This document shows, in pieces, positions 1 through 64,000 of a DNA stretch of 64,000 nt. The translations under genes and the position numbers were made by a program. Source of the DNA: Gimesia aquarii (lineage in GTDB: Bacteria > Planctomycetota > Planctomycetia > Planctomycetales > Planctomycetaceae); the NCBI RefSeq assembly GCF_007748175.1, contig NZ_CP037422.1, positions 6,965,952 through 7,029,951 on the forward strand, in the 5' to 3' direction. Positions within the stretch are counted from its first letter, which is position 1. Every line of letters begins with the position of its first letter. The notes beneath the pieces are model-generated. The model did not search any database, was not told the origin of the DNA, and saw only the letters and a list, made by a program, of their open reading frames with translations.

Positions 1-281
1 TAAAAGCACCGTTTCCTAAATAAATAAATTGTCGTTTGAACCAGTAAAAGCAACTTATTCGATGGAACAAGAGACATTTTTCTCTTGATCACAGCAAAAG
101 GGCCTTGAATGTTCTTCCAGACTCTTCAAAATAGTAGTATACGTCGAGTAATCACAGATTAAAGTGGGGAGGCGATGCATCCCTGCTTCTTTGTTTTAGC
201 GTTTAAATCTGATCTCTGTTTCATTTCGAATTCATCACGAACTCCCAGTCTGAATAGAGCATTTCATAGTGGAGCTGATAC
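1..281. other. Leader region upstream of the PilT-like gene
   Basis: No convincing gene is present. A 7-bp inverted repeat (CAAGAGA at 68-74, TCTCTTG at 81-87, 6-nt loop) is visible but has no T-run, so I do not call it a terminator. A short open frame starting at 175 overlaps the PilT-like gene in another frame and looks spurious. Confidence 0.4.
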
Positions 282-1436
282 ATGGCGACAACCGTTCCTG
301 CAAAACCAAAAGATATTTCACCCATCACGGGACGCGCAGAAAATGATATTGATAAAGTCTTCCGTCAGTTAATCAAGCATGGCGGTTCTGACTTACACAT
401 GCAGGTGGGAAAGGCACCGATTCTACGTGTCAAAGGAACCTTGCGTGAATTACAAATGGAGCCCATATCTAAAGATCAGATGATGGCTCTCTTCACCCCC
501 ATGATGGATGAAAGAAATACAAAAATCTTTCACGACGAAGGGGGGGCTGACTTCTCTTACGTTGTAGAACACGAAGGAGAGCCTTGGCGTTTCCGTGTGA
601 ACCTATTCATCCAGTTGGGTTTTCCAGGCATGGTATCGCGTAAAATTGAGCGTTCTATTCCGAATTTCGAAGGTCTTCATTTACCCCCCGTCATGGAATC
701 ACTTTGTAAGTTTGATCAGGGTATGGTTCTGTTGGCAGGGGTGACTGGTAGTGGTAAAAGTACCACGATTGCATCAATGCTGAACTGGGTCAACGATCAT
801 TATCGCAAACACATTTTAACGATTGAAGACCCGATCGAATTCGTTTACACCCAGAATAAATGTCTCATTAACCAACGTGAAGTCGGGATCGACGTTAAAG
901 ACTTTGAAATCGCAATGAAACACGCTGTACGTCAAGACCCTGATATTATGCTGGTGGGTGAAATGCGTGACATGGAAACTTTTTCAACCGCGATCCATGC
1001 TGCGGAAACGGGGCACTTGGTGTTCGGTACAATTCACGCATCTAACGCCCCCAGTTGTATCGGCCGTATTCTCGACTTGTTTCCGCAGGATATGCACAAA
1101 GCGCTTAGAGGAAGTCTGGCATTTAACATGCGTGCCATCGTAGCACAAAAACTACTGAAAACGATCGTCGACGCTCCCGGCCGAGTGCCTATTGTGGAAA
1201 TCATGACATTCAATCCAACTGTGCGAAAATTGGTCCTGGAAGAAGAAGACGAGAAGTTGGCATCTGCTATCCGTATCGGTAAAGATGAAGGAATGCAACA
1301 ATTCAACGACAGTCTGAAAGGCTTCATCGATCAGGAATTTATCAGTCGTGCTGATGCATTTGAAATTTCACCGAATGTGGAAGAGTTGAAGATGACGCTG
1401 AAGGGAATCGACGTCAAAGGGGCTGCAATTTTGTAA
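282..1436 (+). CDS. PilT-like twitching ATPase
   Basis: Cytoplasmic secretion-superfamily ATPase of the PilT/PilU class, which powers retraction of type IV pili at the inner-membrane platform. An N-terminal PAS-like PilT region (about residues 25-120, including GGSDLHMQVG) is followed by Walker A GVTGSGKST (about 153-161), an Asp box around TIEDPIE, Walker B with DPDIMLVGEMRD and a His box GHLVFGTIHA. At 384 aa it is close to the family's usual 340-390 aa. The ATG at 282 precedes a short polar N-terminus. No pilus genes adjoin it; the only other secretion ATPase here is the GspE-like gene at 11.2-13.0 kb on the other strand. Planctomycete genomes often carry several PilT paralogues, so motility, surface attachment or pseudopilus disassembly are all possible. 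The family call is firm and the exact role is inferred. Confidence 0.9.
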   Translation: MATTVPAKPKDISPITGRAENDIDKVFRQLIKHGGSDLHMQVGKAPILRVKGTLRELQMEPISKDQMMALFTPMMDERNTKIFHDEGGADFSYVVEHEGEPWRFRVNLFIQLGFPGMVSRKIERSIPNFEGLHLPPVMESLCKFDQGMVLLAGVTGSGKSTTIASMLNWVNDHYRKHILTIEDPIEFVYTQNKCLINQREVGIDVKDFEIAMKHAVRQDPDIMLVGEMRDMETFSTAIHAAETGHLVFGTIHASNAPSCIGRILDLFPQDMHKALRGSLAFNMRAIVAQKLLKTIVDAPGRVPIVEIMTFNPTVRKLVLEEEDEKLASAIRIGKDEGMQQFNDSLKGFIDQEFISRADAFEISPNVEELKMTLKGIDVKGAAIL

Positions 1437-1460
1437 TCGCGTTTCATAATGTCTAATTCA

Positions 1461-1496
1461 AAACGGGCAATGTAATACCAGTTACATCGCCCGTTT
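1461..1496. terminator. Bidirectional hairpin between convergent genes
   Basis: Near-perfect inverted repeat: a 15-nt arm at 1461-1475, a 6-nt loop and a 15-nt arm at 1482-1496 with one mismatch. It lies 25 bp after the PilT-like stop and 17 bp from the stop of the minus-strand lactonase. A short T-rich flank (TTTTGAAT when read on the minus strand) supports termination in that direction; the plus side lacks a strong T-run. Confidence 0.65.
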
Positions 1497-1512
1497 CGAT
1501 TCTAAAATGATT

Positions 1513-2448
1513 TTATGGAAACTGAGCACCTTTAACATCCATTTTCAAACTATAAACTTTATTCGAACACGTGAGAAACAGCGTTTTTCCCTCTTCTCCT
1601 CCAAAGGTCACATTCGAACAAAATTCAGGCACGGGAATCAGTCCTAAAGATTCTCCCTGGGGGCTTGTCACCCAGACCCCACCTCGTCCCGAAAGATACA
1701 GGTTACCCTTATAATCGATTGTCATACCATCAGGAGAATCTTGTCGCTTTGTATCAGGATTGAAAAATACTTTGCCTTCCCCAACGCTTCCATCTGCTTT
1801 GATGGGAAAACTCTTCCAAAGTTTTTCGTGACTATCACCTACGTAAAGCGTCTTGCCATCGTTGGCGGCAATCACTCCGTTGGGAACCGGCATCGTAGTA
1901 ATAATTTTTTTGACCGTTCCATCAGTCGTTCTCACATAAACAGCACTCGTTTTGCGATGCTTAAAATCAGGATCTGTAAAATAAATATTTCCATTCGGAG
2001 TTTGGCAGACATCATTGGGCTGATTCCACATGGAATTTTGAGCCACAACAATTGTCTCACTCGGACCAGATTTACCAAATTCATAGCTCATCACATGTTG
2101 GCCATATGCCTGCGCTCCGAGCATGCGTCCCTCATTAGAAAGATAAGTTCCATTGATCCCTTTGGTATGATCGAGCCATACCATCACTTTTCCTCGCCTT
2201 TCCAATCGCAAAATCTTAGTCTCTTTGTCAACAAACGAAGTAAAATACAATCTCTTTCCTAATGGATCCCAAGTTGGTCCTTCAAAGAATGCTTTGGCAG
2301 CATACTCTTCTTGAAGCTTTGCATCCCGTGCTACTGTCTTAGGCAAGGGATGTATTTCTTGTCTAGTATCATTCTGATCTTGGCCCACAACGATCTGAGA
2401 GCCAAAACACAAACCTATGATCGCGAGCGTCAATTGTTTGTTCATCAT
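1513..2448 (-). CDS. Secreted SMP-30/gluconolactonase-like beta-propeller
   Basis: Predicted exported six-bladed beta-propeller hydrolase of the SMP-30/gluconolactonase/LRE family, which opens sugar lactones using a bound divalent metal. The N-terminus has a signal peptide (hydrophobic LTLAIIGLCFG, cleavage near residue 22). Family features follow: EGPTWDPLGKRLYFTS near residues 55-70, NQPNDVCQTPNGNIYFTDP in the middle, and PNGVIAANDGKTLYVGDS and SPDGMTIDYKGNLY later, giving the expected metal-ligand pattern (E, N, N, D). The 311 aa length is typical. Two ATGs are adjacent (2448 and 2445). It faces a large haem dehydrogenase divergently across 338 bp; both may serve periplasmic sugar oxidation, but this is inference. 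The substrate is unknown. Confidence 0.8.
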   Translation of the reverse strand: MMNKQLTLAIIGLCFGSQIVVGQDQNDTRQEIHPLPKTVARDAKLQEEYAAKAFFEGPTWDPLGKRLYFTSFVDKETKILRLERRGKVMVWLDHTKGINGTYLSNEGRMLGAQAYGQHVMSYEFGKSGPSETIVVAQNSMWNQPNDVCQTPNGNIYFTDPDFKHRKTSAVYVRTTDGTVKKIITTMPVPNGVIAANDGKTLYVGDSHEKLWKSFPIKADGSVGEGKVFFNPDTKRQDSPDGMTIDYKGNLYLSGRGGVWVTSPQGESLGLIPVPEFCSNVTFGGEEGKTLFLTCSNKVYSLKMDVKGAQFP

Positions 2449-2786
2449 CTTACAGGGTCCTATTTCGAATGATTTGTTGAAAATGCTAGCATTCTTTTGA
2501 ACAACTTCTTTTTAATTATCGTAAGAACGGAGAGCGGTCGGAAGCTACTGAAGACAAAACTTTTTCTTATAAACTCCACAGAAGCTTAAGCTTTCATAAT
2601 CAAAAAAACCATTATGGAATCTCAGCTTGATACTTGATTTTGATATCTCCACTGCTCAGACTAAAGAGTTGTTTCTGAATTTACTTAAAGAATTCAACCT
2701 CTATTTTCATCCCCAGGTAAAAAAATCCTGAGCCCCGCCTGAATCGATTACAACCATCGAACTATTGACTTAAAGGATCCAGAACA
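2449..2786. promoter_or_regulatory. Divergent promoter region with two 12-bp palindromes
   Basis: The 338-bp gap separates two divergently transcribed secreted enzymes and must hold both promoters. It contains two perfect 12-bp palindromes, AATGCTAGCATT at 2482-2493 and AAGCTTAAGCTT at 2582-2593, spaced exactly 100 bp apart. They are operator-like in form, but the binding protein is unknown. I cannot assign -10/-35 boxes with confidence. Confidence 0.35.
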
Positions 2787-5700
2787 ATGAGCCATCGATT
2801 GCTCTTTCTGCTTACGATCTCACAAATCATAACTACGTTCACAATCAGTCAGGCTGCGCCGCCAGTACCACCTTCGAATAACAAAGGAGGAGAATTTTTC
2901 GACCCAGCAGATTCACTAAAAAAATTCACTGTTCCCCAAGACCTCAAAATTGAACAGGTGCTGGCTGAACCGTATGTTAAACAGCCCATTTTTCAAAACT
3001 TCGACGAACGGGGGCGAATGTGGGTTATTAACTACCTGCAGTACCCCTACCCTGAAGGCCTTCGAGTTCTTAGCAAGGACAAACACCTGCGTGCTGTTTA
3101 CGATAAAGTTCCCTTGCCACCTCCTCATCACGAACGGGGTGCCGACAAAATCACAATTCATGAAGATACCGACGGCGATGGTAAATACGACAAACATAAA
3201 ACGTTTATCGATGGCTTGAATATTGCCTCTTCATTCGTCAAAGGACGTGGCGGTGTCTGGGTCTTAAATCCTCCTTATCTGTTGTTTTATCCTGATCATA
3301 ACAACGACGATGTTCCCGATGGTGACCCTGTTGTCCATCTCGAAGGCTTCGGTCTGGAAGATACCCACTCTGTAGTCAATAGTTTACGTTGGGGGCCCGA
3401 TGGTTGGCTGTATTCCTCACAAGGAAGTACAGTCTCTGGCAAAGTGAAAAAACCCGGACAAAAAGATAAAGAAGCCATCGCTTCTCTCGGTCAATTAATC
3501 TGGCGATATCATCCTGAAAAGAAAATTTATGAAATATTTGCTGAAGGGGGTGGTAATGCCTTTGGTGTGGAAGTCGATAAGAAAGGTCGTATCTATTCAG
3601 GACACAACGGCGGAAATACACGTGGCTTTCATTATACGCAAGGCAGTTATTACCAGAAAGGGTTCGGAAAACACGGACCTCTTTCAAATCCTTATGCATT
3701 CGGTTATTTCCAGGCGATGAAGCACGCTAAGGTACCCCGCTTCACACATAACTTTATTATCTATGAAGCCAATACACTCCCTTCAAAATATCACGGTCAT
3801 TTATTCGGAATCGAACCTCTACAAGGCCGCGTCGTCGAAAGCCAAATCTCCGATGATGGATCTTCTTATAAAACAGAGGACTTACAGCGCCCCGTAGCTA
3901 CCACTGATAAACGTTTTCGGCCCGTCGATATCAAACTTGGTCCTGATGGTGCGATTTATTTTTGTGACATGTATGAACCACAGATTGCCCACCTTCAGCA
4001 CTACCAGGGCAATGTGGAAAAAGGAGATGGCCGTATCTATCGGATCAATGCTAAAGATGCCAGGCCTGTTGCTCCCTTTGACCTGGGTAAAAAAACTTCA
4101 CTGGAGTTGATTGCAGTTCTGGACCATCCCAACAAATGGTATCGCCAACAGGCCTTACGCCTGTTTGGAGATCGAAAAGACGCTACCGTTATTCCCGCTT
4201 TAAAACAGAAACTGTTCGATTCGGAGGGACAATCAGCATTAGAAGCACTCTGGGCTCTGAACCTGAGTGGCGGGCTGGATGAAAAGATAGCCCGCAGATC
4301 CTTACAGCATAAAGACCCTTTTGTCCGCGCTTGGACCATCAGACTATTATGTGATGAAAACCAGGTCCCAGCAAAAATCGGGCAGCAATTGATTGCTCTT
4401 GCCTTAACGGAACCACACGTACAAGTTCGAAGTCAACTTGCCAGTTCATCCAAACGGCTTCCCGCAGAAATCGGGCTACCCATCGCCTTTAATCTACTAA
4501 GCCGTTCAGAAGACCTTGAAGATATTCATATTCCTCTCATCCTGTGGTGGTCATTGGAAAAGCGGGTTGCAAAAAATCGAGAAGCATTGCTGGATTACTT
4601 TTCAAAAGCGGAAGTCTGGCAATATCCACTCGTCGAAAAATACATTCTGGAACGCATGATGCGTCGGTTTGCTTCCACAGGATCACGTAATGACCTGATG
4701 GTTTGCGCAAAGTTGTTGGAATTGGCACCAGAAAAATCGCATGCTGAAATTCTCATGTCAGGCTTTGAAACGGCAATGAAAGGTCGATCTCAAACCAGCT
4801 TCCCCAAAGCACTGGTCATTGCGATGTCAAAATATGGTGGGCAATCCATTTCTTTAGGTATTCGCCAGGGTGACAAGGCTGCCATTGCAAAGGCATTAAA
4901 AGTCGTAGCAAATTCCAAAGCCGATAATCAAAAGCGACTCGATTACATCCAGATTTTTGGTGAAGTGAAAGTAACACAGTGTATTCCCGTGCTATTAAAA
5001 ATTATCAAAACATCAAGCGACTTGCAGATGCAGATCGCCTCAATCAATGCTCTCCAGCAATATCCAGACGAAACAATCGGTAAGGTCGTTACCGCTCAGT
5101 ACCCGGAAATGTCGGACGATTTACGCAGCGCTGCTCAGACATTGGTTTCAATCCGTAAACCCTGGACGCGCGAATTCTTAACGGCTCTTGACGCGGGAAA
5201 AATCAACAAAGAAACAGTACCAGTTGAAACAGCGCGTAAAATGACCGTTTATAGTGATGCAAACATTGCCAACCTCATCTCCAAGCATTTTGGCTCTATT
5301 TCTGGAGCGACAACCGAAGAAATGCAAAAAAAAATTGCCGCCTATCAACAAACTCTAGAGACATCTAAAGAATCTCCTGATCGTTATGCTGGAGAAAAAC
5401 TGTTTCAGAAGCATTGCGGAAAATGTCATAAACTGTTTGGTGAAGGAGGTGAAATCGGCCCCGACCTGACTACCTTCAAACGCGATGATGTCGGACGAAT
5501 GCTGGTCAATATTGTAAATCCCTCTGCTGAAATTCGCGAAGGATTTGAAACGTTCCTGGTAGTCACAGAAGATGGCCGAACTGTCAATGGATTCCTTGCA
5601 GATCAAGACAACAATGTGATCGTAATGCGTAGTGCCGATGGCCAGAGTATCACGATTGAACGTGACAATATTGACGAAATGCTGCCACAAAAAAAATCAT

Positions 5701-5789
5701 TGATGCCAGAAGGACTGTTTAACAAACTCACCGAAAAAGAAATTCGCGATCTGTTTAGCTATTTGCGCAGTTCACAACCACTACCGTAG
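2787..5789 (+). CDS. Secreted haem-binding membrane-bound dehydrogenase-like protein with HEAT repeats
   Basis: Large exported protein of the planctomycete/verrucomicrobial type TIGR02604 (putative membrane-bound dehydrogenase) plus TIGR02603 (haem-binding C-terminus). A signal peptide ends near residue 24 (ISQAAPP). A beta-propeller region with repeated GPDGWLY and GPDGAIYFCD motifs spans about residues 45-420. Helical HEAT-like repeats (KDATVIPALKQKL) run from about 430 to 800, and a single c-type haem site CGKCH sits at C877/C880/H881, followed by the conserved NPSAEIREGFET block. The protein is 1000 aa. It probably oxidises a sugar or alcohol in the periplasm and passes electrons through the haem; the substrate is unknown. 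A paralogue with an extra N-terminal domain lies at 27.3-30.8 kb. A strong terminator follows. Confidence 0.85.
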   Translation: MSHRLLFLLTISQIITTFTISQAAPPVPPSNNKGGEFFDPADSLKKFTVPQDLKIEQVLAEPYVKQPIFQNFDERGRMWVINYLQYPYPEGLRVLSKDKHLRAVYDKVPLPPPHHERGADKITIHEDTDGDGKYDKHKTFIDGLNIASSFVKGRGGVWVLNPPYLLFYPDHNNDDVPDGDPVVHLEGFGLEDTHSVVNSLRWGPDGWLYSSQGSTVSGKVKKPGQKDKEAIASLGQLIWRYHPEKKIYEIFAEGGGNAFGVEVDKKGRIYSGHNGGNTRGFHYTQGSYYQKGFGKHGPLSNPYAFGYFQAMKHAKVPRFTHNFIIYEANTLPSKYHGHLFGIEPLQGRVVESQISDDGSSYKTEDLQRPVATTDKRFRPVDIKLGPDGAIYFCDMYEPQIAHLQHYQGNVEKGDGRIYRINAKDARPVAPFDLGKKTSLELIAVLDHPNKWYRQQALRLFGDRKDATVIPALKQKLFDSEGQSALEALWALNLSGGLDEKIARRSLQHKDPFVRAWTIRLLCDENQVPAKIGQQLIALALTEPHVQVRSQLASSSKRLPAEIGLPIAFNLLSRSEDLEDIHIPLILWWSLEKRVAKNREALLDYFSKAEVWQYPLVEKYILERMMRRFASTGSRNDLMVCAKLLELAPEKSHAEILMSGFETAMKGRSQTSFPKALVIAMSKYGGQSISLGIRQGDKAAIAKALKVVANSKADNQKRLDYIQIFGEVKVTQCIPVLLKIIKTSSDLQMQIASINALQQYPDETIGKVVTAQYPEMSDDLRSAAQTLVSIRKPWTREFLTALDAGKINKETVPVETARKMTVYSDANIANLISKHFGSISGATTEEMQKKIAAYQQTLETSKESPDRYAGEKLFQKHCGKCHKLFGEGGEIGPDLTTFKRDDVGRMLVNIVNPSAEIREGFETFLVVTEDGRTVNGFLADQDNNVIVMRSADGQSITIERDNIDEMLPQKKSLMPEGLFNKLTEKEIRDLFSYLRSSQPLP

Positions 5790-5849
5790 GCATTTCCAAT
5801 CTGATGGTAAACGGCGATTGAGAAAACAGGATAACTTGCTAGAATTGAT

Positions 5850-5887
5850 GCCGGCTTTCAAAACCTTTGAAAGTCGGCTCTTTTTTT
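5850..5887 (+). terminator. Rho-independent terminator
   Basis: A 13-bp stem (5850-5862 with 5866-5878, one G-U pair) and a 3-nt loop are followed by TCTTTTTTT. It ends the dehydrogenase transcript and insulates fumC. A TTG at 5867 inside this hairpin could extend the fumC frame, but its position in the stem argues against use as a start. Confidence 0.9.
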
Positions 5888-5923
5888 ACAATTCACATCC
5901 ACATCAGAGACAGGAAATATACC

Positions 5924-7348
5924 ATGTCGGGGTTTCGAACCGAACGTGATTCAATGGGTGAAGTGCAAGTTCCCGCAGAGGCCTATTATGGCGCGCAAAC
6001 TCAACGAGCCGTTGAGAATTTTCAAATCTCCGGTAATACTCTGCCTCCCAGCCTGATTCATGCTATGGGACAGGTCAAACTCGCAGCCGCCCATGCCAAC
6101 CGCGATTTAGGAAAATTATCGGGAACCGGCAAAAACCCCCTCACTGAAACACAAATAGAAGCTCTTATCTCAGCAGCAACGGAAGTGGCTGCAGGCAAAT
6201 TTGATGATCAATTCCCCATCGACGTCTATCAGACCGGTTCAGGAACGTCGAGTAATATGAATGTGAACGAAGTCATTAGTAACCGCGCTATTGAGATTCT
6301 GGACGAAGACCGATTTGCACCTGAAAAATCTGTCCATCCAAACGATCATGTCAACATGGGGCAAAGTACAAACGATACGTTCCCCACCGCTATCCATGTC
6401 GCAGTCGCTTCCAGTATTCATCATGAACTGATCCCTGGCTTAGAAAAATTTGCTGACAGTCTTAAACAAAAGGCGAAGGAGTGGGATCAAATTATCAAAA
6501 TTGGTAGGACCCACTTGGCCGATGCGACTCCGCTACGCTTAGGACAGGAATTCGGTGGTTTTGCCCGCCAACTGGAATTGTGTGTCGAACGTGCCAGGCG
6601 GGCTGCAGCTGCCGTTTATGAGCTGCCAGTAGGGGGCACTGCCGTTGGATCTGGAATTAACACTCATCCAGAATTTGGACACCGTGTCAGTCTCGAGTTG
6701 GCCAAGCTAACAGGCATTGCGTTCGTCGAAGCTTCCAACCATTTTGAAGCCAACGCACAAAGAGATGGACTAGTAGAATGTCATGCTGAATTGAAAACGA
6801 TTGCCACAACTCTCTTTAATGTTTCTAACAATATTCGCTGGTTAGGCTCGGGACCTCGCTGTGGTTTTTATGAAATCAAAATTCCTGACCTGCAACCAGG
6901 CAGCTCCATCATGCCTGGAAAAGTCAATCCCGTGATGTGTGAAAGTATGATGCAGGTGACCACACGTGTGATTGGTAACGACCAAACGATTACGATGTCT
7001 GGTGCAGCGGGTGGCCAATTTCAATTGAACATCATGATGCCTATGATGGGATTCACAGCTTTAGAGAGCATCCATCTGTTAGCAAATTCCAGTAATGAAT
7101 TTGTGAAACTCTGTAGTGATCATATGGAAGCCAACAAAGAAGCCTGCAATGCAGCAGTCGAAAACAGCCTCTCAATGGTAACTAGCCTGAACCCACATAT
7201 TGGTTACGAGAAAGCTTCTGCCTTAGCCAAAGAAGCCTTCAAATCAGGTAAAACCATTCGTGAACTTTGCACCGAACAAAAAATACTGCCAGATGAAACG
7301 TTACGAGAAGCCCTTGACCCGATGAGTATGACTGAACCGCAAGCTTAG
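5924..7348 (+). CDS. fumC: Class II fumarate hydratase
   Basis: Tetrameric, iron-independent fumarase that interconverts fumarate and L-malate in the cytoplasmic TCA cycle. From the ATG at 5924 the protein is 474 aa, near the usual 460-470. Visible family features are the N-terminal ERDSMGEVQVP and YYGAQTQRA, the substrate loops GSGTSSNMNVNEV and HPNDHVNMGQSTND, GRTHLADATPLRLGQE, and the signature GSSIMPGKVNPV that carries the catalytic serine region. I chose 5924 because the in-frame upstream TTG (5867) lies within the preceding terminator and the family begins at this point. A weak AGGAAA-like ribosome site precedes it. It appears monocistronic. Aspartase is the closest alternative, but the loop sequences read as fumarase. 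Confidence 0.96.
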   Translation: MSGFRTERDSMGEVQVPAEAYYGAQTQRAVENFQISGNTLPPSLIHAMGQVKLAAAHANRDLGKLSGTGKNPLTETQIEALISAATEVAAGKFDDQFPIDVYQTGSGTSSNMNVNEVISNRAIEILDEDRFAPEKSVHPNDHVNMGQSTNDTFPTAIHVAVASSIHHELIPGLEKFADSLKQKAKEWDQIIKIGRTHLADATPLRLGQEFGGFARQLELCVERARRAAAAVYELPVGGTAVGSGINTHPEFGHRVSLELAKLTGIAFVEASNHFEANAQRDGLVECHAELKTIATTLFNVSNNIRWLGSGPRCGFYEIKIPDLQPGSSIMPGKVNPVMCESMMQVTTRVIGNDQTITMSGAAGGQFQLNIMMPMMGFTALESIHLLANSSNEFVKLCSDHMEANKEACNAAVENSLSMVTSLNPHIGYEKASALAKEAFKSGKTIRELCTEQKILPDETLREALDPMSMTEPQA

Positions 7349-7455
7349 CCTGTATCCGGGTTTATTGTAGCGTCACTAGCACTGTTTGAATCTCGTATCA
7401 TGGCTTTGAAGCCACTATGGTTAAATTGGATGTGCTATTGAATCAAATTTTACAT

Positions 7456-8148
7456 TCAAGACATGCGACCGTTCATGAGAACTCCGGAAGCCATTTCCAG
7501 CGCCTCTCCTGTTAATCCAGCTTCTTCCATCTGACGAATGGCAGCCTGGACATCGTATTCCTGTCGCTTCAAGAAAACTTTTCCATCTTCAATGATGGCA
7601 TATGAACAACGAGGATCACCGTCTCGAGGCTGACCTACACTTCCCGGATTAACAACTTGTTTATCACCGAGATCGAGATGAAATGGTAAATGAGTATGCC
7701 CGACACAGACAAAGTCAGCATGGATATTTTGCAATCGTGCTTTCCAGCCAGCTTCGTTGCCATTCAAGTATTCATCGAGTGGATCGCGGGGGGTTCCATG
7801 AACGAGGTAGAATGTCACTCCTTCAATGGTAATTTGCTGTGTAATAGGTAATCGTGCCAAATACTTCATTCTGACTCGGTCTAGTAACTCCCAGTGGAAG
7901 GGACGGGTTTCACACGCCAGCTTTCGAAATCCAGTTGCTCCTTTTGCTTCCACCCGCTGAGCCACAGCATGATCGTGATTGCCTCGCACACAAGCCGTTG
8001 CGTTCTGTTTTACCCATTCTATACAAGGTAACGGATCGGTCCCGTAATCAACCAGATCTCCGATACACAGACAATAATCAAAGTCTTCCTGGATCGAAGA
8101 GAGGGCTATCCAATTCGAATGAATGTCAGATACTACAAGAATGCGCAT
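7456..8148 (-). CDS. YfcE/MJ0936-type metallophosphoesterase
   Basis: Calcineurin-like phosphoesterase with the full set of two-metal motifs: SDIHSN (residues 7-12), GDLVDYG, RGNHDHA, HGTPRDP, and GHTHLPFH, followed by NPGSVGQPRDGDP, which is typical of the YfcE/MJ0936 subfamily. These enzymes hydrolyse phosphodiesters, often tested with artificial substrates or cyclic nucleotides. The protein is cytoplasmic, 230 aa, and has no signal peptide. The ATG at 8148 is supported by a good ribosome site (GAGGGG) just upstream on the minus strand. It converges with fumC and has no operon partner. The physiological substrate is unknown. Confidence 0.88.
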   Translation of the reverse strand: MRILVVSDIHSNWIALSSIQEDFDYCLCIGDLVDYGTDPLPCIEWVKQNATACVRGNHDHAVAQRVEAKGATGFRKLACETRPFHWELLDRVRMKYLARLPITQQITIEGVTFYLVHGTPRDPLDEYLNGNEAGWKARLQNIHADFVCVGHTHLPFHLDLGDKQVVNPGSVGQPRDGDPRCSYAIIEDGKVFLKRQEYDVQAAIRQMEEAGLTGEALEMASGVLMNGRMS

Positions 8149-8520
8149 ATCCCCTCATCCTGGTTTTGGCTGACTTACTTGGGAGCAGAGTCATAAGGTA
8201 ATTCTTATCTTATTATTTCATAAATACTTAGATTGTATGAAATATGCAATTCATTGAAAATGATGAATAGAGCAACACTGGCTATTCTCAGCTAATTTAC
8301 TCTGAACTCAGAGATCTGAAAGTCTTGAATGAATCACCTATAGACTCATTTTTGGTAAACTGCTAGACTCCCTCTCGCATGTCTGAGACATCTCAACTTC
8401 AAGATCACCAAAACGTGTATTTCATGGGTATCTGGATCCAATCAGGACGCATTGGAAATCAATGCCTGCTCTCGCTAATAAATTTATTCCAATTCGGACG
8501 CTTTCAGAAGGGATACTGAT
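8149..8520. promoter_or_regulatory. Divergent intergenic region with a 13-bp palindrome
   Basis: The 372-bp gap between the phosphoesterase and the secreted SPOR-like protein holds no credible gene. A perfect palindrome ATGTCT-G-AGACAT lies at 8379-8391, about 130 bp before the plus-strand start, and could be an operator. The segment just before 8521 carries a clear ribosome site (GAAGGGA). Confidence 0.3.
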
Positions 8521-9591
8521 ATGCGGACCATGCGACTATGTTACAAAAGTCTAATCATCACCTTGGCTATGGCCATTTTTGTAACGTGTCTTCCGCCAGA
8601 AGCAGATGCAAGAATTGAAGCCGTTAAAGGTAAAAAATATAAGCTTACCAAGCGGCATGGTCCCTGGATGATCATGGTAGCCAGCTTACGTGACATTCCT
8701 GAAAGCAGACGCTCAAAAGGTTTAAGCTCGCAGGAGGCAGCCGACGAACTAGTCTACGAATTACGTAAGCGTGGAATTCCTGCCTATACTTTCAGCCAGG
8801 AATCTGTGATCCAACGTTTTAATACACTCGATCGCCTCGGTCGCGAAGAACGCCGCAGTTATGCTGCACAACGTGCGATGATTTCAGTGATTGCCGGTAA
8901 TTATTCTGATAGTGAAGACGATGTTGCCCAGAAGACACTTAAGTATCTCAAAAAATTTCAGCCAAAAGTGCTTACAGAAAATGGCGTATATAATAAAACT
9001 CCTGGACAACCAGGACCACTGAGTGGAGCATTTCTTACTATCAATCCCCTGCTTTCACCACAAGAAGTGGCTCAAAGAAAACAGGACCCTCTCATTGCCA
9101 AACTCAATTCTGGCATTGAATACTCACTTTTGAAAAATAAGGGAAAATATTCTCTCGTTGTGGCATCGTTCTATGGAAACTCTGTCACTAAAACAGCAAC
9201 TTCACGATTTCAAAATGCTTCCGAGACCTTAAAAATCAGTAATGCTTTGGATCAGGCTGCCGAGAATGCCTGGTCTCTCGCCAAAGCACTCAGAAATGCT
9301 AAAAGCTATGGATTCCCAGCTTCAGCACCTCAGAACATTGATGCATATATCCTGCATGAAAAATACCGATCCGTTGTCACTGTCGGCTCCTTCGATTCAC
9401 CAAACGATCCTCGGCTCACCGAATATGCCAAGCTATTTGGAGCAAAAATGAAAGCACATCCAGAAACGGGCGTTGAATCGATGACAGCAGAATACTTTGT
9501 GATTCCCGGAAAGACACCACAATCACCACCTGTGGCATCTTGGGTATTTGATCCCAAACCAACTTTGATTCGAAACCCCAAAGCAAAGTAA
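8521..9591 (+). CDS. Exported protein with SPOR-like repeats, function unknown
   Basis: I do not recognise a named family. The 356-aa protein has a signal peptide (hydrophobic IITLAMAIFVTCL, cleavage near residue 30). The rest looks like repeated SPOR/RNP-fold units: WMIMVASLRD with AADELVYELRKRGIPAY near residues 50-100, YSLVVASFYG with AWSLAKALRNAKSYGFPAS near 210-270, and SVVTVGSFDSPNDPRL near 285-300. SPOR domains bind denuded peptidoglycan glycans in other bacteria, so a cell-envelope role is possible; this is inference. The start is set by ATG with GAAGGGA at the right distance. A clear terminator follows, so it is probably a single-gene unit. Confidence 0.75.
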   Translation: MRTMRLCYKSLIITLAMAIFVTCLPPEADARIEAVKGKKYKLTKRHGPWMIMVASLRDIPESRRSKGLSSQEAADELVYELRKRGIPAYTFSQESVIQRFNTLDRLGREERRSYAAQRAMISVIAGNYSDSEDDVAQKTLKYLKKFQPKVLTENGVYNKTPGQPGPLSGAFLTINPLLSPQEVAQRKQDPLIAKLNSGIEYSLLKNKGKYSLVVASFYGNSVTKTATSRFQNASETLKISNALDQAAENAWSLAKALRNAKSYGFPASAPQNIDAYILHEKYRSVVTVGSFDSPNDPRLTEYAKLFGAKMKAHPETGVESMTAEYFVIPGKTPQSPPVASWVFDPKPTLIRNPKAK

Positions 9592-9620
9592 ATATCGTTC
9601 GGCTTATATAAAGGCTGATT

Positions 9621-9679
9621 GCCTTCCCTCTGAAACGCAAGCTTGTTAAAGTGCAAGCAGTTGGGAAGGCTTATTTTTT
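9621..9679 (+). terminator. Rho-independent terminator after the SPOR-like gene
   Basis: GCCTTCCC (9621-9628) pairs perfectly with GGGAAGGC (9663-9670). The intervening DNA holds an inner GCTTG/CAAGC pair (9641-9645 with 9654-9658). TTATTTTTT follows. It separates the SPOR-like gene from rdgB. Confidence 0.75.
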
Positions 9680-9760
9680 GCACGGTGAGCTTGGAAAACC
9701 GTCGTTTGTCCGACCCAAAGTAATGATTTCTGAATAGTTACTTTGAAAATCAACCGACTA

Positions 9761-10387
9761 ATGTCTCATTTTCCCTCCATCATTTTAGCCAGTCGTAACC
9801 AAAAAAAAGTTGATGAAATTTCAGATCTATTAAAACCACACAGTATCCAGATGCAATGTGTAACCGATTTCCCTGATGTACCCGAAGTTGTGGAAGACGG
9901 CAACACGTTTAGAGAAAATGCAGCTAAAAAAGCATCGGAAGTCGCGCTCAACACATCCCAGTGGACGATTGGTGAAGACAGTGGATTAATGATTGATGCA
10001 CTGAATGGTGCACCAGGGATATTTTCGGCACGATTCAGTGGCGAAGATGCAACTGATGAGCAGAACAATGCCAAAATGATTCAGGAATTGCAGGACGTCT
10101 CCGAAGAAAAACGTACCGCCGCGTATATCTGTAATGTCGCGTTATCTAATCCGCAAGGAGAAATTTGCTTACAGACACAGGCCAGTTGCCATGGACGAAT
10201 CACTGAGGCTCCACGAGGGCAAAACGGATTCGGCTACGATCCTTATTTTGAAATCATTGAATTGCATAAAACCTTCGGAGAGTTAGCACCAATTGTTAAA
10301 CAGCATCTGAGTCATCGAGCGCGGGCTTTTGAAAAATTCATTCCACAGGTAGTGGATTTATTCCGCCACCAGTTCAGCCAAGACTGA
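9761..10387 (+). CDS. rdgB: RdgB/HAM1 XTP/dITP pyrophosphatase
   Basis: House-cleaning nucleotide pyrophosphatase that hydrolyses non-canonical XTP, dITP and ITP to the monophosphate. Motifs are visible in the expected order: IILASRNQKKVDEI at the N-terminus (substrate phosphate binding), EDSGLMIDALNGAPGIFSARF in the middle (general-base region) and GQNGFGYDPYF toward the end, then SHRARAF. From the ATG at 9761 it is 208 aa, close to the family's 195-205. An upstream TTG at 9743 would add six residues without family support. It converges with the CvpA-like gene, leaving 18 bp between stops and no recognisable hairpin. Confidence 0.93.
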   Translation: MSHFPSIILASRNQKKVDEISDLLKPHSIQMQCVTDFPDVPEVVEDGNTFRENAAKKASEVALNTSQWTIGEDSGLMIDALNGAPGIFSARFSGEDATDEQNNAKMIQELQDVSEEKRTAAYICNVALSNPQGEICLQTQASCHGRITEAPRGQNGFGYDPYFEIIELHKTFGELAPIVKQHLSHRARAFEKFIPQVVDLFRHQFSQD

Positions 10388-10405
10388 GACACACCAACGT
10401 ACGTT

Positions 10406-11071
10406 CTAAAAAGCACGACTGGCTTTCTCTTCTGTTAACGGTTTCGCAGCCTGCCCACCACTGGCTGCCCCTTGGCCTCTTCGCGTTGCATAACGAATGG
10501 GAAAAGATGGCCAGATACTATTCTGATGCTGTGGAAATGTGTATTCAGGTCCATCAAATATATGGCCCATAGAACCGTTACGCATAGACTTTTCAGAAAC
10601 GTATTGCGAGAAACCCAACCATTGACGATCTGGGGCGACAGCTCCAAAAAAATTGGCTCTCTCTGGAGTAAAACCACCAAACTCACGCGGCAAAGGCGTT
10701 GTGTGCAAAGCCGTCAGTAAGAATGCCATGGCAATATATCCAGTCATGAATGCAAAACTCCATCTTGCAACTTCATGAACCAGAGGATGGACCTGCATAT
10801 AAGTTGGAGCAATACGCACGGTAACTTCGCGAAAGAGAAAAATAAAAGCAACAAATAACCCAACCAGGGCAATACTATCCCAGCGCTGCCGCCAAGCCCC
10901 GGAACTAGCAATATTATTCGTCAAGAAAGTTGCCAAAGGCTCGAAATAGTTCATCGCTAAAAGACCAGCCAACAGAACAGAGACAAAGATAAACCCCGCC
11001 CCCCAGGCACCTTCACTGGCAACACACCAAGTCACAATTCCCAAAATTGCCAAAAGTAAAATGTCGATCAT
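10406..11071 (-). CDS. CvpA-like membrane protein
   Basis: Inner-membrane protein resembling the CvpA family. From the ATG at 11071 (MIDILLLAILG) it is about 221 aa with four hydrophobic segments: near residues 2-35 (two short helices), about 65-85 (SIALVGLFVAFIFLF) and about 105-130 (SFAFMTGYIAMAFLLTAL). A hydrophilic, probably cytoplasmic tail follows. CvpA proteins are linked to colicin V export, purine-biosynthesis effects and envelope stress, but their biochemistry is unclear. It lies 97 bp downstream of the membrane-anchored GspE-like gene on the same strand and is likely co-transcribed. An upstream in-frame start (11104) adds a polar leader that I consider less likely. Confidence 0.6.
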   Translation of the reverse strand: MIDILLLAILGIVTWCVASEGAWGAGFIFVSVLLAGLLAMNYFEPLATFLTNNIASSGAWRQRWDSIALVGLFVAFIFLFREVTVRIAPTYMQVHPLVHEVARWSFAFMTGYIAMAFLLTALHTTPLPREFGGFTPERANFFGAVAPDRQWLGFSQYVSEKSMRNGSMGHIFDGPEYTFPQHQNSIWPSFPIRYATRRGQGAASGGQAAKPLTEEKASRAF

Positions 11072-11168
11072 GCTCGATTTCCGGAATGATTTGTCAATAA
11101 ACAATATAATAAAAAAACTCGTAGAATCAGAAGCAGTGTTCTAGATCTAGTAATTCACGATTCGTGAA

Positions 11169-12986
11169 TTACTTCACAACTCTCAATAATTCATCAATAG
11201 AAGTGATTCCTTTCACAACCAATCTTAAGCCTTCCTCTTTCATGTAAAGCATACCATTTTTTCGTGCCTGCGCTTTCAACTGAGACATATTAGAGGCATC
11301 GCGTACCATGTCTCGCATCCGCTCATTAAACTCGAGTAATTCAACAACACTGATACGTCCCATATATCCCAGTCCACTACAAGTAGGGCAAACAAATTCC
11401 CTGTTTTTAGGCAACCTATAAAAACATTTCACTTTTTCTGGAGGTAAATTTGCTTTCTTCAAAAACTCAGGATTGGGCTGGTATGCTTCTTTACAGTCAG
11501 GACATAACCTTCTAGCAAGCCGCTGAGCCAGCAAGGCAGACAGGGAGCTTGCGAGCATGAACGGTTCCACTTCCAGATCAATCAGACGATACAACGCTGT
11601 AAACGTATCGTTGGCATGCACCGTCGAAAAGACCATGTGCCCGGTATTCGCTGCCTGGCAAGCAATGCGCGCGGTTTCGGCATCACGAATTTCTCCGATC
11701 ATAACCACATCTGGATCCTGACGAAGAATACTCCGCAATGACTCTGCAAATGTCTGACCGGCTTTTTGGTTAATCTCGATCTGTGTCACGTTCTCAATTC
11801 GATATTCCACCGGATCTTCAACTGTGATGATATTTCGCTGATACGCATCGATTTCGTGCAAAGCGGCAAATAGAGTCGTTGATTTACCTGCACCCGTGGG
11901 ACCACAACACAAAAATAAACCATGTGGCTGCTTGACAATTGCTCCTAACTTATCCACAAGCTGCTTGCGTAATCCGAGCTCTGGCAATGAAGCGATCGAG
12001 TTTGTCTGATCGAGAATTCTTAAACTCATTTTTTCGCCATGCCGTGTTCCCTGACTGGCTAAACGAAAATCAATTTCACGATCTGGCATAATCGCGCGGA
12101 AACTACCATCTTGTGGACGACGTCTCTCAGTAATATCCATCGCACCTAAAACTTTAAAGATATTCAGAACGGCCTCGCCGATAGAACGGTCAAAGCCTTC
12201 TGTGGGATACATAACTCCGTCAATACGTAAACGCACTCCCACTTCATCTTCTTTGGGTTCAAGATGCACATCAGTGGCACGGCGCATAATGGCATCATAA
12301 ACCAATTCTTTAGCTGCAAGAAAACCGCGTGAATTTTCAACACGTCGTGAACTTGTTGGATCATCGCCCCGACCGGTCGATGACTTTCCGATGAAACGGA
12401 TATCAGGCCCCACAGCCGCTTGTTGAGTTTTTGTACCACCAATACGAATTCCCATACGTGCCAGATATCGGATGGTTAAATTGCGAATGTGATCGGGAGT
12501 CATCACTCTGCTGGAAGGGGGAACTTTGGCATTTCGCTCATGAATATAAAATCCTAAAGGCGTTCCGTAAGCCAGCAATAGCACAAAAAATCCAACGATG
12601 AAGCTAGGCATACAAAATACAAGGAGAAAACCAAGTCCCCCAGCAACTAAGATAGCAGAGCTCCAAAACTCGGTATTACTCTTCAAACCACGGCTGTCTT
12701 CATCGACCCAAGAAGATGTTTTTGCCCAAAGCAAAAACAACAACACGACCAGGAGAAACTTCCAAAAATGGAAATAAAACCCTTGTGAGTTTGTGAATCG
12801 TGGATCATTACCTCGAAAAAAGGGAACCGGAAGCGGCGGATATTGTCCAATAGCAGATACATTCGCTATCGTTCGCCGATTTTCTTCTGTTTCACCATCA
12901 TCATTCGGACGGGGCTGCGCATGGATTTCTGTTAAATGCGTCGTAAAGCATAGAATTGCAATAAGACACGCCCAGGTAGATTTCAC
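11169..12986 (-). CDS. GspE/PilB-family ATPase with N-terminal membrane domain
   Basis: Assembly ATPase for type II secretion or type IV pili. The catalytic part is complete: Walker A GPTGAGKSTT (K368 from the chosen start), TVEDPVEY Asp box, Walker B DPDVVMIGEIRD, His box GHMVFSTVHAND, and a zinc-binding tetracysteine (C495/C498, C533/C536). Unusually, the roughly 150 residues ahead of the first cytoplasmic domain carry a signal-peptide-like start (LIAILCFTTHL), a short extracytoplasmic stretch and about three transmembrane segments (WKFLLVVLLFLLWA; SAILVAGGLGFLLVF; FIVGFFVLLLAYG). This places the ATPase in the cytoplasm if the N-terminus is outside. I chose GTG at 12986, preceded by GAGGAA at 8 nt, over the TTG at 13001. 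The CvpA-like gene follows. No other pilus or secretin gene is near. Confidence 0.88.
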   Translation of the reverse strand: MKSTWACLIAILCFTTHLTEIHAQPRPNDDGETEENRRTIANVSAIGQYPPLPVPFFRGNDPRFTNSQGFYFHFWKFLLVVLLFLLWAKTSSWVDEDSRGLKSNTEFWSSAILVAGGLGFLLVFCMPSFIVGFFVLLLAYGTPLGFYIHERNAKVPPSSRVMTPDHIRNLTIRYLARMGIRIGGTKTQQAAVGPDIRFIGKSSTGRGDDPTSSRRVENSRGFLAAKELVYDAIMRRATDVHLEPKEDEVGVRLRIDGVMYPTEGFDRSIGEAVLNIFKVLGAMDITERRRPQDGSFRAIMPDREIDFRLASQGTRHGEKMSLRILDQTNSIASLPELGLRKQLVDKLGAIVKQPHGLFLCCGPTGAGKSTTLFAALHEIDAYQRNIITVEDPVEYRIENVTQIEINQKAGQTFAESLRSILRQDPDVVMIGEIRDAETARIACQAANTGHMVFSTVHANDTFTALYRLIDLEVEPFMLASSLSALLAQRLARRLCPDCKEAYQPNPEFLKKANLPPEKVKCFYRLPKNREFVCPTCSGLGYMGRISVVELLEFNERMRDMVRDASNMSQLKAQARKNGMLYMKEEGLRLVVKGITSIDELLRVVK

Positions 12987-13001
12987 GCTGTTGTTCCTCA
13001 A

Positions 13002-13386
13002 AATTTGGGCTGATCAAACAAATGGAGTTGACCGAGATGCCGGATGTCGGTCATTATAAAATGCTATGATACAAGGACTTGAATTTACTTTATATTCGGT
13101 GCAGAAGGAACTGCATTCTCAATTTAAATTATAGAGAACCACGTTTTCGCATATTTATACCGTTGTCGAGTCACTATTTTAGCATTTATTGATACAGGTA
13201 TATAGTAACGATAAGTCGCTAGAAAATGAAAGTCTAAAATTAAGAACCCACATCAGCAATAAATCAAGTTCGTTTCCATAAGTTAATGCTAAGCTTACTC
13301 GCTGGATTGTGAAATACAGCTGTCAATTGTTAGACTGAATTTCCAGCCTTTCGTTCCCTGATTTTCGTTATTTTTCTGAGGCTCCG
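13002..13386. promoter_or_regulatory. Divergent promoter region, GspE-like gene and sulfatase
   Basis: The 385-bp AT-rich gap has no supported gene. On the minus strand a perfect TATAAT lies at 13058-13053, about 65 bp before the GspE-like start, without a convincing -35. A GACCGA/TCGGTC inverted repeat (13030-13035 with 13047-13052) sits just downstream of it, where an operator would block transcription. The sulfatase side shows only a good ribosome site (GAGG) at about 13379. Confidence 0.35.
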
Positions 13387-14976
13387 ATGAAATTGATACC
13401 CGCTACGCTCTGCCTGTGTTTCATCATACTCTATACCATGGAGGATACTGCCCAAGCCGCTCCTCCAAATATCATATACATCCTTGCGGACGACATGGGG
13501 TATGGAGACATTCGCGCGTTGAATCCAAAATGCAAAATTGTAACTCCACATCTGGATCAGCTGGCACAAAGTGGCATGATTTTTACCGATGCTCATTCCA
13601 GCTCTTCTGTGTGTACTCCCACTCGATATGGAATTTTAACTGGTCGTTATAATTGGCGTTCCCGACTGAAAAGTGGTGTGCTCTGGGGCTTATCGCGCCG
13701 ACTGATTGAAGAAAATCGCTTGACCGTGCCAACGTTACTAAAACAACATGGTTACTTTACAGCCTGTGTCGGCAAATGGCATCTAGGTATGGACTGGACT
13801 CTGAAAGAAGGAGGCGTCGCTACTGAAAAATCATTTAACAAAAAAACCAATCTGGGCTGGGAAGTCGATTATTCCCAACCAATCCAGAATGGACCAAACA
13901 GTGTCGGGTTTGACTACTTCTTTGGGATTAGCGCCTCTTTAGATATGCCCCCATACGTCTACATCGAAAATAATCGGAGCCAGGGAATCCCAACCGTCAC
14001 CAAAGCATTCCACCGAGATGGTCCAGCACATAAGGATTTCGAAGCGATTGATGTCCTCCCACGCACCACTAAAAAAACGGTTGATATTATTAAACAAAGG
14101 GCAGCAGCTTCAAAATCGGGTACTCCCTTTTTCGTCTATTTTCCATTAAACGCCCCGCATACACCCATTCTTCCCACTCCTCAATGGCAGGGCAAAAGTG
14201 GTATCAATGCCTACTGTGATTTTGTAATGCAGGTTGATGACACAGTAGGACAAGTGATGCATGCCCTCAAAACACAAGGCATCTCCGAGAATACTTTAAT
14301 CATCTTCACTGCCGATAATGGTTGTTCACCAGCGGCTAATTTTAAAGAGATGGCTGACAAAGATCATCAACCCAGTTACCAATTCCGAGGGCACAAAGCA
14401 GATATCTATGAAGGCGGACATCGTGTCCCGTTTATTGCAAGTTGGCCCGCTCGCATTAAAGCAGGAACTCACTCTGATCAATTGACTTGTCTGACAGACC
14501 TGCTGGCAACCGTTGCTGACATTACTGAAGCTAAACTTCCGGATGAAGCAGGTGAAGATAGCGTCAGCATGCTTCCCGCGTTGGAAGGGAAAGCAACTCG
14601 CCCCCTGAGAGAGGCAGCCGTCCATCATTCGATACGTGGCGCGTTTTCGATCAGAAAAGATCAGTGGAAACTCGAACTCTGCCCTGGTTCGGGAGGCTGG
14701 AGTTCTCCAAGACCTGGTAAAGATGATCTGAGCCAGTTTGCAAGTATTCAGCTTTATAATTTAAAAAATGATTTGGGAGAGCAAAAGAACGTACAACACC
14801 TGCATCCTGAAGTCGTAAAGGAATTAACAGAATTATTGCAAAGTTATGCTGAAAGGGGTCGTTCCACTCCCGGTAAGCCACAAAAGAATAATGGTGCCGT
14901 CGACATCTTTGCTGCAGGCAAGTCTGCTCAAAAGATGAAACCACAGATTAAAAAAAAGAAGAAAATTAAATCGTAA
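13387..14976 (+). CDS. Secreted type I sulfatase (arylsulfatase A-like)
   Basis: Formylglycine-dependent sulfatase that hydrolyses sulfate esters, probably of marine polysaccharides. A signal peptide ends near residue 24 (AQAAPP). The metal-binding start IIYILADDMGYGD is at about residues 29-41. The formylglycine site is C76-T-P-T-R80, fitting CxPxR, followed by ILTGRYNWR. Later landmarks are VGKWHLG and FTADNGCSP with a downstream GHKADIYEGGHRVPF. At 529 aa it is the usual size. The C-terminus is lysine-rich (KKKKKIKS), possibly surface-interacting. A GAGG ribosome site supports the ATG. A second sulfatase follows after 53 bp in the same direction, suggesting an operon. An FGly-generating enzyme is needed but not seen in this window. 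Confidence 0.92.
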   Translation: MKLIPATLCLCFIILYTMEDTAQAAPPNIIYILADDMGYGDIRALNPKCKIVTPHLDQLAQSGMIFTDAHSSSSVCTPTRYGILTGRYNWRSRLKSGVLWGLSRRLIEENRLTVPTLLKQHGYFTACVGKWHLGMDWTLKEGGVATEKSFNKKTNLGWEVDYSQPIQNGPNSVGFDYFFGISASLDMPPYVYIENNRSQGIPTVTKAFHRDGPAHKDFEAIDVLPRTTKKTVDIIKQRAAASKSGTPFFVYFPLNAPHTPILPTPQWQGKSGINAYCDFVMQVDDTVGQVMHALKTQGISENTLIIFTADNGCSPAANFKEMADKDHQPSYQFRGHKADIYEGGHRVPFIASWPARIKAGTHSDQLTCLTDLLATVADITEAKLPDEAGEDSVSMLPALEGKATRPLREAAVHHSIRGAFSIRKDQWKLELCPGSGGWSSPRPGKDDLSQFASIQLYNLKNDLGEQKNVQHLHPEVVKELTELLQSYAERGRSTPGKPQKNNGAVDIFAAGKSAQKMKPQIKKKKKIKS

Positions 14977-15029
14977 TTACTCACACTTCGAAACATAATT
15001 ATCCCCATATTTCGGTCATGGAGTTTTGA

Positions 15030-16523
15030 ATGCCCTCTTCAGTTATTAGTTTGACCATTCTATCATTGTTAGCCTTTGGCGTAATGAACCCATCGGCAAA
15101 TGCGGCAGAGAGAACAGCCCGCCCCAACATTGTTTTCTTTCTAGTTGACGATCAGCGAGATGATACACTCGGTTGTGCAGGACACCCAATTATAAAAACC
15201 CCGAATGTAGACGCATTAGCGGCTGCAGGTATCAGATTTGAAAATGCGTTCGTAACAACATCAATTTGTGCTGCCAGTCGGGCATCGATTCTGACGGGAC
15301 TCGTGGAACGTACCCATCGTTACACCTTCGGCACGCCTCCCATTGCCTCAAAGTTCGGAGAGGAAAGCTACCCGGCAGTTTTAAAGCGAAATGGTTACCA
15401 GACCGGCTTCATTGGTAAATTTGGCGTTAGTCTCTCCCGAGACGTGATCGCCAAAATGTTCGATTCGTTCCAACCACACAATCGTAATCCTTATCACAAA
15501 AAAATGCCTGATGGAAGCACACGACATGAAACACAAATTGCAGGCGACAATGCAATCCAATTTATCAAATCACAAACCAAACAAAAACCTTTCTGTCTTT
15601 CGATCAGTTTTAACGCTGTTCACGCAGAAGATGGAGACAAGCGCCCCGGTATAGGACATTACCCCTGGCCTAAAGTTGTGGACGGCATGTATGAAGACTT
15701 AACGCTACCCGAACCTCGACTTTCTAATCCTAAAGTCTTTGAAAGCCAGCCGCCATTTCTCAAAAAATCGTTTAACCGTGTACGTTATTTCTGGCGCTGG
15801 GATACTCCCGATAAATTTCAAACCAATATGAAAGCTTACTACCGCATGATCAGTGGCGTCGACCATGTTGTCGGACGTGTGCAGAAAGCACTGAAGCAGC
15901 AGGGGCTCGATCAAAACACCGTCATCATCTATACCGGCGACAATGGATATTACATGGGTCAGCGAGGCTTTGCCGGTAAATGGTCGCATTACGAAGAATC
16001 ACTACGTGTGCCTCTTATCATCGATGACCCACGCGAGCCAAAGTCTCTGTCTGGTCGCGTTCTTAAACCGATGGTATTAAACATCGATATTCCACCGACG
16101 ATATTAAATTTAGCTGACGTCAAAATCCCTGCCCAATACCAGGGGCGCTCGCTCTTGCCTTTCATTAAAGGAGAAACGCCTGTGAATTGGAGGCAAGATT
16201 TTTTCTGCGAACATTTGATGGATAATGCAGGCATACCAAAGTGGGAAGGTGTGCGCGGCAAGCGCTATGTCTATGCCCGTTATTTTGAAAACGACTTCGA
16301 ATTTTTACACGACCTTGAGGCCGATCCTGATCAATTAATCAATTTTGCATATGATCCCAATTATGCAAAGGTGCTCAAAGAGATGCGTAAGCGTTGCGAT
16401 GAGTTACGCGACGGATATGGTGGTCCTTTCAAGGCCTGGCCCAAACCCAAAAAACGAAAGAAACCACCACGTAAGAACTTACAGACCAGACTAATACTAA
16501 ACCACCAAAGGCATTCCCTTTGA
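15030..16523 (+). CDS. Secreted type I sulfatase with CxAxR active site
   Basis: Second sulfatase of the tandem pair, 497 aa. A signal peptide precedes residue 26 (SANAAERTA). IVFFLVDDQRDD (about 34-45) supplies the metal aspartates. The formylglycine site is C80-A-A-S-R84 followed by ASILTGL, so alanine replaces the usual proline; CxAxR variants are known among sulfatases. YTGDNGYYMGQRGFAGKW is the C-terminal metal and substrate region. The closest class looks like iduronate-2-sulfatase or heparan/mucin-type enzymes, but the substrate cannot be read from sequence. A GGAG ribosome site precedes the ATG. The tail is basic (KPKKRKKPPRK). It is likely co-transcribed with the preceding sulfatase, and about 285 bp separate it from the DUF1553 gene. 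Confidence 0.9.
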   Translation: MPSSVISLTILSLLAFGVMNPSANAAERTARPNIVFFLVDDQRDDTLGCAGHPIIKTPNVDALAAAGIRFENAFVTTSICAASRASILTGLVERTHRYTFGTPPIASKFGEESYPAVLKRNGYQTGFIGKFGVSLSRDVIAKMFDSFQPHNRNPYHKKMPDGSTRHETQIAGDNAIQFIKSQTKQKPFCLSISFNAVHAEDGDKRPGIGHYPWPKVVDGMYEDLTLPEPRLSNPKVFESQPPFLKKSFNRVRYFWRWDTPDKFQTNMKAYYRMISGVDHVVGRVQKALKQQGLDQNTVIIYTGDNGYYMGQRGFAGKWSHYEESLRVPLIIDDPREPKSLSGRVLKPMVLNIDIPPTILNLADVKIPAQYQGRSLLPFIKGETPVNWRQDFFCEHLMDNAGIPKWEGVRGKRYVYARYFENDFEFLHDLEADPDQLINFAYDPNYAKVLKEMRKRCDELRDGYGGPFKAWPKPKKRKKPPRKNLQTRLILNHQRHSL

Positions 16524-16809
16524 TAATCGGTAAACTACATTGACTTCATAAGGTTCAACCTTGAATGTCTACTGATAAAAAACTTGAAATTTCCAGTAAT
16601 TGAAGATATCCTGATATATTGATTCTCCCCTTGTGAAGAATCAATCATCACAACCCACCAGACTATAGAATCAGCCCGTCAGGCAATGGTGCTTGGCTAC
16701 CGTCTCCCGAATTAGACCGTTCTGACGGACCGGCAAGACCTACAATTATTTTACCAGGACATGCTGCAGGTAATTGCAGTTCTACTGGAGTTTAACTGTC
16801 AGGGATTGA

Positions 16810-19428
16810 ATGCGTATGTATGCTTTTCAATGTATGCGATCTGTCATTTGTTGCCCCCCAATAATGTTGGCCACCATTCTCTGCACTTCGTCTGTATGCT
16901 GGTCCGATTCTATATCAGCAACAAAACCAATCGTTAAGCAGCAAATCGATTTTGAAAAAACCGTACGTCCTATCTTTGTTAAACATTGTCTGGACTGTCA
17001 TGGTCCAGATGACCGCGAAGGGGGCTTACGACTCACAAGCCGCAAAAACATCCTGCTCCGAAATGATTCTGGTGAACCAGCAATTGTTGTTGGCAAAAGT
17101 GATCAAAGCATACTTTACCATCGTATCTCAACGCAGAATGAAAAAGAACAGATGCCACCCTCTGATGCAGGCGAGCGTCTTTCCAGTCAGGAAATCCTAA
17201 CTCTGAAACAATGGATTGATCAGGGTGCACACTGGCCAACAGAGTCAGAAGAGCCTAAGCACTGGGCTTATGTGCCACCTGTCAAAAACATGCCACCTGT
17301 TCTCAAAGGTGAAGTTCGTATCAACAATCCTATTGATTCTTTTATTGTCGAAAAACTACGAAGTCAGGAGACACCGCTTTCGCAAGCAGAACCAGCCAGT
17401 CCAGCACGTTTACTGCGGCGCGTCTCTCTTGATCTGATCGGGTTACCTCCGACACTTGAGGATGTAATTGCTTTCGAAAAAAATCCTTCGCCAAAAGCTT
17501 ATGAGAAGTATGTTGACTCTCTGTTACAATCTCCGCGCTATGGAGAAAAGTGGGCACGGCAATGGCTCGATCTGGCACGCTATGCCGATTCGAACGGCTT
17601 TCAGGCAGATCAATTACGCGAGATGTGGCTATATCGCGATTGGGTTATCAAGTCTCTCAATCAGGATCTCCCCTTCGACCAGTTCACGATTCAGCAATTA
17701 GCGGGTGACCTCCTGCCACAAGCGACCATCGACCAAAAAATTGCCACCGGATTTCACCGCTGCACCACCTGTAATGTTGAAGCAGGAGTTGACCCGGAAG
17801 AAAATCGTGTCAATCAGATTTTTGACCGCGTGAACGCTACCGGACTGGTTTGGCTGGGAACCACGTTCGAATGTGCTCAATGCCACAACCATAAATATGA
17901 TCCTTTCTCACAGCAGGACTACTATCAAATTTTTGCGTTCTTTAACAACACTCCTTTGGAAGTAAAACAGGTTGGCAAAAGTGTGACATTTGAAGTTACC
18001 GGCCCCAAGCTGGCCTTACCTCTGGATAAGAAGGCAGAACAAACAAAGGACGAACTGACCAAACAACGATTAGCTGTTCAGACTCAATTAAACGCCCGGC
18101 AAAAAGCGCTGGTTGAATCGCTACCAAAGTGGGAAGAAACTATGCTCGCACTTTTGGAAAACAGTGAAGAAAGCACAAAAGTTCCTGTAACAGTTCAAAA
18201 AATTCTCCGTACCAATTCTGAAAAACGTACAAGCAAACAAAAAAAAGAGTTAAAAAGTTTTCAACAAAAACAAGACAAAGCTTACTCTACTTTAGAAAAA
18301 GATCTCAATCGTATTCGAAACGCATTAAAAGCATTTGAACCTGACACAACATTAGTGATGGTTGAAATGTCAGAACCGAGGATGAATCACATTTTCAAAC
18401 GAGGTGACTTTCTTAATAAAGGAGCCGCAGTCACACCACAAACTCCAGATGCCCTGCATCCTCTAAAAACGAACAGGAAACCAGATCGTCTCGCTTTCGC
18501 GAAATGGTTGGTCGCCAGAGAGAATCCACTGGTTGCCCGTGTAACAGTGAATCGCTGGTGGTCTCAATTTTTTGGGCATGGAATCGTAGCAACTCAAGAA
18601 GATTTTGGCAGCCAGGGCGATGCTCCCACTCATCCTGAATTACTTGATTGGCTAGCAGTTGAATTTATGGAGCACAACTGGTCAATGAAACATATCCACA
18701 AACTGATTGTGATGTCGGCTACCTATCAACAATCTTCAAAAGTGACTCCGGCTCTATTGGAAGTAGACCCTTATAATCAGTTATATACGCGCGGTCCACG
18801 ATTACGACTTGCGGCAGAAAGTATTCGAGACAATGCACTGGCCATTAGTGGTTTACTTTCAACTAAAATGGGAGGGCCTCCCGTTTATCCGCCACAACCA
18901 AAGGGACTCTGGAGACATGTCGGCCGTAATGCTCCCAAGTATCTCACTTCTACAACAGAAGACCGCTACCGCAGAGGTGTGTATGTGATCTGGCGTCGAA
19001 GTGCCCCTTATCCCAGTTTTACGAATTTTGATGCACCTGATCGAGGTTCATGCGTGATCAATCGTTCGCGAACCAATACTCCTCTGCAGGCACTCACATT
19101 ATTAAATGATCCCGCTTATATTGAAATTGCCGTTGGTCTGGCAAAACGACTGGCAACAAAAGACATCGCTTCCAATCTAAGTGATCGCGAAAGGGTTACC
19201 TATGCATTCCGACTCTGTGTAGCCCGTAAACCAAAGACGGAAGAAGTGGACCTTCTGACGAAAGTGTTTCAGCAAGAATTAAAATACTTTCAGGAACATC
19301 CCCAAGCAGCCCAAAAACTAATCTCGGCAGAGAATCGTCCTGAGGGAGTGGGCGCCACACGCATGGCAGCATGGCTTTATATCGCCAACATTCTGTTGAA
19401 TCTCGATGAAACAATTACAAAGGGATAA
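16810..19428 (+). CDS. PSCyt1-DUF1549-DUF1553 secreted cytochrome-like protein
   Basis: Characteristic planctomycete surface/periplasmic protein. A signal segment (about residues 12-32) precedes the PSCyt1 planctomycete cytochrome domain with haem motif CLDCH (C60/C63/H64) and [11 protein letters not shown]. The DUF1549 domain covers roughly 160-370 and includes a second CxxCH, CAQCH at C355/C358/H359, followed by [14 protein letters not shown] lysine/glutamine-rich linker, probably coiled coil (about 410-500), leads to DUF1553 (about 560-840) with [13 protein letters not shown] and [18 protein letters not shown]. The length of 872 aa is typical. The biochemical role is unproven; the pair with DUF1501 recurs widely in planctomycetes. 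The DUF1501 gene starts 2 bp after its stop, so the two form an operon. Confidence 0.9.
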
Positions 19429-19430
19429 TA

Positions 19431-20855
19431 ATGAACGACCACTGGCAGCAATTGCTGAATTATACCCGACGTGAGTTCTTTCAACGCGCAGGAATGGGGG
19501 TAGGCGGCGCTGCGTTGACAGCCTTATTAACTGATAGCTTGCAGGCAGCGGCTCCGTCAGCCACAAATCCGATGGCAGCCCGTAAATCGCATTTTCCTCC
19601 GAAAGCCAAAAACGTAATTTTCCTGCACATGGTGGGTGCACCTTCACACCTTGATCTTTTCGATGCCAAACCAAAGCTACAAGAGCTGGACGGAGAACTC
19701 GTTCCCGACAAACTCTGGGAAGGTTTGCGGTTAGCGTTTATTCGTGAGCAACCCAAATTGATGGGAAGTCCGTTCGCCTTTCAGCAACAGGGAGAAGCCG
19801 GCATCAATGTCTCAGAATTGATGCCCCATCTGGGAACCGTCTCCGATGAACTTTGCATGATCCACTCTTTGAAAACCGATCATTTCAATCATGCACCCGC
19901 CCAACTATTTTTTCAAACCGGTTTTTCACGATTCGGTCGCCCTTCTTTTGGATCCTGGGTGAATTATGGCCTGGGTTCGGAAAATAATAATCTTCCTGGA
20001 TTCGTAGTGCTAATTACTGGTAACGTCGCGGGAGCCGGTAACAGCCTCTGGGGCAGTGGTTTCCTGCCCAGCATTTATCAGGGTGTCGAATTTCGTTCAC
20101 AGGGAGACCCGGTATTATTTCTTTCCAATCCCAAAGGCATGACTGGTAATGACCGCAAGCGTATTATCGACAGTGTGAATCAATTAAACAGAGTCCAATT
20201 GGCTGATGTTGGTGACCCGGAAATCGCAACGCGCATTAACCAATATGAAATGGCTTACCGTATGCAATCTGCAGTCCCGGAACTCATGGATATTTCCAAC
20301 GAACCCAAACATATTCACGAGCAATATGGTACACAACCTGGTAAAGCAAGTTTTGCGAATAACTGTCTGTTAGCCAGACGGCTTGTGGAACGGGGTGTGC
20401 GGTTTGTGCAATTGTTTGATCAGGGATGGGATCATCATGGAAGTCTCGTCAAAAACATTCAAAAGAAGTGCAAACAAGTCGACCAGCCCATTGCAGCCCT
20501 GATTAGCGATCTGAAACAGAGAGGTCTGTTGGATGATACACTCGTGGTTTGGGGTGCTGAATTTGGACGAACCCCCATGGTTCAAGGTGACAGAAAGGCT
20601 CCTGGTCGTGACCACCATAAAGATGCCTATACAGTCTGGATGGCAGGCGGCGGTGTGAAACGCGGGTTCGTTTTTGGCAAGACAGATGATATCGGATTTC
20701 ATGTCGCTGAAAACCCAATGCACGTGAATGATTTTCATGCCACCTTACTGCATTTGTTAGGCATGGACCATGAACGTCTTACCTTTAAATTTCAAGGTCT
20801 CGACATGCGAGTCACCGGCGTGGCCGGAAATGTCGTTCCTGAAATTATCGCCTGA
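19431..20855 (+). CDS. DUF1501 (sulfatase-fold) Tat-exported protein
   Basis: DUF1501 protein of 474 aa, a relative of the alkaline phosphatase/sulfatase fold. The N-terminus carries a twin-arginine export signal, [10 protein letters not shown] (about residues 12-21), followed by GGAALTALL. Family blocks include [51 protein letters not shown] and the terminal [20 protein letters not shown]. The metal-like D/H ligands are therefore retained, but no reaction is established for this family. It follows the DUF1553 gene by 2 bp, with its AAGGGA ribosome site inside the preceding coding end, so translation is probably coupled. It converges with nrdR (14 bp between stops). Confidence 0.92.
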
Positions 20856-20869
20856 TCCACAGTTACTAA

Positions 20870-21325
20870 TTAATCATCAGTTCGTAACATGGGTTGGATC
20901 TCGGTCACAAAATCGTTCGCATCGGTGAAGTTGCGATAAACTGATGCAAACCGTACAAAGGCAACCTGATCGACGTCTTTCAAAACCGCAGAAACATGCT
21001 CACCAATAAAACGTGAGGGAACTTCGCGATCGAAGTTCTCATAAATTTCAGCTTCGATTTGTGATACGAGTGCTTCAATTTTATCAGGACTAACCGGCCT
21101 TTTATAACAGGCGGTCTCTATACCCTTCACCATCTTGGTACGGTCAAAGGGAACACGTGCACCATCTTTCTTGATGACTTTCAGAGGTGATTCTTCAATC
21201 TTTTCGTAAGTCGTGTAACGTTTACCGCAAGCCAGACATTCTCGTCTTCGGCGCACACTGAAAGGTTGACTCAAACGAGAATCAATCACTTTCGTCTCAC
21301 CATCACGACAAAAAGGGCACATCAT
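20870..21325 (-). CDS. nrdR: Transcriptional repressor NrdR
   Basis: ATP/dATP-sensing repressor of ribonucleotide reductase operons. The zinc ribbon is clear: MMCPFC, then [12 protein letters not shown] about 30 residues later, with DSR and RRRRECLAC between. The ATP-cone follows ([20 protein letters not shown], then KRPVS and DKIEALV). At 151 aa it matches the family. Two ATGs (21325 and 21322) are adjacent. No nrd gene or NrdR-box pair is visible in the window, so its targets lie elsewhere. The next upstream gene on the same strand ends about 185 bp away, so it probably has its own promoter. Confidence 0.95.
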
Positions 21326-21509
21326 AAACGACGCGACTCCTGGTAGTTAAATTACGAAACCACCTCTTCACATTCCGAGAAGGCCCGCTCCTTGTAGACT
21401 AAAAGTAACATGATCGAAACCGATACACCAGTCAATTATTTCGGAAATCCTGAAATTTTAGAGGTTTACGAACATCATAGCTCAGTCGCATAAACATGAT
21501 GTTACAGAG

Positions 21510-21692
21510 CTATTCAATAGGACGATCCAGAATTTCTTCATGTGCCTGTGAGTCAGCAACGTCCTCTTTCAGATCGTTTAAGGTTTCAAGGAGTTCTGAT
21601 TTGACTCCATAGGCAACGTACCCTAGTACAACCAGAAAAGCCAAACCGCTGATGATCAGTAACAGCGTCCAAATCGTCATCCACGCATACAT
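21510..21692 (-). CDS. Small single-pass membrane protein, possible symporter partner
   Basis: A 60-aa protein with one N-terminal transmembrane helix (about residues 6-29, TIWTLLLIISGLAFLVVLGY) and an acidic helical tail (ETLNDLKEDVADSQAHEE). I do not recognise a family. It starts 19 bp after the stop of the sodium/solute symporter on the same strand, so the two are almost certainly co-transcribed. Small membrane subunits accompany some SSS transporters (for example the DUF4212 or DUF485 types), but this one is shorter and single-pass, so the analogy is only inference. Confidence 0.6.
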   Translation of the reverse strand: MYAWMTIWTLLLIISGLAFLVVLGYVAYGVKSELLETLNDLKEDVADSQAHEEILDRPIE

Positions 21693-21711
21693 CGTTTTTC
21701 TTTCATGGAGA

Positions 21712-23271
21712 TTATGAAAAAGTGCTCGTTTCTACTGTCTCTGTTTGAGGTGCTTTATCAGGAAATATGAGAGACACAGCAATGTAAAGTATGATAGAAA
21801 ATGCAAACGTTATTAGAGTAAGGTGTGTTCCATTCACTCCTAATGAGAATTTTTCATTAATATATCCCACACAAGGCCCCATTGCCGAAAGACCCAGTAG
21901 CCCACCGAGAATCGCTGCGAGAGCCCCTGCCTGACTACCTCGTTTCCAGTACAAGCCTCCCACTACAGTAGGAATGGCTCCTGAGAGATAAACGGTCCCT
22001 GTCACAGCAAGATAGCCCCACAAATCACTGCTGACTTCATACCAGAGCCCCCAAGTCAACAACATCGCGCCAATGATGAAAATCGCAATTCGAGTTAGCA
22101 AAATTCGAGAACGTTGACTCATCGGCCCCGCAAGCGGTGCCACAATGTCCTGTGTAATGACACCACTCCAGCAGAGCAAGTAGCTGTCGTGAGTCGACAT
22201 AAAAGCGGCAATCATACCCGCCGTCACAAGTCCTAATAATCCTGTAGGTACTACTTTCGCCAGAAAGAGAGGCATAGCTGATAACGAAGTGATTGAGGCA
22301 TTCGTCTTGACGGCTTCTTCAAATTCAGCGAACAGCGCCGGCTGTGAAGCAAAAAAAGCAAATGTGCCAATGCCCCAGAAAACAGGTAATGCACGTCGTG
22401 CTAAAAATGAAACCGAGCTTAAAGTATAAAGTTTCTGAGCAACTTCCGCACTCTGGCAGGAAAGTGTTCTGGCGGCACTCGTCGGCCATAGCATTGCTGC
22501 AGACCCAATGACGACTGTCATCTGGATGATCTCCAACCAGCCAATCCCTGGCCCTTTACCGGAAGGGTTGTGCGAATCAAAAGGATTAAAATAACCATTT
22601 TGTGTTGTCACAATTGCCGAGAAACCTTCCCAACCGATCGACCAGAATACAACCCCCGTGACAATCACCATACCAGTGCCCAGAATCAAAAACTGAATCA
22701 GGTCGGTGATGACTACAGATACCATGCCCCCCAATACTGTGTAAAAGAGTACAAGCAACAACAGTCCGGTCATGATCAGTTTAAGAGATGTTTCATCCTG
22801 CATCCCAGAAATTGCCGTCACAAACTGAGAACCTGCTTTCAAAAACAACCCCATATTCAAGACACCTGAAACGACCATGACCGTGGCTCCCACAATTCGA
22901 ACACGGGATGAATAGCGTTTCTCATAATATTCGGGAATTGTCATGATCGAAGAAGCACGTAAGCGATAGACCACGAAACCGGTTATCCCAATGAGTAACA
23001 CGGCCCCTGCTTCCAGAAATGCGAGATACAAAGAAGCATATTGCTTCATAAAACCAAGTTCCGCCATGTACATGACCGTGACCAATCCAAGTTCTGTCCC
23101 GGTCATTGTTGCCAGCGCGAGCCTAAGACGTAGTTTACGCCCCGCAACCAGATAATCAGAAAGATTACCGACGTAACGATTGGCCCACAAACCAATTACG
23201 ATTGATGACAACAGGTAGCAAGCGACTATGGACCAATCAAACCAGGTGAAATTTGTATCGTAAAGAGAAAT
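21712..23271 (-). CDS. Sodium:solute symporter (SSS family), probable ATT start
   Basis: Sodium-coupled solute transporter of the SSS family with about 13 transmembrane helices in the inner membrane; the substrate is unknown. Family marks include YLVAGRKLRLRLALATMTGTELG, IVGATVMVVSGVLNMGLF and MIAAFMSTHDSYLLCWSGVITQDIV. The first TTG in frame (23211) would cut the first helix. The frame continues upstream as an SSS-like TM1 (FTWFDWSIVACYLL) until a TGA at 23298-23296. The only well-placed start in that stretch is ATT at 23271, seven bases after AAGGAG. I therefore propose an ATT start, giving about 519 aa. An ATG at 23291 is in another frame and stops after 21 codons. A sequencing error near 23280 is the alternative explanation. 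Confidence 0.85.
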   Translation of the reverse strand: MSLYDTNFTWFDWSIVACYLLSSIVIGLWANRYVGNLSDYLVAGRKLRLRLALATMTGTELGLVTVMYMAELGFMKQYASLYLAFLEAGAVLLIGITGFVVYRLRASSIMTIPEYYEKRYSSRVRIVGATVMVVSGVLNMGLFLKAGSQFVTAISGMQDETSLKLIMTGLLLLVLFYTVLGGMVSVVITDLIQFLILGTGMVIVTGVVFWSIGWEGFSAIVTTQNGYFNPFDSHNPSGKGPGIGWLEIIQMTVVIGSAAMLWPTSAARTLSCQSAEVAQKLYTLSSVSFLARRALPVFWGIGTFAFFASQPALFAEFEEAVKTNASITSLSAMPLFLAKVVPTGLLGLVTAGMIAAFMSTHDSYLLCWSGVITQDIVAPLAGPMSQRSRILLTRIAIFIIGAMLLTWGLWYEVSSDLWGYLAVTGTVYLSGAIPTVVGGLYWKRGSQAGALAAILGGLLGLSAMGPCVGYINEKFSLGVNGTHLTLITFAFSIILYIAVSLIFPDKAPQTETVETSTFS

Positions 23272-23542
23272 AACAGGTCTCCTTCGGTCATCGTTTCAGG
23301 CAAGAAAATCGGGACTTCACGTAAATCAGCTGAAAGGTTTCATTTGTCAGCGGTTGCAATCGATGCTGATTCGTTTTACCATATGTCGCTTCGCAAATCG
23401 TCACGGGGGGTTCACCTTTTGACCAGTATGCTGGATTCAGCTCATCTTGCGAAAGTTATACCACTATGCCAGTTTTGACAGTCAATTTCCATAGTAACCG
23501 ACTGTCATCGAAATAACATCTTAAGTAAGAGGGGATGACACC

Positions 23543-23749
23543 GTGTCACTCGACAAAAGTTTGAAGAGTAAAAGTTCGCTGGTACGTACACGCAACGTAC
23601 TGAAACGCGCAGAGCGAATTGAAAAATTAAAGTTCGAAGACCGTTGGGTTGAAGGTCAATGTGCGCTCGGTTTACCTAAAGTTCGAGTTGAAAAAATTTC
23701 TATTGGTAAGAAGAAGAAAAAGAAGAAAGAAGAAGATTCAGACGATTAG
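23543..23749 (+). CDS. Small basic PVC signature protein
   Basis: A 68-aa highly basic protein starting SLDKSLKSKSSLVRTRNVLKRAERIEKL and ending in a lysine run with an acidic tip (KKKKKKKEEDSDD). It matches my memory of the small basic protein family (TIGR04137) shared by Planctomycetes, Verrucomicrobia and Chlamydiae, proposed as a signature of the PVC superphylum and thought to bind nucleic acid or act at the ribosome. Its function is not established. The start is GTG at 23543 with an AGGGG ribosome site about 6 nt upstream. A hairpin follows the stop. It is divergent from the symporter and lies 99 bp before the GH3-like gene. Confidence 0.85.
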   Translation: MSLDKSLKSKSSLVRTRNVLKRAERIEKLKFEDRWVEGQCALGLPKVRVEKISIGKKKKKKKEEDSDD

Positions 23750-23771
23750 TCACTTGGTTTACTGGTGGAAA

Positions 23772-23798
23772 GAGAGTTGTCATATAGTTGACACTCTC
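23772..23798 (+). terminator. Hairpin after the small basic protein gene
   Basis: GAGAGTTGTCA (23772-23782) pairs with TGACACTCTC (23789-23798) through 10 base pairs and one bulged T, with a 6-nt loop. No T-run follows, so it could be a weak terminator, a processing site or a 3' stabiliser. It lies 22 bp after the stop and 50 bp before the GH3-like start. Confidence 0.45.
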
Positions 23799-23848
23799 CT
23801 CTACCAAGTCGATTTTCAGAGTAGTCATATTCAACCGGGGAGCAAGGA

Positions 23849-25537
23849 ATGCATACCCTGTATCTGCTACGAGCTGCTGGAGGCACATTCACACGACGCC
23901 GATATCGTCGCGCAGCAAATTCCTTTCTTTCTCTAACCAATGACTGTCGACAAGTCCAACAGCAAACGCTTCGTCGAATTTTGAGCTTGAATGCCAACAG
24001 TGATTTCAGTCGCCAATGGAAGCTGAACGAAGCCTGCACCATTGAAGAATTTCAGTCTCGCTTCCCGGTCTCTGATTATGAACGCTTTCGCCCATTTATT
24101 GATCGGGTCAAAAACGGAGAGACCTCTGCATTGCTGGGAGCAGCCAATCGTCTCTTGATGTTTACTCTGAGTAGCGGAACGACCTCGGATTCCAAATTTA
24201 TTCCGATTACCGAACCATTCCTCAAAGATTATCGCCAGGGCTGGCAGAACTGGGGCATCCTCGCTTACAACGACTACCCAAAATTAAAATATCAAAACAT
24301 TGTCCAACTCTCCAGCAATTTTGATAAGTTTCGAACCCCCGGTGGAACCCCCTGTGGTAATATCAGCGGACTGGTTGCTGCGATGCAAAGTCGGGTTGTG
24401 AAGTTGCTTTACACTGTACCCAGTGAAGTTTCACAAATTGATGAGGCATACCTAAAATATTACACAGCGATCCGCTTATCGCTGGCTGACCCTTACGTAG
24501 GTATGGTCACCACAGCAAATCCCAGCACACTATTACACATGGCGCAATTCACGGACCAGCATCGAGAGTCGCTCATTCGCGATATCTTCGATGGAACACT
24601 GACAGGTGCAGAAGAGCTCGACTCAGAGATATACCGAAAACTGAAGCCTCGTCTCAGCCGCAAAAAGAAACAACGTGCGCGGCAACTGACAAGAATCATC
24701 GAACGTACGGGACATCTTTACCCACGTGATTTCTGGCCTGACCTTTCTTTACTTGCTGTTTGGATGGGGGGGAGTGCTGGTGCATATCTATCACAACTCA
24801 CCCCGTACTATGGCAATCTACCGATCCGTGATCATGGGCTCTCGGCCAGCGAAGGTCGTATGACGATTCCTCTTGAATCAGGAATTTCCACCGGAGTATT
24901 GGACATTACCTCTCATTTTTTTGAATTCGTGCCAGAAGCAGAAGATCCGCTAACCTCAACTAATGTCTTAACGGCCGATCAACTTCAATCTGGTCAGAAT
25001 TACTTTATTTTACTGACCACACCATCGGGCCTGTATCGTTATCATATCTGCGATGTCGTCCGTTGTACCGGGTTTTATCAAACGACACCAATGCTCGAAT
25101 TTCTCCATAAGGGGGCGCATATTTCTAATCTGACGGGAGAAAAAATTACAGAATCACAAGTCGTCGACTCTGTCCGAAAAGCAATTCAAAATACGTCACT
25201 CGAAATCGGTCAATACTCCTTTATTCCCAAGTGGGACAAACCACCTCACTACCAATTGCTCGTCGAAGAATCAGTTTCCCTCTCGACCACAAAACTCCCA
25301 GATCTTCTAGAGCAAATTGATACACTGCTTCAAGAGGCCAATTGTGAATACGAAGAAAAACGTCAATCAGGCCGCCTTGCTCCACCAGAACTTTGCTCAC
25401 TCCCTAAAGGAACCTGGAATCGTTTCGCTGAGGAACGACAGAAAAAACTGGGAGGCAGTATCGAGCAGTACAAACATCCCTGCCTGATACCGGAACTAGA
25501 CCATGCAGATCAAATTGTAGCGCAATTTTCAGGCTGA
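23849..25537 (+). CDS. GH3-family acyl-adenylating enzyme
   Basis: Bacterial member of the GH3 (auxin-responsive promoter) family of the ANL adenylating superfamily, 562 aa. Plant GH3 enzymes adenylate jasmonate or indoleacetate and conjugate them to amino acids; bacterial substrates are mostly unknown. Recognisable parts: the nucleotide-binding TLSSGTTSDSKFIPIT (about residues 106-121), GMVTTANPSTLLHMAQ, the YLSQLTPYYGNLPIRDHGLSASEG region and the hinge YHICDVVRCTGFY, followed by LEFLHKGAHISNLTGEKI. The ATG at 23849 has a GGGGAG/AAGGA ribosome site. It ends 29 bp from the convergent propeller gene. An amide or ester conjugate is the likely product, but no partner gene identifies it. Confidence 0.85.
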   Translation: MHTLYLLRAAGGTFTRRRYRRAANSFLSLTNDCRQVQQQTLRRILSLNANSDFSRQWKLNEACTIEEFQSRFPVSDYERFRPFIDRVKNGETSALLGAANRLLMFTLSSGTTSDSKFIPITEPFLKDYRQGWQNWGILAYNDYPKLKYQNIVQLSSNFDKFRTPGGTPCGNISGLVAAMQSRVVKLLYTVPSEVSQIDEAYLKYYTAIRLSLADPYVGMVTTANPSTLLHMAQFTDQHRESLIRDIFDGTLTGAEELDSEIYRKLKPRLSRKKKQRARQLTRIIERTGHLYPRDFWPDLSLLAVWMGGSAGAYLSQLTPYYGNLPIRDHGLSASEGRMTIPLESGISTGVLDITSHFFEFVPEAEDPLTSTNVLTADQLQSGQNYFILLTTPSGLYRYHICDVVRCTGFYQTTPMLEFLHKGAHISNLTGEKITESQVVDSVRKAIQNTSLEIGQYSFIPKWDKPPHYQLLVEESVSLSTTKLPDLLEQIDTLLQEANCEYEEKRQSGRLAPPELCSLPKGTWNRFAEERQKKLGGSIEQYKHPCLIPELDHADQIVAQFSG

Positions 25538-25566
25538 CTCATACCGAATGGTTAGTTTGGAATTCA

Positions 25567-27057
25567 TTAATCCGCGCGAAAAGTAAACAGATCTGCATTC
25601 AGCAGGAGAAATTCCAGCCGAATAATTTGTCCCTTGAGAGAACCGATGGACTGCTTTTTCCAATGGATTTCGTGGCGAACATTGTCAGAATGAAATGGGA
25701 CACAGTCATCGTAGTCGAATCCATCCAGTACTCTCCGTTTTGCATCAGAGACACGGACTTTGATTTCTCCCTGACTCGCATTCGCATTCAGAACCAGTTT
25801 CTCTCCTCCCCAATTGATCTTTCGGGTAATTATCACTCCACCATCACGCGGACCACGTAATGAAATCAAACGTTCTTTTTTAGTAGTCGCCAAGCCGATA
25901 CCCGACTTTCGATCGGTTGAATCACCATGTGGACCATCAAAAGCGGCATAATAAAACCACCATTCATCACCGACTTCGATCCAATGATTTCCAAACACCA
26001 TTCCATCATCCCAACTATCTTCTTTTCCAAGTGCAATCAGTTGCGGACGGGAAGCAAGTCTCTCGAATTGAACGCCATCTCTACTGAATGCAAGCTCGGT
26101 GACAATATCTGTGTTCATTTTAAATGGCCATAAAGCGCCCCAGAAGATGCCCGCATGATAGCGAACGGGCATTCCATAAAAAAATTTGAATTGATTCGAA
26201 TTATCAAGTTCGTCCGGAACCAGAATGTTCTGGGGTTCGGTGGCCCACTCTTCCCAGATTGATGGTCCTGTCATCCTTGCGACGCGCCGTGACGCTCCTG
26301 TGTCGAGAATAGAACCTTTAAAAGTACGGTAAATATGTTTCGCTCGGCAATACATTACATACTGCCTGGAAATGGGATCATAGACGATGCTATTCAGCGT
26401 ATCGCTATGTAGTTCTGCCAAGAGCGAGTCACTTGATTTGTCCCAATGAATACCATCGTGTGAACCTACTACACGAATCCCATTCATCCCTTTACCGGCT
26501 CCTCCAGTATGGTAGGACATCAGGTAACGATACCCTTTTCTTTCCCCTTCGGGTACATCAAGTAGACATGGTCCACTGGCACGTTTGTCGGTAATGCCTT
26601 TCCAGACAATATTGTTGTCTTTGGTCCCATTCCAATTTAGTAAGCCCAGCCTGGGACGATTCCAGTTTAAACCATCTTTGGACTCTGCGTAGGCAATCGC
26701 ATAATTCGCGCCGATGAATTTTCCTTGCTCATCTAGCTTCGGGGCATGGGTCTGATACCACATCTGAAACCGTCCGGTTTGTGAATCACGGCGAACATTG
26801 ACATAGCCACCTTCACCGGAAATGAGTGGATTCATGCCATGCTTTTTTGGCGCATGAAAAATGCGTTCCATCGATTGCTGTTTGTATTTCAAAGCATAAT
26901 AGTTATCGACAATGTAACCGTCGAAAACAAATTGGGGCATGGTGCCAATTTCAATCGGTTCAATTGGCAGAGTACGCGATTCTGCAGAGAGTGAATTTTG
27001 TAGAGAGAAAGTGACGAGAGAACTAAGTATTAAAGCGATAACGATGCGGTAAGTCAT
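25567..27057 (-). CDS. Secreted GH43/GH32-like beta-propeller protein
   Basis: Exported 496-aa protein with a signal peptide (IVIALILSSLVTFSL, cleavage after SLSAES). The body has repeated five-bladed propeller features of glycosidase clans GH32/GH43/GH130: GRFQMWYQTH, YAIAYAESKDGLNWNRPRLGL, GIHWDKSSDSLL and ELAFSRDGVQFERL, ending in a beta-sandwich tail (GQIIRLEFLLLNADLF). Catalytic residues cannot be assigned by eye, so activity on a glycan is likely but not shown. A GAGGGAG ribosome site is 11 nt upstream of the ATG. It lies 235 bp downstream of the second haem dehydrogenase on the same strand and may belong to the same degradation unit. Confidence 0.65.
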   Translation of the reverse strand: MTYRIVIALILSSLVTFSLQNSLSAESRTLPIEPIEIGTMPQFVFDGYIVDNYYALKYKQQSMERIFHAPKKHGMNPLISGEGGYVNVRRDSQTGRFQMWYQTHAPKLDEQGKFIGANYAIAYAESKDGLNWNRPRLGLLNWNGTKDNNIVWKGITDKRASGPCLLDVPEGERKGYRYLMSYHTGGAGKGMNGIRVVGSHDGIHWDKSSDSLLAELHSDTLNSIVYDPISRQYVMYCRAKHIYRTFKGSILDTGASRRVARMTGPSIWEEWATEPQNILVPDELDNSNQFKFFYGMPVRYHAGIFWGALWPFKMNTDIVTELAFSRDGVQFERLASRPQLIALGKEDSWDDGMVFGNHWIEVGDEWWFYYAAFDGPHGDSTDRKSGIGLATTKKERLISLRGPRDGGVIITRKINWGGEKLVLNANASQGEIKVRVSDAKRRVLDGFDYDDCVPFHSDNVRHEIHWKKQSIGSLKGQIIRLEFLLLNADLFTFRAD

Positions 27058-27292
27058 TATCCAATACTCCCTCTGTTCGCTGTTTCAGGATAATAATGGG
27101 CATTCCCCTGACAGGCTCTATTTCGTATGGCCGAATCGATCGTAGCCGGGAATGACTTCGTATTCAACAAATCATTCTGATTTTCATATACGCCAACACG
27201 GATTTAACCCCGAAAATAGTATTGAACAACCACCAAGTGCGCAACGGCATCACTGCTTAGAGTCGTTCATGAAATTTCACTTTCAGAACCTG

Positions 27293-30200
27293 CTACTTAA
27301 AAACCGGTTGACTACTCCGTAGAAACCCAAATAAATCACGCAGGTCCTGGTCACTGAGTTTGTCAAGCAGACCTTCGGGCATGAGTGACTTGGGTTGCTT
27401 GATCATCTCATCGATATTTTCCCGTTTGATCGTCACATTTTGACCATCGGCACCACGAATCACAACAATCTGTTTATCCTGGTCAAACAAGAACCCAGAA
27501 ACCACCAAGCCATCTTCGGTAATCACAAGATATGTTTCGTAGCCTTCGCGAATTTCTGCACTCGGATTGATGATATGCATCAGCATGCGTAAAGAATCAT
27601 CACGTTTATACTGAGTCAGTTCAGGCCCCACTCGTTTGCCTTCACCAAACAAAATATGGCACTTTGCACAATTTTTTTGATAGAGCTCTTTTCCATGATA
27701 GACATCACTCTTCTCTGTTTTCAGTAAATTTGAAATCCGGGCGATGTTGGCCTGCATCTGTTGATTGGAAGCACCCTGCACTTCTTTCCAATGCTTGGCA
27801 ACCAAGGCAGCAATTTGCTGATCTTGATGAATCGTCATCTTACGAACTATATCTATAGGAATTGCCTTAGACTCGATTTGTCCTGCTTCGATTGCTTTCA
27901 GAAATGCGCGCGTCCAGTCTTTTCGACTCACGAGTGTGTTCTGAGCGACTTCTAACACGTCCGCGGTGATCGCAGAATAACGTTCGAGGATTGTCAGAGC
28001 GACTTGGGGTTGATTAAATTTTTGTAAAGCAACTAATAAACCGGTCTGCAGTCCTGCATCGTTTGTTGTACTTAACAATTTCAGCATCGGGCGAAGCGCT
28101 TGAGGTTCCTGTAATTCGCCGAGCACTTGAATATATTCGATGAGCTGTCCTCGGTTCTTACCGGGAGACTTTAATACCTCTAAAGCGATCTGCAAAGCTT
28201 GTTTGTTCCCCAATCGTATTTGCAAAGTCGTAGAGCCACCGCCGGCATTAGCGAGTGCTTGCACCAGTGCTTCAGGCAAACCGGCTAAAGACTGCCCCTT
28301 GAACGAACTTTCAAAACCTGTCATCAATGTTTTTCTGGATACAGAATCGGGGGCTAATTCGAATAGCCTGGCGCAAGTGATCAGATCGGTGCGGGTACCA
28401 GCAGTGGCATAACGCCGAATCAATCGCTCCAGAATTGTCGATTGTACAAGTGGTTGTTTCCAGAATTCTTGATTTTGGAACAACTCTATCACTTGATCAC
28501 GGTCAGACACAGCCTTGGATTCAAGTGCCCACCAGACCATTAAAGGTTGATGCGGATCGCTGATGTCTTCTTGAAAACGTACCAAGGCATCTACCACTGG
28601 CAAACAGACATCTGCAGGCAATCTTCGGACAGTTGCCGCCAGCTGACCACGCACTTCTGCATTGGGTTCCTCAGTCGCTAATTCGACAAGTTTCTGCCGC
28701 ATGTTGGTGGAGACAACCATATCATCGCCAAGGAGTCGCACGGTCCAGAAACGTACCATTGGATTGTCATGCTTTAAAGTTGCTTCGGCGATTGTCTCGT
28801 CAAATCCCTGAGACAGATTCAATGCCCAAAATGCTTCTAACGCAAGTTGTCCCTCGTCCTCCTTGATCCATTGTTTGAGAATGGGAAGCACTGACTGATC
28901 TTTACGGTCACCAATGAGCCTTAGTGCTGTGCGTCGGTGCCATTCATTGGAATGCTTCAATAGTTCAAGCAAATCACGTGTTGTTTTTTTACTGAGATCT
29001 TCAACTTTCCGAGGCTTAGCATTCTTTGCCTTGAAGCGATAGATACGTCCGGAGTTTGGATCGACTTGTCCTTGATAGTGTTGGCCGTGTGCGATGAATT
29101 CTTCGTAAAAGTCAGCCACATAGACTGCACCATCAGGACCGACTTTAATTTCAACAGGTCGGAAACCAAAATCCGTGCTACGCAACGGGAAGCCGATATC
29201 TTCCGTCTGAAAAGAAGAACCCAACGGTTCAATTTTGGAAAATACCAGATATTGATGAAGCGGGTCGACGGACAATAGCTTGCCAAGATACTGTTCTGGG
29301 AGAGTGTCCCCTTCATATTTAACAAGTGCATGACTAAACCGGGGTGTCGCTGAATGCTTCATGTATGGCAATAAACCGAACGCATAGGGATTACTGACAT
29401 CGCCGTATTTTCGTTCGGTTCCTTTTTCATAATATCCACCTTGCACATAATAAAAACCACGAGTGCCCCCTCCGTTGTGACCAGAGTAAACACGCCCTTC
29501 TGCATCGACTTCGAGACCAAAGGCATTTCCTCCTCCTTCAGCAAAGAGTTCGTAACGCTTTGTCTCGGGATGATAGCGCCAAATCGCTGGTCCTTCACAG
29601 TAAATTGATTTTGCTTTGGGCTTATCGCCGTTTTTTAAATGAGAAACGACGTTACTTCCCTGCACCATGTAGAGCCAGCCATCAGGCCCCCACTGCAGAC
29701 TATTCGGAGCCGAATGAGTATCAGAAATTCCAAACCCACTTAAATGTACTTCCGGGTCGGCATCAGGAATATCATCATTATTTTTATCTGGATAAAACAT
29801 AAGATAAGGTGGGTTTAGCACCCACACACCACCCCGCCCTTTGACTACGGAAGTGGTGATATTCAAATTTCCCGCGAATACTTTATGCTCATCGAATTTA
29901 CCATCGCCGTTCGTATCTTCATGAATCGTAATTCGATCATTACCGGGAAAATGTTTTGGTGGCGGTGGAGGAACCTGATCGAATTCCATCCGATAATATT
30001 TATTGCGGCTCAACACTTTTAAACCAGCGGGATAAGGATATTGCCGATATTGTACGACCCACATGCGACCTCGTTCATCGAAGCTCATAAACAGTGGTTG
30101 TCCAATCATTGGTTCTGTCAGTAGCTGCTCGACAACCATATCACCGTCGGTTTCAAATAACTCCATTGATTTTTCGGGAGCCAATCTTCGACCCGGAGAA

Positions 30201-30820
30201 AGTTTGGTAGAACGTTTTAAAGTTGAAGTCGCCGGTGTGAATTCATCGAAAGCGGCTGCATTCGGTTTCGTTTCCAATCCTGCAATCGCCCATTTTTGAT
30301 TGTCGCCTGGTAAAAATTCCCATTTCCCTTTGAGAACACATTCCAGAAAGTAACCTGCTAGAATCGGAGGCACGCCGCGAAAACCGCCAGGACCATTCTG
30401 GTTATAGACGCGAATGGCAATCGTATTGTATTGCCCTATTTTCAATGTTCCCGGCGGAACCTTATAGCGTTGATAGTTTTCATAACCACTCTCGAACTGA
30501 GGTGGAAAACTTCCAATTTGGCCGATGCGTGTCCCATTAATATAGACTTCATGTGCATCCGCTAATTTCTCAATCGAAAGTGTTACCGAATCGCGCCAGA
30601 GCGGACGTGCGGTCATATCGGCCCAGTTTTTGGGAACTTTGACATAACAGCGATACCAGGCAAAACCATCCAGGTCTGAAAATTTCCCGTCTGCTTGCGC
30701 TTCCCAAGTACCGGGGACCTGAATCAATGTCGGTGTGCTGTCAGAATCAGCGGCCAAAAGCACATTGGGATTAAAAACGTGAATTAAGGTAAAAAATACG
30801 ATCAGACAAAAAAATCTCAT
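27293..30820 (-). CDS. Haem-binding dehydrogenase-like protein with N-terminal jelly-roll domain
   Basis: Paralogue of the gene at 2.8-5.8 kb (TIGR02604 plus TIGR02603 type), here 1175 aa from the ATG at 30820. After a signal peptide (residues 1-24) comes an added domain of about 150 residues resembling the galactose-binding jelly roll of glycoside hydrolase family 2 (FAWYRCYVKVPKNW, HEVYINGTRIGQIGSFPP, YNTIAIRVYNQNGPGGFRG). The propeller (ERGRMWVVQYRQYPYP, GPDGWLYMVQGSN), HEAT-like repeats and C-terminal haem site CAKCH (C1051/C1054/H1055) follow. The last 120 residues are nearly collinear with the paralogue. It is probably periplasmic sugar oxidation coupled to electron transfer; the carbohydrate module suggests a glycan substrate, which is inference. 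Confidence 0.85.
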   Translation of the reverse strand: MRFFCLIVFFTLIHVFNPNVLLAADSDSTPTLIQVPGTWEAQADGKFSDLDGFAWYRCYVKVPKNWADMTARPLWRDSVTLSIEKLADAHEVYINGTRIGQIGSFPPQFESGYENYQRYKVPPGTLKIGQYNTIAIRVYNQNGPGGFRGVPPILAGYFLECVLKGKWEFLPGDNQKWAIAGLETKPNAAAFDEFTPATSTLKRSTKLSPGRRLAPEKSMELFETDGDMVVEQLLTEPMIGQPLFMSFDERGRMWVVQYRQYPYPAGLKVLSRNKYYRMEFDQVPPPPPKHFPGNDRITIHEDTNGDGKFDEHKVFAGNLNITTSVVKGRGGVWVLNPPYLMFYPDKNNDDIPDADPEVHLSGFGISDTHSAPNSLQWGPDGWLYMVQGSNVVSHLKNGDKPKAKSIYCEGPAIWRYHPETKRYELFAEGGGNAFGLEVDAEGRVYSGHNGGGTRGFYYVQGGYYEKGTERKYGDVSNPYAFGLLPYMKHSATPRFSHALVKYEGDTLPEQYLGKLLSVDPLHQYLVFSKIEPLGSSFQTEDIGFPLRSTDFGFRPVEIKVGPDGAVYVADFYEEFIAHGQHYQGQVDPNSGRIYRFKAKNAKPRKVEDLSKKTTRDLLELLKHSNEWHRRTALRLIGDRKDQSVLPILKQWIKEDEGQLALEAFWALNLSQGFDETIAEATLKHDNPMVRFWTVRLLGDDMVVSTNMRQKLVELATEEPNAEVRGQLAATVRRLPADVCLPVVDALVRFQEDISDPHQPLMVWWALESKAVSDRDQVIELFQNQEFWKQPLVQSTILERLIRRYATAGTRTDLITCARLFELAPDSVSRKTLMTGFESSFKGQSLAGLPEALVQALANAGGGSTTLQIRLGNKQALQIALEVLKSPGKNRGQLIEYIQVLGELQEPQALRPMLKLLSTTNDAGLQTGLLVALQKFNQPQVALTILERYSAITADVLEVAQNTLVSRKDWTRAFLKAIEAGQIESKAIPIDIVRKMTIHQDQQIAALVAKHWKEVQGASNQQMQANIARISNLLKTEKSDVYHGKELYQKNCAKCHILFGEGKRVGPELTQYKRDDSLRMLMHIINPSAEIREGYETYLVITEDGLVVSGFLFDQDKQIVVIRGADGQNVTIKRENIDEMIKQPKSLMPEGLLDKLSDQDLRDLFGFLRSSQPVFK

Positions 30821-31106
30821 CAAAAATACTCCATAGAAGCGCTCTTAAGTTATTCGAAACTCTTTGATTTCGAATTATTTAGTTTTGTTAATCTATTTGA
30901 GCAAGCAGCGGCACTGAATTCAATCTCGATTGAGTCAACTCTGTCATTTTGAGCGTGATTTGCGTGAGTTTTATTGATTATCATACGCGAAAGTAGCGGA
31001 TTCTATGGAGTGAAAGCTGAATTGAATTCAAATTGGTCTTACCATAGATTCATCAACATATTTTAGATTGATCAAATCTGTAAGCTTCCGATGAAAATCA
31101 AAACAC

Positions 31107-31658
31107 ATGACGCTAGAAACTCCACGACTCATTCTAAGACAGTGGTCTGAAACCGATGTGGCTCCCTTTGCAGAAATGAACAAGGACCCGCGGGTGATGA
31201 AGCACTTTCCAAACATTCTTTCTTACGAACAAAGTTCACAAATGGTCAAGCGGATTACCGCTCATTTCGAGGAACACGGATTTGGTCTCTGGGCAGTAGA
31301 AGTGAAAAAGACCAGTCAATTTGCTGGATTCATCGGTCTAGCTGTTCCCCAATTCACAGCTGATTTTACTCCCTGTGTCGAAGTTGGCTGGCGTTTGGCT
31401 GTTCCCTTTTGGAATCAAGGCTATGCGACCGAAGGCGCACGCGTTGCACTTGAGTTTGGATTTACGCAATGCAAACTAAGTGAGATTTTTTCTTTTACGG
31501 TCCCTGCAAACTTAGCTTCAAGGCGTGTGATGGAAAAAATCGGTATGTCTTATCTCTGCGATTTTGATCATCCGGCTCTATTAGAAAAAGATCCGTTACG
31601 ACAACACGTTCTCTATCACATCACAAGCAAAGAAAGAGACAATTTACAGCAAAACTGA
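31107..31658 (+). CDS. GNAT N-acetyltransferase (RimJ/RimL type)
   Basis: Cytoplasmic GNAT-family acetyltransferase, 183 aa. The N-terminus LETPRLILRQWSETD is canonical for the RimJ/RimL-like branch. The acetyl-CoA region is represented by EVGWRLAVPFWNQGYATEGARVALEFGF and by SRRVMEKIGM. The substrate is unknown: family members act on ribosomal protein N-termini, amino acids or antibiotics. No ribosome site is obvious before the ATG. It is isolated: the upstream neighbour is divergent and the downstream one convergent. Confidence 0.88.
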   Translation: MTLETPRLILRQWSETDVAPFAEMNKDPRVMKHFPNILSYEQSSQMVKRITAHFEEHGFGLWAVEVKKTSQFAGFIGLAVPQFTADFTPCVEVGWRLAVPFWNQGYATEGARVALEFGFTQCKLSEIFSFTVPANLASRRVMEKIGMSYLCDFDHPALLEKDPLRQHVLYHITSKERDNLQQN

Positions 31659-31722
31659 TGCCTTCTCCGAACCAGAAGATTCTTTGCCAGTCGTAAAGAT
31701 ATCATTTATCCAGAGAGTTTGA

Positions 31723-32892
31723 TTACTTTTGGGAATGGTTCGCTTGCCGATATTCACGGGGAGACATACCCATCAGTCTGCCAAACATCCGAATCATCGC
31801 TTCCTGATGCTGGAATCCGCAACGTGTTGCGATTTGTGAAATGGTTAAGTTTGTATCTTGTAATAATTTTGTGATGCGTTTTAATTTCTCTTGTCGAATT
31901 TCACTCGCCGGAGATCGGTGCAACGACTTTTGAAAGCGATGCTCTAAAATGCGGCGGGACACATTCAATTGCTGTGTGAGATCGGATACCTGCAATGGTT
32001 CCTGAGCATGTTGGCGAATAAACTGAACCGCTTCTCTGACCAAATCGTCATCTGCAAACAAAGTATCGGTCGAAGCGCGTTCCTCAATCGACAAGGGGGG
32101 AATCAGAACTGGTTTCCTGGGTGCAGGCTTTCTTTGAATCATCTGGTCTAATAGATTTGCCGCCGCATAACCTACCGCATGAGGAGCCTGATTGATATAG
32201 GAAAGTGGGACTGGTGAAAGAGAGGACATCAGAGGATCATGCTCAATACTAAGAATAGCAACCTGATCCGGAATTTCCAGATGATGATTCACACAAACAG
32301 TAGATACTTCCCGTCCCACTTTACTCGACCAAACTAACAATGCCACTGGCTTCGGGAGCTCCCATAACCATTGTTTCAACTGCTGTTGCTGTTTTTCATA
32401 GTCTGCCTCTTTTGTGAGCTCATAATAAGGGAAATCAAAACAAACTCCTTCTGCCAATTTGACTGCACGTCGAAACTGGTTCAAGATTGTCTCTGGATAG
32501 TTCGAATTCGAGTCGGGACCAATGTAACCAAATGAGCGGAACCCTTTCTTTAAAAAAAACTGTGCTGCCAAATTCGCACATGCAGTTTCATCCGAAACAA
32601 CTTTGGGAATTTTTTGTGAATGCTTTCCAAGCCACGAAACATTGACCGCCGGTAAGTGTCGCTCAATAATCGATTGCTGGATTCGGGTATCAGTCAGGCG
32701 ACAAATAGTCCCGTGCCCTTCCCATGAAGTGGGAAACTGAAGCTGCTCCTTCAAACCTCGAAATTCAATCCAAAAATCCCACCCCCCTTGCTCGGTCGCA
32801 TAGTCGGCTATCCCTTCAATAACCTGTCGACTCCAGTCACTGGAAGTCTGCACCAATAAAGCAATCTTGCGACGCTCGGGGAACCTTAACAT
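31723..32892 (-). CDS. XylR-type AraC-family transcription regulator
   Basis: Regulator with a LacI-like periplasmic-binding fold (about residues 1-270; KIALLVQTSSDWSRQVIEGIADY, SFGYIGPDSNSNYP, VALLVWSSKVGREVS) fused to a C-terminal AraC double helix-turn-helix (about 285-385; DLTQQLNVSRRILEHRFQ and ISQIATRCGFQHQEAMIRMF). This is the architecture of E. coli XylR, frequent in planctomycetes. I chose ATG at 32892 because AGGAAAG lies just upstream; an earlier ATG (32964) lacks one. It is divergent from the phosphonate operon across about 280 bp, so it is the likely regulator of that operon. Its ligand is unknown and need not be a sugar. Confidence 0.88.
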   Translation of the reverse strand: MLRFPERRKIALLVQTSSDWSRQVIEGIADYATEQGGWDFWIEFRGLKEQLQFPTSWEGHGTICRLTDTRIQQSIIERHLPAVNVSWLGKHSQKIPKVVSDETACANLAAQFFLKKGFRSFGYIGPDSNSNYPETILNQFRRAVKLAEGVCFDFPYYELTKEADYEKQQQQLKQWLWELPKPVALLVWSSKVGREVSTVCVNHHLEIPDQVAILSIEHDPLMSSLSPVPLSYINQAPHAVGYAAANLLDQMIQRKPAPRKPVLIPPLSIEERASTDTLFADDDLVREAVQFIRQHAQEPLQVSDLTQQLNVSRRILEHRFQKSLHRSPASEIRQEKLKRITKLLQDTNLTISQIATRCGFQHQEAMIRMFGRLMGMSPREYRQANHSQK

Positions 32893-33081
32893 AGGATCTT
32901 TCCTGAACTGCGAATGGAACTTATTTGCGCTTTTACCGAATTCCCCATAGGGGATCCCAGGCATGATTTGTTAAAGAAGTCATGAAGATGATGTAAATAT
33001 TATCAATTATACTGCGCAATTTGTCATTGTAATTTGAACTGAGTCTTACATAATTTTCAATCTAGAACAAAGTTTGAAAGA

Positions 33082-33119
33082 GGTCTGGGGGGAAGTTTTC
33101 CTGTTCTTCTCCTCAGACC
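33082..33119 (+). promoter_or_regulatory. Hairpin in the leader of the phosphonate operon
   Basis: A 14-bp stem (33082-33095 with 33106-33119, two G-U pairs in RNA) closes a 10-nt T-rich loop, 51 bp before the first start codon of the operon. The downstream stretch is T-rich but interrupted. It may be an attenuator, a transcript stabiliser or a protein-binding site. The structure is seen; the role is inferred. Confidence 0.5.
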
Positions 33120-33170
33120 CCAACTTGTTTCGTTTTCAATTTTCATCCCGATTCTGCAGATTCGCAAAGC

Positions 33171-34328
33171 ATGTCGACTCAACCTTATCAGCGTAATTAC
33201 GATGTCGTTGTGATCGGTGCAGGTGTTCTGGGCGCTTTTCATGCCTACTTCGCCACGCAACGAGGGTTTAAAACGCTGTTAATTGACAAAGGTGTATTTC
33301 CACAACAAGCATCGGTAAGAAATTTCGGTTTGATCATTCCAAGTGCCATGCCACCCGGCATCTGGCGAGATCGAGCGTTGGCTTCTTGTGAGATCTACTC
33401 TGAATTATCTGACCTGCTGGGAGTTCACATCCGCCGTGTCGGGACACAGTATTTGGCCCATACAGAAGCGGAAGCCTCTTTTTTGAAACGTATGGCGCAG
33501 GAACAACATGATGAATATTGTCCGGCGGAGTTTCGAAACTCAAAAGAAACAGTTCAATCAAGTTGCTGTTTGAATATGGATTTCTGCAAAGGAAGTCTCT
33601 ACTTTCCGAATGATTTACAGTTAGACCCTGGATTGTTCTTTCGTGCGTTTATCAACTGGTTCGCCAGCTCATCTGACTGTGACTATCTTCCCAAAGCAAC
33701 GGTCGTTTCTGTAGAAGAACGTAAGAATCATAATCAAATTAAAACAGCCGATGGCAGACAATTTTATGCTCAGCAGGTTTTTGCCTGCTCCGGAGCCGAT
33801 CTACAAACACTGTTTCCGGAAGTCTATGCTGAAAGTAACCTCCATTATTGCAAGCTGCAAATGCTCAAGCTGGCAAATCCCAATAATCGAATGCTCGGCG
33901 TCAACATTGCCTCCCCCATTGCACTCACACGTTATCCCGCATTTCTGAATGCTCAGTTTTCACAAGGAGTTTCTCTGGAATTACCAGACGAAGCCTTACA
34001 AGAACGAGGCATTCAAATCTGGTTCACTCAAAATGAGCACAACGAATTTATTTTGGGTGATTCACATGAATATTCTGAGGAACCGCCGACCGAGTTTCTG
34101 TCAGCCGAGATTGAATCGAAGATGATAGACTATGCACGAAATATGTTTGTAAATCTAGATTTTAAAGTCACAGATCGCTGGTCTGGCATTTATACTGAAG
34201 AAAAATCAGCTGGGCTCTTTCAGCACTCTCTGAGTGAACGAATTGATCTCATCACCGGTATCGGTGGCAAAGGGATGACAACAGGCCCCGGACTGGCAAA
34301 AGAAAACATCAGCCGACTCTCCCTCTAA
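33171..34328 (+). CDS. FAD-dependent oxidoreductase of phosphonate operons (TIGR03364 type)
   Basis: DAO-type flavoenzyme, 385 aa. The dinucleotide-binding motif is VVVIGAGVLGAFHAYFA at about residues 11-27. VRNFGLIIPS (about 45-54) and the C-terminal GIGGKGMTTGPGLA fit the oxidoreductases that recur in phosphonate clusters (TIGR03364). As I recall, some such enzymes oxidise 2-aminoethylphosphonate or its N-methyl form to phosphonoacetaldehyde; whether this one does is inference. Oxidation of an N-methylated substrate would feed PhnX directly, three genes downstream. It is the first gene of the operon, with 14 bp to the transporter. The start is the ATG at 33171. Confidence 0.85.
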   Translation: MSTQPYQRNYDVVVIGAGVLGAFHAYFATQRGFKTLLIDKGVFPQQASVRNFGLIIPSAMPPGIWRDRALASCEIYSELSDLLGVHIRRVGTQYLAHTEAEASFLKRMAQEQHDEYCPAEFRNSKETVQSSCCLNMDFCKGSLYFPNDLQLDPGLFFRAFINWFASSSDCDYLPKATVVSVEERKNHNQIKTADGRQFYAQQVFACSGADLQTLFPEVYAESNLHYCKLQMLKLANPNNRMLGVNIASPIALTRYPAFLNAQFSQGVSLELPDEALQERGIQIWFTQNEHNEFILGDSHEYSEEPPTEFLSAEIESKMIDYARNMFVNLDFKVTDRWSGIYTEEKSAGLFQHSLSERIDLITGIGGKGMTTGPGLAKENISRLSL

Positions 34329-34342
34329 TTAAGCAGTATTCG

Positions 34343-35680
34343 ATGTTTAAAGACACTTCAAAAAAATGGCAACGCATGACCCTGCTGAGTCTGTTCCTGG
34401 GATATGTCGGTTATTACATCTGCCGTTCTAATCTCGCTGTCGCCACGCCATTACTGCTAAAAGAGGGATTTACAAAAATCGAAATGGGGACTGTTGCCTC
34501 AGCGGGCATCATCCTTTATACAGTTGGTAAAATCATCAATGGTTATCTGGCAGACTTCCTTGGCGGCAGATTACTTTTCTTGATGGGCATGATTTGCTCA
34601 ATCCTATTTTCGATTCTGTTCGGACTCGCCTCCGGTTTGATATTCTTTATCTTCCTTTGGGCATGTAATCGTTTTTTTCAATCAATGGGATGGGTCGCAC
34701 TGGTGAAAACTGCGTCCCGTTGGTTCCCTGTTGAGCGACATGCAACCGTGATGGCGATCCTATCACTCTCTTTCTTATTTGGAGACGCGTTCGCTCGATT
34801 CTATCTGGGCAGTTTAATTTCAATCGGAGAAAATTATTCCCTTCTCGGATTTCTTACGGATTGGCGAACGGTTTTTTTCGTAGCCGCATTTTCTCTGACT
34901 TTGATTGCCATCTTTGTTTATCGAACATTAAACTCAAGTCCGGTCGATGTGGGTTTACCTGAACCTGACGCAAACCCCATGAATGTTTTTGGCGAAGAAG
35001 GAAATCATGCAGAACGCATTTCGATTAAAGCAGTTTTAAAACCATTACTCGCCAGTCCATTATTCTGGCTGATATGCATCATGAATTTCAGCCTCACTTT
35101 AGTGCGTGAAACCTTCAACTTTTGGACGCCTACATTTCTAAACGAAGTAGCCCGATTTGATATCGGGAGTGCTGCCATCGGTAGTATGTTGTTCCCTCTT
35201 GTGGGAGGCTGCTCAACATATTTGGCAGGAATCACTTCGGACCGATTACGTGGAAGACATGGACGGGTCGTGCTCCCTAGTTTAGTACTCTTGGTTTTAT
35301 CGTTGATACTACTCGCCACTATCAATGTCTCTGGAAAACCAATTCTGGCTCTCACGCTTCTCTCACTAGTCGCGTTTTTTCTAATGGCCCCCTATTCCTT
35401 TCTTTCCGGTGTGATGGCCATTGACCTGGGAGGAAAACGAGGTTGCTCGACGGTGGCAGGTCTCGTCGATTCTGCCGGCTATTTAGGTGGTATTCTATCT
35501 GGATATACGATTGGAATGATTGCCCAAAATTATGGTTGGAAGATGGCCTTTGGTGGATTGGCAGGCGTTTGTTGTACAGCCATCATTGCCGGTATTGTGT
35601 ATTGGTTAATTCAGGAACGGGAAATGAATCTTGCTCAGGCACTCTTACCCAAATCTAACAGCGAGGTCCCTGATGTTTAA
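34343..35680 (+). CDS. OPA/MFS transporter, probable phosphonate uptake
   Basis: Twelve-helix major facilitator of the organophosphate:phosphate antiporter type (GlpT/UhpT-like), 445 aa. It has the OPA start LGYVGYYICRSNLAVATPLL, GKIINGYLADFLGGR between helices 2 and 3, and PYSFLSGVMAIDLGGKRGCSTVAGLVD late in the protein. GlpT-type proteins carry glycerol-3-phosphate and can take phosphonates such as fosfomycin, so a position inside a phosphonate operon supports uptake of 2-aminoethylphosphonate or a related compound. No ABC phosphonate importer (PhnCDE) or C-P lyase is present here. Its 3' end overlaps the next gene by 8 bp, implying translational coupling. Confidence 0.85.
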   Translation: MFKDTSKKWQRMTLLSLFLGYVGYYICRSNLAVATPLLLKEGFTKIEMGTVASAGIILYTVGKIINGYLADFLGGRLLFLMGMICSILFSILFGLASGLIFFIFLWACNRFFQSMGWVALVKTASRWFPVERHATVMAILSLSFLFGDAFARFYLGSLISIGENYSLLGFLTDWRTVFFVAAFSLTLIAIFVYRTLNSSPVDVGLPEPDANPMNVFGEEGNHAERISIKAVLKPLLASPLFWLICIMNFSLTLVRETFNFWTPTFLNEVARFDIGSAAIGSMLFPLVGGCSTYLAGITSDRLRGRHGRVVLPSLVLLVLSLILLATINVSGKPILALTLLSLVAFFLMAPYSFLSGVMAIDLGGKRGCSTVAGLVDSAGYLGGILSGYTIGMIAQNYGWKMAFGGLAGVCCTAIIAGIVYWLIQEREMNLAQALLPKSNSEVPDV

Positions 35681-36245
35681 ACATGATCCGCTCAAGATCG
35701 TCAAAGAAATCCGGCTACTTTTTACTGAAAAAGGGAATTCGATGTATGCCGGCGAACCAGTCACACAGACAGAGCATGCATTGCAAGCGGCTTTTTCTGC
35801 AGAACAAGCAGGAGAGGCTCCGGAATTAATTGTTGCCGCTTTACTACATGATATTGGTCATTTACTACACAAACATGATGAAGACTGTGCCGAACAAGGC
35901 ATAGACGATCTACATGAATCCATTGGTGCACAGTGGCTGCTTCAATACTTTCCTCCTGATGTGACCGAACCAATCCGTTTGCATGTCGCTGCCAAACGCT
36001 ACCGTTGTGCTTTAGACCCCCAATACCATTCGCAATTGTCACCAGCATCAGTACTGAGCCTGCAACTCCAGGGAGGACCCTTTGAAGAAGAAGAACTGAA
36101 AATATTCGAAGATAATCCCTGGCATGCGGCAGCTCTACGTCTCCGCAGTTGGGATGAAGCTGCAAAAATCCCCAATTATAAAACACCGGAACTGGAACAT
36201 TTTTTAACTTACGTCGACAGAGTTCTGGAACAACAAGCTCTGTAA
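35673..36245 (+). CDS. PhnZ-like HD-domain protein of phosphonate operons (TIGR03276 type)
   Basis: A 190-aa HD-domain protein. From the ATG at 35673 it carries Y25 and E28 in YAGEP, H35 in EHALQ, H59-D60 in LLHDIGH, H81 in LHESIG, H104 and K108 in LHVAAKRY, and D161 in SWDEAAK. These match, within one residue in number as I remember it, the iron ligands and substrate residues of PhnZ. PhnZ is the mixed-valence di-iron oxygenase that cleaves (R)-1-hydroxy-2-aminoethylphosphonate to glycine and phosphate. The family is also annotated simply as phosphonate-operon HD protein. No PhnY hydroxylase is seen in the cluster. It overlaps the transporter stop by 8 bp and lies 21 bp before phnX. Oxygenase activity is inferred. 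Confidence 0.85.
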   Translation: MFKHDPLKIVKEIRLLFTEKGNSMYAGEPVTQTEHALQAAFSAEQAGEAPELIVAALLHDIGHLLHKHDEDCAEQGIDDLHESIGAQWLLQYFPPDVTEPIRLHVAAKRYRCALDPQYHSQLSPASVLSLQLQGGPFEEEELKIFEDNPWHAAALRLRSWDEAAKIPNYKTPELEHFLTYVDRVLEQQAL

Positions 36246-36266
36246 TTTTATCAATCGAAAGTCATT

Positions 36267-37061
36267 ATGAAGGCATCAAAAATTCAACTTGTTATTTTCG
36301 ACTGGGCAGGCACGACTATCGACCATGGCTGTTTTGCCCCGATCTCCGCGTTTATTAAAGCATTTCAAACTTGTGGTGTGGAACTGACGCCTCAACAAGC
36401 ACGGGGGCCAATGGGCCTGCATAAGCAAGATCACATCCGCAATCTCTTTCAAATCCCAGAAATTGCCGCGCAGTGGGAGAAGGTGCATCAGAAGCCCTGG
36501 GCAGAAAAAGACGTTGAGCACATTTACGAAACATTTATGCCTCTGCAAGTTACAGAAGCGCTTAACTATACTGAATTCGTTCCCGGTCTCTGCGAAACTA
36601 TATCCCTGCTAAGGGAGCGGGGTATGAAAATTGGCTCAACGACCGGTTATCCGCGAATCGTTGCAGAACCGATCTTGGAGATTGCGAGTTCCCATGGTTA
36701 TACCCCCGATTTCTCCATGTGTGCAGATGAAGTTCCTGCAGGGCGGCCTGCTCCCTGGATGATTTATCGAAATATGGAGGCCCTTAATGTATTTCCCCCC
36801 ACTTCGGTCATCAAAGTCGGTGATACCATTCCTGACATTGAAGCAGGTCTGAACGCGGGAACGTGGACTGTAGGTCTGACACAAACAGGCAGTGAGGTAG
36901 GTTTAACGCTTTCTGAATTTGAAGCGTTAAACTGCGAACAACAACAAGAAAGACTACACGCCGCAGAAACCAAGCTCAAAAATGCAGGCGCCCATTTCGT
37001 CATTCCAACATTGAATACACTTCCAGAAATCATTGATCAAATTGAATCGAGAGAATATTAA
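36267..37061 (+). CDS. phnX: Phosphonoacetaldehyde hydrolase
   Basis: HAD-superfamily enzyme that splits phosphonoacetaldehyde into acetaldehyde and phosphate. The nucleophile motif IFDWAGTT puts Asp at D12, and the Schiff-base lysine is K53 in [10 protein letters not shown]; both positions equal those of the characterised Bacillus cereus enzyme as I recall them. GSTTGYPR and [11 protein letters not shown] are the later HAD motifs. The length of 264 aa is normal. It stops 1 bp before the phnW start, so the two are translationally linked in the classic PhnW-PhnX order of function. The product acetaldehyde could be handled by the downstream alcohol dehydrogenase or by other cell enzymes. Confidence 0.96.
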
Positions 37062-37062
37062 G

Positions 37063-38172
37063 ATGGATGCAGAGATTCCCTACTTATTACTGACACCAGG
37101 CCCTTTGACCACAACAAAGAGTGTGCGCGAAGCGATGCAGGTTGACTATTCGACCTGGGATGTTGACTACAATCAACGTGTGGTGGAGATCCGCAATCGG
37201 CTGGTTCAACTTGCTACTAATGAATCAGGCTACACATCCGTACTCATGCAGGGAAGCGGTACATTTGCCGTTGAAGCAACTATCGGCTCGGTGATTCCTC
37301 CTGATGGAAAGTTGCTGGTGATTTCCAACGGAGCTTATGGAGCACGTATCGCACAAATTACTCGCTGTTTGAATATCAGTCTGAAAGAGTTGTCGTACCC
37401 CGAAACGGAACCACCAGATCTCGATGAAATCCGAAATTACCTGGCAACCGATAATCAAATCACCCATGTGGCAATGGTTCACTGCGAAACAACAACAGGT
37501 ATGTTGAACCCAGCAGCTGAGGTCGGAAAGATTGTCGCTGAAGCAGGAAAAGATTATATCCTAGATGCCATGTCTTCCTTCGGTGGAATTCCACTTTCAA
37601 TGGAATCACATCATGTTGATTATCTCATATCATCAGCCAACAAATGCATTCAAGGCGTTCCCGGCTTTGGTTTCGTCATCGCTAACCAGAAGATGTTAGA
37701 ACAAACGGCTGGTTTCGCACGTTCTTTGAGTCTGGATCTTTTTAGTCAATGGAATGAAATGGAGCACAAAGGAGGAAAATGGCGATACACATCTCCTACA
37801 CATGTAGTCTGTGCCTTTCTCCAAGCCTTGAAAGAACTGGAAACGGAAGGAGGTATTCAGCAGAGATATGACCGTTATTCTGAAAATCAATCTACACTAG
37901 TGACTGCGATGCAAAAACAAGGTTTGAATACGCTCTTACCGCGCGAATTACAATCGCCAATCATAACCTCGTTTTATTATCCGGAGCATCCACAGTTTTC
38001 GTTCAACGAATTTTACGACGAGTTAAAAAAACGCCGCTATGTGATCTACCCGGGTAAAGTAAGTCAGGCCGAAACATTTCGAATTGGAAATATTGGAAAT
38101 GTATTTCCTGACGACATGTTGGCTTTGGTTGAACATATTGAACAGGTATTACATACGATCACAGTTTCCTAG
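37063..38172 (+). CDS. phnW: 2-aminoethylphosphonate:pyruvate transaminase
   Basis: PLP-dependent class V aminotransferase that converts 2-aminoethylphosphonate and pyruvate to phosphonoacetaldehyde and alanine. From the ATG at 37063 it is 369 aa. [18 protein letters not shown] opens the protein. [10 protein letters not shown] and [10 protein letters not shown] are the cofactor-binding regions, and the PLP lysine is K194 in [12 protein letters not shown], the same number as in the Salmonella enzyme as I recall. A TTG at 37033 would overlap phnX and is less likely. The gene follows phnX after 1 bp. It closes the tight part of the operon; a 154-bp AT-rich gap follows. Confidence 0.96.
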
Positions 38173-38326
38173 AGTATGTTTTATAATGTGATAAAGAAGT
38201 ACACTTTTCGCTCATCAGTACAAAGCCTATAAAAAAACCATCAACCTGTCTCTTTTAGAACCTTAACACATAGCGTTATATATTTCGAACAGTTTTATTT
38301 TCATCATTATTATTAGATATAAAAAT

Positions 38327-39427
38327 ATGAATGCTCAATGTAAATCGATCGTTCTGACAGGAAGTGAGCCTACACTAGAATGTTCTATTGTAGAGCAACC
38401 TGAACTACAGCCTGGTGAAGTACTCGTAGAAATTCTCTGTTGCACAATTTGTGGGAGTGACCTGCATACATTTCAAGGTACACGCTCCACTCCCTGCCCT
38501 ACCATACTCGGGCACGAAATGGTAGGACGCGTAGTCGACATGCACCCTGAATATCCGACCGTGGATTTTCTGGAACGTCCTGTCAAAGTTGGTGATCGAA
38601 TTACCTGGTCTGTTGCCGTTTCCTGCAAAGACTGCGAATACTGTCGACGTGGACTAACACAAAAATGTTCTCGACTCTTCAAGTATGGTCATCAGAAACT
38701 GTCAGACGCAAATTACCTGAGTGGTGGACTGGCCAGCCATTGCCATCTGGCCAAAGGCACGACTCTTTTCAAAGTACCAGAATCACTACCCGATCTGATT
38801 GCCAGTCCTGCCAATTGTGCGACCGCAACTGTTATGGCCGCGTTTCGACTTGCCGGCGATGTTAAAAATCGCTCCGTATTAATATTGGGTGCAGGAATGC
38901 TGGGAGTGACTGCCTCGGCTGTAGCACATTCGAAAGGTGCTGAATCCATCTTTATTACAGACATCGACGCATCACGTCTCAAACAGAGCCTGGAATTTGG
39001 AGCAAATCATACATTGTTAGTAAAAAAAGAGCAGCCTCTGCATGCAGAGATCCAACATTTGACTCAAGGTCGAGGTGTCGATTTTGTGTTTGATATGACG
39101 GGCGTACCAGAAGTCATTGAGAGTGGTCTGGAAGCAACTGCCATTGGTGGCACAATGATTCTCGTCGGTTCGGTATACCCCGCGCGACCGGTTCAATTTC
39201 CAGCAGAAAATATTGTGCGTCGACTAATCAGACTAGAAGGAATTCACAATTATATCGACCTTGATCTCGCAAATGCGCTGAACTTTCTTGAACGACATCA
39301 AAAAACCTATCCGTTTCATCGACTTTGCGAACAGACATTTTCTCTGGAAGATGTGTCTGCTGCATTTGCTGAATCAGCAAATCGACGCTCTTATCGGGTT
39401 GCCGTTCTGCCGAACCTTGAGGCTTGA
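38327..39427 (+). CDS. Zinc alcohol dehydrogenase of phosphonate clusters (TIGR03366 type)
   Basis: Medium-chain zinc dehydrogenase, 366 aa. The catalytic zinc ligands are suggested by CTICGSDLHTF and GHEMVG, and the structural zinc by CKDCEYCRRGLTQKC. The Rossmann motif is LILGAGMLGVTAS. The family is close to the alcohol dehydrogenases repeatedly found beside phosphonate genes (TIGR03366). It might oxidise or reduce acetaldehyde or a hydroxylated phosphonate; the true substrate is unknown. It is in the direction of the operon but after a 154-bp AT-rich gap, so it may have its own promoter. It meets a convergent gene 1 bp from its stop. Confidence 0.85.
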   Translation: MNAQCKSIVLTGSEPTLECSIVEQPELQPGEVLVEILCCTICGSDLHTFQGTRSTPCPTILGHEMVGRVVDMHPEYPTVDFLERPVKVGDRITWSVAVSCKDCEYCRRGLTQKCSRLFKYGHQKLSDANYLSGGLASHCHLAKGTTLFKVPESLPDLIASPANCATATVMAAFRLAGDVKNRSVLILGAGMLGVTASAVAHSKGAESIFITDIDASRLKQSLEFGANHTLLVKKEQPLHAEIQHLTQGRGVDFVFDMTGVPEVIESGLEATAIGGTMILVGSVYPARPVQFPAENIVRRLIRLEGIHNYIDLDLANALNFLERHQKTYPFHRLCEQTFSLEDVSAAFAESANRRSYRVAVLPNLEA

Positions 39428-39428
39428 T

Positions 39429-40625
39429 CTAAAAATCAATTTCGGCAGACTCACCTAGACTGATACCACCGCCAGGGTTCGCAACTCGATTAAAACGCTT
39501 GGCAGGCCACTGAGAACCCCTGTTTTCAGCAATTCGCTTTGGTTGGGACCGAACTTGGGCACGCACTGACTGCTCTCTTTTCTGATCCAGGACATTGCGT
39601 GGGATCCGCTTTGATTCGGGAACAAAGGCTACCGTAGAACGATGCTCATGACTCTTTACTCTGCGGCCATCAAAAGGAATTCGTGATTCAATGGGAAGTG
39701 GTCGTGACTTACGTAAAGCTTGATCTCTTTGCCCATCCAGGCTTGCCAATGTTGTTTGTTCGCCTTGTGATAAAGCAGCCTCTGCCTCTTCGTCATCCGG
39801 GCTCTGTGATCGAATTACAAGGTTTTTGTTTCCAATAGCTGGTTTTTGTTCGTTGGTTGCAAGTTGTTGGTCAGCAGGAAGCTGTAAAGAAGGGCTACCA
39901 GCGATGATCCACTTACTCCAATGTTGTTCCAAGTGCTCAACATTTTTGTATTTATACTGCTTGGCGATCGCTTCATCCCAGCCATTTTTATGTGCGTCTT
40001 CCAGAAACATCAAATAACGTTTTTTACCACCGGCTTGCAGCAGGAAATCAGCAAGTGAGTATCCTTCAGCGTAAAGTGTGAGGACCTGTTGCATTTCTGA
40101 TGGGTATTCTTTCATCGACAGCAAACGCCTGAGAGGAATACGCTGATTGGTTCCCATCACTTGCCGGTTTAATAATCTTTGACGCTTTTTCTCTGATTCG
40201 TGTTCTACAATCGTAGCAGCTCCTTCATCAGCCCAACGCGGAAGTGGACGACGAAAGTAGCAAGCAAAAATAGTATGATTGACTTCATGAGGTAATACAG
40301 AATCCAGGATTCGCTCCAAGGTTCCCTGAATCTGCATGTCCCAGCCAAACACTTGGCCACGGTCGAAGGAAAAAGTAGTAGCCCCTCCTGCACCATAGTT
40401 ACCAACTTTGACTTTAATCGGACATGGGGCATACCACTTTGGTAATTCGTGACCCAGCCAGGTAATGGCTAACTCTTTTCGGTAGATTTCTGCAGCATCG
40501 CCGATCTGTTTGGCAATCTCTGGAGTTGGTGCATGTGTGACAAAATTAGGAGTCTTATAAGAGGCTCCCAGCGAAATGAATGAAGCCAAACACAAAATGA
40601 GACAACGACAAAGTTGAGCTTCCAT
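39429..40625 (-). CDS. Secreted gluzincin-type metallopeptidase-like protein
   Basis: Exported protein of about 398 aa from the ATG at 40625. The signal peptide is LILCLASFISLGASY. A peptidase-MA-like core carries the zinc site HEVNH (in LPHEVNHTIFACYF) and the third-ligand segment RWADEGAATIVEHE, with YAEGYSLADFLL and KRYLMFLEDA following. The last 150 residues are basic, proline- and serine-rich and probably disordered (KRIPRNVLDQ, KRFNRVANPG). The family is usual in planctomycetes (DUF1570-like), and cleavage has not been shown. An alternative TTG (40676) would add 17 polar residues before the signal peptide. A second member lies at 47.3-48.9 kb. No operon is apparent. Confidence 0.72.
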   Translation of the reverse strand: MEAQLCRCLILCLASFISLGASYKTPNFVTHAPTPEIAKQIGDAAEIYRKELAITWLGHELPKWYAPCPIKVKVGNYGAGGATTFSFDRGQVFGWDMQIQGTLERILDSVLPHEVNHTIFACYFRRPLPRWADEGAATIVEHESEKKRQRLLNRQVMGTNQRIPLRRLLSMKEYPSEMQQVLTLYAEGYSLADFLLQAGGKKRYLMFLEDAHKNGWDEAIAKQYKYKNVEHLEQHWSKWIIAGSPSLQLPADQQLATNEQKPAIGNKNLVIRSQSPDDEEAEAALSQGEQTTLASLDGQRDQALRKSRPLPIESRIPFDGRRVKSHEHRSTVAFVPESKRIPRNVLDQKREQSVRAQVRSQPKRIAENRGSQWPAKRFNRVANPGGGISLGESAEIDF

Positions 40626-41064
40626 GCCCTCTTGTTCCTTATTGATGCAGCCAAAGATGCGGGTCTTGGCTGACAAACTCTTAATTGATTGTAATGGGAT
40701 AGTTTTGGGTCGATCACTCGAAATGGGGTTTTGAGATTTGATCGCTTGCTGAACCTGTGGTTCGAGTCACCTGAAACCATCGTCGGTGAATCCGATTCAG
40801 ACGAAAGGGGTTGGTGACAGGTAAACTTCTTTTATGCAAACATGAGACCAATGATTGGAAAAAAGCAAATTTGGTCTTCTAAAGACTCTAGTGCATTCAG
40901 CTTAAGTCTCACTTGTTTAATCACTTATAGCACATTATTGAAATTTTTACCGTAACAGCAGAGTGTGGAATGAATCAAAACTGTTTTGTAGAATTTGCAA
41001 TCGTTATCAGATCACAATTGGAAATGCAATATTTACAATTTGGAACGCGGTAATCATAAAGGCT
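40626..41064. other. Intergenic region, no gene seen
   Basis: This 439-bp gap between the gluzincin-like gene and the small membrane gene downstream of obg holds no supported ORF, tRNA-like fold or clear terminator. It is AT-rich between 40,900 and 41,060. The promoter of the minus-strand gluzincin gene should lie in its left part, but I cannot place boxes. Confidence 0.4.
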
Positions 41065-41340
41065 TCAAAATCGGATGCGTGCAAAAGCCCATCCTAGTAA
41101 GAAACCAACCAGCATTAGTACACCCAACTCAGTAATCCGCTGGGTTTGACTTTGGGGCGAATTGAAAAACGCTTGAAAGGCGAAGCCCAACACCATCATC
41201 AGTCCCGCTCCATATTTTCCAAAACGAACCCGAATCTCCCTGGTATTCACTTCAGATTTGGTAGATTCAGTAGGAGTCTGGGTAGACTCTTCATTTTCGG
41301 GATTGTTCAAACTCAACTTGTCTTCCTTCACAAGATTCAA
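41065..41340 (-). CDS. Small two-helix membrane protein downstream of obg
   Basis: A 91-aa protein with a polar Ser/Thr/Glu-rich N-terminus (about residues 1-35) and two hydrophobic segments (GAGLMMVLGFAFQAFF, about 44-59; LGVLMLVGFLLGWAFA, about 72-87). I do not recognise a family. The TTG start at 41340 overlaps the obg stop (TTGA), which implies translational coupling; a GTG at 41331 is the alternative. Co-expression with Obg is likely. The function is unknown. Confidence 0.6.
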   Translation of the reverse strand: MNLVKEDKLSLNNPENEESTQTPTESTKSEVNTREIRVRFGKYGAGLMMVLGFAFQAFFNSPQSQTQRITELGVLMLVGFLLGWAFARIRF

Positions 41341-42338
41341 GCCTCAATTTCCAGCGTTTGCAGTTCGTCGACAATCATCCGAATCAGTTGTTCCAGGTTT
41401 TCTCCCGTAGCAGATGAAATCTGCATTATGGAATGACCTAGCTCCTCTTCCAGCAATTTTGCAACAGGAGTTGCATCAGGAAGCTCACATTTAGTGACGA
41501 CGATGATTTCTGGGCGTTCCATCAGAGTAGGATCATAGAGCCGCATTTCTTCCCGAATCTGACGATAGTTCTGAATTGGATCAGTTTGATCCATGGGTGA
41601 AGGTTCTACCAGATGCACAAGTACCCGCGTTCGCTCGACGTGCCTCAGGAACTCGTGCCCGAGCCCGATCCCAGCATGGGCGCCTTCAATTAAACCGGGA
41701 ATATCAGCCACCACAAATTGATGGTCAAAACCGACGCGCACAAGCCCTAAATTAGGATATTTTGTGGTAAATGGGTAAGCAGCGATTTCAGGATGTGCCT
41801 TAGAAAGGCGGCTTAATAGAGTAGATTTTCCAGCATTGGGCTTTCCCACTAATCCGACATCAGCGATTAATTTTAACTCGAGTGAAACATCCCGGTGTTC
41901 TCCTGGCTTTCCAGGCTCGAATTCACGGGGTGTCTGATGAGTGGCTGTCGCAAAATGACGATTTCCACGTCCTCCATCCCCACCTTTCGCTACGACAACT
42001 CGGTCACCACTCTGTTTCATATCACGTAAGAGATGCCCGCGCTTGCTGTCCAGTACCAACGTACCGGGGGGGACCATGATGATAGCATCCTGGCCACTTT
42101 TCCCTGTTTTTAAACTCCCTTGCCCGTGGCCTCCCCGCTCCGCATTCCAATGTTTATGACCAATGAGATTCGCCAGACTACTGACATTCTCATCTGCAAG
42201 CACAACAACATCTCCACCTTTACCCCCATCCCCACCATTGGGACCACCACGAGGTACGTGTGCTTCCCGTCGGAAACTGGTACAACCATCTCCACCATCA
42301 CCGGCTTTACAATAAATATCAACACGATCTACAAACAT
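41337..42338 (-). CDS. obg: Obg/CgtA GTPase
   Basis: Essential GTPase involved in 50S ribosome assembly and stress signalling. From the ATG at 42338 it is 333 aa. The glycine-rich Obg fold is plain (YCKAGDGGDGCTSFRRE, GGPNGGDGGKGGDV). G domain: G1 GLVGKPNAGKST, switch region PFTTKYPNLG, G3 DIPGLIEGAHAGIGLG and G4 VVTKCELP. The G4 motif ends in glutamate in place of the usual Asp of NKxD, which may loosen guanine specificity or be a conservative lineage change. An upstream in-frame start (42386) would add a non-family leader. There is no C-terminal OCT extension. It is coupled to the following small membrane gene. Confidence 0.95.
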   Translation of the reverse strand: MFVDRVDIYCKAGDGGDGCTSFRREAHVPRGGPNGGDGGKGGDVVVLADENVSSLANLIGHKHWNAERGGHGQGSLKTGKSGQDAIIMVPPGTLVLDSKRGHLLRDMKQSGDRVVVAKGGDGGRGNRHFATATHQTPREFEPGKPGEHRDVSLELKLIADVGLVGKPNAGKSTLLSRLSKAHPEIAAYPFTTKYPNLGLVRVGFDHQFVVADIPGLIEGAHAGIGLGHEFLRHVERTRVLVHLVEPSPMDQTDPIQNYRQIREEMRLYDPTLMERPEIIVVTKCELPDATPVAKLLEEELGHSIMQISSATGENLEQLIRMIVDELQTLEIEA

Positions 42339-42777
42339 AATTATCCGTCTACTGTTACCTGAGTTATCTAAGCTTAAATAGCTCACGATGTTGAGAAAAT
42401 CATTTCATGAAAAAATGAATCCGCCATCGAAATCACCAAGGCTATTGTTCTTTTTAGAATATGTGTGGCAGATAGTGAGATAGAGTTAACTATCTATCAC
42501 TAGATTATCGAAGGAAAAAACATTTTAGATGGTCTCATACAAAATACGAGTGTCGATTCGTGCATTCTTCTACAATCCTTGTCATGAAATCATAACAAGA
42601 AGGATTATACTGCCAGTCGTTGGAATAACTTCAGTGAACTAAGTTCGATAAGCCATTTTAAAACAGTAACTTACGCCAATTTGATGTTCCTGGACTCGGA
42701 TTGACCCGTTTTGGGCTTCCTTTTATACTTCCGCTCCCCTGAAAATGCCCTCAATGATGCGACAAAGGAATGGCGCA
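42339..42777. promoter_or_regulatory. Divergent region between obg and kdsD
   Basis: The gap must contain promoters for both genes. An imperfect inverted repeat (AGTGAGATAG at 42474-42483 with CTATCTATCACT at 42490-42501) could be an operator. AT-rich stretches flank it. No gene is supported; an ATG at 42745 is an alternative kdsD start without a ribosome site. Confidence 0.3.
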
Positions 42778-43821
42778 ATGAGTTCTCTGCCTGCAAGGTC
42801 GGTAATCGAGTTTTCACAGTTTGACCAATTACGTGATGCGCGTGAAATCATTTCTTGCGAAGCAGATGCCTTGCGCCAGATGGGACAGAATTTGGGAATT
42901 GAGTTCTGTGATGCCATCGATTTAATACTCTCAAGAAAAGGAGCCGTGATTCTCACAGGAATGGGAAAAGCGGGACTCATCGCGCAAAAAATTTGTGCCA
43001 CACTTTCCTCTACAGGCACGCGTTCTCATTTCTTACATCCGGCAGAAGCCATTCACGGAGACCTGGGTTGTCTTCACGCAGATGATATGATACTCGCGCT
43101 TTCTAATAGTGGTGAAACAGAAGAACTAAGGCGCTTAATACCACTTGTCCAGAAAATGTACCTGCCACTGGTTAGTATCACTGCCCGTGAGACAAGCACT
43201 CTTGGGCGGGCATCTCAGGTAGTGTTATGTTTAGGAGATTTAAAAGAAGCAGGCATACATCAATTGGCGCCTTCCACAACGACTACCGCAATGCTTGCCA
43301 TGGGGGACGCCTTATCTCTCGTGATCAGCAAAGCACGCGGGTTCACTCCATTACAATTTGCAACATTTCATCCTGGCGGAAGTCTGGGACGACGTTTAAC
43401 GAAAATCAATGAAGTGATGCGCGATCGTAAGGAAGTGCGTGTCACCAGAGAAACCACTTCCATTCGAGAATCTTTCATTCAGTTGAGTCGTCCCGGTCGC
43501 CGAAGTGGTGCTGTGATTATTGTCAATGGATTAGATCAGGTCACCGGCATCTTTACTGATAGTGACCTCGCCAGACTACTTGAAGAACGTCGCGAAGGAC
43601 AGCTGGATCGTCCTATTTCTGAAGTTATGACAGCCGAACCCACAACCATTCAGTCTGATGCTTCATTGGAAGCAGCAATTACATTACTTAAAACTCGCAA
43701 ATTAAGCGAACTGCCTGTTGTAGATCAACAACATCAATTAGCAGGCCTCATCGATATTACCGACGTCATTGGTTGGCAACCACAACGTGAATCAACCGAA
43801 GTGAACACTGAAGCGGGTTAA
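42778..43821 (+). CDS. kdsD: Arabinose-5-phosphate isomerase
   Basis: Sugar isomerase making D-arabinose-5-phosphate from ribulose-5-phosphate, the first committed step to Kdo of lipopolysaccharide. The N-terminal SIS domain has VILTGMGKAGLIAQKI, HPAEAIHGDLG, LALSNSGETEELRRL and PSTTTTAMLAMGDALS. Two CBS domains follow (TDSDLARLLEER; MTAEPTTIQSDASLEAAI). I chose ATG at 42778 with AAAGGA eight bases upstream, giving 347 aa; the ATG at 42745 lacks a ribosome site. The next gene, 63 bp downstream, is a giant OstA/LptC-like protein, echoing the kdsD-kdsC-lptC order of proteobacteria. This supports outer-membrane lipopolysaccharide synthesis in the host. Confidence 0.93.
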   Translation: MSSLPARSVIEFSQFDQLRDAREIISCEADALRQMGQNLGIEFCDAIDLILSRKGAVILTGMGKAGLIAQKICATLSSTGTRSHFLHPAEAIHGDLGCLHADDMILALSNSGETEELRRLIPLVQKMYLPLVSITARETSTLGRASQVVLCLGDLKEAGIHQLAPSTTTTAMLAMGDALSLVISKARGFTPLQFATFHPGGSLGRRLTKINEVMRDRKEVRVTRETTSIRESFIQLSRPGRRSGAVIIVNGLDQVTGIFTDSDLARLLEERREGQLDRPISEVMTAEPTTIQSDASLEAAITLLKTRKLSELPVVDQQHQLAGLIDITDVIGWQPQRESTEVNTEAG

Positions 43822-43884
43822 ATCGGATCTTAATTTTCATTTCAATAAGTCACATCCTATTTTAGAAACGACCTTGTAATTTCT

Positions 43885-46800
43885 ATGTCCGGAGCCATTC
43901 ACCATAATCGGAATGGATTATTCGATCGCCTGATAGCCAGTCGTCTGTTGTTGATCTGGGTTACAACAGCTTCACTAACTGGTGCATATCTGGTATATGC
44001 GCAGGCAATACGGCTTGTGATTAAAGAAAAAGTAATTCGCCGCGAATTTCCGAAAGAAGTCATCGAATCGCCCGCTTATGCAACCGGCAATAACGAGAGG
44101 GCCAATACGTACCTTCCCGAAAGCCCTTGGGCAGCCGATGCACGTTATCAATTCCAAGATGAAAACGTCTTTGTTTATACTGAGAAATGGGAACAGGAAG
44201 AAGAGAAAAAAGCAGCACGCTTGAAACCGTTTGCGATGTTAATGTTCGACACCAAAAAAGGGGAAGCCGAACAACCTTTTGCCTTAATGAGTCAAGAGGC
44301 ACTGATTCGCTTTGAATTCCCTTTTGGGGTCAAACACACTGACCCTGGACGGATGATTGCTGGCTCGTTAGAAGGCAATGTAAAAATTACAGGACCGAAT
44401 GGTCTCATCATTTATGGGCGTAATTTCTTCTACGATGAATCGTCGATGAATATCTGGAGCGATCATGAAGTACGCTTCGCGTATGAAAACCATCGAGGCC
44501 ATGCGCGAGGCATTGAAATGAAACTGATACCTTCTGCCACTAAACCAACGGAGCTCAAGCCGGCTGCAGAGGGAATAAGGGAAATCGTACTTCGGCGAGA
44601 TGTGTACATGGAACTGGCCTTGAAAAAAAAGCTAGAGTCTTCAAGAAACGGCAAACCACGTTTTGCAACAGTAAAAAGCACTGGAAGTTTCACGTTTAAC
44701 CTAGAAACAAATCAGGGAACGTTTACCGACGACGTTCGCGTATATCAACCAACCAGCCCGCATCAGGCTGATACTCTGCAATGCGATAATTTAAATTTAC
44801 AGTTTGTTCGTAAAGCCAATGATGATAGTCCAAGTACAATTGAAAAAGAGTCAGGCAAGTCTACTCTGAGTCACTCCAGTGGAAATTTGAAATTTCAAAA
44901 GCTAGTTGCTACGGGTAACAACGTCACACTCATCTCTGAAGAGAACCAGTTTACAGGCACGATGACCCGACTTTTCTATAACGAAGATACTAAAACCATT
45001 GTCCTGACTGACAAACGAGATGTTCGCGTTTTGCAACAATCCTCAGAACTCCGGTGTCCTGAGATCACTATTGTCCAGAATCAGGAAGGGAAGTTAGAAA
45101 CGGTCACCTGCCAGGGAGCTGGTTGGATCAAACACCGCGATGCCAATACGGGCCAATTAACTATGGCAGCCCAATGGGCCAAACAGATGAAAAAATCCGT
45201 TGATCCAGAGAACGGACTCGAAATGGTAGAATTGGAAAAACAGTGTATCGTCAGACAACCGACTGAAGAATTTGCACTCGCTGCCCAAATAATACGTTTA
45301 TGGCTAAAAGGTGATTTGCCTTCTTTAAAAAAAGTCAATTCAAAAAAACAAGGATCAAATCAACGGGAATCGAAGAACTCTCAAAAGATAGAGAACAAAT
45401 TGGATCCGTATAAAATGATTGCGGAGCAGGATGTTGCCATTTACAGTCCCCAACTCAGAGGAAAAACCAAACGACTCGAAGTCTGGTTTGGTCCTGTGGC
45501 GACTCCGCAGTCAGCACCCAATGCGCCTATTGAAAATCAAACGCAGCTACAACAGCCGACTGTCAAACAGGTCGCATTTGCAGTCGAGGATCCAATCCTT
45601 TCATTAAAGGTACCTCAATCAACACGCATACAGACTCTCGCCATGAATCAAAGTGGCCCTTTTTCAATCCAACCTAAAAAAACTGTCTCAACCAATAACA
45701 AACAAACTGTTGATTCAAAAGAAGGTCGAGCTAAGATCCCGTCTCGTAATAAAAATTCTGATTTCTTTGGTAGAAGCGACACAAATAAACCGCTCGAGCC
45801 AGTAATGGTAACTGCAGACTTAATGACACTGCGTGTGCAAAAGAATGTACTCGGCAAAGCTGAAGTCGCAGAAGTTTGGACCAAAGGAAATGTCTCTGTT
45901 CAACAACTTCATGGTGAACAAGAAAAACCATTGCATATCACTGGTAACCAATTACATATTCGGAACAAAGGCAGCAATGACCAAGTGGTACATATCATTG
46001 GCAGTCCTGCGAAAATCAATGAACGAGGTTTTCAGATTGAAGGAGAGAATATTTTTCTCTATCGTCTCGCAAACCGGGCTGAAGTTCAGGGGAAAGGACT
46101 ACTACTGCTCCCCGTGCGTGGGGGTAGCCGATCCGCAGCCGGTTTACTTTCCGGTGCAGAAGGCATTACAGAAGGAAAAAATAAAGCACAATCACCCCAA
46201 AGTCATTCGGCAGCCCAATCTGATCAGGTCCTGGAAATACACTGGGAAAAGGAAATGATTTTCGATGGATTGACAGCAAACTTCTTCGGAAAAGTCAGAA
46301 CCAATATGGGAGACAACCGGCTACGTTGTCAGGAGATGGAAGTCATTCTGTCTGATCGAGTTTCCTTTACAGAAAAGAATTCAAAGGAACAGAAACCAAA
46401 AGTCCAACTCATTACTTGTCGAGATGGAGTGGAAGTAGAGAGTAATGAGTATTTGGAGAATCGATTAATTGGAATTCGTCGCGCCAGTTTCTGGCAGATG
46501 AATGTCGATCAGGAAACAGGCAATGCCGAAGCGAACGGCCCCGGGTGGTTGATTTTGTGGCGGAGAGAAAATCCGGGAAAACCTGACTCGCAAACAAAAG
46601 TTTCACAAGCCAATCAACCACAAAAGACCGACACAGATAGTTGGACCTACACGCGGATTGACTTTAACGGCAAAATGGAGGGTAATGTTTCACAACGCAG
46701 TACTAACTTCGACGATCGCGTGCAAATTACTTATGGAGCCGTCAAACGACCTCTCGATACCATTAATCCCAATAAACTCCCTCCCCAGACAGGATGGATG

Positions 46801-47145
46801 CGCAGTAATTCTTTGAAACTCATCCAGCATGAGATCAACGGTCAGAAAAAGAAATTCATTTCAGTATTAGCAAAAGGAAATGCAGAACTGGAAGGGAATA
46901 CGCTCATCAAGAATAAGCGTACTCCTATGAATCAGTCCTTTATTGCTCGAGCCGATACGATTAGCTTTGATGAATCCAAAGACTTGTACACAATGCGTTC
47001 CTTTGGAAACCGTAAAGCAACTCTTCGACGTTATTCCAAAGGGGGCAACGGACCAACTATGAATGAATCGCAGGAAATCGAGTTCGCACCCACTTATGAT
47101 CGAGTCACATTACATGGTGTAACTGTCATACAAGGACTGCCTTAA
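43885..47145 (+). CDS. Giant OstA/LptC-like envelope protein
   Basis: Protein of 1086 aa with an N-terminal transmembrane anchor (about residues 19-43, LLLIWVTTASLTGAYLVYAQ) and an extracytoplasmic body. The body shows repeated OstA/LptA-like beta-jellyroll strands in three areas: ITGPNGLIIYGRNFFYDESS near 170, FTGTMTRLFYNEDTKTIVLTD near 355, and LHITGNQLHIRNKG near 680 with KARE-like FQIEGENIFLYRLANRAEVQGKG after it. A similar unit occurs near the end (ARADTISFDESKDLYTM). Polar Lys/Gln/Ser-rich linkers separate the regions. LptC and LptA are about 190 and 180 aa, so this looks like several bridge units fused together. It follows kdsD by 63 bp and probably shares its transcript. A lipopolysaccharide bridge role is inferred. 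Confidence 0.65.
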   Translation: MSGAIHHNRNGLFDRLIASRLLLIWVTTASLTGAYLVYAQAIRLVIKEKVIRREFPKEVIESPAYATGNNERANTYLPESPWAADARYQFQDENVFVYTEKWEQEEEKKAARLKPFAMLMFDTKKGEAEQPFALMSQEALIRFEFPFGVKHTDPGRMIAGSLEGNVKITGPNGLIIYGRNFFYDESSMNIWSDHEVRFAYENHRGHARGIEMKLIPSATKPTELKPAAEGIREIVLRRDVYMELALKKKLESSRNGKPRFATVKSTGSFTFNLETNQGTFTDDVRVYQPTSPHQADTLQCDNLNLQFVRKANDDSPSTIEKESGKSTLSHSSGNLKFQKLVATGNNVTLISEENQFTGTMTRLFYNEDTKTIVLTDKRDVRVLQQSSELRCPEITIVQNQEGKLETVTCQGAGWIKHRDANTGQLTMAAQWAKQMKKSVDPENGLEMVELEKQCIVRQPTEEFALAAQIIRLWLKGDLPSLKKVNSKKQGSNQRESKNSQKIENKLDPYKMIAEQDVAIYSPQLRGKTKRLEVWFGPVATPQSAPNAPIENQTQLQQPTVKQVAFAVEDPILSLKVPQSTRIQTLAMNQSGPFSIQPKKTVSTNNKQTVDSKEGRAKIPSRNKNSDFFGRSDTNKPLEPVMVTADLMTLRVQKNVLGKAEVAEVWTKGNVSVQQLHGEQEKPLHITGNQLHIRNKGSNDQVVHIIGSPAKINERGFQIEGENIFLYRLANRAEVQGKGLLLLPVRGGSRSAAGLLSGAEGITEGKNKAQSPQSHSAAQSDQVLEIHWEKEMIFDGLTANFFGKVRTNMGDNRLRCQEMEVILSDRVSFTEKNSKEQKPKVQLITCRDGVEVESNEYLENRLIGIRRASFWQMNVDQETGNAEANGPGWLILWRRENPGKPDSQTKVSQANQPQKTDTDSWTYTRIDFNGKMEGNVSQRSTNFDDRVQITYGAVKRPLDTINPNKLPPQTGWMRSNSLKLIQHEINGQKKKFISVLAKGNAELEGNTLIKNKRTPMNQSFIARADTISFDESKDLYTMRSFGNRKATLRRYSKGGNGPTMNESQEIEFAPTYDRVTLHGVTVIQGLP

Positions 47146-47254
47146 TCGAATTCACGGTTAATCTCAAGAATACTTCTTTTTTCCGCTGATCTCCTCGTCT
47201 ACAATTAAAAAGTGAGATTTCCAGCTTCGGCTTCAATAAGGAAGAACTGCGATT

Positions 47255-48871
47255 ATGTCTATTCAAAATCATCAATCCTTTTTCGGCATCACTATTGCCC
47301 GTTTGAGACTGGTTGAAGATACAAATAGACGTTTTAATTTCAGCATCCTGTTTTACAGTCTGATGATCTTCCTGTTACTACTGGGAATGCCAACTCGAAG
47401 CTTCGCACAAAACTCTCGCGCGCTGATGACTTATCAGAAACAACACGCGGCTTTGCAAAAAAACTTTGAAGCGAATTTGAAGAAACTAGTCGTTCAATGT
47501 CAGCAAGATCAAAAGCTTGACGGAGTGCAGAAAATCACCCAGTTGCTGAAAGAGTTAGATGAGCTTGATCCGCAATCAAATCCACTTCCAAAATCAGTGC
47601 GTGATGAAATTCCTCTTAACCTACCCATAGGAGAACGTGCCTGGCGTTTGAAACTTCGTAATCTGCAGGAGAAACAAGCAAATGATCTGTTTGTGTTTTC
47701 GCGCAAAGTATTGCATGCAGGCTTTCCCAGTTTTGCATATGACCTGGTCTTAGAAACCGCTTTTCTTAACCCGGATCATCGCTCAGTTAGATTGATTCTG
47801 GGTTACGTTCGTAACGGCAATGACTGGGTTACTCCTTTCGAAAAGGAGATGCAACGCCGAAAGTATCAATGGCATGAAAAGTATGGCTGGCTTCCGGCCG
47901 CTCATATTGCCCGCTATGAAAAAGGAGAACGCTACGTCAATGGTCGGTGGAAGTCGGCAGCACAGGAAGCGGAAATCAGGCGTGACTTTCGAAACGCCTG
48001 GGAAATCCGTACCGAACATTTTCTGATTAAAACGAATCACAGCCTCGAAATGGGTGTCAAATTGGCAACCGAAATGGAAGATTTTTATCGCTACTTCCAT
48101 CAGACCTTCGTTGGCTTTTTCAATACACCAGAGCAACTGAATAAGTTATTTCAAGGAGCCAGAAACTTTTTCAAACGAAAAAATGGTCATCAGCATGTGA
48201 TGCATTACTACAGTACTCGGGAAGAATACGTAAATAGATTACAGAAAGAGATTCCACAAATCGGATTAACACACGGTATTTATCTGTTTGGCGATCGGAT
48301 TTCTCATTTTTACCATCGCCCTGACGCGGATGGCGATCTGGGAACACTTTATCATGAAGCAACGCATCAATTGTTTTATGAAGCGGGTATCGTTTCCAAA
48401 AACAGGGAAGTTGGCGAGAAGAATCATTTTTGGGCAATCGAAGGCATTGCCTGCTATATGGAATCATTTGAGAGAAAAGGCGATGTTTTCCGATCCGGGA
48501 ATCCAAAACACATTCGCTTCAACGCAGCCCGTTATCGTCTCCTGCAAGACAACTATTATATTCCTCTGGAGACATTTGCCTCTATGGGCCGTAATGCATT
48601 TCAGACGAGCCCAAACATAAGTCCGAACTATAGTCAAGCCTCAGGATTGTCTCATTTTTTTATGCATGCTGAAGGCCGAAAATATCGCGACGCTTTTATC
48701 AGTCAGCTGACACAACTTTATAGCTTTAACTCCCGAGTTCGCAACAACGCAAAAACTCTGGAAGAGCTAACCGGCGCCTCTTATACCGAGCTGGACCGCC
48801 AGTACAAAGAATATTCAGCCACTCTACAAAATGCGCTCGATGAAAGCGAATTAAGTCTGCAAACTCAGTAG
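47255..48871 (+). CDS. Secreted DUF1570-like putative metallopeptidase
   Basis: Protein of 538 aa with an N-terminal membrane or signal segment (about residues 30-50, LFYSLMIFLLLLG, then SFAQNS). The middle is helical. The C-terminal half holds the zinc-peptidase pattern: HEATH (in LYHEATHQLFYEAG) and, about 30 residues on, WAIEGIACYMESF as third ligand, with GLSHFFMHAEG later. This is the peptidase-MA/DUF1570 arrangement common in planctomycetes; proteolysis is not proven. It starts 109 bp after the Lpt-like gene in the same direction, separated by a short AT-rich stretch, so it may be a separate unit. An AAGGAAG ribosome site precedes the ATG at 47255. Confidence 0.75.
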   Translation: MSIQNHQSFFGITIARLRLVEDTNRRFNFSILFYSLMIFLLLLGMPTRSFAQNSRALMTYQKQHAALQKNFEANLKKLVVQCQQDQKLDGVQKITQLLKELDELDPQSNPLPKSVRDEIPLNLPIGERAWRLKLRNLQEKQANDLFVFSRKVLHAGFPSFAYDLVLETAFLNPDHRSVRLILGYVRNGNDWVTPFEKEMQRRKYQWHEKYGWLPAAHIARYEKGERYVNGRWKSAAQEAEIRRDFRNAWEIRTEHFLIKTNHSLEMGVKLATEMEDFYRYFHQTFVGFFNTPEQLNKLFQGARNFFKRKNGHQHVMHYYSTREEYVNRLQKEIPQIGLTHGIYLFGDRISHFYHRPDADGDLGTLYHEATHQLFYEAGIVSKNREVGEKNHFWAIEGIACYMESFERKGDVFRSGNPKHIRFNAARYRLLQDNYYIPLETFASMGRNAFQTSPNISPNYSQASGLSHFFMHAEGRKYRDAFISQLTQLYSFNSRVRNNAKTLEELTGASYTELDRQYKEYSATLQNALDESELSLQTQ

Positions 48872-49156
48872 GAACATCCTTATTGAGTTTAGCGGATCCA
48901 GTTTGTTCTTATTGCTCTTCGAACTACAGCATTCCATTCCTTCTTCGAAGAAATAGATTTATGACCTCAATAATAAGGTCTCATTGAAGCGATGAAGAAT
49001 CGCATGGACTCTGATAGTTAAACTGCCCTGATTGATTTGCATGCAATGCTACTTTATGATCAATATATCCACCTAGAATTAGAATGGGCTAAATCGTGAC
49101 GAAAATAAAAAACGGATTCTGCCCTGTTAGAGCGCTCTGAACGAAAGAAACTTGCG

Positions 49157-51574
49157 ATGAGTCGGCTATTGATATTCTCTCTGTTAGGGCATATTTTCCT
49201 GCTTAATGGCAGTGTGGCTTACTGTGACATCAAAAGTCCTCCTTTTGTATCAGGTTTCGATCGATTTGCACGGCATGGAGAAATTGAATCACAAACTGGC
49301 GGACGGCTATTATTGAGCGAGCTGAGTTGTACCGCCTGTCATCAAACACCACGTTCTGAATTACAACCCAAACGCGGCCCTCGCTTGAGCGGTATTGGTA
49401 ATCGTCGGCTACAAACATGGATCAGGGACTATCTCACATCTCCACATTTAGTCAAACCTGGCACAACGATGCCCGACGTTCTACATGGTTTCTCAGAAAA
49501 CAAAAAACGCCAAACGGTCAACGCATTAGCCGCATTCTTGGCAGCTCAACGCACCGCATACCCAACAATTAAGGCCACAGGTGCGAATCCAGTCCCTTAT
49601 GAATTCTGGAAGAAAGGAAATGTGAAACAGGGACAGAATTTGTACCACAAGATCGGCTGTGTTGCCTGTCACGAGCCGGATGAAACCTACGAACCAGGTG
49701 AAACGAAAATTTCTCCTACCGACAAAATGCTCGCACAACTCGACCCGGAAGACATTAAAGAGCTAGGCTTGTCAGCCGCAATGCGTCCTGTTAAGTCGGT
49801 TCCGCATGGGAATCTGCCGGCAAAGTACACTCGTAAGGCATTAACGTTTTTTCTGCTGGATCCAGCTCAAAGTCGGCCGTCAGGACGTATGCCGAATCTC
49901 AAATTAAAGGCTGTGGAAGCTGCGGACATCACTGCCTACTTACTAAGAGATCAACAACCTCAAGATGAAATAAAAATTACCAACAGTGATTCCACACTCA
50001 TTGCCGAAGGGGAAAAACATTTTGTAGAGCTGAAGTGTGTAAATTGCCACACAGTTCAAAATTTACAGCAGAAAGAACATGCAAAGCCTCTTATAAAATT
50101 AGGCAAGCAAGCATCGACAGGCTGTCTCACTAACCATCAGAACGGCCTGCCCTACTATCCTCTTGATGATCAACAGCAAACTGCGATACAGGAGGTGTTT
50201 GAAAAATTGCCCGACGACAATAAATCAGATACCGAACAGCGTTTAAGCTTTCAAATATTGCAACTCAACTGTTTCGCCTGTCACGAAAGAGAGAAACAAG
50301 GGGGTGTCGGTTTCAATCGTAAGCCTTATTTTGAAACTGACGGACATATTGACCTGGGTGATGAAGGACGCATTCCACCTACGTTAATGGGCGTCGGTTA
50401 TAAGTTGCAAAAAAAATGGCTAACGAAGGTTCTCAATGGAAAAGGAGACATTCGCCCCCATATGCTGGCTCGCATGCCAGTCTTTCCTGCCAAAGTCATT
50501 TCGACTTTACCTGCGATGTTTGAAGCGGTAGATCGCACTCAGAGACAAACAGAAAAACAAATTTTTCATAACTCTACGAAGTTGGCTGTTGCAGGTCGCA
50601 TGATGCTGGAGACAGGTTGCATACAATGCCATCCGATTCGAGGTGAAAACATGCCTGGGGTGGTAGGTACCGATCTGGGTGATGTCACGAATCGCGTGCA
50701 TGCCAATTGGTTTCGCGAATTTTTGTTGAACCCGGGAGCACTCAAACCGCGAACTCGGATGCCTACTTTTTTCCCTGATGGAAAAAGCCAGAATATATCG
50801 CTACTCGATGGTAATGTGGATCGACAAATCGCTTCTGCCTGGGCCTATCTTAAAGCGGGCAAGAAACAGCCTCTACCAGAAAAAATAATCGAAGCAAAGT
50901 CCAAAAACTATGAGTTAGTTCCCAAAAAACGACCTATTATCTTACGCACCTTTATGAAAGCAGCGGGAACACATGCGATTGCTGTTGGCTTCCCGGAAAA
51001 AGTTCATTTCGCATTTGATGCCGAGCATATTAGACCTGCCATTGCCTGGAAAGGACGCTTCCTCGACGCACAGGGAACTTGGTTTATTCGGTTTGCACCA
51101 CCGGCAATACCTCTTGGTGAAAGCCCTGTGCTGATGCCTGCAGGATCACCATTTGCGGTCTTAAACAGTCTAAATCAACGCTGGCCAGCAATCAGTTCTG
51201 CAGACAGTCCTTATCAATTTCGAGGATTTAAAATTGATGCAGAGGGTATCCCTACCTTTCTCTATCACTTTCAACAATTTGAAATCGAAGACCGGTTTGA
51301 GCCTGTCGAAAAACAAACACTGAAACGACAATTGAAGATCAAACGAAATCAGCCATTGAGTAAACAGGAAAATCTATGGTTCCGTGGATTGACGGGGAAA
51401 TCTCTGAAACAGATCAATTTGACTACTATGAAAAATGATACTGGTTTAATGGTATCAATTTCAGGAATTCTCGCAAAGACTGGTAAACTACATACCATTG
51501 AAAATGAAACCGACTGGCTTATACCAATTCCAGCCAAAGATAACATCGTAATTGAGGTGAAATACCAATGGTAA
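49157..51574 (+). CDS. Secreted pentahaem c-type cytochrome-like protein
   Basis: Exported 805-aa protein with a signal peptide (LLIFSLLGHIFLLNGSVAYC) and five CxxCH haem-binding sites: CTACH (C58), CVACH (C168), CVNCH (C294), CFACH (C372) and CIQCH (C488). Several are followed by cytochrome c-like SGIGNRRLQTWIRDYL or TRMPTFFPDG motifs carrying a possible distal Met. The last 220 residues are haem-free and beta-rich (FHFAFDAEHIRPAIAWKGRF-like region near 610-640). It probably transfers electrons in the periplasm. Its stop overlaps the next gene, a secreted propeller protein, by 7 bp, so the two products likely act together, for example as dehydrogenase and electron acceptor. The substrate is unknown. 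Confidence 0.82.
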   Translation: MSRLLIFSLLGHIFLLNGSVAYCDIKSPPFVSGFDRFARHGEIESQTGGRLLLSELSCTACHQTPRSELQPKRGPRLSGIGNRRLQTWIRDYLTSPHLVKPGTTMPDVLHGFSENKKRQTVNALAAFLAAQRTAYPTIKATGANPVPYEFWKKGNVKQGQNLYHKIGCVACHEPDETYEPGETKISPTDKMLAQLDPEDIKELGLSAAMRPVKSVPHGNLPAKYTRKALTFFLLDPAQSRPSGRMPNLKLKAVEAADITAYLLRDQQPQDEIKITNSDSTLIAEGEKHFVELKCVNCHTVQNLQQKEHAKPLIKLGKQASTGCLTNHQNGLPYYPLDDQQQTAIQEVFEKLPDDNKSDTEQRLSFQILQLNCFACHEREKQGGVGFNRKPYFETDGHIDLGDEGRIPPTLMGVGYKLQKKWLTKVLNGKGDIRPHMLARMPVFPAKVISTLPAMFEAVDRTQRQTEKQIFHNSTKLAVAGRMMLETGCIQCHPIRGENMPGVVGTDLGDVTNRVHANWFREFLLNPGALKPRTRMPTFFPDGKSQNISLLDGNVDRQIASAWAYLKAGKKQPLPEKIIEAKSKNYELVPKKRPIILRTFMKAAGTHAIAVGFPEKVHFAFDAEHIRPAIAWKGRFLDAQGTWFIRFAPPAIPLGESPVLMPAGSPFAVLNSLNQRWPAISSADSPYQFRGFKIDAEGIPTFLYHFQQFEIEDRFEPVEKQTLKRQLKIKRNQPLSKQENLWFRGLTGKSLKQINLTTMKNDTGLMVSISGILAKTGKLHTIENETDWLIPIPAKDNIVIEVKYQW

Positions 51575-53139
51575 ATCGATTGCATTTCTCACTTCTGGTT
51601 TTTGTGCTGATGATGTGCTTCGCTCACGTTGACGTGCAACAGTCTGCATTCGCCGAGAGCGAAGAGGACTATTATCGACTCGTTTCGATTATGACTTCAA
51701 AAGCACAAACCAAATCTCGTTCGCAAAATTGGAAGCCAGCGCCCGGTGATCTTGTACTGGAGGTGAGTGGCATGGCAGTGCTTGATGAACGACGCCTTGC
51801 CGTTACGATTCGTAAAGGCGAAATCTGGATTCTAGATGGCGTGTATGATGAGCCGCCGAAAAATGTGACATACAAGCGTTTTGCGACTGCACTTCATGAA
51901 CCACTAGGATTAATCTGGAAAGATAACTCCTTTTACACGGTACAACGCAGTGAATTGACGCGGATTCGTGATACCGATGGAGACGAGGTGGCAGATGAAT
52001 ATCTGACAGTTGCAAAAGGCTGGGGTGTGACAGGGCACTACCATGAGTACGCTTATGGACCTAAACTTGATCACCAGGGTAACATGTGGCTGACATTGAA
52101 TATTGGCCTGGGCCTGAAACAAGAACACAAACAACGAGCCGTCCATGAACCAACACTCGGATTTTCACAAGGTCGTTGGCGAGGCTGGGGTATGAAATGT
52201 ACTCCTGAGGGAAAACTGATTCCAGTCTGTGCCGGTATGCGTTCTCCCTCTGGATTAGGTGTGAACCGTGCCGGAGATATGTTCTACACCGATCAACAGG
52301 GAAACTGGGTCGCCACCAATACGTTGCACCATATGCGTAAAGGAGCCTTCTTTCATCATGTTGAAGCATTAGCTTCCATGAATCTGAAAGGATCGCCAAT
52401 CCAGGGAATCAAAACGATTCCCAATGGGCTCCCTTTTCCCGAGGCTATGAGACGGTTCCCGCAACTCAAGCCTCCGGCAGTCTGGTTTCCATACAAGAAA
52501 GTCGGGCAGTCGACCACTGACATTATGCTCGACAATAGTGGTGGGAAATTTGGTCCGTTTGATGGTCAGCTTTTCATTGGAGAATTTACACAAGCCGCGA
52601 TGCAACGTGTCTTCCTGGAAAAAATTGATGGTCAGTATCAGGGAGCCTGCTTTCCGTTCCGTGCAGGCTTCGCCTCTGCCGTACTTCGTATGGACCAGGG
52701 AACCGATGGAAGTGTGTTCGTCGGCTTAAGCAACCGTGGTTGGAGCAGCCTGGGAACTGCTTCTTACGGACTACAACGATTAATCTGGACGCGGAAGATA
52801 CCCTTCGAAATTAAAGAAATGCGTGCTCAGCCCGATGGCTTCGAATTAGAATTCACGAAACCCGTTGATACCAAAACTGCCACCGACCCAAGATCTTATA
52901 AAATGAAGAGCTATACTTATACGTACCACTCCTCTTATGGCAGTGACGAAATTTTGGCTAAAGAGTTAACGTTCGAAAACCTCACTGCCTCTGCGGATGG
53001 TTTAAAAGTTAAACTAAAGATCAAAGGCCTCCGTGAACTCTACGTTCATGAATTGCAGGCGGATGGAGTGAGAAGCAGTGATGGACAATCCTTACTTCAC
53101 CCTCAAGCGTATTATACGTTGAATCAAATTCCAAAATAA
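51568..53139 (+). CDS. Secreted sorbosone/glucose dehydrogenase-like propeller protein
   Basis: Exported 523-aa protein with a signal peptide (LLVFVLMMCFAHVDV, cleavage near FAES). A beta-propeller of the sorbosone/PQQ-glucose dehydrogenase type is suggested by EVSGMAVLDERRLAVTIRKG, EPLGLIWKDNSFYTVQRSEL, RDTDGDEVADEY, and MRSPSGLGVNRAGDMFYTDQ, with DQGTDGSVFVGLSNRGW later. The last 110 residues form a separate beta domain (ELEFTKPVDTKTA). Whether it binds PQQ is not clear. It overlaps the upstream pentahaem gene by 7 bp, with GAGGTGA seven bases before its ATG, and is co-translated. A periplasmic sugar or alcohol oxidation module is the simplest reading; this is inference. Confidence 0.75.
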   Translation: MVNRLHFSLLVFVLMMCFAHVDVQQSAFAESEEDYYRLVSIMTSKAQTKSRSQNWKPAPGDLVLEVSGMAVLDERRLAVTIRKGEIWILDGVYDEPPKNVTYKRFATALHEPLGLIWKDNSFYTVQRSELTRIRDTDGDEVADEYLTVAKGWGVTGHYHEYAYGPKLDHQGNMWLTLNIGLGLKQEHKQRAVHEPTLGFSQGRWRGWGMKCTPEGKLIPVCAGMRSPSGLGVNRAGDMFYTDQQGNWVATNTLHHMRKGAFFHHVEALASMNLKGSPIQGIKTIPNGLPFPEAMRRFPQLKPPAVWFPYKKVGQSTTDIMLDNSGGKFGPFDGQLFIGEFTQAAMQRVFLEKIDGQYQGACFPFRAGFASAVLRMDQGTDGSVFVGLSNRGWSSLGTASYGLQRLIWTRKIPFEIKEMRAQPDGFELEFTKPVDTKTATDPRSYKMKSYTYTYHSSYGSDEILAKELTFENLTASADGLKVKLKIKGLRELYVHELQADGVRSSDGQSLLHPQAYYTLNQIPK

Positions 53140-53187
53140 GCTGGACTGAGAACAAACAAATTTTAGCTGAAAAACTAAATTCTGTTG

Positions 53188-53721
53188 TCAGTTAAGAAAA
53201 CCACGTTCTCTTAATTCCTGAATATTTCCAGGAGCGCTTTCCCAGACACGCTCAGCGGCATAACGCATAACGGCAATGCCTCCCATGTCAGGCGGCGCAC
53301 TGAGAATGGCAACGTGCTCCTCTTCTTCGTCATCAAGCTGTTGATTCAACTTGGCAACCGCTTCTTCTATACTGTCACTGACAATACGTTCGGGGCCACT
53401 GGTATTTGTAAATTTGAGATTCGAAAAACCAGCTGTACGAGATAAGAGAAAAGCCGCTAATTCTGCTTCTTCCTGTTCCTCGAAGAAGTTTCGAAATTCA
53501 GGTTCCATACTGTCTGGAGTAATAATCGTGGGACGTGTGATACTCACTTCTCCCTTACGAATACTAACCGTAGAACCACGCTGCGGCGCACCACATACCA
53601 GAAAATAAGGCAAAGTCTGATCACCAAATGTAAACAGAGAAAAGTTCACAGGGCGTTCAATTTTTACCGTTGTCCATATTTCGAAGAAACGCTGTTCGTC
53701 GAACTCGTGAGAAAAATTCAT
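53188..53721 (-). CDS. Acidic protein of unknown function
   Basis: I do not recognise this 177-aa protein. It has no signal peptide or membrane segment and is acidic, with Glu-rich stretches (FFEEQEEAELAAFL; LDDEEEEHVAIL). The N-terminus looks like alternating strands (VNFSLFTFGDQTLPYFLVCG; GSTVSIRKGEVSI), and the C-terminus is helical (GGIAVMRYAAERVWESA). A GGAG ribosome site sits just before the ATG. The stop is convergent with the propeller gene, and the next gene on the same strand lies upstream by 61 bp, so co-transcription with the NHL protein is possible. It looks like a lineage-restricted hypothetical protein. Confidence 0.65.
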   Translation of the reverse strand: MNFSHEFDEQRFFEIWTTVKIERPVNFSLFTFGDQTLPYFLVCGAPQRGSTVSIRKGEVSITRPTIITPDSMEPEFRNFFEEQEEAELAAFLLSRTAGFSNLKFTNTSGPERIVSDSIEEAVAKLNQQLDDEEEEHVAILSAPPDMGGIAVMRYAAERVWESAPGNIQELRERGFLN

Positions 53722-53782
53722 CAGGCTCCAACCATGGTGAATAAAATAGAAACGTGAAGATTGTGGGTTAAGGAACTTGGCA

Positions 53783-54862
53783 TTAGCTTAGTTTCTTCAA
53801 CTTACTCACCCGGCCTACTGAAACCCATTCCGTTACAAAGAGATTACCATCCCCGTCAAAGCAGGCATCATGTGGATGAATAAATCGTCCTGCTTTCCAT
53901 AATCGGGGCTGCTTTCGAACTTTAAAGCCATCCAGCACTTGATTGGTCCAATCCTGATTGTACCCCAAATGAGTAATAACTTTATTATTCTTATCAAACA
54001 ATGTGACACGTGCATGCAAGTCAGAAACAACCATGAGGTCCCCTCGAATATCAATATCGGCAGGGAAGCTAACGGTATTCACAAAACCAAGATGTTTTCC
54101 ATCTAGCGTGAAATATTGTAAACGATGGTTTGCACGATCACAGACAGCGATTTTTGGTTTTCCACTCCGCTCATCTAACCACATACCATGTGGCGTTTTC
54201 ATCTTGCCGGCTTCAGTTCCACTTCCCCCCCAACTGAATTCGAATTTTCCGTCTTTTGTGTATTTGTGAATAAAGTGCGATCCATATCCATCACCGACAT
54301 AAACTCCACCGTCGGGAGCAAAAGCGACATTTGTAGGACTGTAGCGAGTATTTGATTTCTTGTAATGTTCGGGAGTTTCTGGACGACTGATTTTCCAGAC
54401 AACTTCTCCCTTTAGATTGGTCTTTGCTACTACTCCATGTTTGGTATCTGAGAGATATAAAAACTCTTCGTTTCCTTCTTTGCGAACGTCGATACCATGC
54501 CCACCACCATGATACTCCTTGCCGAAGGATCGCACGAATTTTCCTTCCGGGCTGAATACGACGATGGCATCCATAGGTGTCTTGTTTTTGGAACGATGCT
54601 TGACGTAAATTAATCCTGCTTCGTCAACACACACACCATGTGTTTCTCCCCATTGGATGTGTTTGGGAACCTCGCCCCAACCGTGGATTGCTTCATATTT
54701 GTACTCACCTTCACCCATTATCGGATTCTTAACCCCGGCTTTATCCTCAGCTCCCAGAATGGCAGGTGCGAAAAAACCACCCACAACGGCAGCTCCCGTC
54801 GATTTGAGAAAAGTACGACGAGAAGCTGTTTTATCACCACGTTTTGTTGAAGACTGATCCAT
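53783..54862 (-). CDS. Tat-exported NHL-repeat protein
   Basis: Exported 359-aa protein, from the ATG at 54862. The twin-arginine signal SRRTFLKSTGAAVVGGFFAPA is near residues 14-34. Six NHL-like propeller repeats follow: HGVCVDEAGLIYVKHRS, GHGIDVRKEGNEEFLYLSD, NVAFAPDGGVYVGDGYGSHFIHKY, PHGMWLDERSGKPKIAVCDRANHRLQYF, DIRGDLMVVSDLHARVTLFD and HPHDACFDGDGNLFVTEW. These resemble peptidylglycine amidating lyase and SMP-30-like propellers, but catalytic residues are not assignable. Such proteins are numerous in planctomycetes. An upstream ATG at 54883 would add seven residues. It may be co-transcribed with the acidic protein 61 bp downstream. Confidence 0.8.
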   Translation of the reverse strand: MDQSSTKRGDKTASRRTFLKSTGAAVVGGFFAPAILGAEDKAGVKNPIMGEGEYKYEAIHGWGEVPKHIQWGETHGVCVDEAGLIYVKHRSKNKTPMDAIVVFSPEGKFVRSFGKEYHGGGHGIDVRKEGNEEFLYLSDTKHGVVAKTNLKGEVVWKISRPETPEHYKKSNTRYSPTNVAFAPDGGVYVGDGYGSHFIHKYTKDGKFEFSWGGSGTEAGKMKTPHGMWLDERSGKPKIAVCDRANHRLQYFTLDGKHLGFVNTVSFPADIDIRGDLMVVSDLHARVTLFDKNNKVITHLGYNQDWTNQVLDGFKVRKQPRLWKAGRFIHPHDACFDGDGNLFVTEWVSVGRVSKLKKLS

Positions 54863-55185
54863 AGGACTAGTACCTGAATGCAAAGAGTTTCAAACGATTT
54901 TTAATTTCTACAGTATTATTAATACCATTCTTTTACTCGATCTTAACGGACACATTGTCCTAATCTCAATTGTGGATCCCCAAAAATAGGGTATTCTGAC
55001 AATGTTCTCCGTAGTTTTGGCATCTGTTTCCATCTCGAACGCAGAGTTCCCTGAATTTACGTAGCCTTCTGTAGGTGGATGTGATATGAGTTGAAAATAT
55101 CCCCAAAACGCCGTTAACCAAGATTGCATCAGACTTTGACTTCATCAATTCCTTCTACCTTCTCCGTGACCAGGAATTAAATATC
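54863..55185. other. Intergenic region before the HlyD adaptor
   Basis: No supported gene is present in these 323 bp, which lie between divergent genes. The plus-strand adaptor has a clear AGGAA ribosome site at about 55172. I see no convincing promoter boxes or terminators. Confidence 0.35.
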
Positions 55186-56088
55186 ATGAATCATTCACGT
55201 GTGTTGATTAATTTGTCCACCATTATCACGGGATTATTGTTTGTGAATTGTGGCTTTACGGATGCCTGGGCACAATCATCGAGCTCTTCCGGCCTGAAAA
55301 TTGACTCAGTATTAGTGAGCCTCATAGAGCAAGTAGAAGTCCCCGCACGTGAAGTTGGTCAACTCAAGAAAATGTTGGTCAAAGAAGGTATGTCGGTTCA
55401 AGAAGGAGAAGTGTTGGCTCGAATTGAAGATTCAGAAGCTGTCTTACTTTTAAAACAGGCGAAATTAGAATCGGAAATGTCAAATCTGAAAGCAGAAAAT
55501 GACGTTAATATTCGTTTTGCCCGTAAAGCATATGAAGTAGCGAAATCTGAGTTACAGCGCGCGGAAGATTCCATCAAAAAATATCCCAAGAGTATTTCCA
55601 AAACCGAATTGGATCGCTTGAAACTTACTGCAGAAAAAGCAGAATTGGAAATCGAACAGGCCTTAGAAGAAGCGAAGACGTCACAATTAGAAGCTCGCTT
55701 GAAACAGAATGCAGAACAGATTGCTTCACTGGCTATTCAACGTCGAAAAGTTGTGGCACCGCTATCGGGAATGGTCGTACAAATTATGGCAAAGAACGGG
55801 GAATGGGTTCGCCCCGGTGATACCGTGCTTCGAATTTTAAAATTGGATCGATTACGTGCAGAAGGACTCGTAAATGCATCTAAACTGCAGAATCTAAACT
55901 TGAAAGGTCGACCTGTAGTCCTGATCGTGAATCAGGGAACAAAGAATGAACTCGAGTTCCAAGGGAAAATTTCGTTTGTCAGTCCGGAAATTAATCCGGT
56001 CAACCACCAGACCCGCGTCTGGGCAGATATTGAAAACCCCGACTTCAAGCTCAAACCGGGCATGCGTGCTTCTCTGATTATCAAGTAA
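55186..56088 (+). CDS. HlyD/RND-type periplasmic adaptor
   Basis: Membrane fusion protein of 300 aa. It has a signal peptide (STIITGLLFVNCGF, cleavage near AWAQ). The first lipoyl-like half (VPAREVGQLKKMLVKEGMSVQEGEVLARIED) is followed by a helical hairpin of about 100 residues, a coiled coil (AKLESEMSNLKAEN to LEARLKQNAEQIASL). The second lipoyl half (RRKVVAPLSGMVVQIMAKNGEWVRPGDTVLRI) and a beta-barrel (KISFVSPEINPVNHQTRVWADI) complete it. Such adaptors link inner-membrane pumps to outer-membrane channels. Unusually, no RND or ABC pump follows: the next gene, 32 bp downstream, is an M50-HlyD fusion. The pair is probably one export or envelope unit. An AGGAA ribosome site supports the ATG. 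Confidence 0.85.
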   Translation: MNHSRVLINLSTIITGLLFVNCGFTDAWAQSSSSSGLKIDSVLVSLIEQVEVPAREVGQLKKMLVKEGMSVQEGEVLARIEDSEAVLLLKQAKLESEMSNLKAENDVNIRFARKAYEVAKSELQRAEDSIKKYPKSISKTELDRLKLTAEKAELEIEQALEEAKTSQLEARLKQNAEQIASLAIQRRKVVAPLSGMVVQIMAKNGEWVRPGDTVLRILKLDRLRAEGLVNASKLQNLNLKGRPVVLIVNQGTKNELEFQGKISFVSPEINPVNHQTRVWADIENPDFKLKPGMRASLIIK

Positions 56089-56120
56089 CCCATTCGATTG
56101 CGAAAGACAGTACAGCCACC

Positions 56121-58334
56121 ATGTCGTTCGGTCCTCAAGACTTTTCGAATCAACCTCTGCGTCTGCAAAAGCGAGCCGACCTGAGTATTCAACAGTTACA
56201 ATTCGGCGGCAAAAAATATTGGGGCATTAAAGACCCGATTTCATTGCAATATTATCAACTGCGAGATGAAGAATTTTTTATCCTTCAAATGCTGGACGGA
56301 ATTGCGTCATTTGAGACAGTTCGACGTGAATACGAACAACGATTTCGACCCCAGAAACTGGAAGCCGCACAACTACAGGGATTTTTATCACGACTGCATC
56401 AGGAAGGATTAATCGTTGCCGAAGCATTTGGGCAGGGTGAAATCCTGTTGGAACGTCGAAGCCAAAAACAGAAGCAAGCATTTCGCTCCCGATTTATGAA
56501 TCCCCTGGCAATTCGTTTTCGAGGTCTTGATCCTCATCGTTTTCTGAACTGGTTACAACCCTGGTCATCTATTTGCTTTTCGCCATTGTTTCTATTGTCT
56601 TCACTCGTATTAATGATTGCCGCATTGACATTAATTCTTACACAGCTCGAAGCAGTGATTGCACAACTTCCCGATTTTGCTACTTTTTTCGAAGCAAAAA
56701 ATCTGGTACTCCTTGGTCTCAGTCTGGCCTTTGTTAAAATACTGCACGAGTTAGGACACGCGATGGCCTGCAAACAATTTGGGGGCGAATGTCATGAGTT
56801 AGGAGTGATGTTGCTGGCATTTATTCCCTGCCTGTATGTCAATGTCAGCGATGCGTGGACGATGCCTAACAAGTGGCATCGTATCATTGTGAGTGCAGCT
56901 GGTATCTTTGTAGAACTAATCATTGCATCTATTTGTGTCTTCCTGTGGTGGTTCTCTTATCCGGGATTATTTCACTCACTCTGTCTGAATGTCGTTTTTA
57001 TCTGTTCGGTCAGTACTTTGTTACTGAATGGAAACCCTTTGTTACGATATGATGGTTATTATATTTTGCTGGACTTGCTGGAAGTGCCAAACTTGAGGCA
57101 AAGGGCACAAACGATTGTTTCCAATCGCCTGCATCACTGGTTTTTTGGCCACAAGGCCCCCACGCTACTGAAAGAGCCAACGCGTCAGCGAAGATTTTTG
57201 TTTTTCTACGGAATTGCTTCGGTTTTGTACCGTTGGTTTATTGTCATCGTGATTTTGTCGGTTTGTTACTATGTTCTGGAACCCTATGGACTGGAAATCA
57301 TCGCTCAGGCGCTAGGGGCTTTTATTTTGATGGGAATGTTGGTTGTGCCTTTGAAATCTGGTATTAAAGAAATCCAGACCTATTCTAAAGCAGGTCAAAT
57401 TCAGTGGCGACGTTTTACGGTACGTACGACACTGACACTGATTCTATTGGGCGGCTTGCTGTTCATACCTCTGCCTCATCGTATTACCACTCCCGCACTC
57501 ATTGAGTTGAAGGACGCAAAGCACGTCTATGTTACCGCGCCTGGTTTCCTGAAATCAGCAGTCACTCCACAAACCTCATTGCAGCAGGGTTCCCTGATCG
57601 CTGAATTGCAAAATGACCAGATTCAACAGGAAATACTCAAATTGACTGGTCAAATCAACGAGCAGCAAATTCGTATCGACACGCTGGGAAAACGTCAATT
57701 AGATGATCCGGAAGCTGCTCAGGAACTTCCAACTGCAACAGAACAACTGACCGATCTAGAAGATCAACTGCAACAACGCCTCACAGACTTCAAGCGACTT
57801 AGTCTCAGAGCCCCTATTACAGGTACTGTCATTCCAGCACCACCCAAATCGACTTCTCCCGAAGAAGGATCACTTCCCAACTGGTCAGGCTCGCCGCTGG
57901 ATCAGGAAAATCGAAATTGTTTCCTGGATCGAGGAACCTGGCTTTGTTCGATCGGCAACCCTGACCAACTTCAGGCGCGCCTGATTGTTGACCAGGAAGA
58001 TGTCGAGTTTATTCAATCAGGACAGTCCGTCCGGATTCTATTAGATGAATATCCTGGTCAACTTCTGAGAGGAACCATTCAGGAAATTGCAGAAATTGAC
58101 ACCAATGACTTACACTCAAATCTGATCCATCGTGAAGAAATTACGACAGAAGTCGACAATACAGGGAAAAGAAAACTGAGTAATACATCCTATCTGGCTC
58201 GGGTCACCCTGGATGCTTTTTCTGAGCGACCTCTGATTCACTCAGGAGGTCAGGCCAAAATTGCTGTTTCACCTGAATCGTTGGGGAAAAAAGCATATCG
58301 ACATCTGAGAAAAACCATTCGCCTGTTTCAGTAG
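56121..58334 (+). CDS. PqqD-like/M50 metalloprotease/HlyD fusion protein
   Basis: Multidomain inner-membrane protein of 737 aa. Residues about 15-100 resemble a PqqD-like winged domain (WGIKDPISLQYYQLRDEEFF, IASFETVRREYEQRF). From about 155 to 440 there are several membrane helices with an M50/site-2-protease core: zinc motif HELGH at 209-213 (ILHELGHAMACKQFGG) and the second-site motif GNPLLRYDGYY near 305-313. After a last helix (LTLILLGGLLFIPL) the rest (about 455-737) is a HlyD-type adaptor with coiled coil and lipoyl halves (VYVTAPGFLKSAV; LSLRAPITGTVIPAP). The combination is seen in planctomycete proteins; its job is not defined. The adjacent adaptor suggests a joint complex, perhaps peptide processing with export. 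This is inference. Confidence 0.82.
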   Translation: MSFGPQDFSNQPLRLQKRADLSIQQLQFGGKKYWGIKDPISLQYYQLRDEEFFILQMLDGIASFETVRREYEQRFRPQKLEAAQLQGFLSRLHQEGLIVAEAFGQGEILLERRSQKQKQAFRSRFMNPLAIRFRGLDPHRFLNWLQPWSSICFSPLFLLSSLVLMIAALTLILTQLEAVIAQLPDFATFFEAKNLVLLGLSLAFVKILHELGHAMACKQFGGECHELGVMLLAFIPCLYVNVSDAWTMPNKWHRIIVSAAGIFVELIIASICVFLWWFSYPGLFHSLCLNVVFICSVSTLLLNGNPLLRYDGYYILLDLLEVPNLRQRAQTIVSNRLHHWFFGHKAPTLLKEPTRQRRFLFFYGIASVLYRWFIVIVILSVCYYVLEPYGLEIIAQALGAFILMGMLVVPLKSGIKEIQTYSKAGQIQWRRFTVRTTLTLILLGGLLFIPLPHRITTPALIELKDAKHVYVTAPGFLKSAVTPQTSLQQGSLIAELQNDQIQQEILKLTGQINEQQIRIDTLGKRQLDDPEAAQELPTATEQLTDLEDQLQQRLTDFKRLSLRAPITGTVIPAPPKSTSPEEGSLPNWSGSPLDQENRNCFLDRGTWLCSIGNPDQLQARLIVDQEDVEFIQSGQSVRILLDEYPGQLLRGTIQEIAEIDTNDLHSNLIHREEITTEVDNTGKRKLSNTSYLARVTLDAFSERPLIHSGGQAKIAVSPESLGKKAYRHLRKTIRLFQ

Positions 58335-58502
58335 CTTTGACCAGAATGGCCATAAACGCCCTATTTTAACAGACATTCCTGACTCAAGATCGACATTTCC
58401 AGATTGACGCAGGATTGCTAAAATCCCCGGATTGACTGTAAAACAAGGTTGTTAAAACTAAATCTCGAAACAAGTAGAATCTGGCGGCAAGGAAGCTTCT
58501 CG

Positions 58503-59465
58503 ATGACCGATTCACAAACCGATTCCCTACCCACATTCAAGCTCGTTGTGCTCGCTGGTGGGGAATCAGCTGAGCGTACCATTAGCCTGCAAAGTGGAGA
58601 AAGCGTGGCACGTGCATTAACGTCTCGCGGACACCAGGTAAAAACAATTGATCCCTCTTTGATCGATCTCGAGCGCTATGACTGGACTAACTGTGATGCC
58701 GTCTTCATTGCCTTACATGGAACTTATGGAGAAGATGGCACCATTCAAGCGACTCTCGATCGATTGGGCGTCCCCTATTCTGGCTGCGATGCATCGACAT
58801 CCAAACTCGCCTTCAGTAAATCAGCTTCCAAAGAACGTTTTATTCAATGCAATGTGAATACTCCCTCTTATGTGTTGATCCATGAATCAGATAACGCACA
58901 ACGAATTGAGCAGCACGCACGAACGATGGGCTACCCATTGGTTGTAAAACCGGATGCGCAAGGTTCCAGCCTGGGAGTTACAATCGTACAGACTCCTGAA
59001 GAATTACCGCAAGCACTGACTCGCTGTTTTCACTACGACTCATTTGGAATTCTCGAGTCAGCCATCAAAGGCTCTGAATGGACTCTCAGTTTGGTCAATG
59101 ATCAGGTACTACCGCTGATTCAGATTCAGACCGCACGTGAATTTTTTGATTATGAAGCAAAATATCACGAAGACTCAACCGAATATCTGTTCGATTTCGA
59201 CTTCCCAACAAATGTGATTCAGGCAATTACCAAAACAGGTGTGAATGCCTGTGAAGCACTAGGGACAACTGGCATTGTCCGTGTCGATATGATCTTAGAT
59301 CGTTTTCAGCAACCCTGGGTACTTGAAATAAATACTATTCCTGGATTCACAAATCACTCCCTGGTTCCCAAAGCAGCAGCTAAAGCCGGCATTGATTTTG
59401 GCGAATTGTGCGAACGGGCTCTCATCCATTGCCTGACAAAAACAGCCGATAAGCCGCAAAATTGA
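58503..59465 (+). CDS. ddl: D-alanine:D-alanine ligase
   Basis: ATP-grasp ligase making the D-Ala-D-Ala dipeptide for peptidoglycan. From ATG at 58503 it is 320 aa, the usual size. Visible blocks are LVVLAGGESAERTISLQSG, the ligand region FIALHGTYGEDGTIQATLDRLGVPYSGC, PLVVKPDAQGSSLGV for ATP binding, GSEWTLSLVND, and the metal site VRVDMILDRFQQPWVLEINTIPGFTNHSLVPKAA. An earlier in-frame start (58449) has no family support. It is followed after 228 bp by an FtsQ-like gene, recalling the ddlB-ftsQ order of the dcw cluster. It implies that the host builds peptidoglycan, as now accepted for planctomycetes. Confidence 0.96.
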   Translation: MTDSQTDSLPTFKLVVLAGGESAERTISLQSGESVARALTSRGHQVKTIDPSLIDLERYDWTNCDAVFIALHGTYGEDGTIQATLDRLGVPYSGCDASTSKLAFSKSASKERFIQCNVNTPSYVLIHESDNAQRIEQHARTMGYPLVVKPDAQGSSLGVTIVQTPEELPQALTRCFHYDSFGILESAIKGSEWTLSLVNDQVLPLIQIQTAREFFDYEAKYHEDSTEYLFDFDFPTNVIQAITKTGVNACEALGTTGIVRVDMILDRFQQPWVLEINTIPGFTNHSLVPKAAAKAGIDFGELCERALIHCLTKTADKPQN

Positions 59466-59693
59466 CAAAATTTAACCAAGCGGCCTGTTTGGCACCACAA
59501 TATCAGCTTTTTTATAGAGCACTCCAACTCGACAAGCATCAGATTGCGATAATCATAAAGTAAGAACCAGTACCGTAATTGCTCCAGCGGAATTGAGTCA
59601 TGCATCCGGCCTAATAGTTTCTGCAACAGGATAAGAACCACATTACATTTAAAAGTACCTCGTTTAAATAGAGCCCGTAATCACAAAGAGCGT

Positions 59694-60683
59694 ATGAGCC
59701 GAAAAGCCCCCAAATCTAAAAAGCGACCTGTCAAAAAAAAGAAGGTCGAAGAAGTTATTGAAGAAGAGGAAGAATTTGAAGAAGAAAAAGCTTCTGCGCT
59801 GAGTCCTTCCTCACTGATTCAATTGCTTTTCCGACCTAAGGTTCTCGTATTTCTAGCAGTTATCGCCTCGGGTTTATTCTTTTTTCAGAAGCTCAAAAGC
59901 TACATCCCTGATCTGTCTCAGCGAGAAGAATACCAGATAGAAACAAAAAACCTTTCACTGATACCAGCTCCTCCACATTATGTTCCCATCGACATCGTCG
60001 ATCAGGTAATGGCACAAAATCGACTGCCCGATCAATTATCACTACTCGATAAAAACTTAGTACAAACAATCGCAGAAGCATTTCAGAAACACCCCTGGGT
60101 ACAGAACGTCGTCTCCGTTCGAAAGACCAATAACATAGAAATTGAAGTCTTATTTCGTAAACCGGCAGCGATGGTCGAGATCAAACAGAGTTTATATCCG
60201 GTTGACAATGAAGGCGTTTTGTTACCTCCCGAAGATTTTTCTGTTTCAGATGCCCGCCGATATCCGGTCATCACGGGAATTCGATCGATCCCAGAGGGGC
60301 CTGCTGGCACATCATGGGGAGACTTGACTGTCACTGGAGCCGCTCAGTTGGCAGAAGCACTCGGGCCTCATTGGAAAGAACTTGATATTGTTTCCATCGA
60401 AGCACCGCCACGAACGAGTGCGGAACTATCTCTAGATGATTTGATTTATCGTCTGATTACAACAGGTGGTTCTCAAATCGTCTGGGGCCGTTCACCGAAA
60501 AGTCAGCGACGAGGAGAGTTACGTGTCGATCAGAAAATCGGAAAGTTGGAAAAATATTATCGCGATTACGGTGGTTTTGATCGTCCGCACGGTCCCTATG
60601 AAATCGACATCCGGCATTGGCAGGAAATTTCCCGCCGCCCTCTCAAACAACAAAGCAGACACCGTAGTTTGATTCGTCGTTGA
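59694..60683 (+). CDS. FtsQ-like POTRA-domain cell envelope protein
   Basis: Single-pass inner-membrane protein of 329 aa. The cytoplasmic start is very charged (KKRPVKKKKVEEVIEEEEE). A transmembrane helix lies at about residues 50-67 (LVFLAVIASGLFFFQKL). A POTRA-like domain follows (about 90-160; QTIAEAFQKHPWVQNVVSVRK, IEIEVLFRKPAAMVEI) and then the FtsQ-type beta region (YPVDNEGVLLPPEDF, RYPVITGIRS, LGPHWKELDIVSIEA). FtsQ recruits divisome partners in other bacteria; planctomycetes generally lack FtsZ, so its function here may differ. It sits behind ddl, as in classical division clusters. It converges with the acyltransferase gene. The family call is by topology and context, with weak sequence identity expected. 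Confidence 0.75.
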   Translation: MSRKAPKSKKRPVKKKKVEEVIEEEEEFEEEKASALSPSSLIQLLFRPKVLVFLAVIASGLFFFQKLKSYIPDLSQREEYQIETKNLSLIPAPPHYVPIDIVDQVMAQNRLPDQLSLLDKNLVQTIAEAFQKHPWVQNVVSVRKTNNIEIEVLFRKPAAMVEIKQSLYPVDNEGVLLPPEDFSVSDARRYPVITGIRSIPEGPAGTSWGDLTVTGAAQLAEALGPHWKELDIVSIEAPPRTSAELSLDDLIYRLITTGGSQIVWGRSPKSQRRGELRVDQKIGKLEKYYRDYGGFDRPHGPYEIDIRHWQEISRRPLKQQSRHRSLIRR

Positions 60684-60759
60684 AGCGAATGAATCTGACA
60701 ACAGTAGCTTCGCGCTATCGCAGAGTAACACCTACTACAATCAAAAGCCTCTCGATATA

Positions 60760-61878
60760 TTACCCGTCCGAGCTACCTAAGCGATTACACGAGCGGACTT
60801 CCAAAACACGCTCTGTATCATTTTTTATGATATAGTTTGTTCTTAGCTTCAAAAAAGGAGACTCGATGAGCCTAAAACTCAAGTAGCCAATCGGCACCAT
60901 GAACAAAAATCCCAACACAGAATAACAAAGGGCGATATAGAAATTAGAGACAGGCATGATGTACCTGACCATAATTAAGATCAGAACTTTGTAGAAAAAA
61001 AAGTGTAGTAGATAGATCGAATAAGAATAGGTACCAATCAGAGCAATAAATCGGGAAAATCTACTGGTGGAATGCATAAAAGAATTATCGTACCAGGCAA
61101 TGAGTAATGCATATGTGAGGCCTTCGAATGTCGGCATAACGACCCAAACGAGTCGATTTGAGGGATAGGACGGATTGTTATGGAAACCTCCTGATTGATC
61201 AAAGTTCCAAAAAAATATCGAAAATGCGATGAAGCTACCAATTACTAAAATATGGCGTCCCATGATATAACCTCGCATTTGATACGCAATCATACCAAAG
61301 AGGAACTGATCGATTCTTCCAATGATTGTATAGTATGCAAACCTTTGAATTTGGCCGACCTCTTCATATAAGAAGAGTCGTAAAAGAATCGCAAAGCAAA
61401 TAGTAAATCCAAGAGAATAGTTTGATTTACGCGCTATATATAACAAAAAAGGTAGCAATAAATAGAAGTGAAACTCGATTGCAATTGACCAACCTCCATT
61501 AGGTAAGGTTGGTAAGATTAGTCCTTTAAGAATCTCAAGACAATAGAGATCAAAAGGAACACCGATTGAGTATTGGTGAATCCCAATGACTGTCACCACA
61601 AAAAATAATAATGGCGCAAGCCTTAAGAAACGATTCCACAAAAATGAAGCGTATTTTATTTTCTTTCCATCGAGTAGCTTCGCAAATAAATAACCACTCA
61701 AGGCCATGAACAATGAAACTCCGGTATGTCCCTCATTGATCAAAGAAAGTGGAAAGAATGAAGGAGTATAAGTGAAGGAAATCTCTTGGTGCATAAAGTG
61801 CCAGGAAAAGACCATAAAGATGGCGACAGCCCTGATATGATCTAGCCCTATATAATATTTTCCGGTTGATGACTTCAT
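60760..61878 (-). CDS. Acyltransferase family 3 membrane protein (OafA/YrhL-like)
   Basis: Integral membrane O-acyltransferase of 372 aa with about ten hydrophobic segments. The N-terminal block GLDHIRAVAIFMVFSWHFMHQE contains the conserved arginine and histidine of the family, and GHTGVSLFMALSGYLFAKLL follows. Family members acetylate polysaccharides, lipid A, peptidoglycan or antibiotics; the acceptor here is unknown. Base composition is visibly richer in A+T than neighbouring genes, with many TTT/ATA-type codons, which suggests a recent or foreign origin. No glycan genes adjoin it. It is convergent with the FtsQ-like gene. Confidence 0.88.
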   Translation of the reverse strand: MKSSTGKYYIGLDHIRAVAIFMVFSWHFMHQEISFTYTPSFFPLSLINEGHTGVSLFMALSGYLFAKLLDGKKIKYASFLWNRFLRLAPLLFFVVTVIGIHQYSIGVPFDLYCLEILKGLILPTLPNGGWSIAIEFHFYLLLPFLLYIARKSNYSLGFTICFAILLRLFLYEEVGQIQRFAYYTIIGRIDQFLFGMIAYQMRGYIMGRHILVIGSFIAFSIFFWNFDQSGGFHNNPSYPSNRLVWVVMPTFEGLTYALLIAWYDNSFMHSTSRFSRFIALIGTYSYSIYLLHFFFYKVLILIMVRYIMPVSNFYIALCYSVLGFLFMVPIGYLSFRLIESPFLKLRTNYIIKNDTERVLEVRSCNRLGSSDG

Positions 61879-62445
61879 AGCATTGGCTCAGCCGTTGGCA
61901 CTTATTCGCAAATATTTGTTTACACAAAAATAACTAATTTGAATATCAAATTTCTTTTAAAACGGTACTGCATATTGAAAGCAAGAAAAATGTGCCTGGT
62001 TAAGGCTCAAATCATTTTTTAGCCTCTATTCTGTACTATGGTAGTGTTTTTGAGGGCAAATTAGTTTGTTGCCAGTAATCAATACATCTTGACGACAGAG
62101 TTTTTGAAGCAAGCAAACGATCCATTTCCCGTTGATAATAAGACCATCGACAGCGCATTCGCAGGTGGTACAAAAGCCAATTAACCCAGCCCGATATGCT
62201 TGATTTTCCACTCTTTCACCTTGGGATAACTTGAATAAACAAGCAATCCAAGTTCTGATAGTAAGCATCCGTCAGTTTGTTGACTTCGAAAAAATACTGC
62301 CCTAGAATCATTAACTTAGCATTATTTAATAATTCAGCAATAATTAGAGAGAATCGAGTCTACGTCCCTGAATATCAGGCCGTTGATGAGCAACATTCTC
62401 GGTTCCTATTTCGCTCGCCAAATAAAACAAAGGGGAATGACAACG
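61879..62445. other. AT-rich intergenic region upstream of acs
   Basis: A 567-bp stretch between divergent genes. It has one doubtful small ORF (62026-62268, minus) and otherwise no recognised gene. The region just before acs carries an AGGGG ribosome site. The promoter of acs should lie around 62,300-62,400, but I cannot place boxes with confidence. Confidence 0.35.
62026..62268 (-). CDS. Doubtful small cysteine-rich ORF
   Basis: An 80-codon frame with five cysteines in its second half and one in the first, including CTTCEC. It begins with ATG but has no ribosome site, no recognised domain and no operon partner. It could be a degraded gene or chance. I record it because it is the only ORF in a 567-bp gap. 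Confidence 0.18.
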   Translation of the reverse strand: MLTIRTWIACLFKLSQGERVENQAYRAGLIGFCTTCECAVDGLIINGKWIVCLLQKLCRQDVLITGNKLICPQKHYHSTE

Positions 62446-64000
62446 ATGAGTGACCAGGCCAACGAAAACATAGAAAGCGTTCTTCACGAAACTCGCTCAT
62501 TTCCACCTCCGGCAGAGTTTGTAGAACAGGCAAATATCTCCAGTAAAGAACAGTACCTGGAACTTTGGAATCATGCCAAAGACGACCCCGTCAGCTTCTG
62601 GGGCGATCTGGCACAAGAACTGGAATGGTCACAGCCTTACGATCAAGTCATTGAGGGAGAAATGCCGGAAACAAAGTGGTTCACCGGTGGCAAAATCAAC
62701 GCCTCAGTGAATTGTATTGACCGTCACCTGGATAGTTGGCGAAAAAATAAAGCCGCCATCGTTTGGGAAGGTGAGCCAGGCGATACACGTGTCCTTCGCT
62801 ACCAAGACTTACATCGCGAAGTCTGCAAATTTGCAAATTGCTTGAAAAAGCTGGGCATTGAAACCGGTGATCGAGTGACATTATACATGCCAATGGTACC
62901 CGAACTTGCCATTGCGATGCTTGCCTGTTCGCGCATCGGAGCCACCCACTCCATTATCTTTGGTGGTTTCAGTGCAGACGCCATCGCTGATCGGAACAAT
63001 GACGCTCAGGCCAAACTCGTGATTACTTCAGATGGTGGCTGGCGTCGTGGCAAAAACATTCCGCTTAAAGAAGCCGTTGATCAGAGTCTGGAAAAATCAC
63101 CAAGTGTGGAGAAAGTCGTCGTCTACCGCCGTACTGGTTGCGAAGTCGACATGGTTCCTGATCGAGACTACTGGTGGCACGATCTGATGGATGGGGCTTC
63201 CGCTGAGTGTGATCCCGTTGAACTTGATAGCGAACACCCGCTCTTTATTCTTTATACTTCAGGAAGTACTGGTAAACCCAAGGGAGTACAACACTCCACC
63301 GGTGGTTATCTTTTGGGAACGAAGATGACCTCTAAATGGGTTTTTGATCTGAAAGAAGATGACACTTACTGGTGTACTGCCGATATTGGCTGGATTACTG
63401 GGCATAGCTATATTGTCTATGGACCTCTGGCGAACGGTGCCACAACTGTTATGTATGAGGGGGCTCCTAACTGGCCTGACGAAGGTCGCTTCTGGGAAAT
63501 CATTGAGAAATATCAGGTTAACATCTTTTACACCGCTCCCACTGCGATTCGTGCCTTTATCAAATGGGGCGATGAGTGGCCGAATAAGTACGATCTTTCC
63601 AGCTTGCGTCTTTTGGGAACCGTGGGTGAGCCAATCAACCCCGAAGCCTGGATGTGGTACCACACTGTTATCGGACAGGAGCGCTGCCCGATTGTTGATA
63701 CATGGTGGCAAACCGAAACTGGAGGGATCATGATGAGTCCCCTGCCGGGTGTGACAGCAACCAAACCCGGTAGCTGTACGACTCCTTTACCGGGCGTTGT
63801 CCCTGATATTGTCACTGCAGCTGGGGAAAGCCTGGGCGACAATCAGGGAGGTTTACTCGTAATGCGTCAACCATGGCCTCACATGTTACGCACATTATAC
63901 GGTGATCATGATCGTTTCAAAGAAGTTTACTTCAGCACTATTGAAGGCTGCTATCTGGCTGGCGATAGTGCACGACGTGATGAAGATGGCTACTACTGGA
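62446..64000 (+). CDS. acs: Acetyl-CoA synthetase, 5' part (truncated by window edge)
   Basis: AMP-forming acetate:CoA ligase, about 518 codons visible of an expected 640-660. The N-terminal ACS segment ([35 protein letters not shown]) precedes the adenylation core. Motifs seen: [36 protein letters not shown]-loop [34 protein letters not shown] and [10 protein letters not shown]. The C-terminal domain with the acetylatable lysine is beyond the right edge. The frame stays open to base 64000. ATG at 62446 follows AGGGG by ten bases; an ATG at 62437 lies too close to it. It could consume acetate, including acetate from acetaldehyde made by PhnX, although nothing links the two. Confidence 0.95.

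Follow-up and report, generated by a model that had tools for sequence, protein, structure and literature searches.

The window, i.e., the whole stretch of 64,000 nucleotides of the Gimesia aquarii genome (contig NZ_CP037422.1) analysed here, contains two adjacent genes on the same strand: one for a periplasmic adaptor, and one for a fusion protein that combines a PqqD-like domain (RRE), an M50 membrane domain and a HlyD domain (Table 1). The original prediction of an adaptor ending 32 bp before such a fusion, with HELGH at residues 209-213 and the motif NGNPLLRYDGYY, was confirmed for both open reading frames and for the positions of both motifs. In profile searches the adaptor matched HlyD_D23 (1.3e-22) and RND_mfp (4.6e-31), and hydropathy indicates a hydrophobic, signal-peptide-like N-terminus at about residues 6-20. 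A paralogous fusion is located at 5.13 Mb of the same genome, and its neighbouring adaptor is 34% identical to that of the window. Open reading frames and domain searches revealed no ABC, RND or MFS genes adjoining the pair; a type I secretion ABC transporter next to it in the window was absent as well, and so was a gene for a LEPR-XLL-tagged protein. The 302-bp gap upstream of the pair holds four frames of 20-73 aa, and this search for small ORFs gave no convincing precursor. Promoter and terminator scans (9 versus 5.5, sd 2.3, and 5 versus 3.5, sd 2.0, in shuffles) were left unused.

Table 1. Features of the gene pair (positions within the window; residues refer to the fusion protein).
Feature	Position	Strand	Basis
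HlyD/RND-type periplasmic adaptor, 300 aa	55186..56088	+	ORF call, profile matches, hydropathy
PqqD(RRE)/M50/HlyD fusion protein, 737 aa	56121..58334	+	ORF call, profiles, alignment, predicted model
PqqD-like RRE (predicted leader-binding) fold, residues 13-102	56157..56426	+	structure match, profile match, PF05402 in homologues
M50 site-2-protease-type membrane domain, residues about 105-448	56433..57464	+	Pfam M50 and structure matches
HELGH zinc-binding motif, residues 209-213	56745..56759	+	alignments A3, A4
NGNPLLRYDGYY, residues 303-314	57027..57062	+	alignments A3, A4
HlyD/MacA-type periplasmic adaptor domain, residues about 451-719	57471..58277	+	profiles and structure match

In the predicted model of the fusion protein (mean pLDDT 83, about 80 in the RRE region), residues 13-102 align over 83-86 residues with the RREs of TbiB1 and TfuB1, both solved with leader peptides (Z 10.0-10.3). 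The window fusion itself had no Pfam match for PqqD at E<=1; PF05402 was matched by 17 of 24 homologues (best 1e-7), and the family profile matches the lasso-peptide RRE TfuB1 (E 0.008). By this model the N-terminal domain has the PqqD-like/RRE fold that had been proposed for it, and it is predicted to bind a leader. The remaining parts matched Peptidase_M50 (1.2e-7) and HlyD_3 (8e-8). In the model, residues 451-718 align with MacA (Z 16.5) and residues 131-383 in part with RseP, SpoIVFB and MjS2P (Z 9.2-10.3). Since Z values under about 13 can be unspecific for helical folds, as the structure tool warns, the M50 assignment rests on the sequence match and the motifs. H209, E210 and H213 do not vary in A3 (24 rows) or A4 (37 rows), nor do N303, N305, L307, D311, G312 and Y313; D311 is presumably the third zinc ligand. 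A check of homologues, suggested together with the original prediction, found HExxH intact in all 30 planctomycete and all 22 proteobacterial proteins examined, and a pattern search detected the downstream NPLxRxDG-type motif in 14 of the 22 distant proteobacterial ones. By these motifs the fusion is a predicted M50/site-2 protease.

The closest NCBIfam models to the fusion are those for daptide and epipeptide proteases. The top model, daptide intramembrane protease NF041824, matched residues 44-413 with an E value of 4.4e-54; the score of 184.1 bits versus the curated cut-off of 300 puts the fusion outside this family. The daptide protease MpaP is described as an RRE-dependent intramembrane peptidase that removes the leader (PMC10036551). 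As in the window fusion, the RRE of MpaP is fused N-terminally to an intramembrane site-2 protease (NF041824; PMC10036551), but the 379-position model has no HlyD part and MpaP acts on a small peptide of a RiPP cluster (PMC10036551).

Kamneva, Poudel and Ward (2015) described a conserved locus of secondary SecA_DEAD, M50-HlyD, HlyD and GAF-HlyD genes (PMC4452313). They named no cargo and called the role of the module unknown, and neither PqqD nor LEPR nor "giant" occurs in the main text (PMC4452313). The window pair, an M50-HlyD fusion with a separate HlyD adaptor, represents two of these component types, and the other two are present in the same genome. GAF-HlyD lies beside a TolC-type protein at 0.589 Mb, and two short SecA homologues (SecA2, frames of 666 and 669 aa, compared to 1183 aa for the main SecA) are encoded at 1.199 and 0.292 Mb, neither of them beside the window pair. 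The genes are dispersed in this genome, in contrast to the 2015 locus. This does not exclude membership, since the paper itself reports dispersed cases (PMC4452313), and we conclude that the window pair is a dispersed piece of the SecA/M50-HlyD module. Signs of a split locus are also seen among the relatives: in trees limited to loci with both genes (L106 and L113 are thus outside), the window fusion and the GAF-HlyD at 0.59 Mb have one and the same set of four closest relatives (L109-L112), two of which, L111 and L112, also carry a TolC-type gene beside M50-HlyD/GAF-HlyD. The fusion of L106 is 80% identical to that of the window, and this locus has an adaptor but no GAF-HlyD in the upstream 10 kb.

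The original prediction had viewed the pair as a compact system of its own. We rejected such a two-gene system, given the 2015 module and the fact that this genome also encodes homologues of the partners absent beside the pair. The statement that no pump is present holds for the adjoining genes but is misleading, as relatives of the partners are found elsewhere in the genome. Consistent pairing with a known transporter, which would speak against the original prediction, was seen in part: a SecA-type ATPase and TolC recur, but no ABC, RND or MFS pump does.

In the contig scan, from which the best 80 loci were retained, all records were planctomycetes apart from two that are simply called "bacterium"; other phyla were therefore reached only via plasmids. 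From these best 80 loci, 5 were dropped because the M50 gene was lost in the ORF filter and 21 because less than 4 kb was available upstream. Near M50-HlyD in the remaining 54 we counted GAF-HlyD in 42, an adaptor in 41, either of them in 47, SecA2 in 6 and a TolC-type gene in 5.

The recurring companion of the module is a LEPR-XLL protein, usually a giant one. The tag has the form ExLE[P/D]RxLL, more fully ExLE[P/D]RxLL[S/T]A, and is located at the start of the protein. Tagged proteins (NF012209; PF07595, Planc_extracel), which we propose as the cargo and not as part of the machine, mostly have about 800 to 16,000 residues (up to about 16,200 aa by annotation) and look surface-exposed by domain content. 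The tagged proteins have no signal-peptide core: over 32 tag N-termini the highest Kyte-Doolittle mean of a 15-mer was 1.75 (median 1.1), compared to 1.86-2.51 in seven window proteins chosen for signal-peptide-like starts. In the literature searched, no paper names an exporter for them or states how they leave the cell.

In the genome of the window pair the curated model NF012209 had no match at E<=1, and PF07595 gave 16 matches at E<=10, none over the cut-off and three in frames under 30 aa. The tag form in this genome is LEDRTLL, which can be read by eye in its proteins. Because NF012209 misses these proteins, we built a tag model (A5) from 23 aligned N-termini in its place. The genome holds the LEPR-XLL proteins that the proposed exporter calls for: A5 matched 14 times at E<=0.01, every time in a frame of 788-7,909 aa, and 7 of these 14 are themselves rows of A5. 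One tagged gene is divergent from SecA2a.

Among 147 planctomycete genomes, M50-HlyD was found in 23 of the 24 that are positive for NF012209, versus 19 of the 123 others (Fisher 2e-14; the 42 M50-positive genomes were hand-picked at E<1e-40). Shuffling within families reached 23 in 19 of 20,000 cases. Nine M50-positive genomes had given rows to A5, and without these nine M50 was present in 15/17 tag-positive genomes versus 18/121. Neither model gave a tag call in 13 of the 42 M50-positive genomes. Tag-positive but M50-negative are G087 (NF012209) as well as G040 and G110 (A5, E<=1e-3), and at E<=0.01 eight M50-negative genomes hold one A5 match each. With NF012209 the contrast within family f24 is clean; A5 gives one further match each in G110 and G116, both without M50-HlyD. 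Among the matches listed, M50-HlyD was present in all 30 genomes called as bearing SecA2, and by hand count the two genes lie within 6 kb of each other in 18 of them. The SecA2 set was hand-picked from those matches, with a frame shorter than about 800 aa as the main criterion. G003 (880-aa frame) stayed in the set, as its gene adjoins M50-HlyD; G013 (831 aa) and G097 (contig edge), neither of which has M50-HlyD, were excluded. The M50- and tag-positive genomes G022, G101, G107, G136 and G143 (90-92% complete) showed no short SecA among the matches listed.

A total of 79 plasmid records matched. We examined 22 proteobacterial ones among the first 33 of 40 listed, skipping near-duplicates; matches in Escherichia and Citrobacter lay outside this set. 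NF012209 exceeded its cut-off in 13/13 records and then in 5/9, i.e., in 18/22, and reading by eye added a tag in two of the four misses (20/22), leaving L206 and L208 without a tag protein. By our own reading of gene order, the cluster starts directly with the tagged gene in 17/22 loci, and this gene lies 3-13 kb off the module in W15, W19 and W22. The fullest order (giant, DUF3467, HlyD, RRE/M50/HlyD, SecA2, HlyD, TolC) is found in L189, and others miss one or more of its members. SecA2 was absent from the fetched stretches of 13/22 loci; in the SecA2-less type the order is giant, TolC, HlyD, HlyD, M50-HlyD. In L210 and L211 the tagged frame is short (about 400 aa), and the giant frame that follows it is a separate one. 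Only one of the 16 loci with annotation (L206) lists a type I secretion permease/ATPase, about 5 kb away and on the other strand.

Taken together, these data make it probable that the window pair forms the core, in the inner membrane and the periplasm, of an export machine dedicated to LEPR-XLL proteins, most of them giant and of surface type. The fusion would then be an RRE-guided intramembrane protease with an adaptor; during export it would recognise the tag and probably trim it. The cytosolic RRE/PqqD domain may bind the short N-terminal tag of proteins lacking an ordinary signal peptide. The substrate would be engaged at the membrane, with a short SecA-type ATPase providing the force in many genomes, and the M50 site could cut off or trim the tag. 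From the fused HlyD domain, the separate adaptor and GAF-HlyD, the chain would pass to an outer-membrane protein of the TolC type. The parts could be supplied in this genome by the pair in the window, GAF-HlyD and the TolC-type protein at 0.59 Mb, and SecA2 at 1.20 and 0.29 Mb. Co-location by itself does not demonstrate transport or cleavage. Further points count against this reading: tag and M50-HlyD do not always coincide in planctomycete genomes or plasmid loci, no tagged gene lies beside the window pair, the tagged frames of L210 and L211 are short, SecA2 is absent from the fetched stretches of over half the plasmid loci and from the listed matches of five M50- and tag-positive planctomycetes, and the tag region contains no membrane-spanning segment that would bring it to the M50 site. 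The original view that the pair recognises, cleaves and exports peptides pointed in the right direction with regard to the RRE fold, the conserved HExxH and the co-location with TolC, adaptors and SecA2 elsewhere, but not with regard to the compact form and the small substrate.

Type I secretion systems for giant adhesins, e.g., SiiE or LapA, handle giant repetitive substrates with a C-terminal signal. They share the HlyD adaptor, the TolC-type outer-membrane protein and such substrates with the system proposed here, which differs from them by the N-terminal tag, the lack of an ABC transporter partner and the presence of RRE and site-2 protease domains instead. A general type-I-like module, with SecA2 as ATPase and M50-HlyD as a pore, and involving neither proteolysis nor a specific tag, was proposed by Kamneva et al. 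(PMC4452313), and the HlyD, TolC and SecA partners are confirmed by our data. We nevertheless regard it as unlikely: a pore alone would have no use for zinc ligands, and these stay invariant across diverged homologues; the RRE fold implies a recognised leader; and the link of tagged proteins to M50-HlyD also holds where the matches listed include no short SecA. It could also be argued that bacteria with giant proteins just happen to keep the module for another cargo, as tag and module are both concentrated in some lineages and over a quarter of the M50-positive planctomycetes had no tag call. The rarity with which within-family shuffles reach the observed overlap, and the 17 plasmid loci of distant Proteobacteria with tagged gene and module together, render such hitch-hiking quite improbable.

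A small modified peptide as substrate, as originally suggested, would make the pair a RiPP maturation and export system, for which the RRE fold and the nearest NCBIfam models could be cited. The score is well under the daptide cut-off, no convincing precursor ORF lies upstream of the pair, and the neighbour survey, which did find co-occurring TolC-type genes, named a radical SAM product in 0 of the 16 annotated plasmid loci (the gene table is incomplete), so we consider this reading very improbable. Trans-envelope signalling of the RseP/S2P type, in which M50 would cleave a regulator and the HlyD domain would sense the envelope, agrees with the S2P-type fold known from RseP and SpoIVFB and with the GAF domains of the partner protein. 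It appears very unlikely to us, as the genes that keep turning up next to M50-HlyD are those for tagged giants, TolC, adaptors and SecA2, and no regulator type recurs beside it in the window or in the 16 plasmid loci with annotation (only single AraC, LacI, TetR and LysR genes).

Export of tagged giants might represent a secretion pathway of its own kind, a view that we hold tentatively and at somewhat less than even chances. An RRE would read the LEPR-XLL tag at the N-terminus of proteins that are thousands of residues long, the intramembrane protease would serve as gate and trimmer, and adaptors and TolC would take the giant through the envelope. Energy would come from a short SecA motor in one branch and from some other source in the second. 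The RRE domain, the link to the tag and the SecA2-less versions are new additions to the 2015 module. The link between tag and module joins two open questions in one testable model and points to a possible function of proteins whose annotation says no more than "HlyD" or "PqqD family". If true, it would extend leader recognition by RREs from small peptides to giant proteins and would help to explain how giant tagged proteins leave planctomycete and some proteobacterial cells.

The planctomycete G022, with no short SecA among its listed matches, carries the LLSAD form of the tag (L098), counter to the plasmid loci. There, the tag ends in LL[SAN]AD in 9/9 loci with SecA2 (two of the nine, L202 and L203, share an identical tag stretch), and in [LMV][FY]D[AG] in 10 of the 11 tagged loci without SecA2. 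Judged from these plasmid sequences, it looks as if tag and motor had evolved together.

The window covers positions 6,965,952-7,029,951 of the 7.2-Mb, one-contig genome of Gimesia aquarii, and its HlyD adaptor and RRE/M50/HlyD fusion (M50-HlyD) are a dispersed member of a module known since 2015. As described by Kamneva et al. (PMC4452313), the conserved locus comprises a secondary SecA_DEAD protein together with M50-HlyD, HlyD/biotin_lipoyl and GAF-HlyD proteins, and occurs in Planctomycetes, Verrucomicrobia, Proteobacteria and others. The authors proposed that it works as a type-I-like secretion system in which SecA is the ATPase and M50 forms the pore, noted dispersed module genes, and called the broader role unknown. 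Literature searches on the module itself, on giant proteins and on RRE proteases yielded no further paper about it. The G. aquarii genome has two short SecA frames (666 and 669 aa) and a third of 1183 aa; this third one (locus L004, C1:3700740) is a canonical SecA match whose frame is unusually long. Rearrangements of SecA domains among planctomycetes are reported in the 2015 paper (PMC4452313).

Module genes and predicted folds in the G. aquarii genome
Feature	Position or size	Strand	Basis or resemblance
HlyD/RND-type adaptor	first ORF of the pair, 300 aa	+	domain matches; signal-peptide-like start by hydropathy
RRE/M50/HlyD fusion	second ORF, 737 aa, 32 bp from the adaptor ORF	+	domain and structure comparison
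Predicted RRE fold of the fusion	residues 13-102		resembles leader-binding TbiB1 and TfuB1, Z 10.0-10.3
Predicted site-2 protease fold of the fusion	parts of residues 131-383		resembles RseP, SpoIVFB and MjS2P, Z 9.2-10.3
Predicted adaptor fold of the fusion	residues 451-718		resembles MacA, Z 16.5
Paralogous set GAF-HlyD / HlyD / M50-HlyD	5.125-5.131 Mb		
Second GAF-HlyD beside TolC-type protein	0.589-0.594 Mb		

As originally predicted, adaptor and fusion are encoded side by side, and no pump gene adjoins them. By structure comparison of the predicted model (mean pLDDT 83), the fusion consists of three joined folds. The claim of a PqqD-like domain is borne out by the RRE fold and by Pfam matches to PqqD in 17 of 24 homologues, but the window fusion itself has no PqqD match by Pfam. 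Its zinc ligands, which the original prediction had singled out for checking in homologues, are kept: HExxH is intact in all 30 planctomycete and all 22 proteobacterial homologues examined (the second motif, by our own pattern, in 14/22), and alignments of 24 and 37 rows show no variation at H209, E210, H213 and D311. Immediately downstream, at 58449-60683 of the window, the pair is followed by a D-Ala-D-Ala ligase gene and then an FtsQ-like gene; no further cell-wall cluster genes were evident among the neighbouring window ORFs.

The window pair looks like one part of a split locus. Among the best 80 planctomycete loci listed, 54 were suitable for judgement, with 4 kb or more of sequence before the M50 gene, and 47 of these have GAF-HlyD or an adaptor near the M50 gene. 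In trees of loci carrying both M50-HlyD and GAF-HlyD, the window fusion is closest to L109, L110, L112 and L111, the same four as for the 0.589-Mb GAF-HlyD. A divergent TolC-type gene stands beside GAF-HlyD and M50-HlyD in L111, L112, L113 and L170. Because of these common neighbours, and of the TolC-type gene in relatives, the 0.589-Mb genes are most likely the partners of the window pair.

On proteobacterial plasmids (22 examined of 79 matched records), the module is linked to proteins, mostly giant, with a LEPR-XLL N-terminus (the tag). The curated tag model NF012209 scored over cut-off in 18 of the 22 records, and the tag could be read by eye in two more. By our reading of gene order, the cluster begins directly with the tagged gene in 17/22 loci; the tagged gene lies a few kb downstream in L205 (record W15), about 10 kb downstream in L212 (W22), and ends about 13 kb upstream in L209 (W19), while no tag protein was found in L206 and L208. 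Of the 18 NF012209 matches, 17 lie in tagged frames of 1,893-12,780 aa and one (record W20) in a frame of 400 aa; the longest plasmid tagged gene, its tag read by eye, encodes about 16,200 aa by annotation. In six plasmids (L187, L188 at 12663-12959, L189, L190, L191, L201) a DUF3467 protein, possibly a chaperone or accessory factor, is encoded just before the adaptor/M50 genes; in loci with an annotated giant gene, it follows that gene.

The association also holds across a fixed panel of 147 planctomycete genomes, of which 42 had M50-HlyD and 24 had NF012209 over cut-off. Both were present in 23 (Fisher test, 2e-14), an overlap that within-family shuffles reached in 19 of 20,000 trials. Counted by family, M50-HlyD occurred in 11/11 tag families versus 9/44 others. 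With our own model A5, built from 23 aligned N-termini partly of the same genomes, 24/26 tag-positive genomes had M50-HlyD at E≤1e-3 and 26/34 at E≤0.01. Neither model gave a call in 13 of the 42 M50-positive genomes, and G087, G040 and G110 had a tag call without M50-HlyD; five to six further M50-negative genomes gave one weak A5 match each (E up to 0.01), bringing the total to eight when G040 and G110 are counted. At least 30 genomes, called by hand among the matches listed and leaving out the doubtful G013 and G097, have SecA2, a short secondary SecA-type ATPase; all 30 fall within the M50-HlyD set, and in at least 18 of them SecA2 lies ≤6 kb from M50-HlyD (hand count). The one-contig genome G018, of the same family, retains one M50-HlyD (HELAH), with a single SecA match, in a frame of 1193 aa, and without a tag over cut-off; it may be a case of stepwise loss of the system.

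The window pair has no tagged gene next to it. Elsewhere in the genome, SecA2a (1.198 Mb) is divergent from a gene for a 1592-aa protein with ...ATEKLEDRTLLTG near its N-terminus, a start of the LEPR-XLL kind, and a second such gene follows. The 1592-aa protein (L018:9043-13821) has cyclophilin and cadherin-type matches and weak cohesin, matrixin (M10) and dockerin matches. A5 gave 14 matches in this genome, 7 of them rows of the model; the frames that hold the 14 are 788-7,909 aa long. The weakest (C1:3019641, E 0.0089) lies in the 7,909-aa open frame, the largest candidate cargo in the genome. Most of 32 tag N-termini are K/R-rich, and none has a signal-peptide-like core: their maximum 15-mer hydropathy is 1.75 (median 1.1), compared with 1.86-2.51 for seven window proteins picked because their starts resemble signal peptides.

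In the most likely mechanism, the RRE domain would bind the tag and the M50 site would trim it, while the HlyD parts and a TolC-type protein would form the conduit, with SecA2, where present, as motor. The nearest precedent is daptide MpaP, reportedly an intramembrane leader peptidase that depends on an RRE (PMC10036551). In a review (PMC10885120), the M50 protease EpeP is presumed to cleave its product and also to export it. No paper linking LEPR-XLL proteins to the module was found in the openly accessible literature; the tag's names are mentioned once each in three papers, one of them with a passage on an 8,000-aa Vibrio protein (PMC10868602).

SecA2 was present in 9/22 plasmid loci (within the fetched stretches), and its presence corresponds to the tag ending (Fisher test, 1.2e-4): all nine SecA2 loci have tags ending in LL[SAN]AD, versus [LMV][FY]D[AG] in 10 of the 11 tagged loci that lack SecA2 (all but that of Thalassospira, L188). 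This pattern may reflect no more than a division into two lineages; L202 and L203 have an identical tag stretch, and the LLSAD form (L098) also occurs in G022, a planctomycete with no SecA2. The correspondence is therefore a lead, not proof. The association of tag and M50-HlyD itself does not need SecA2.
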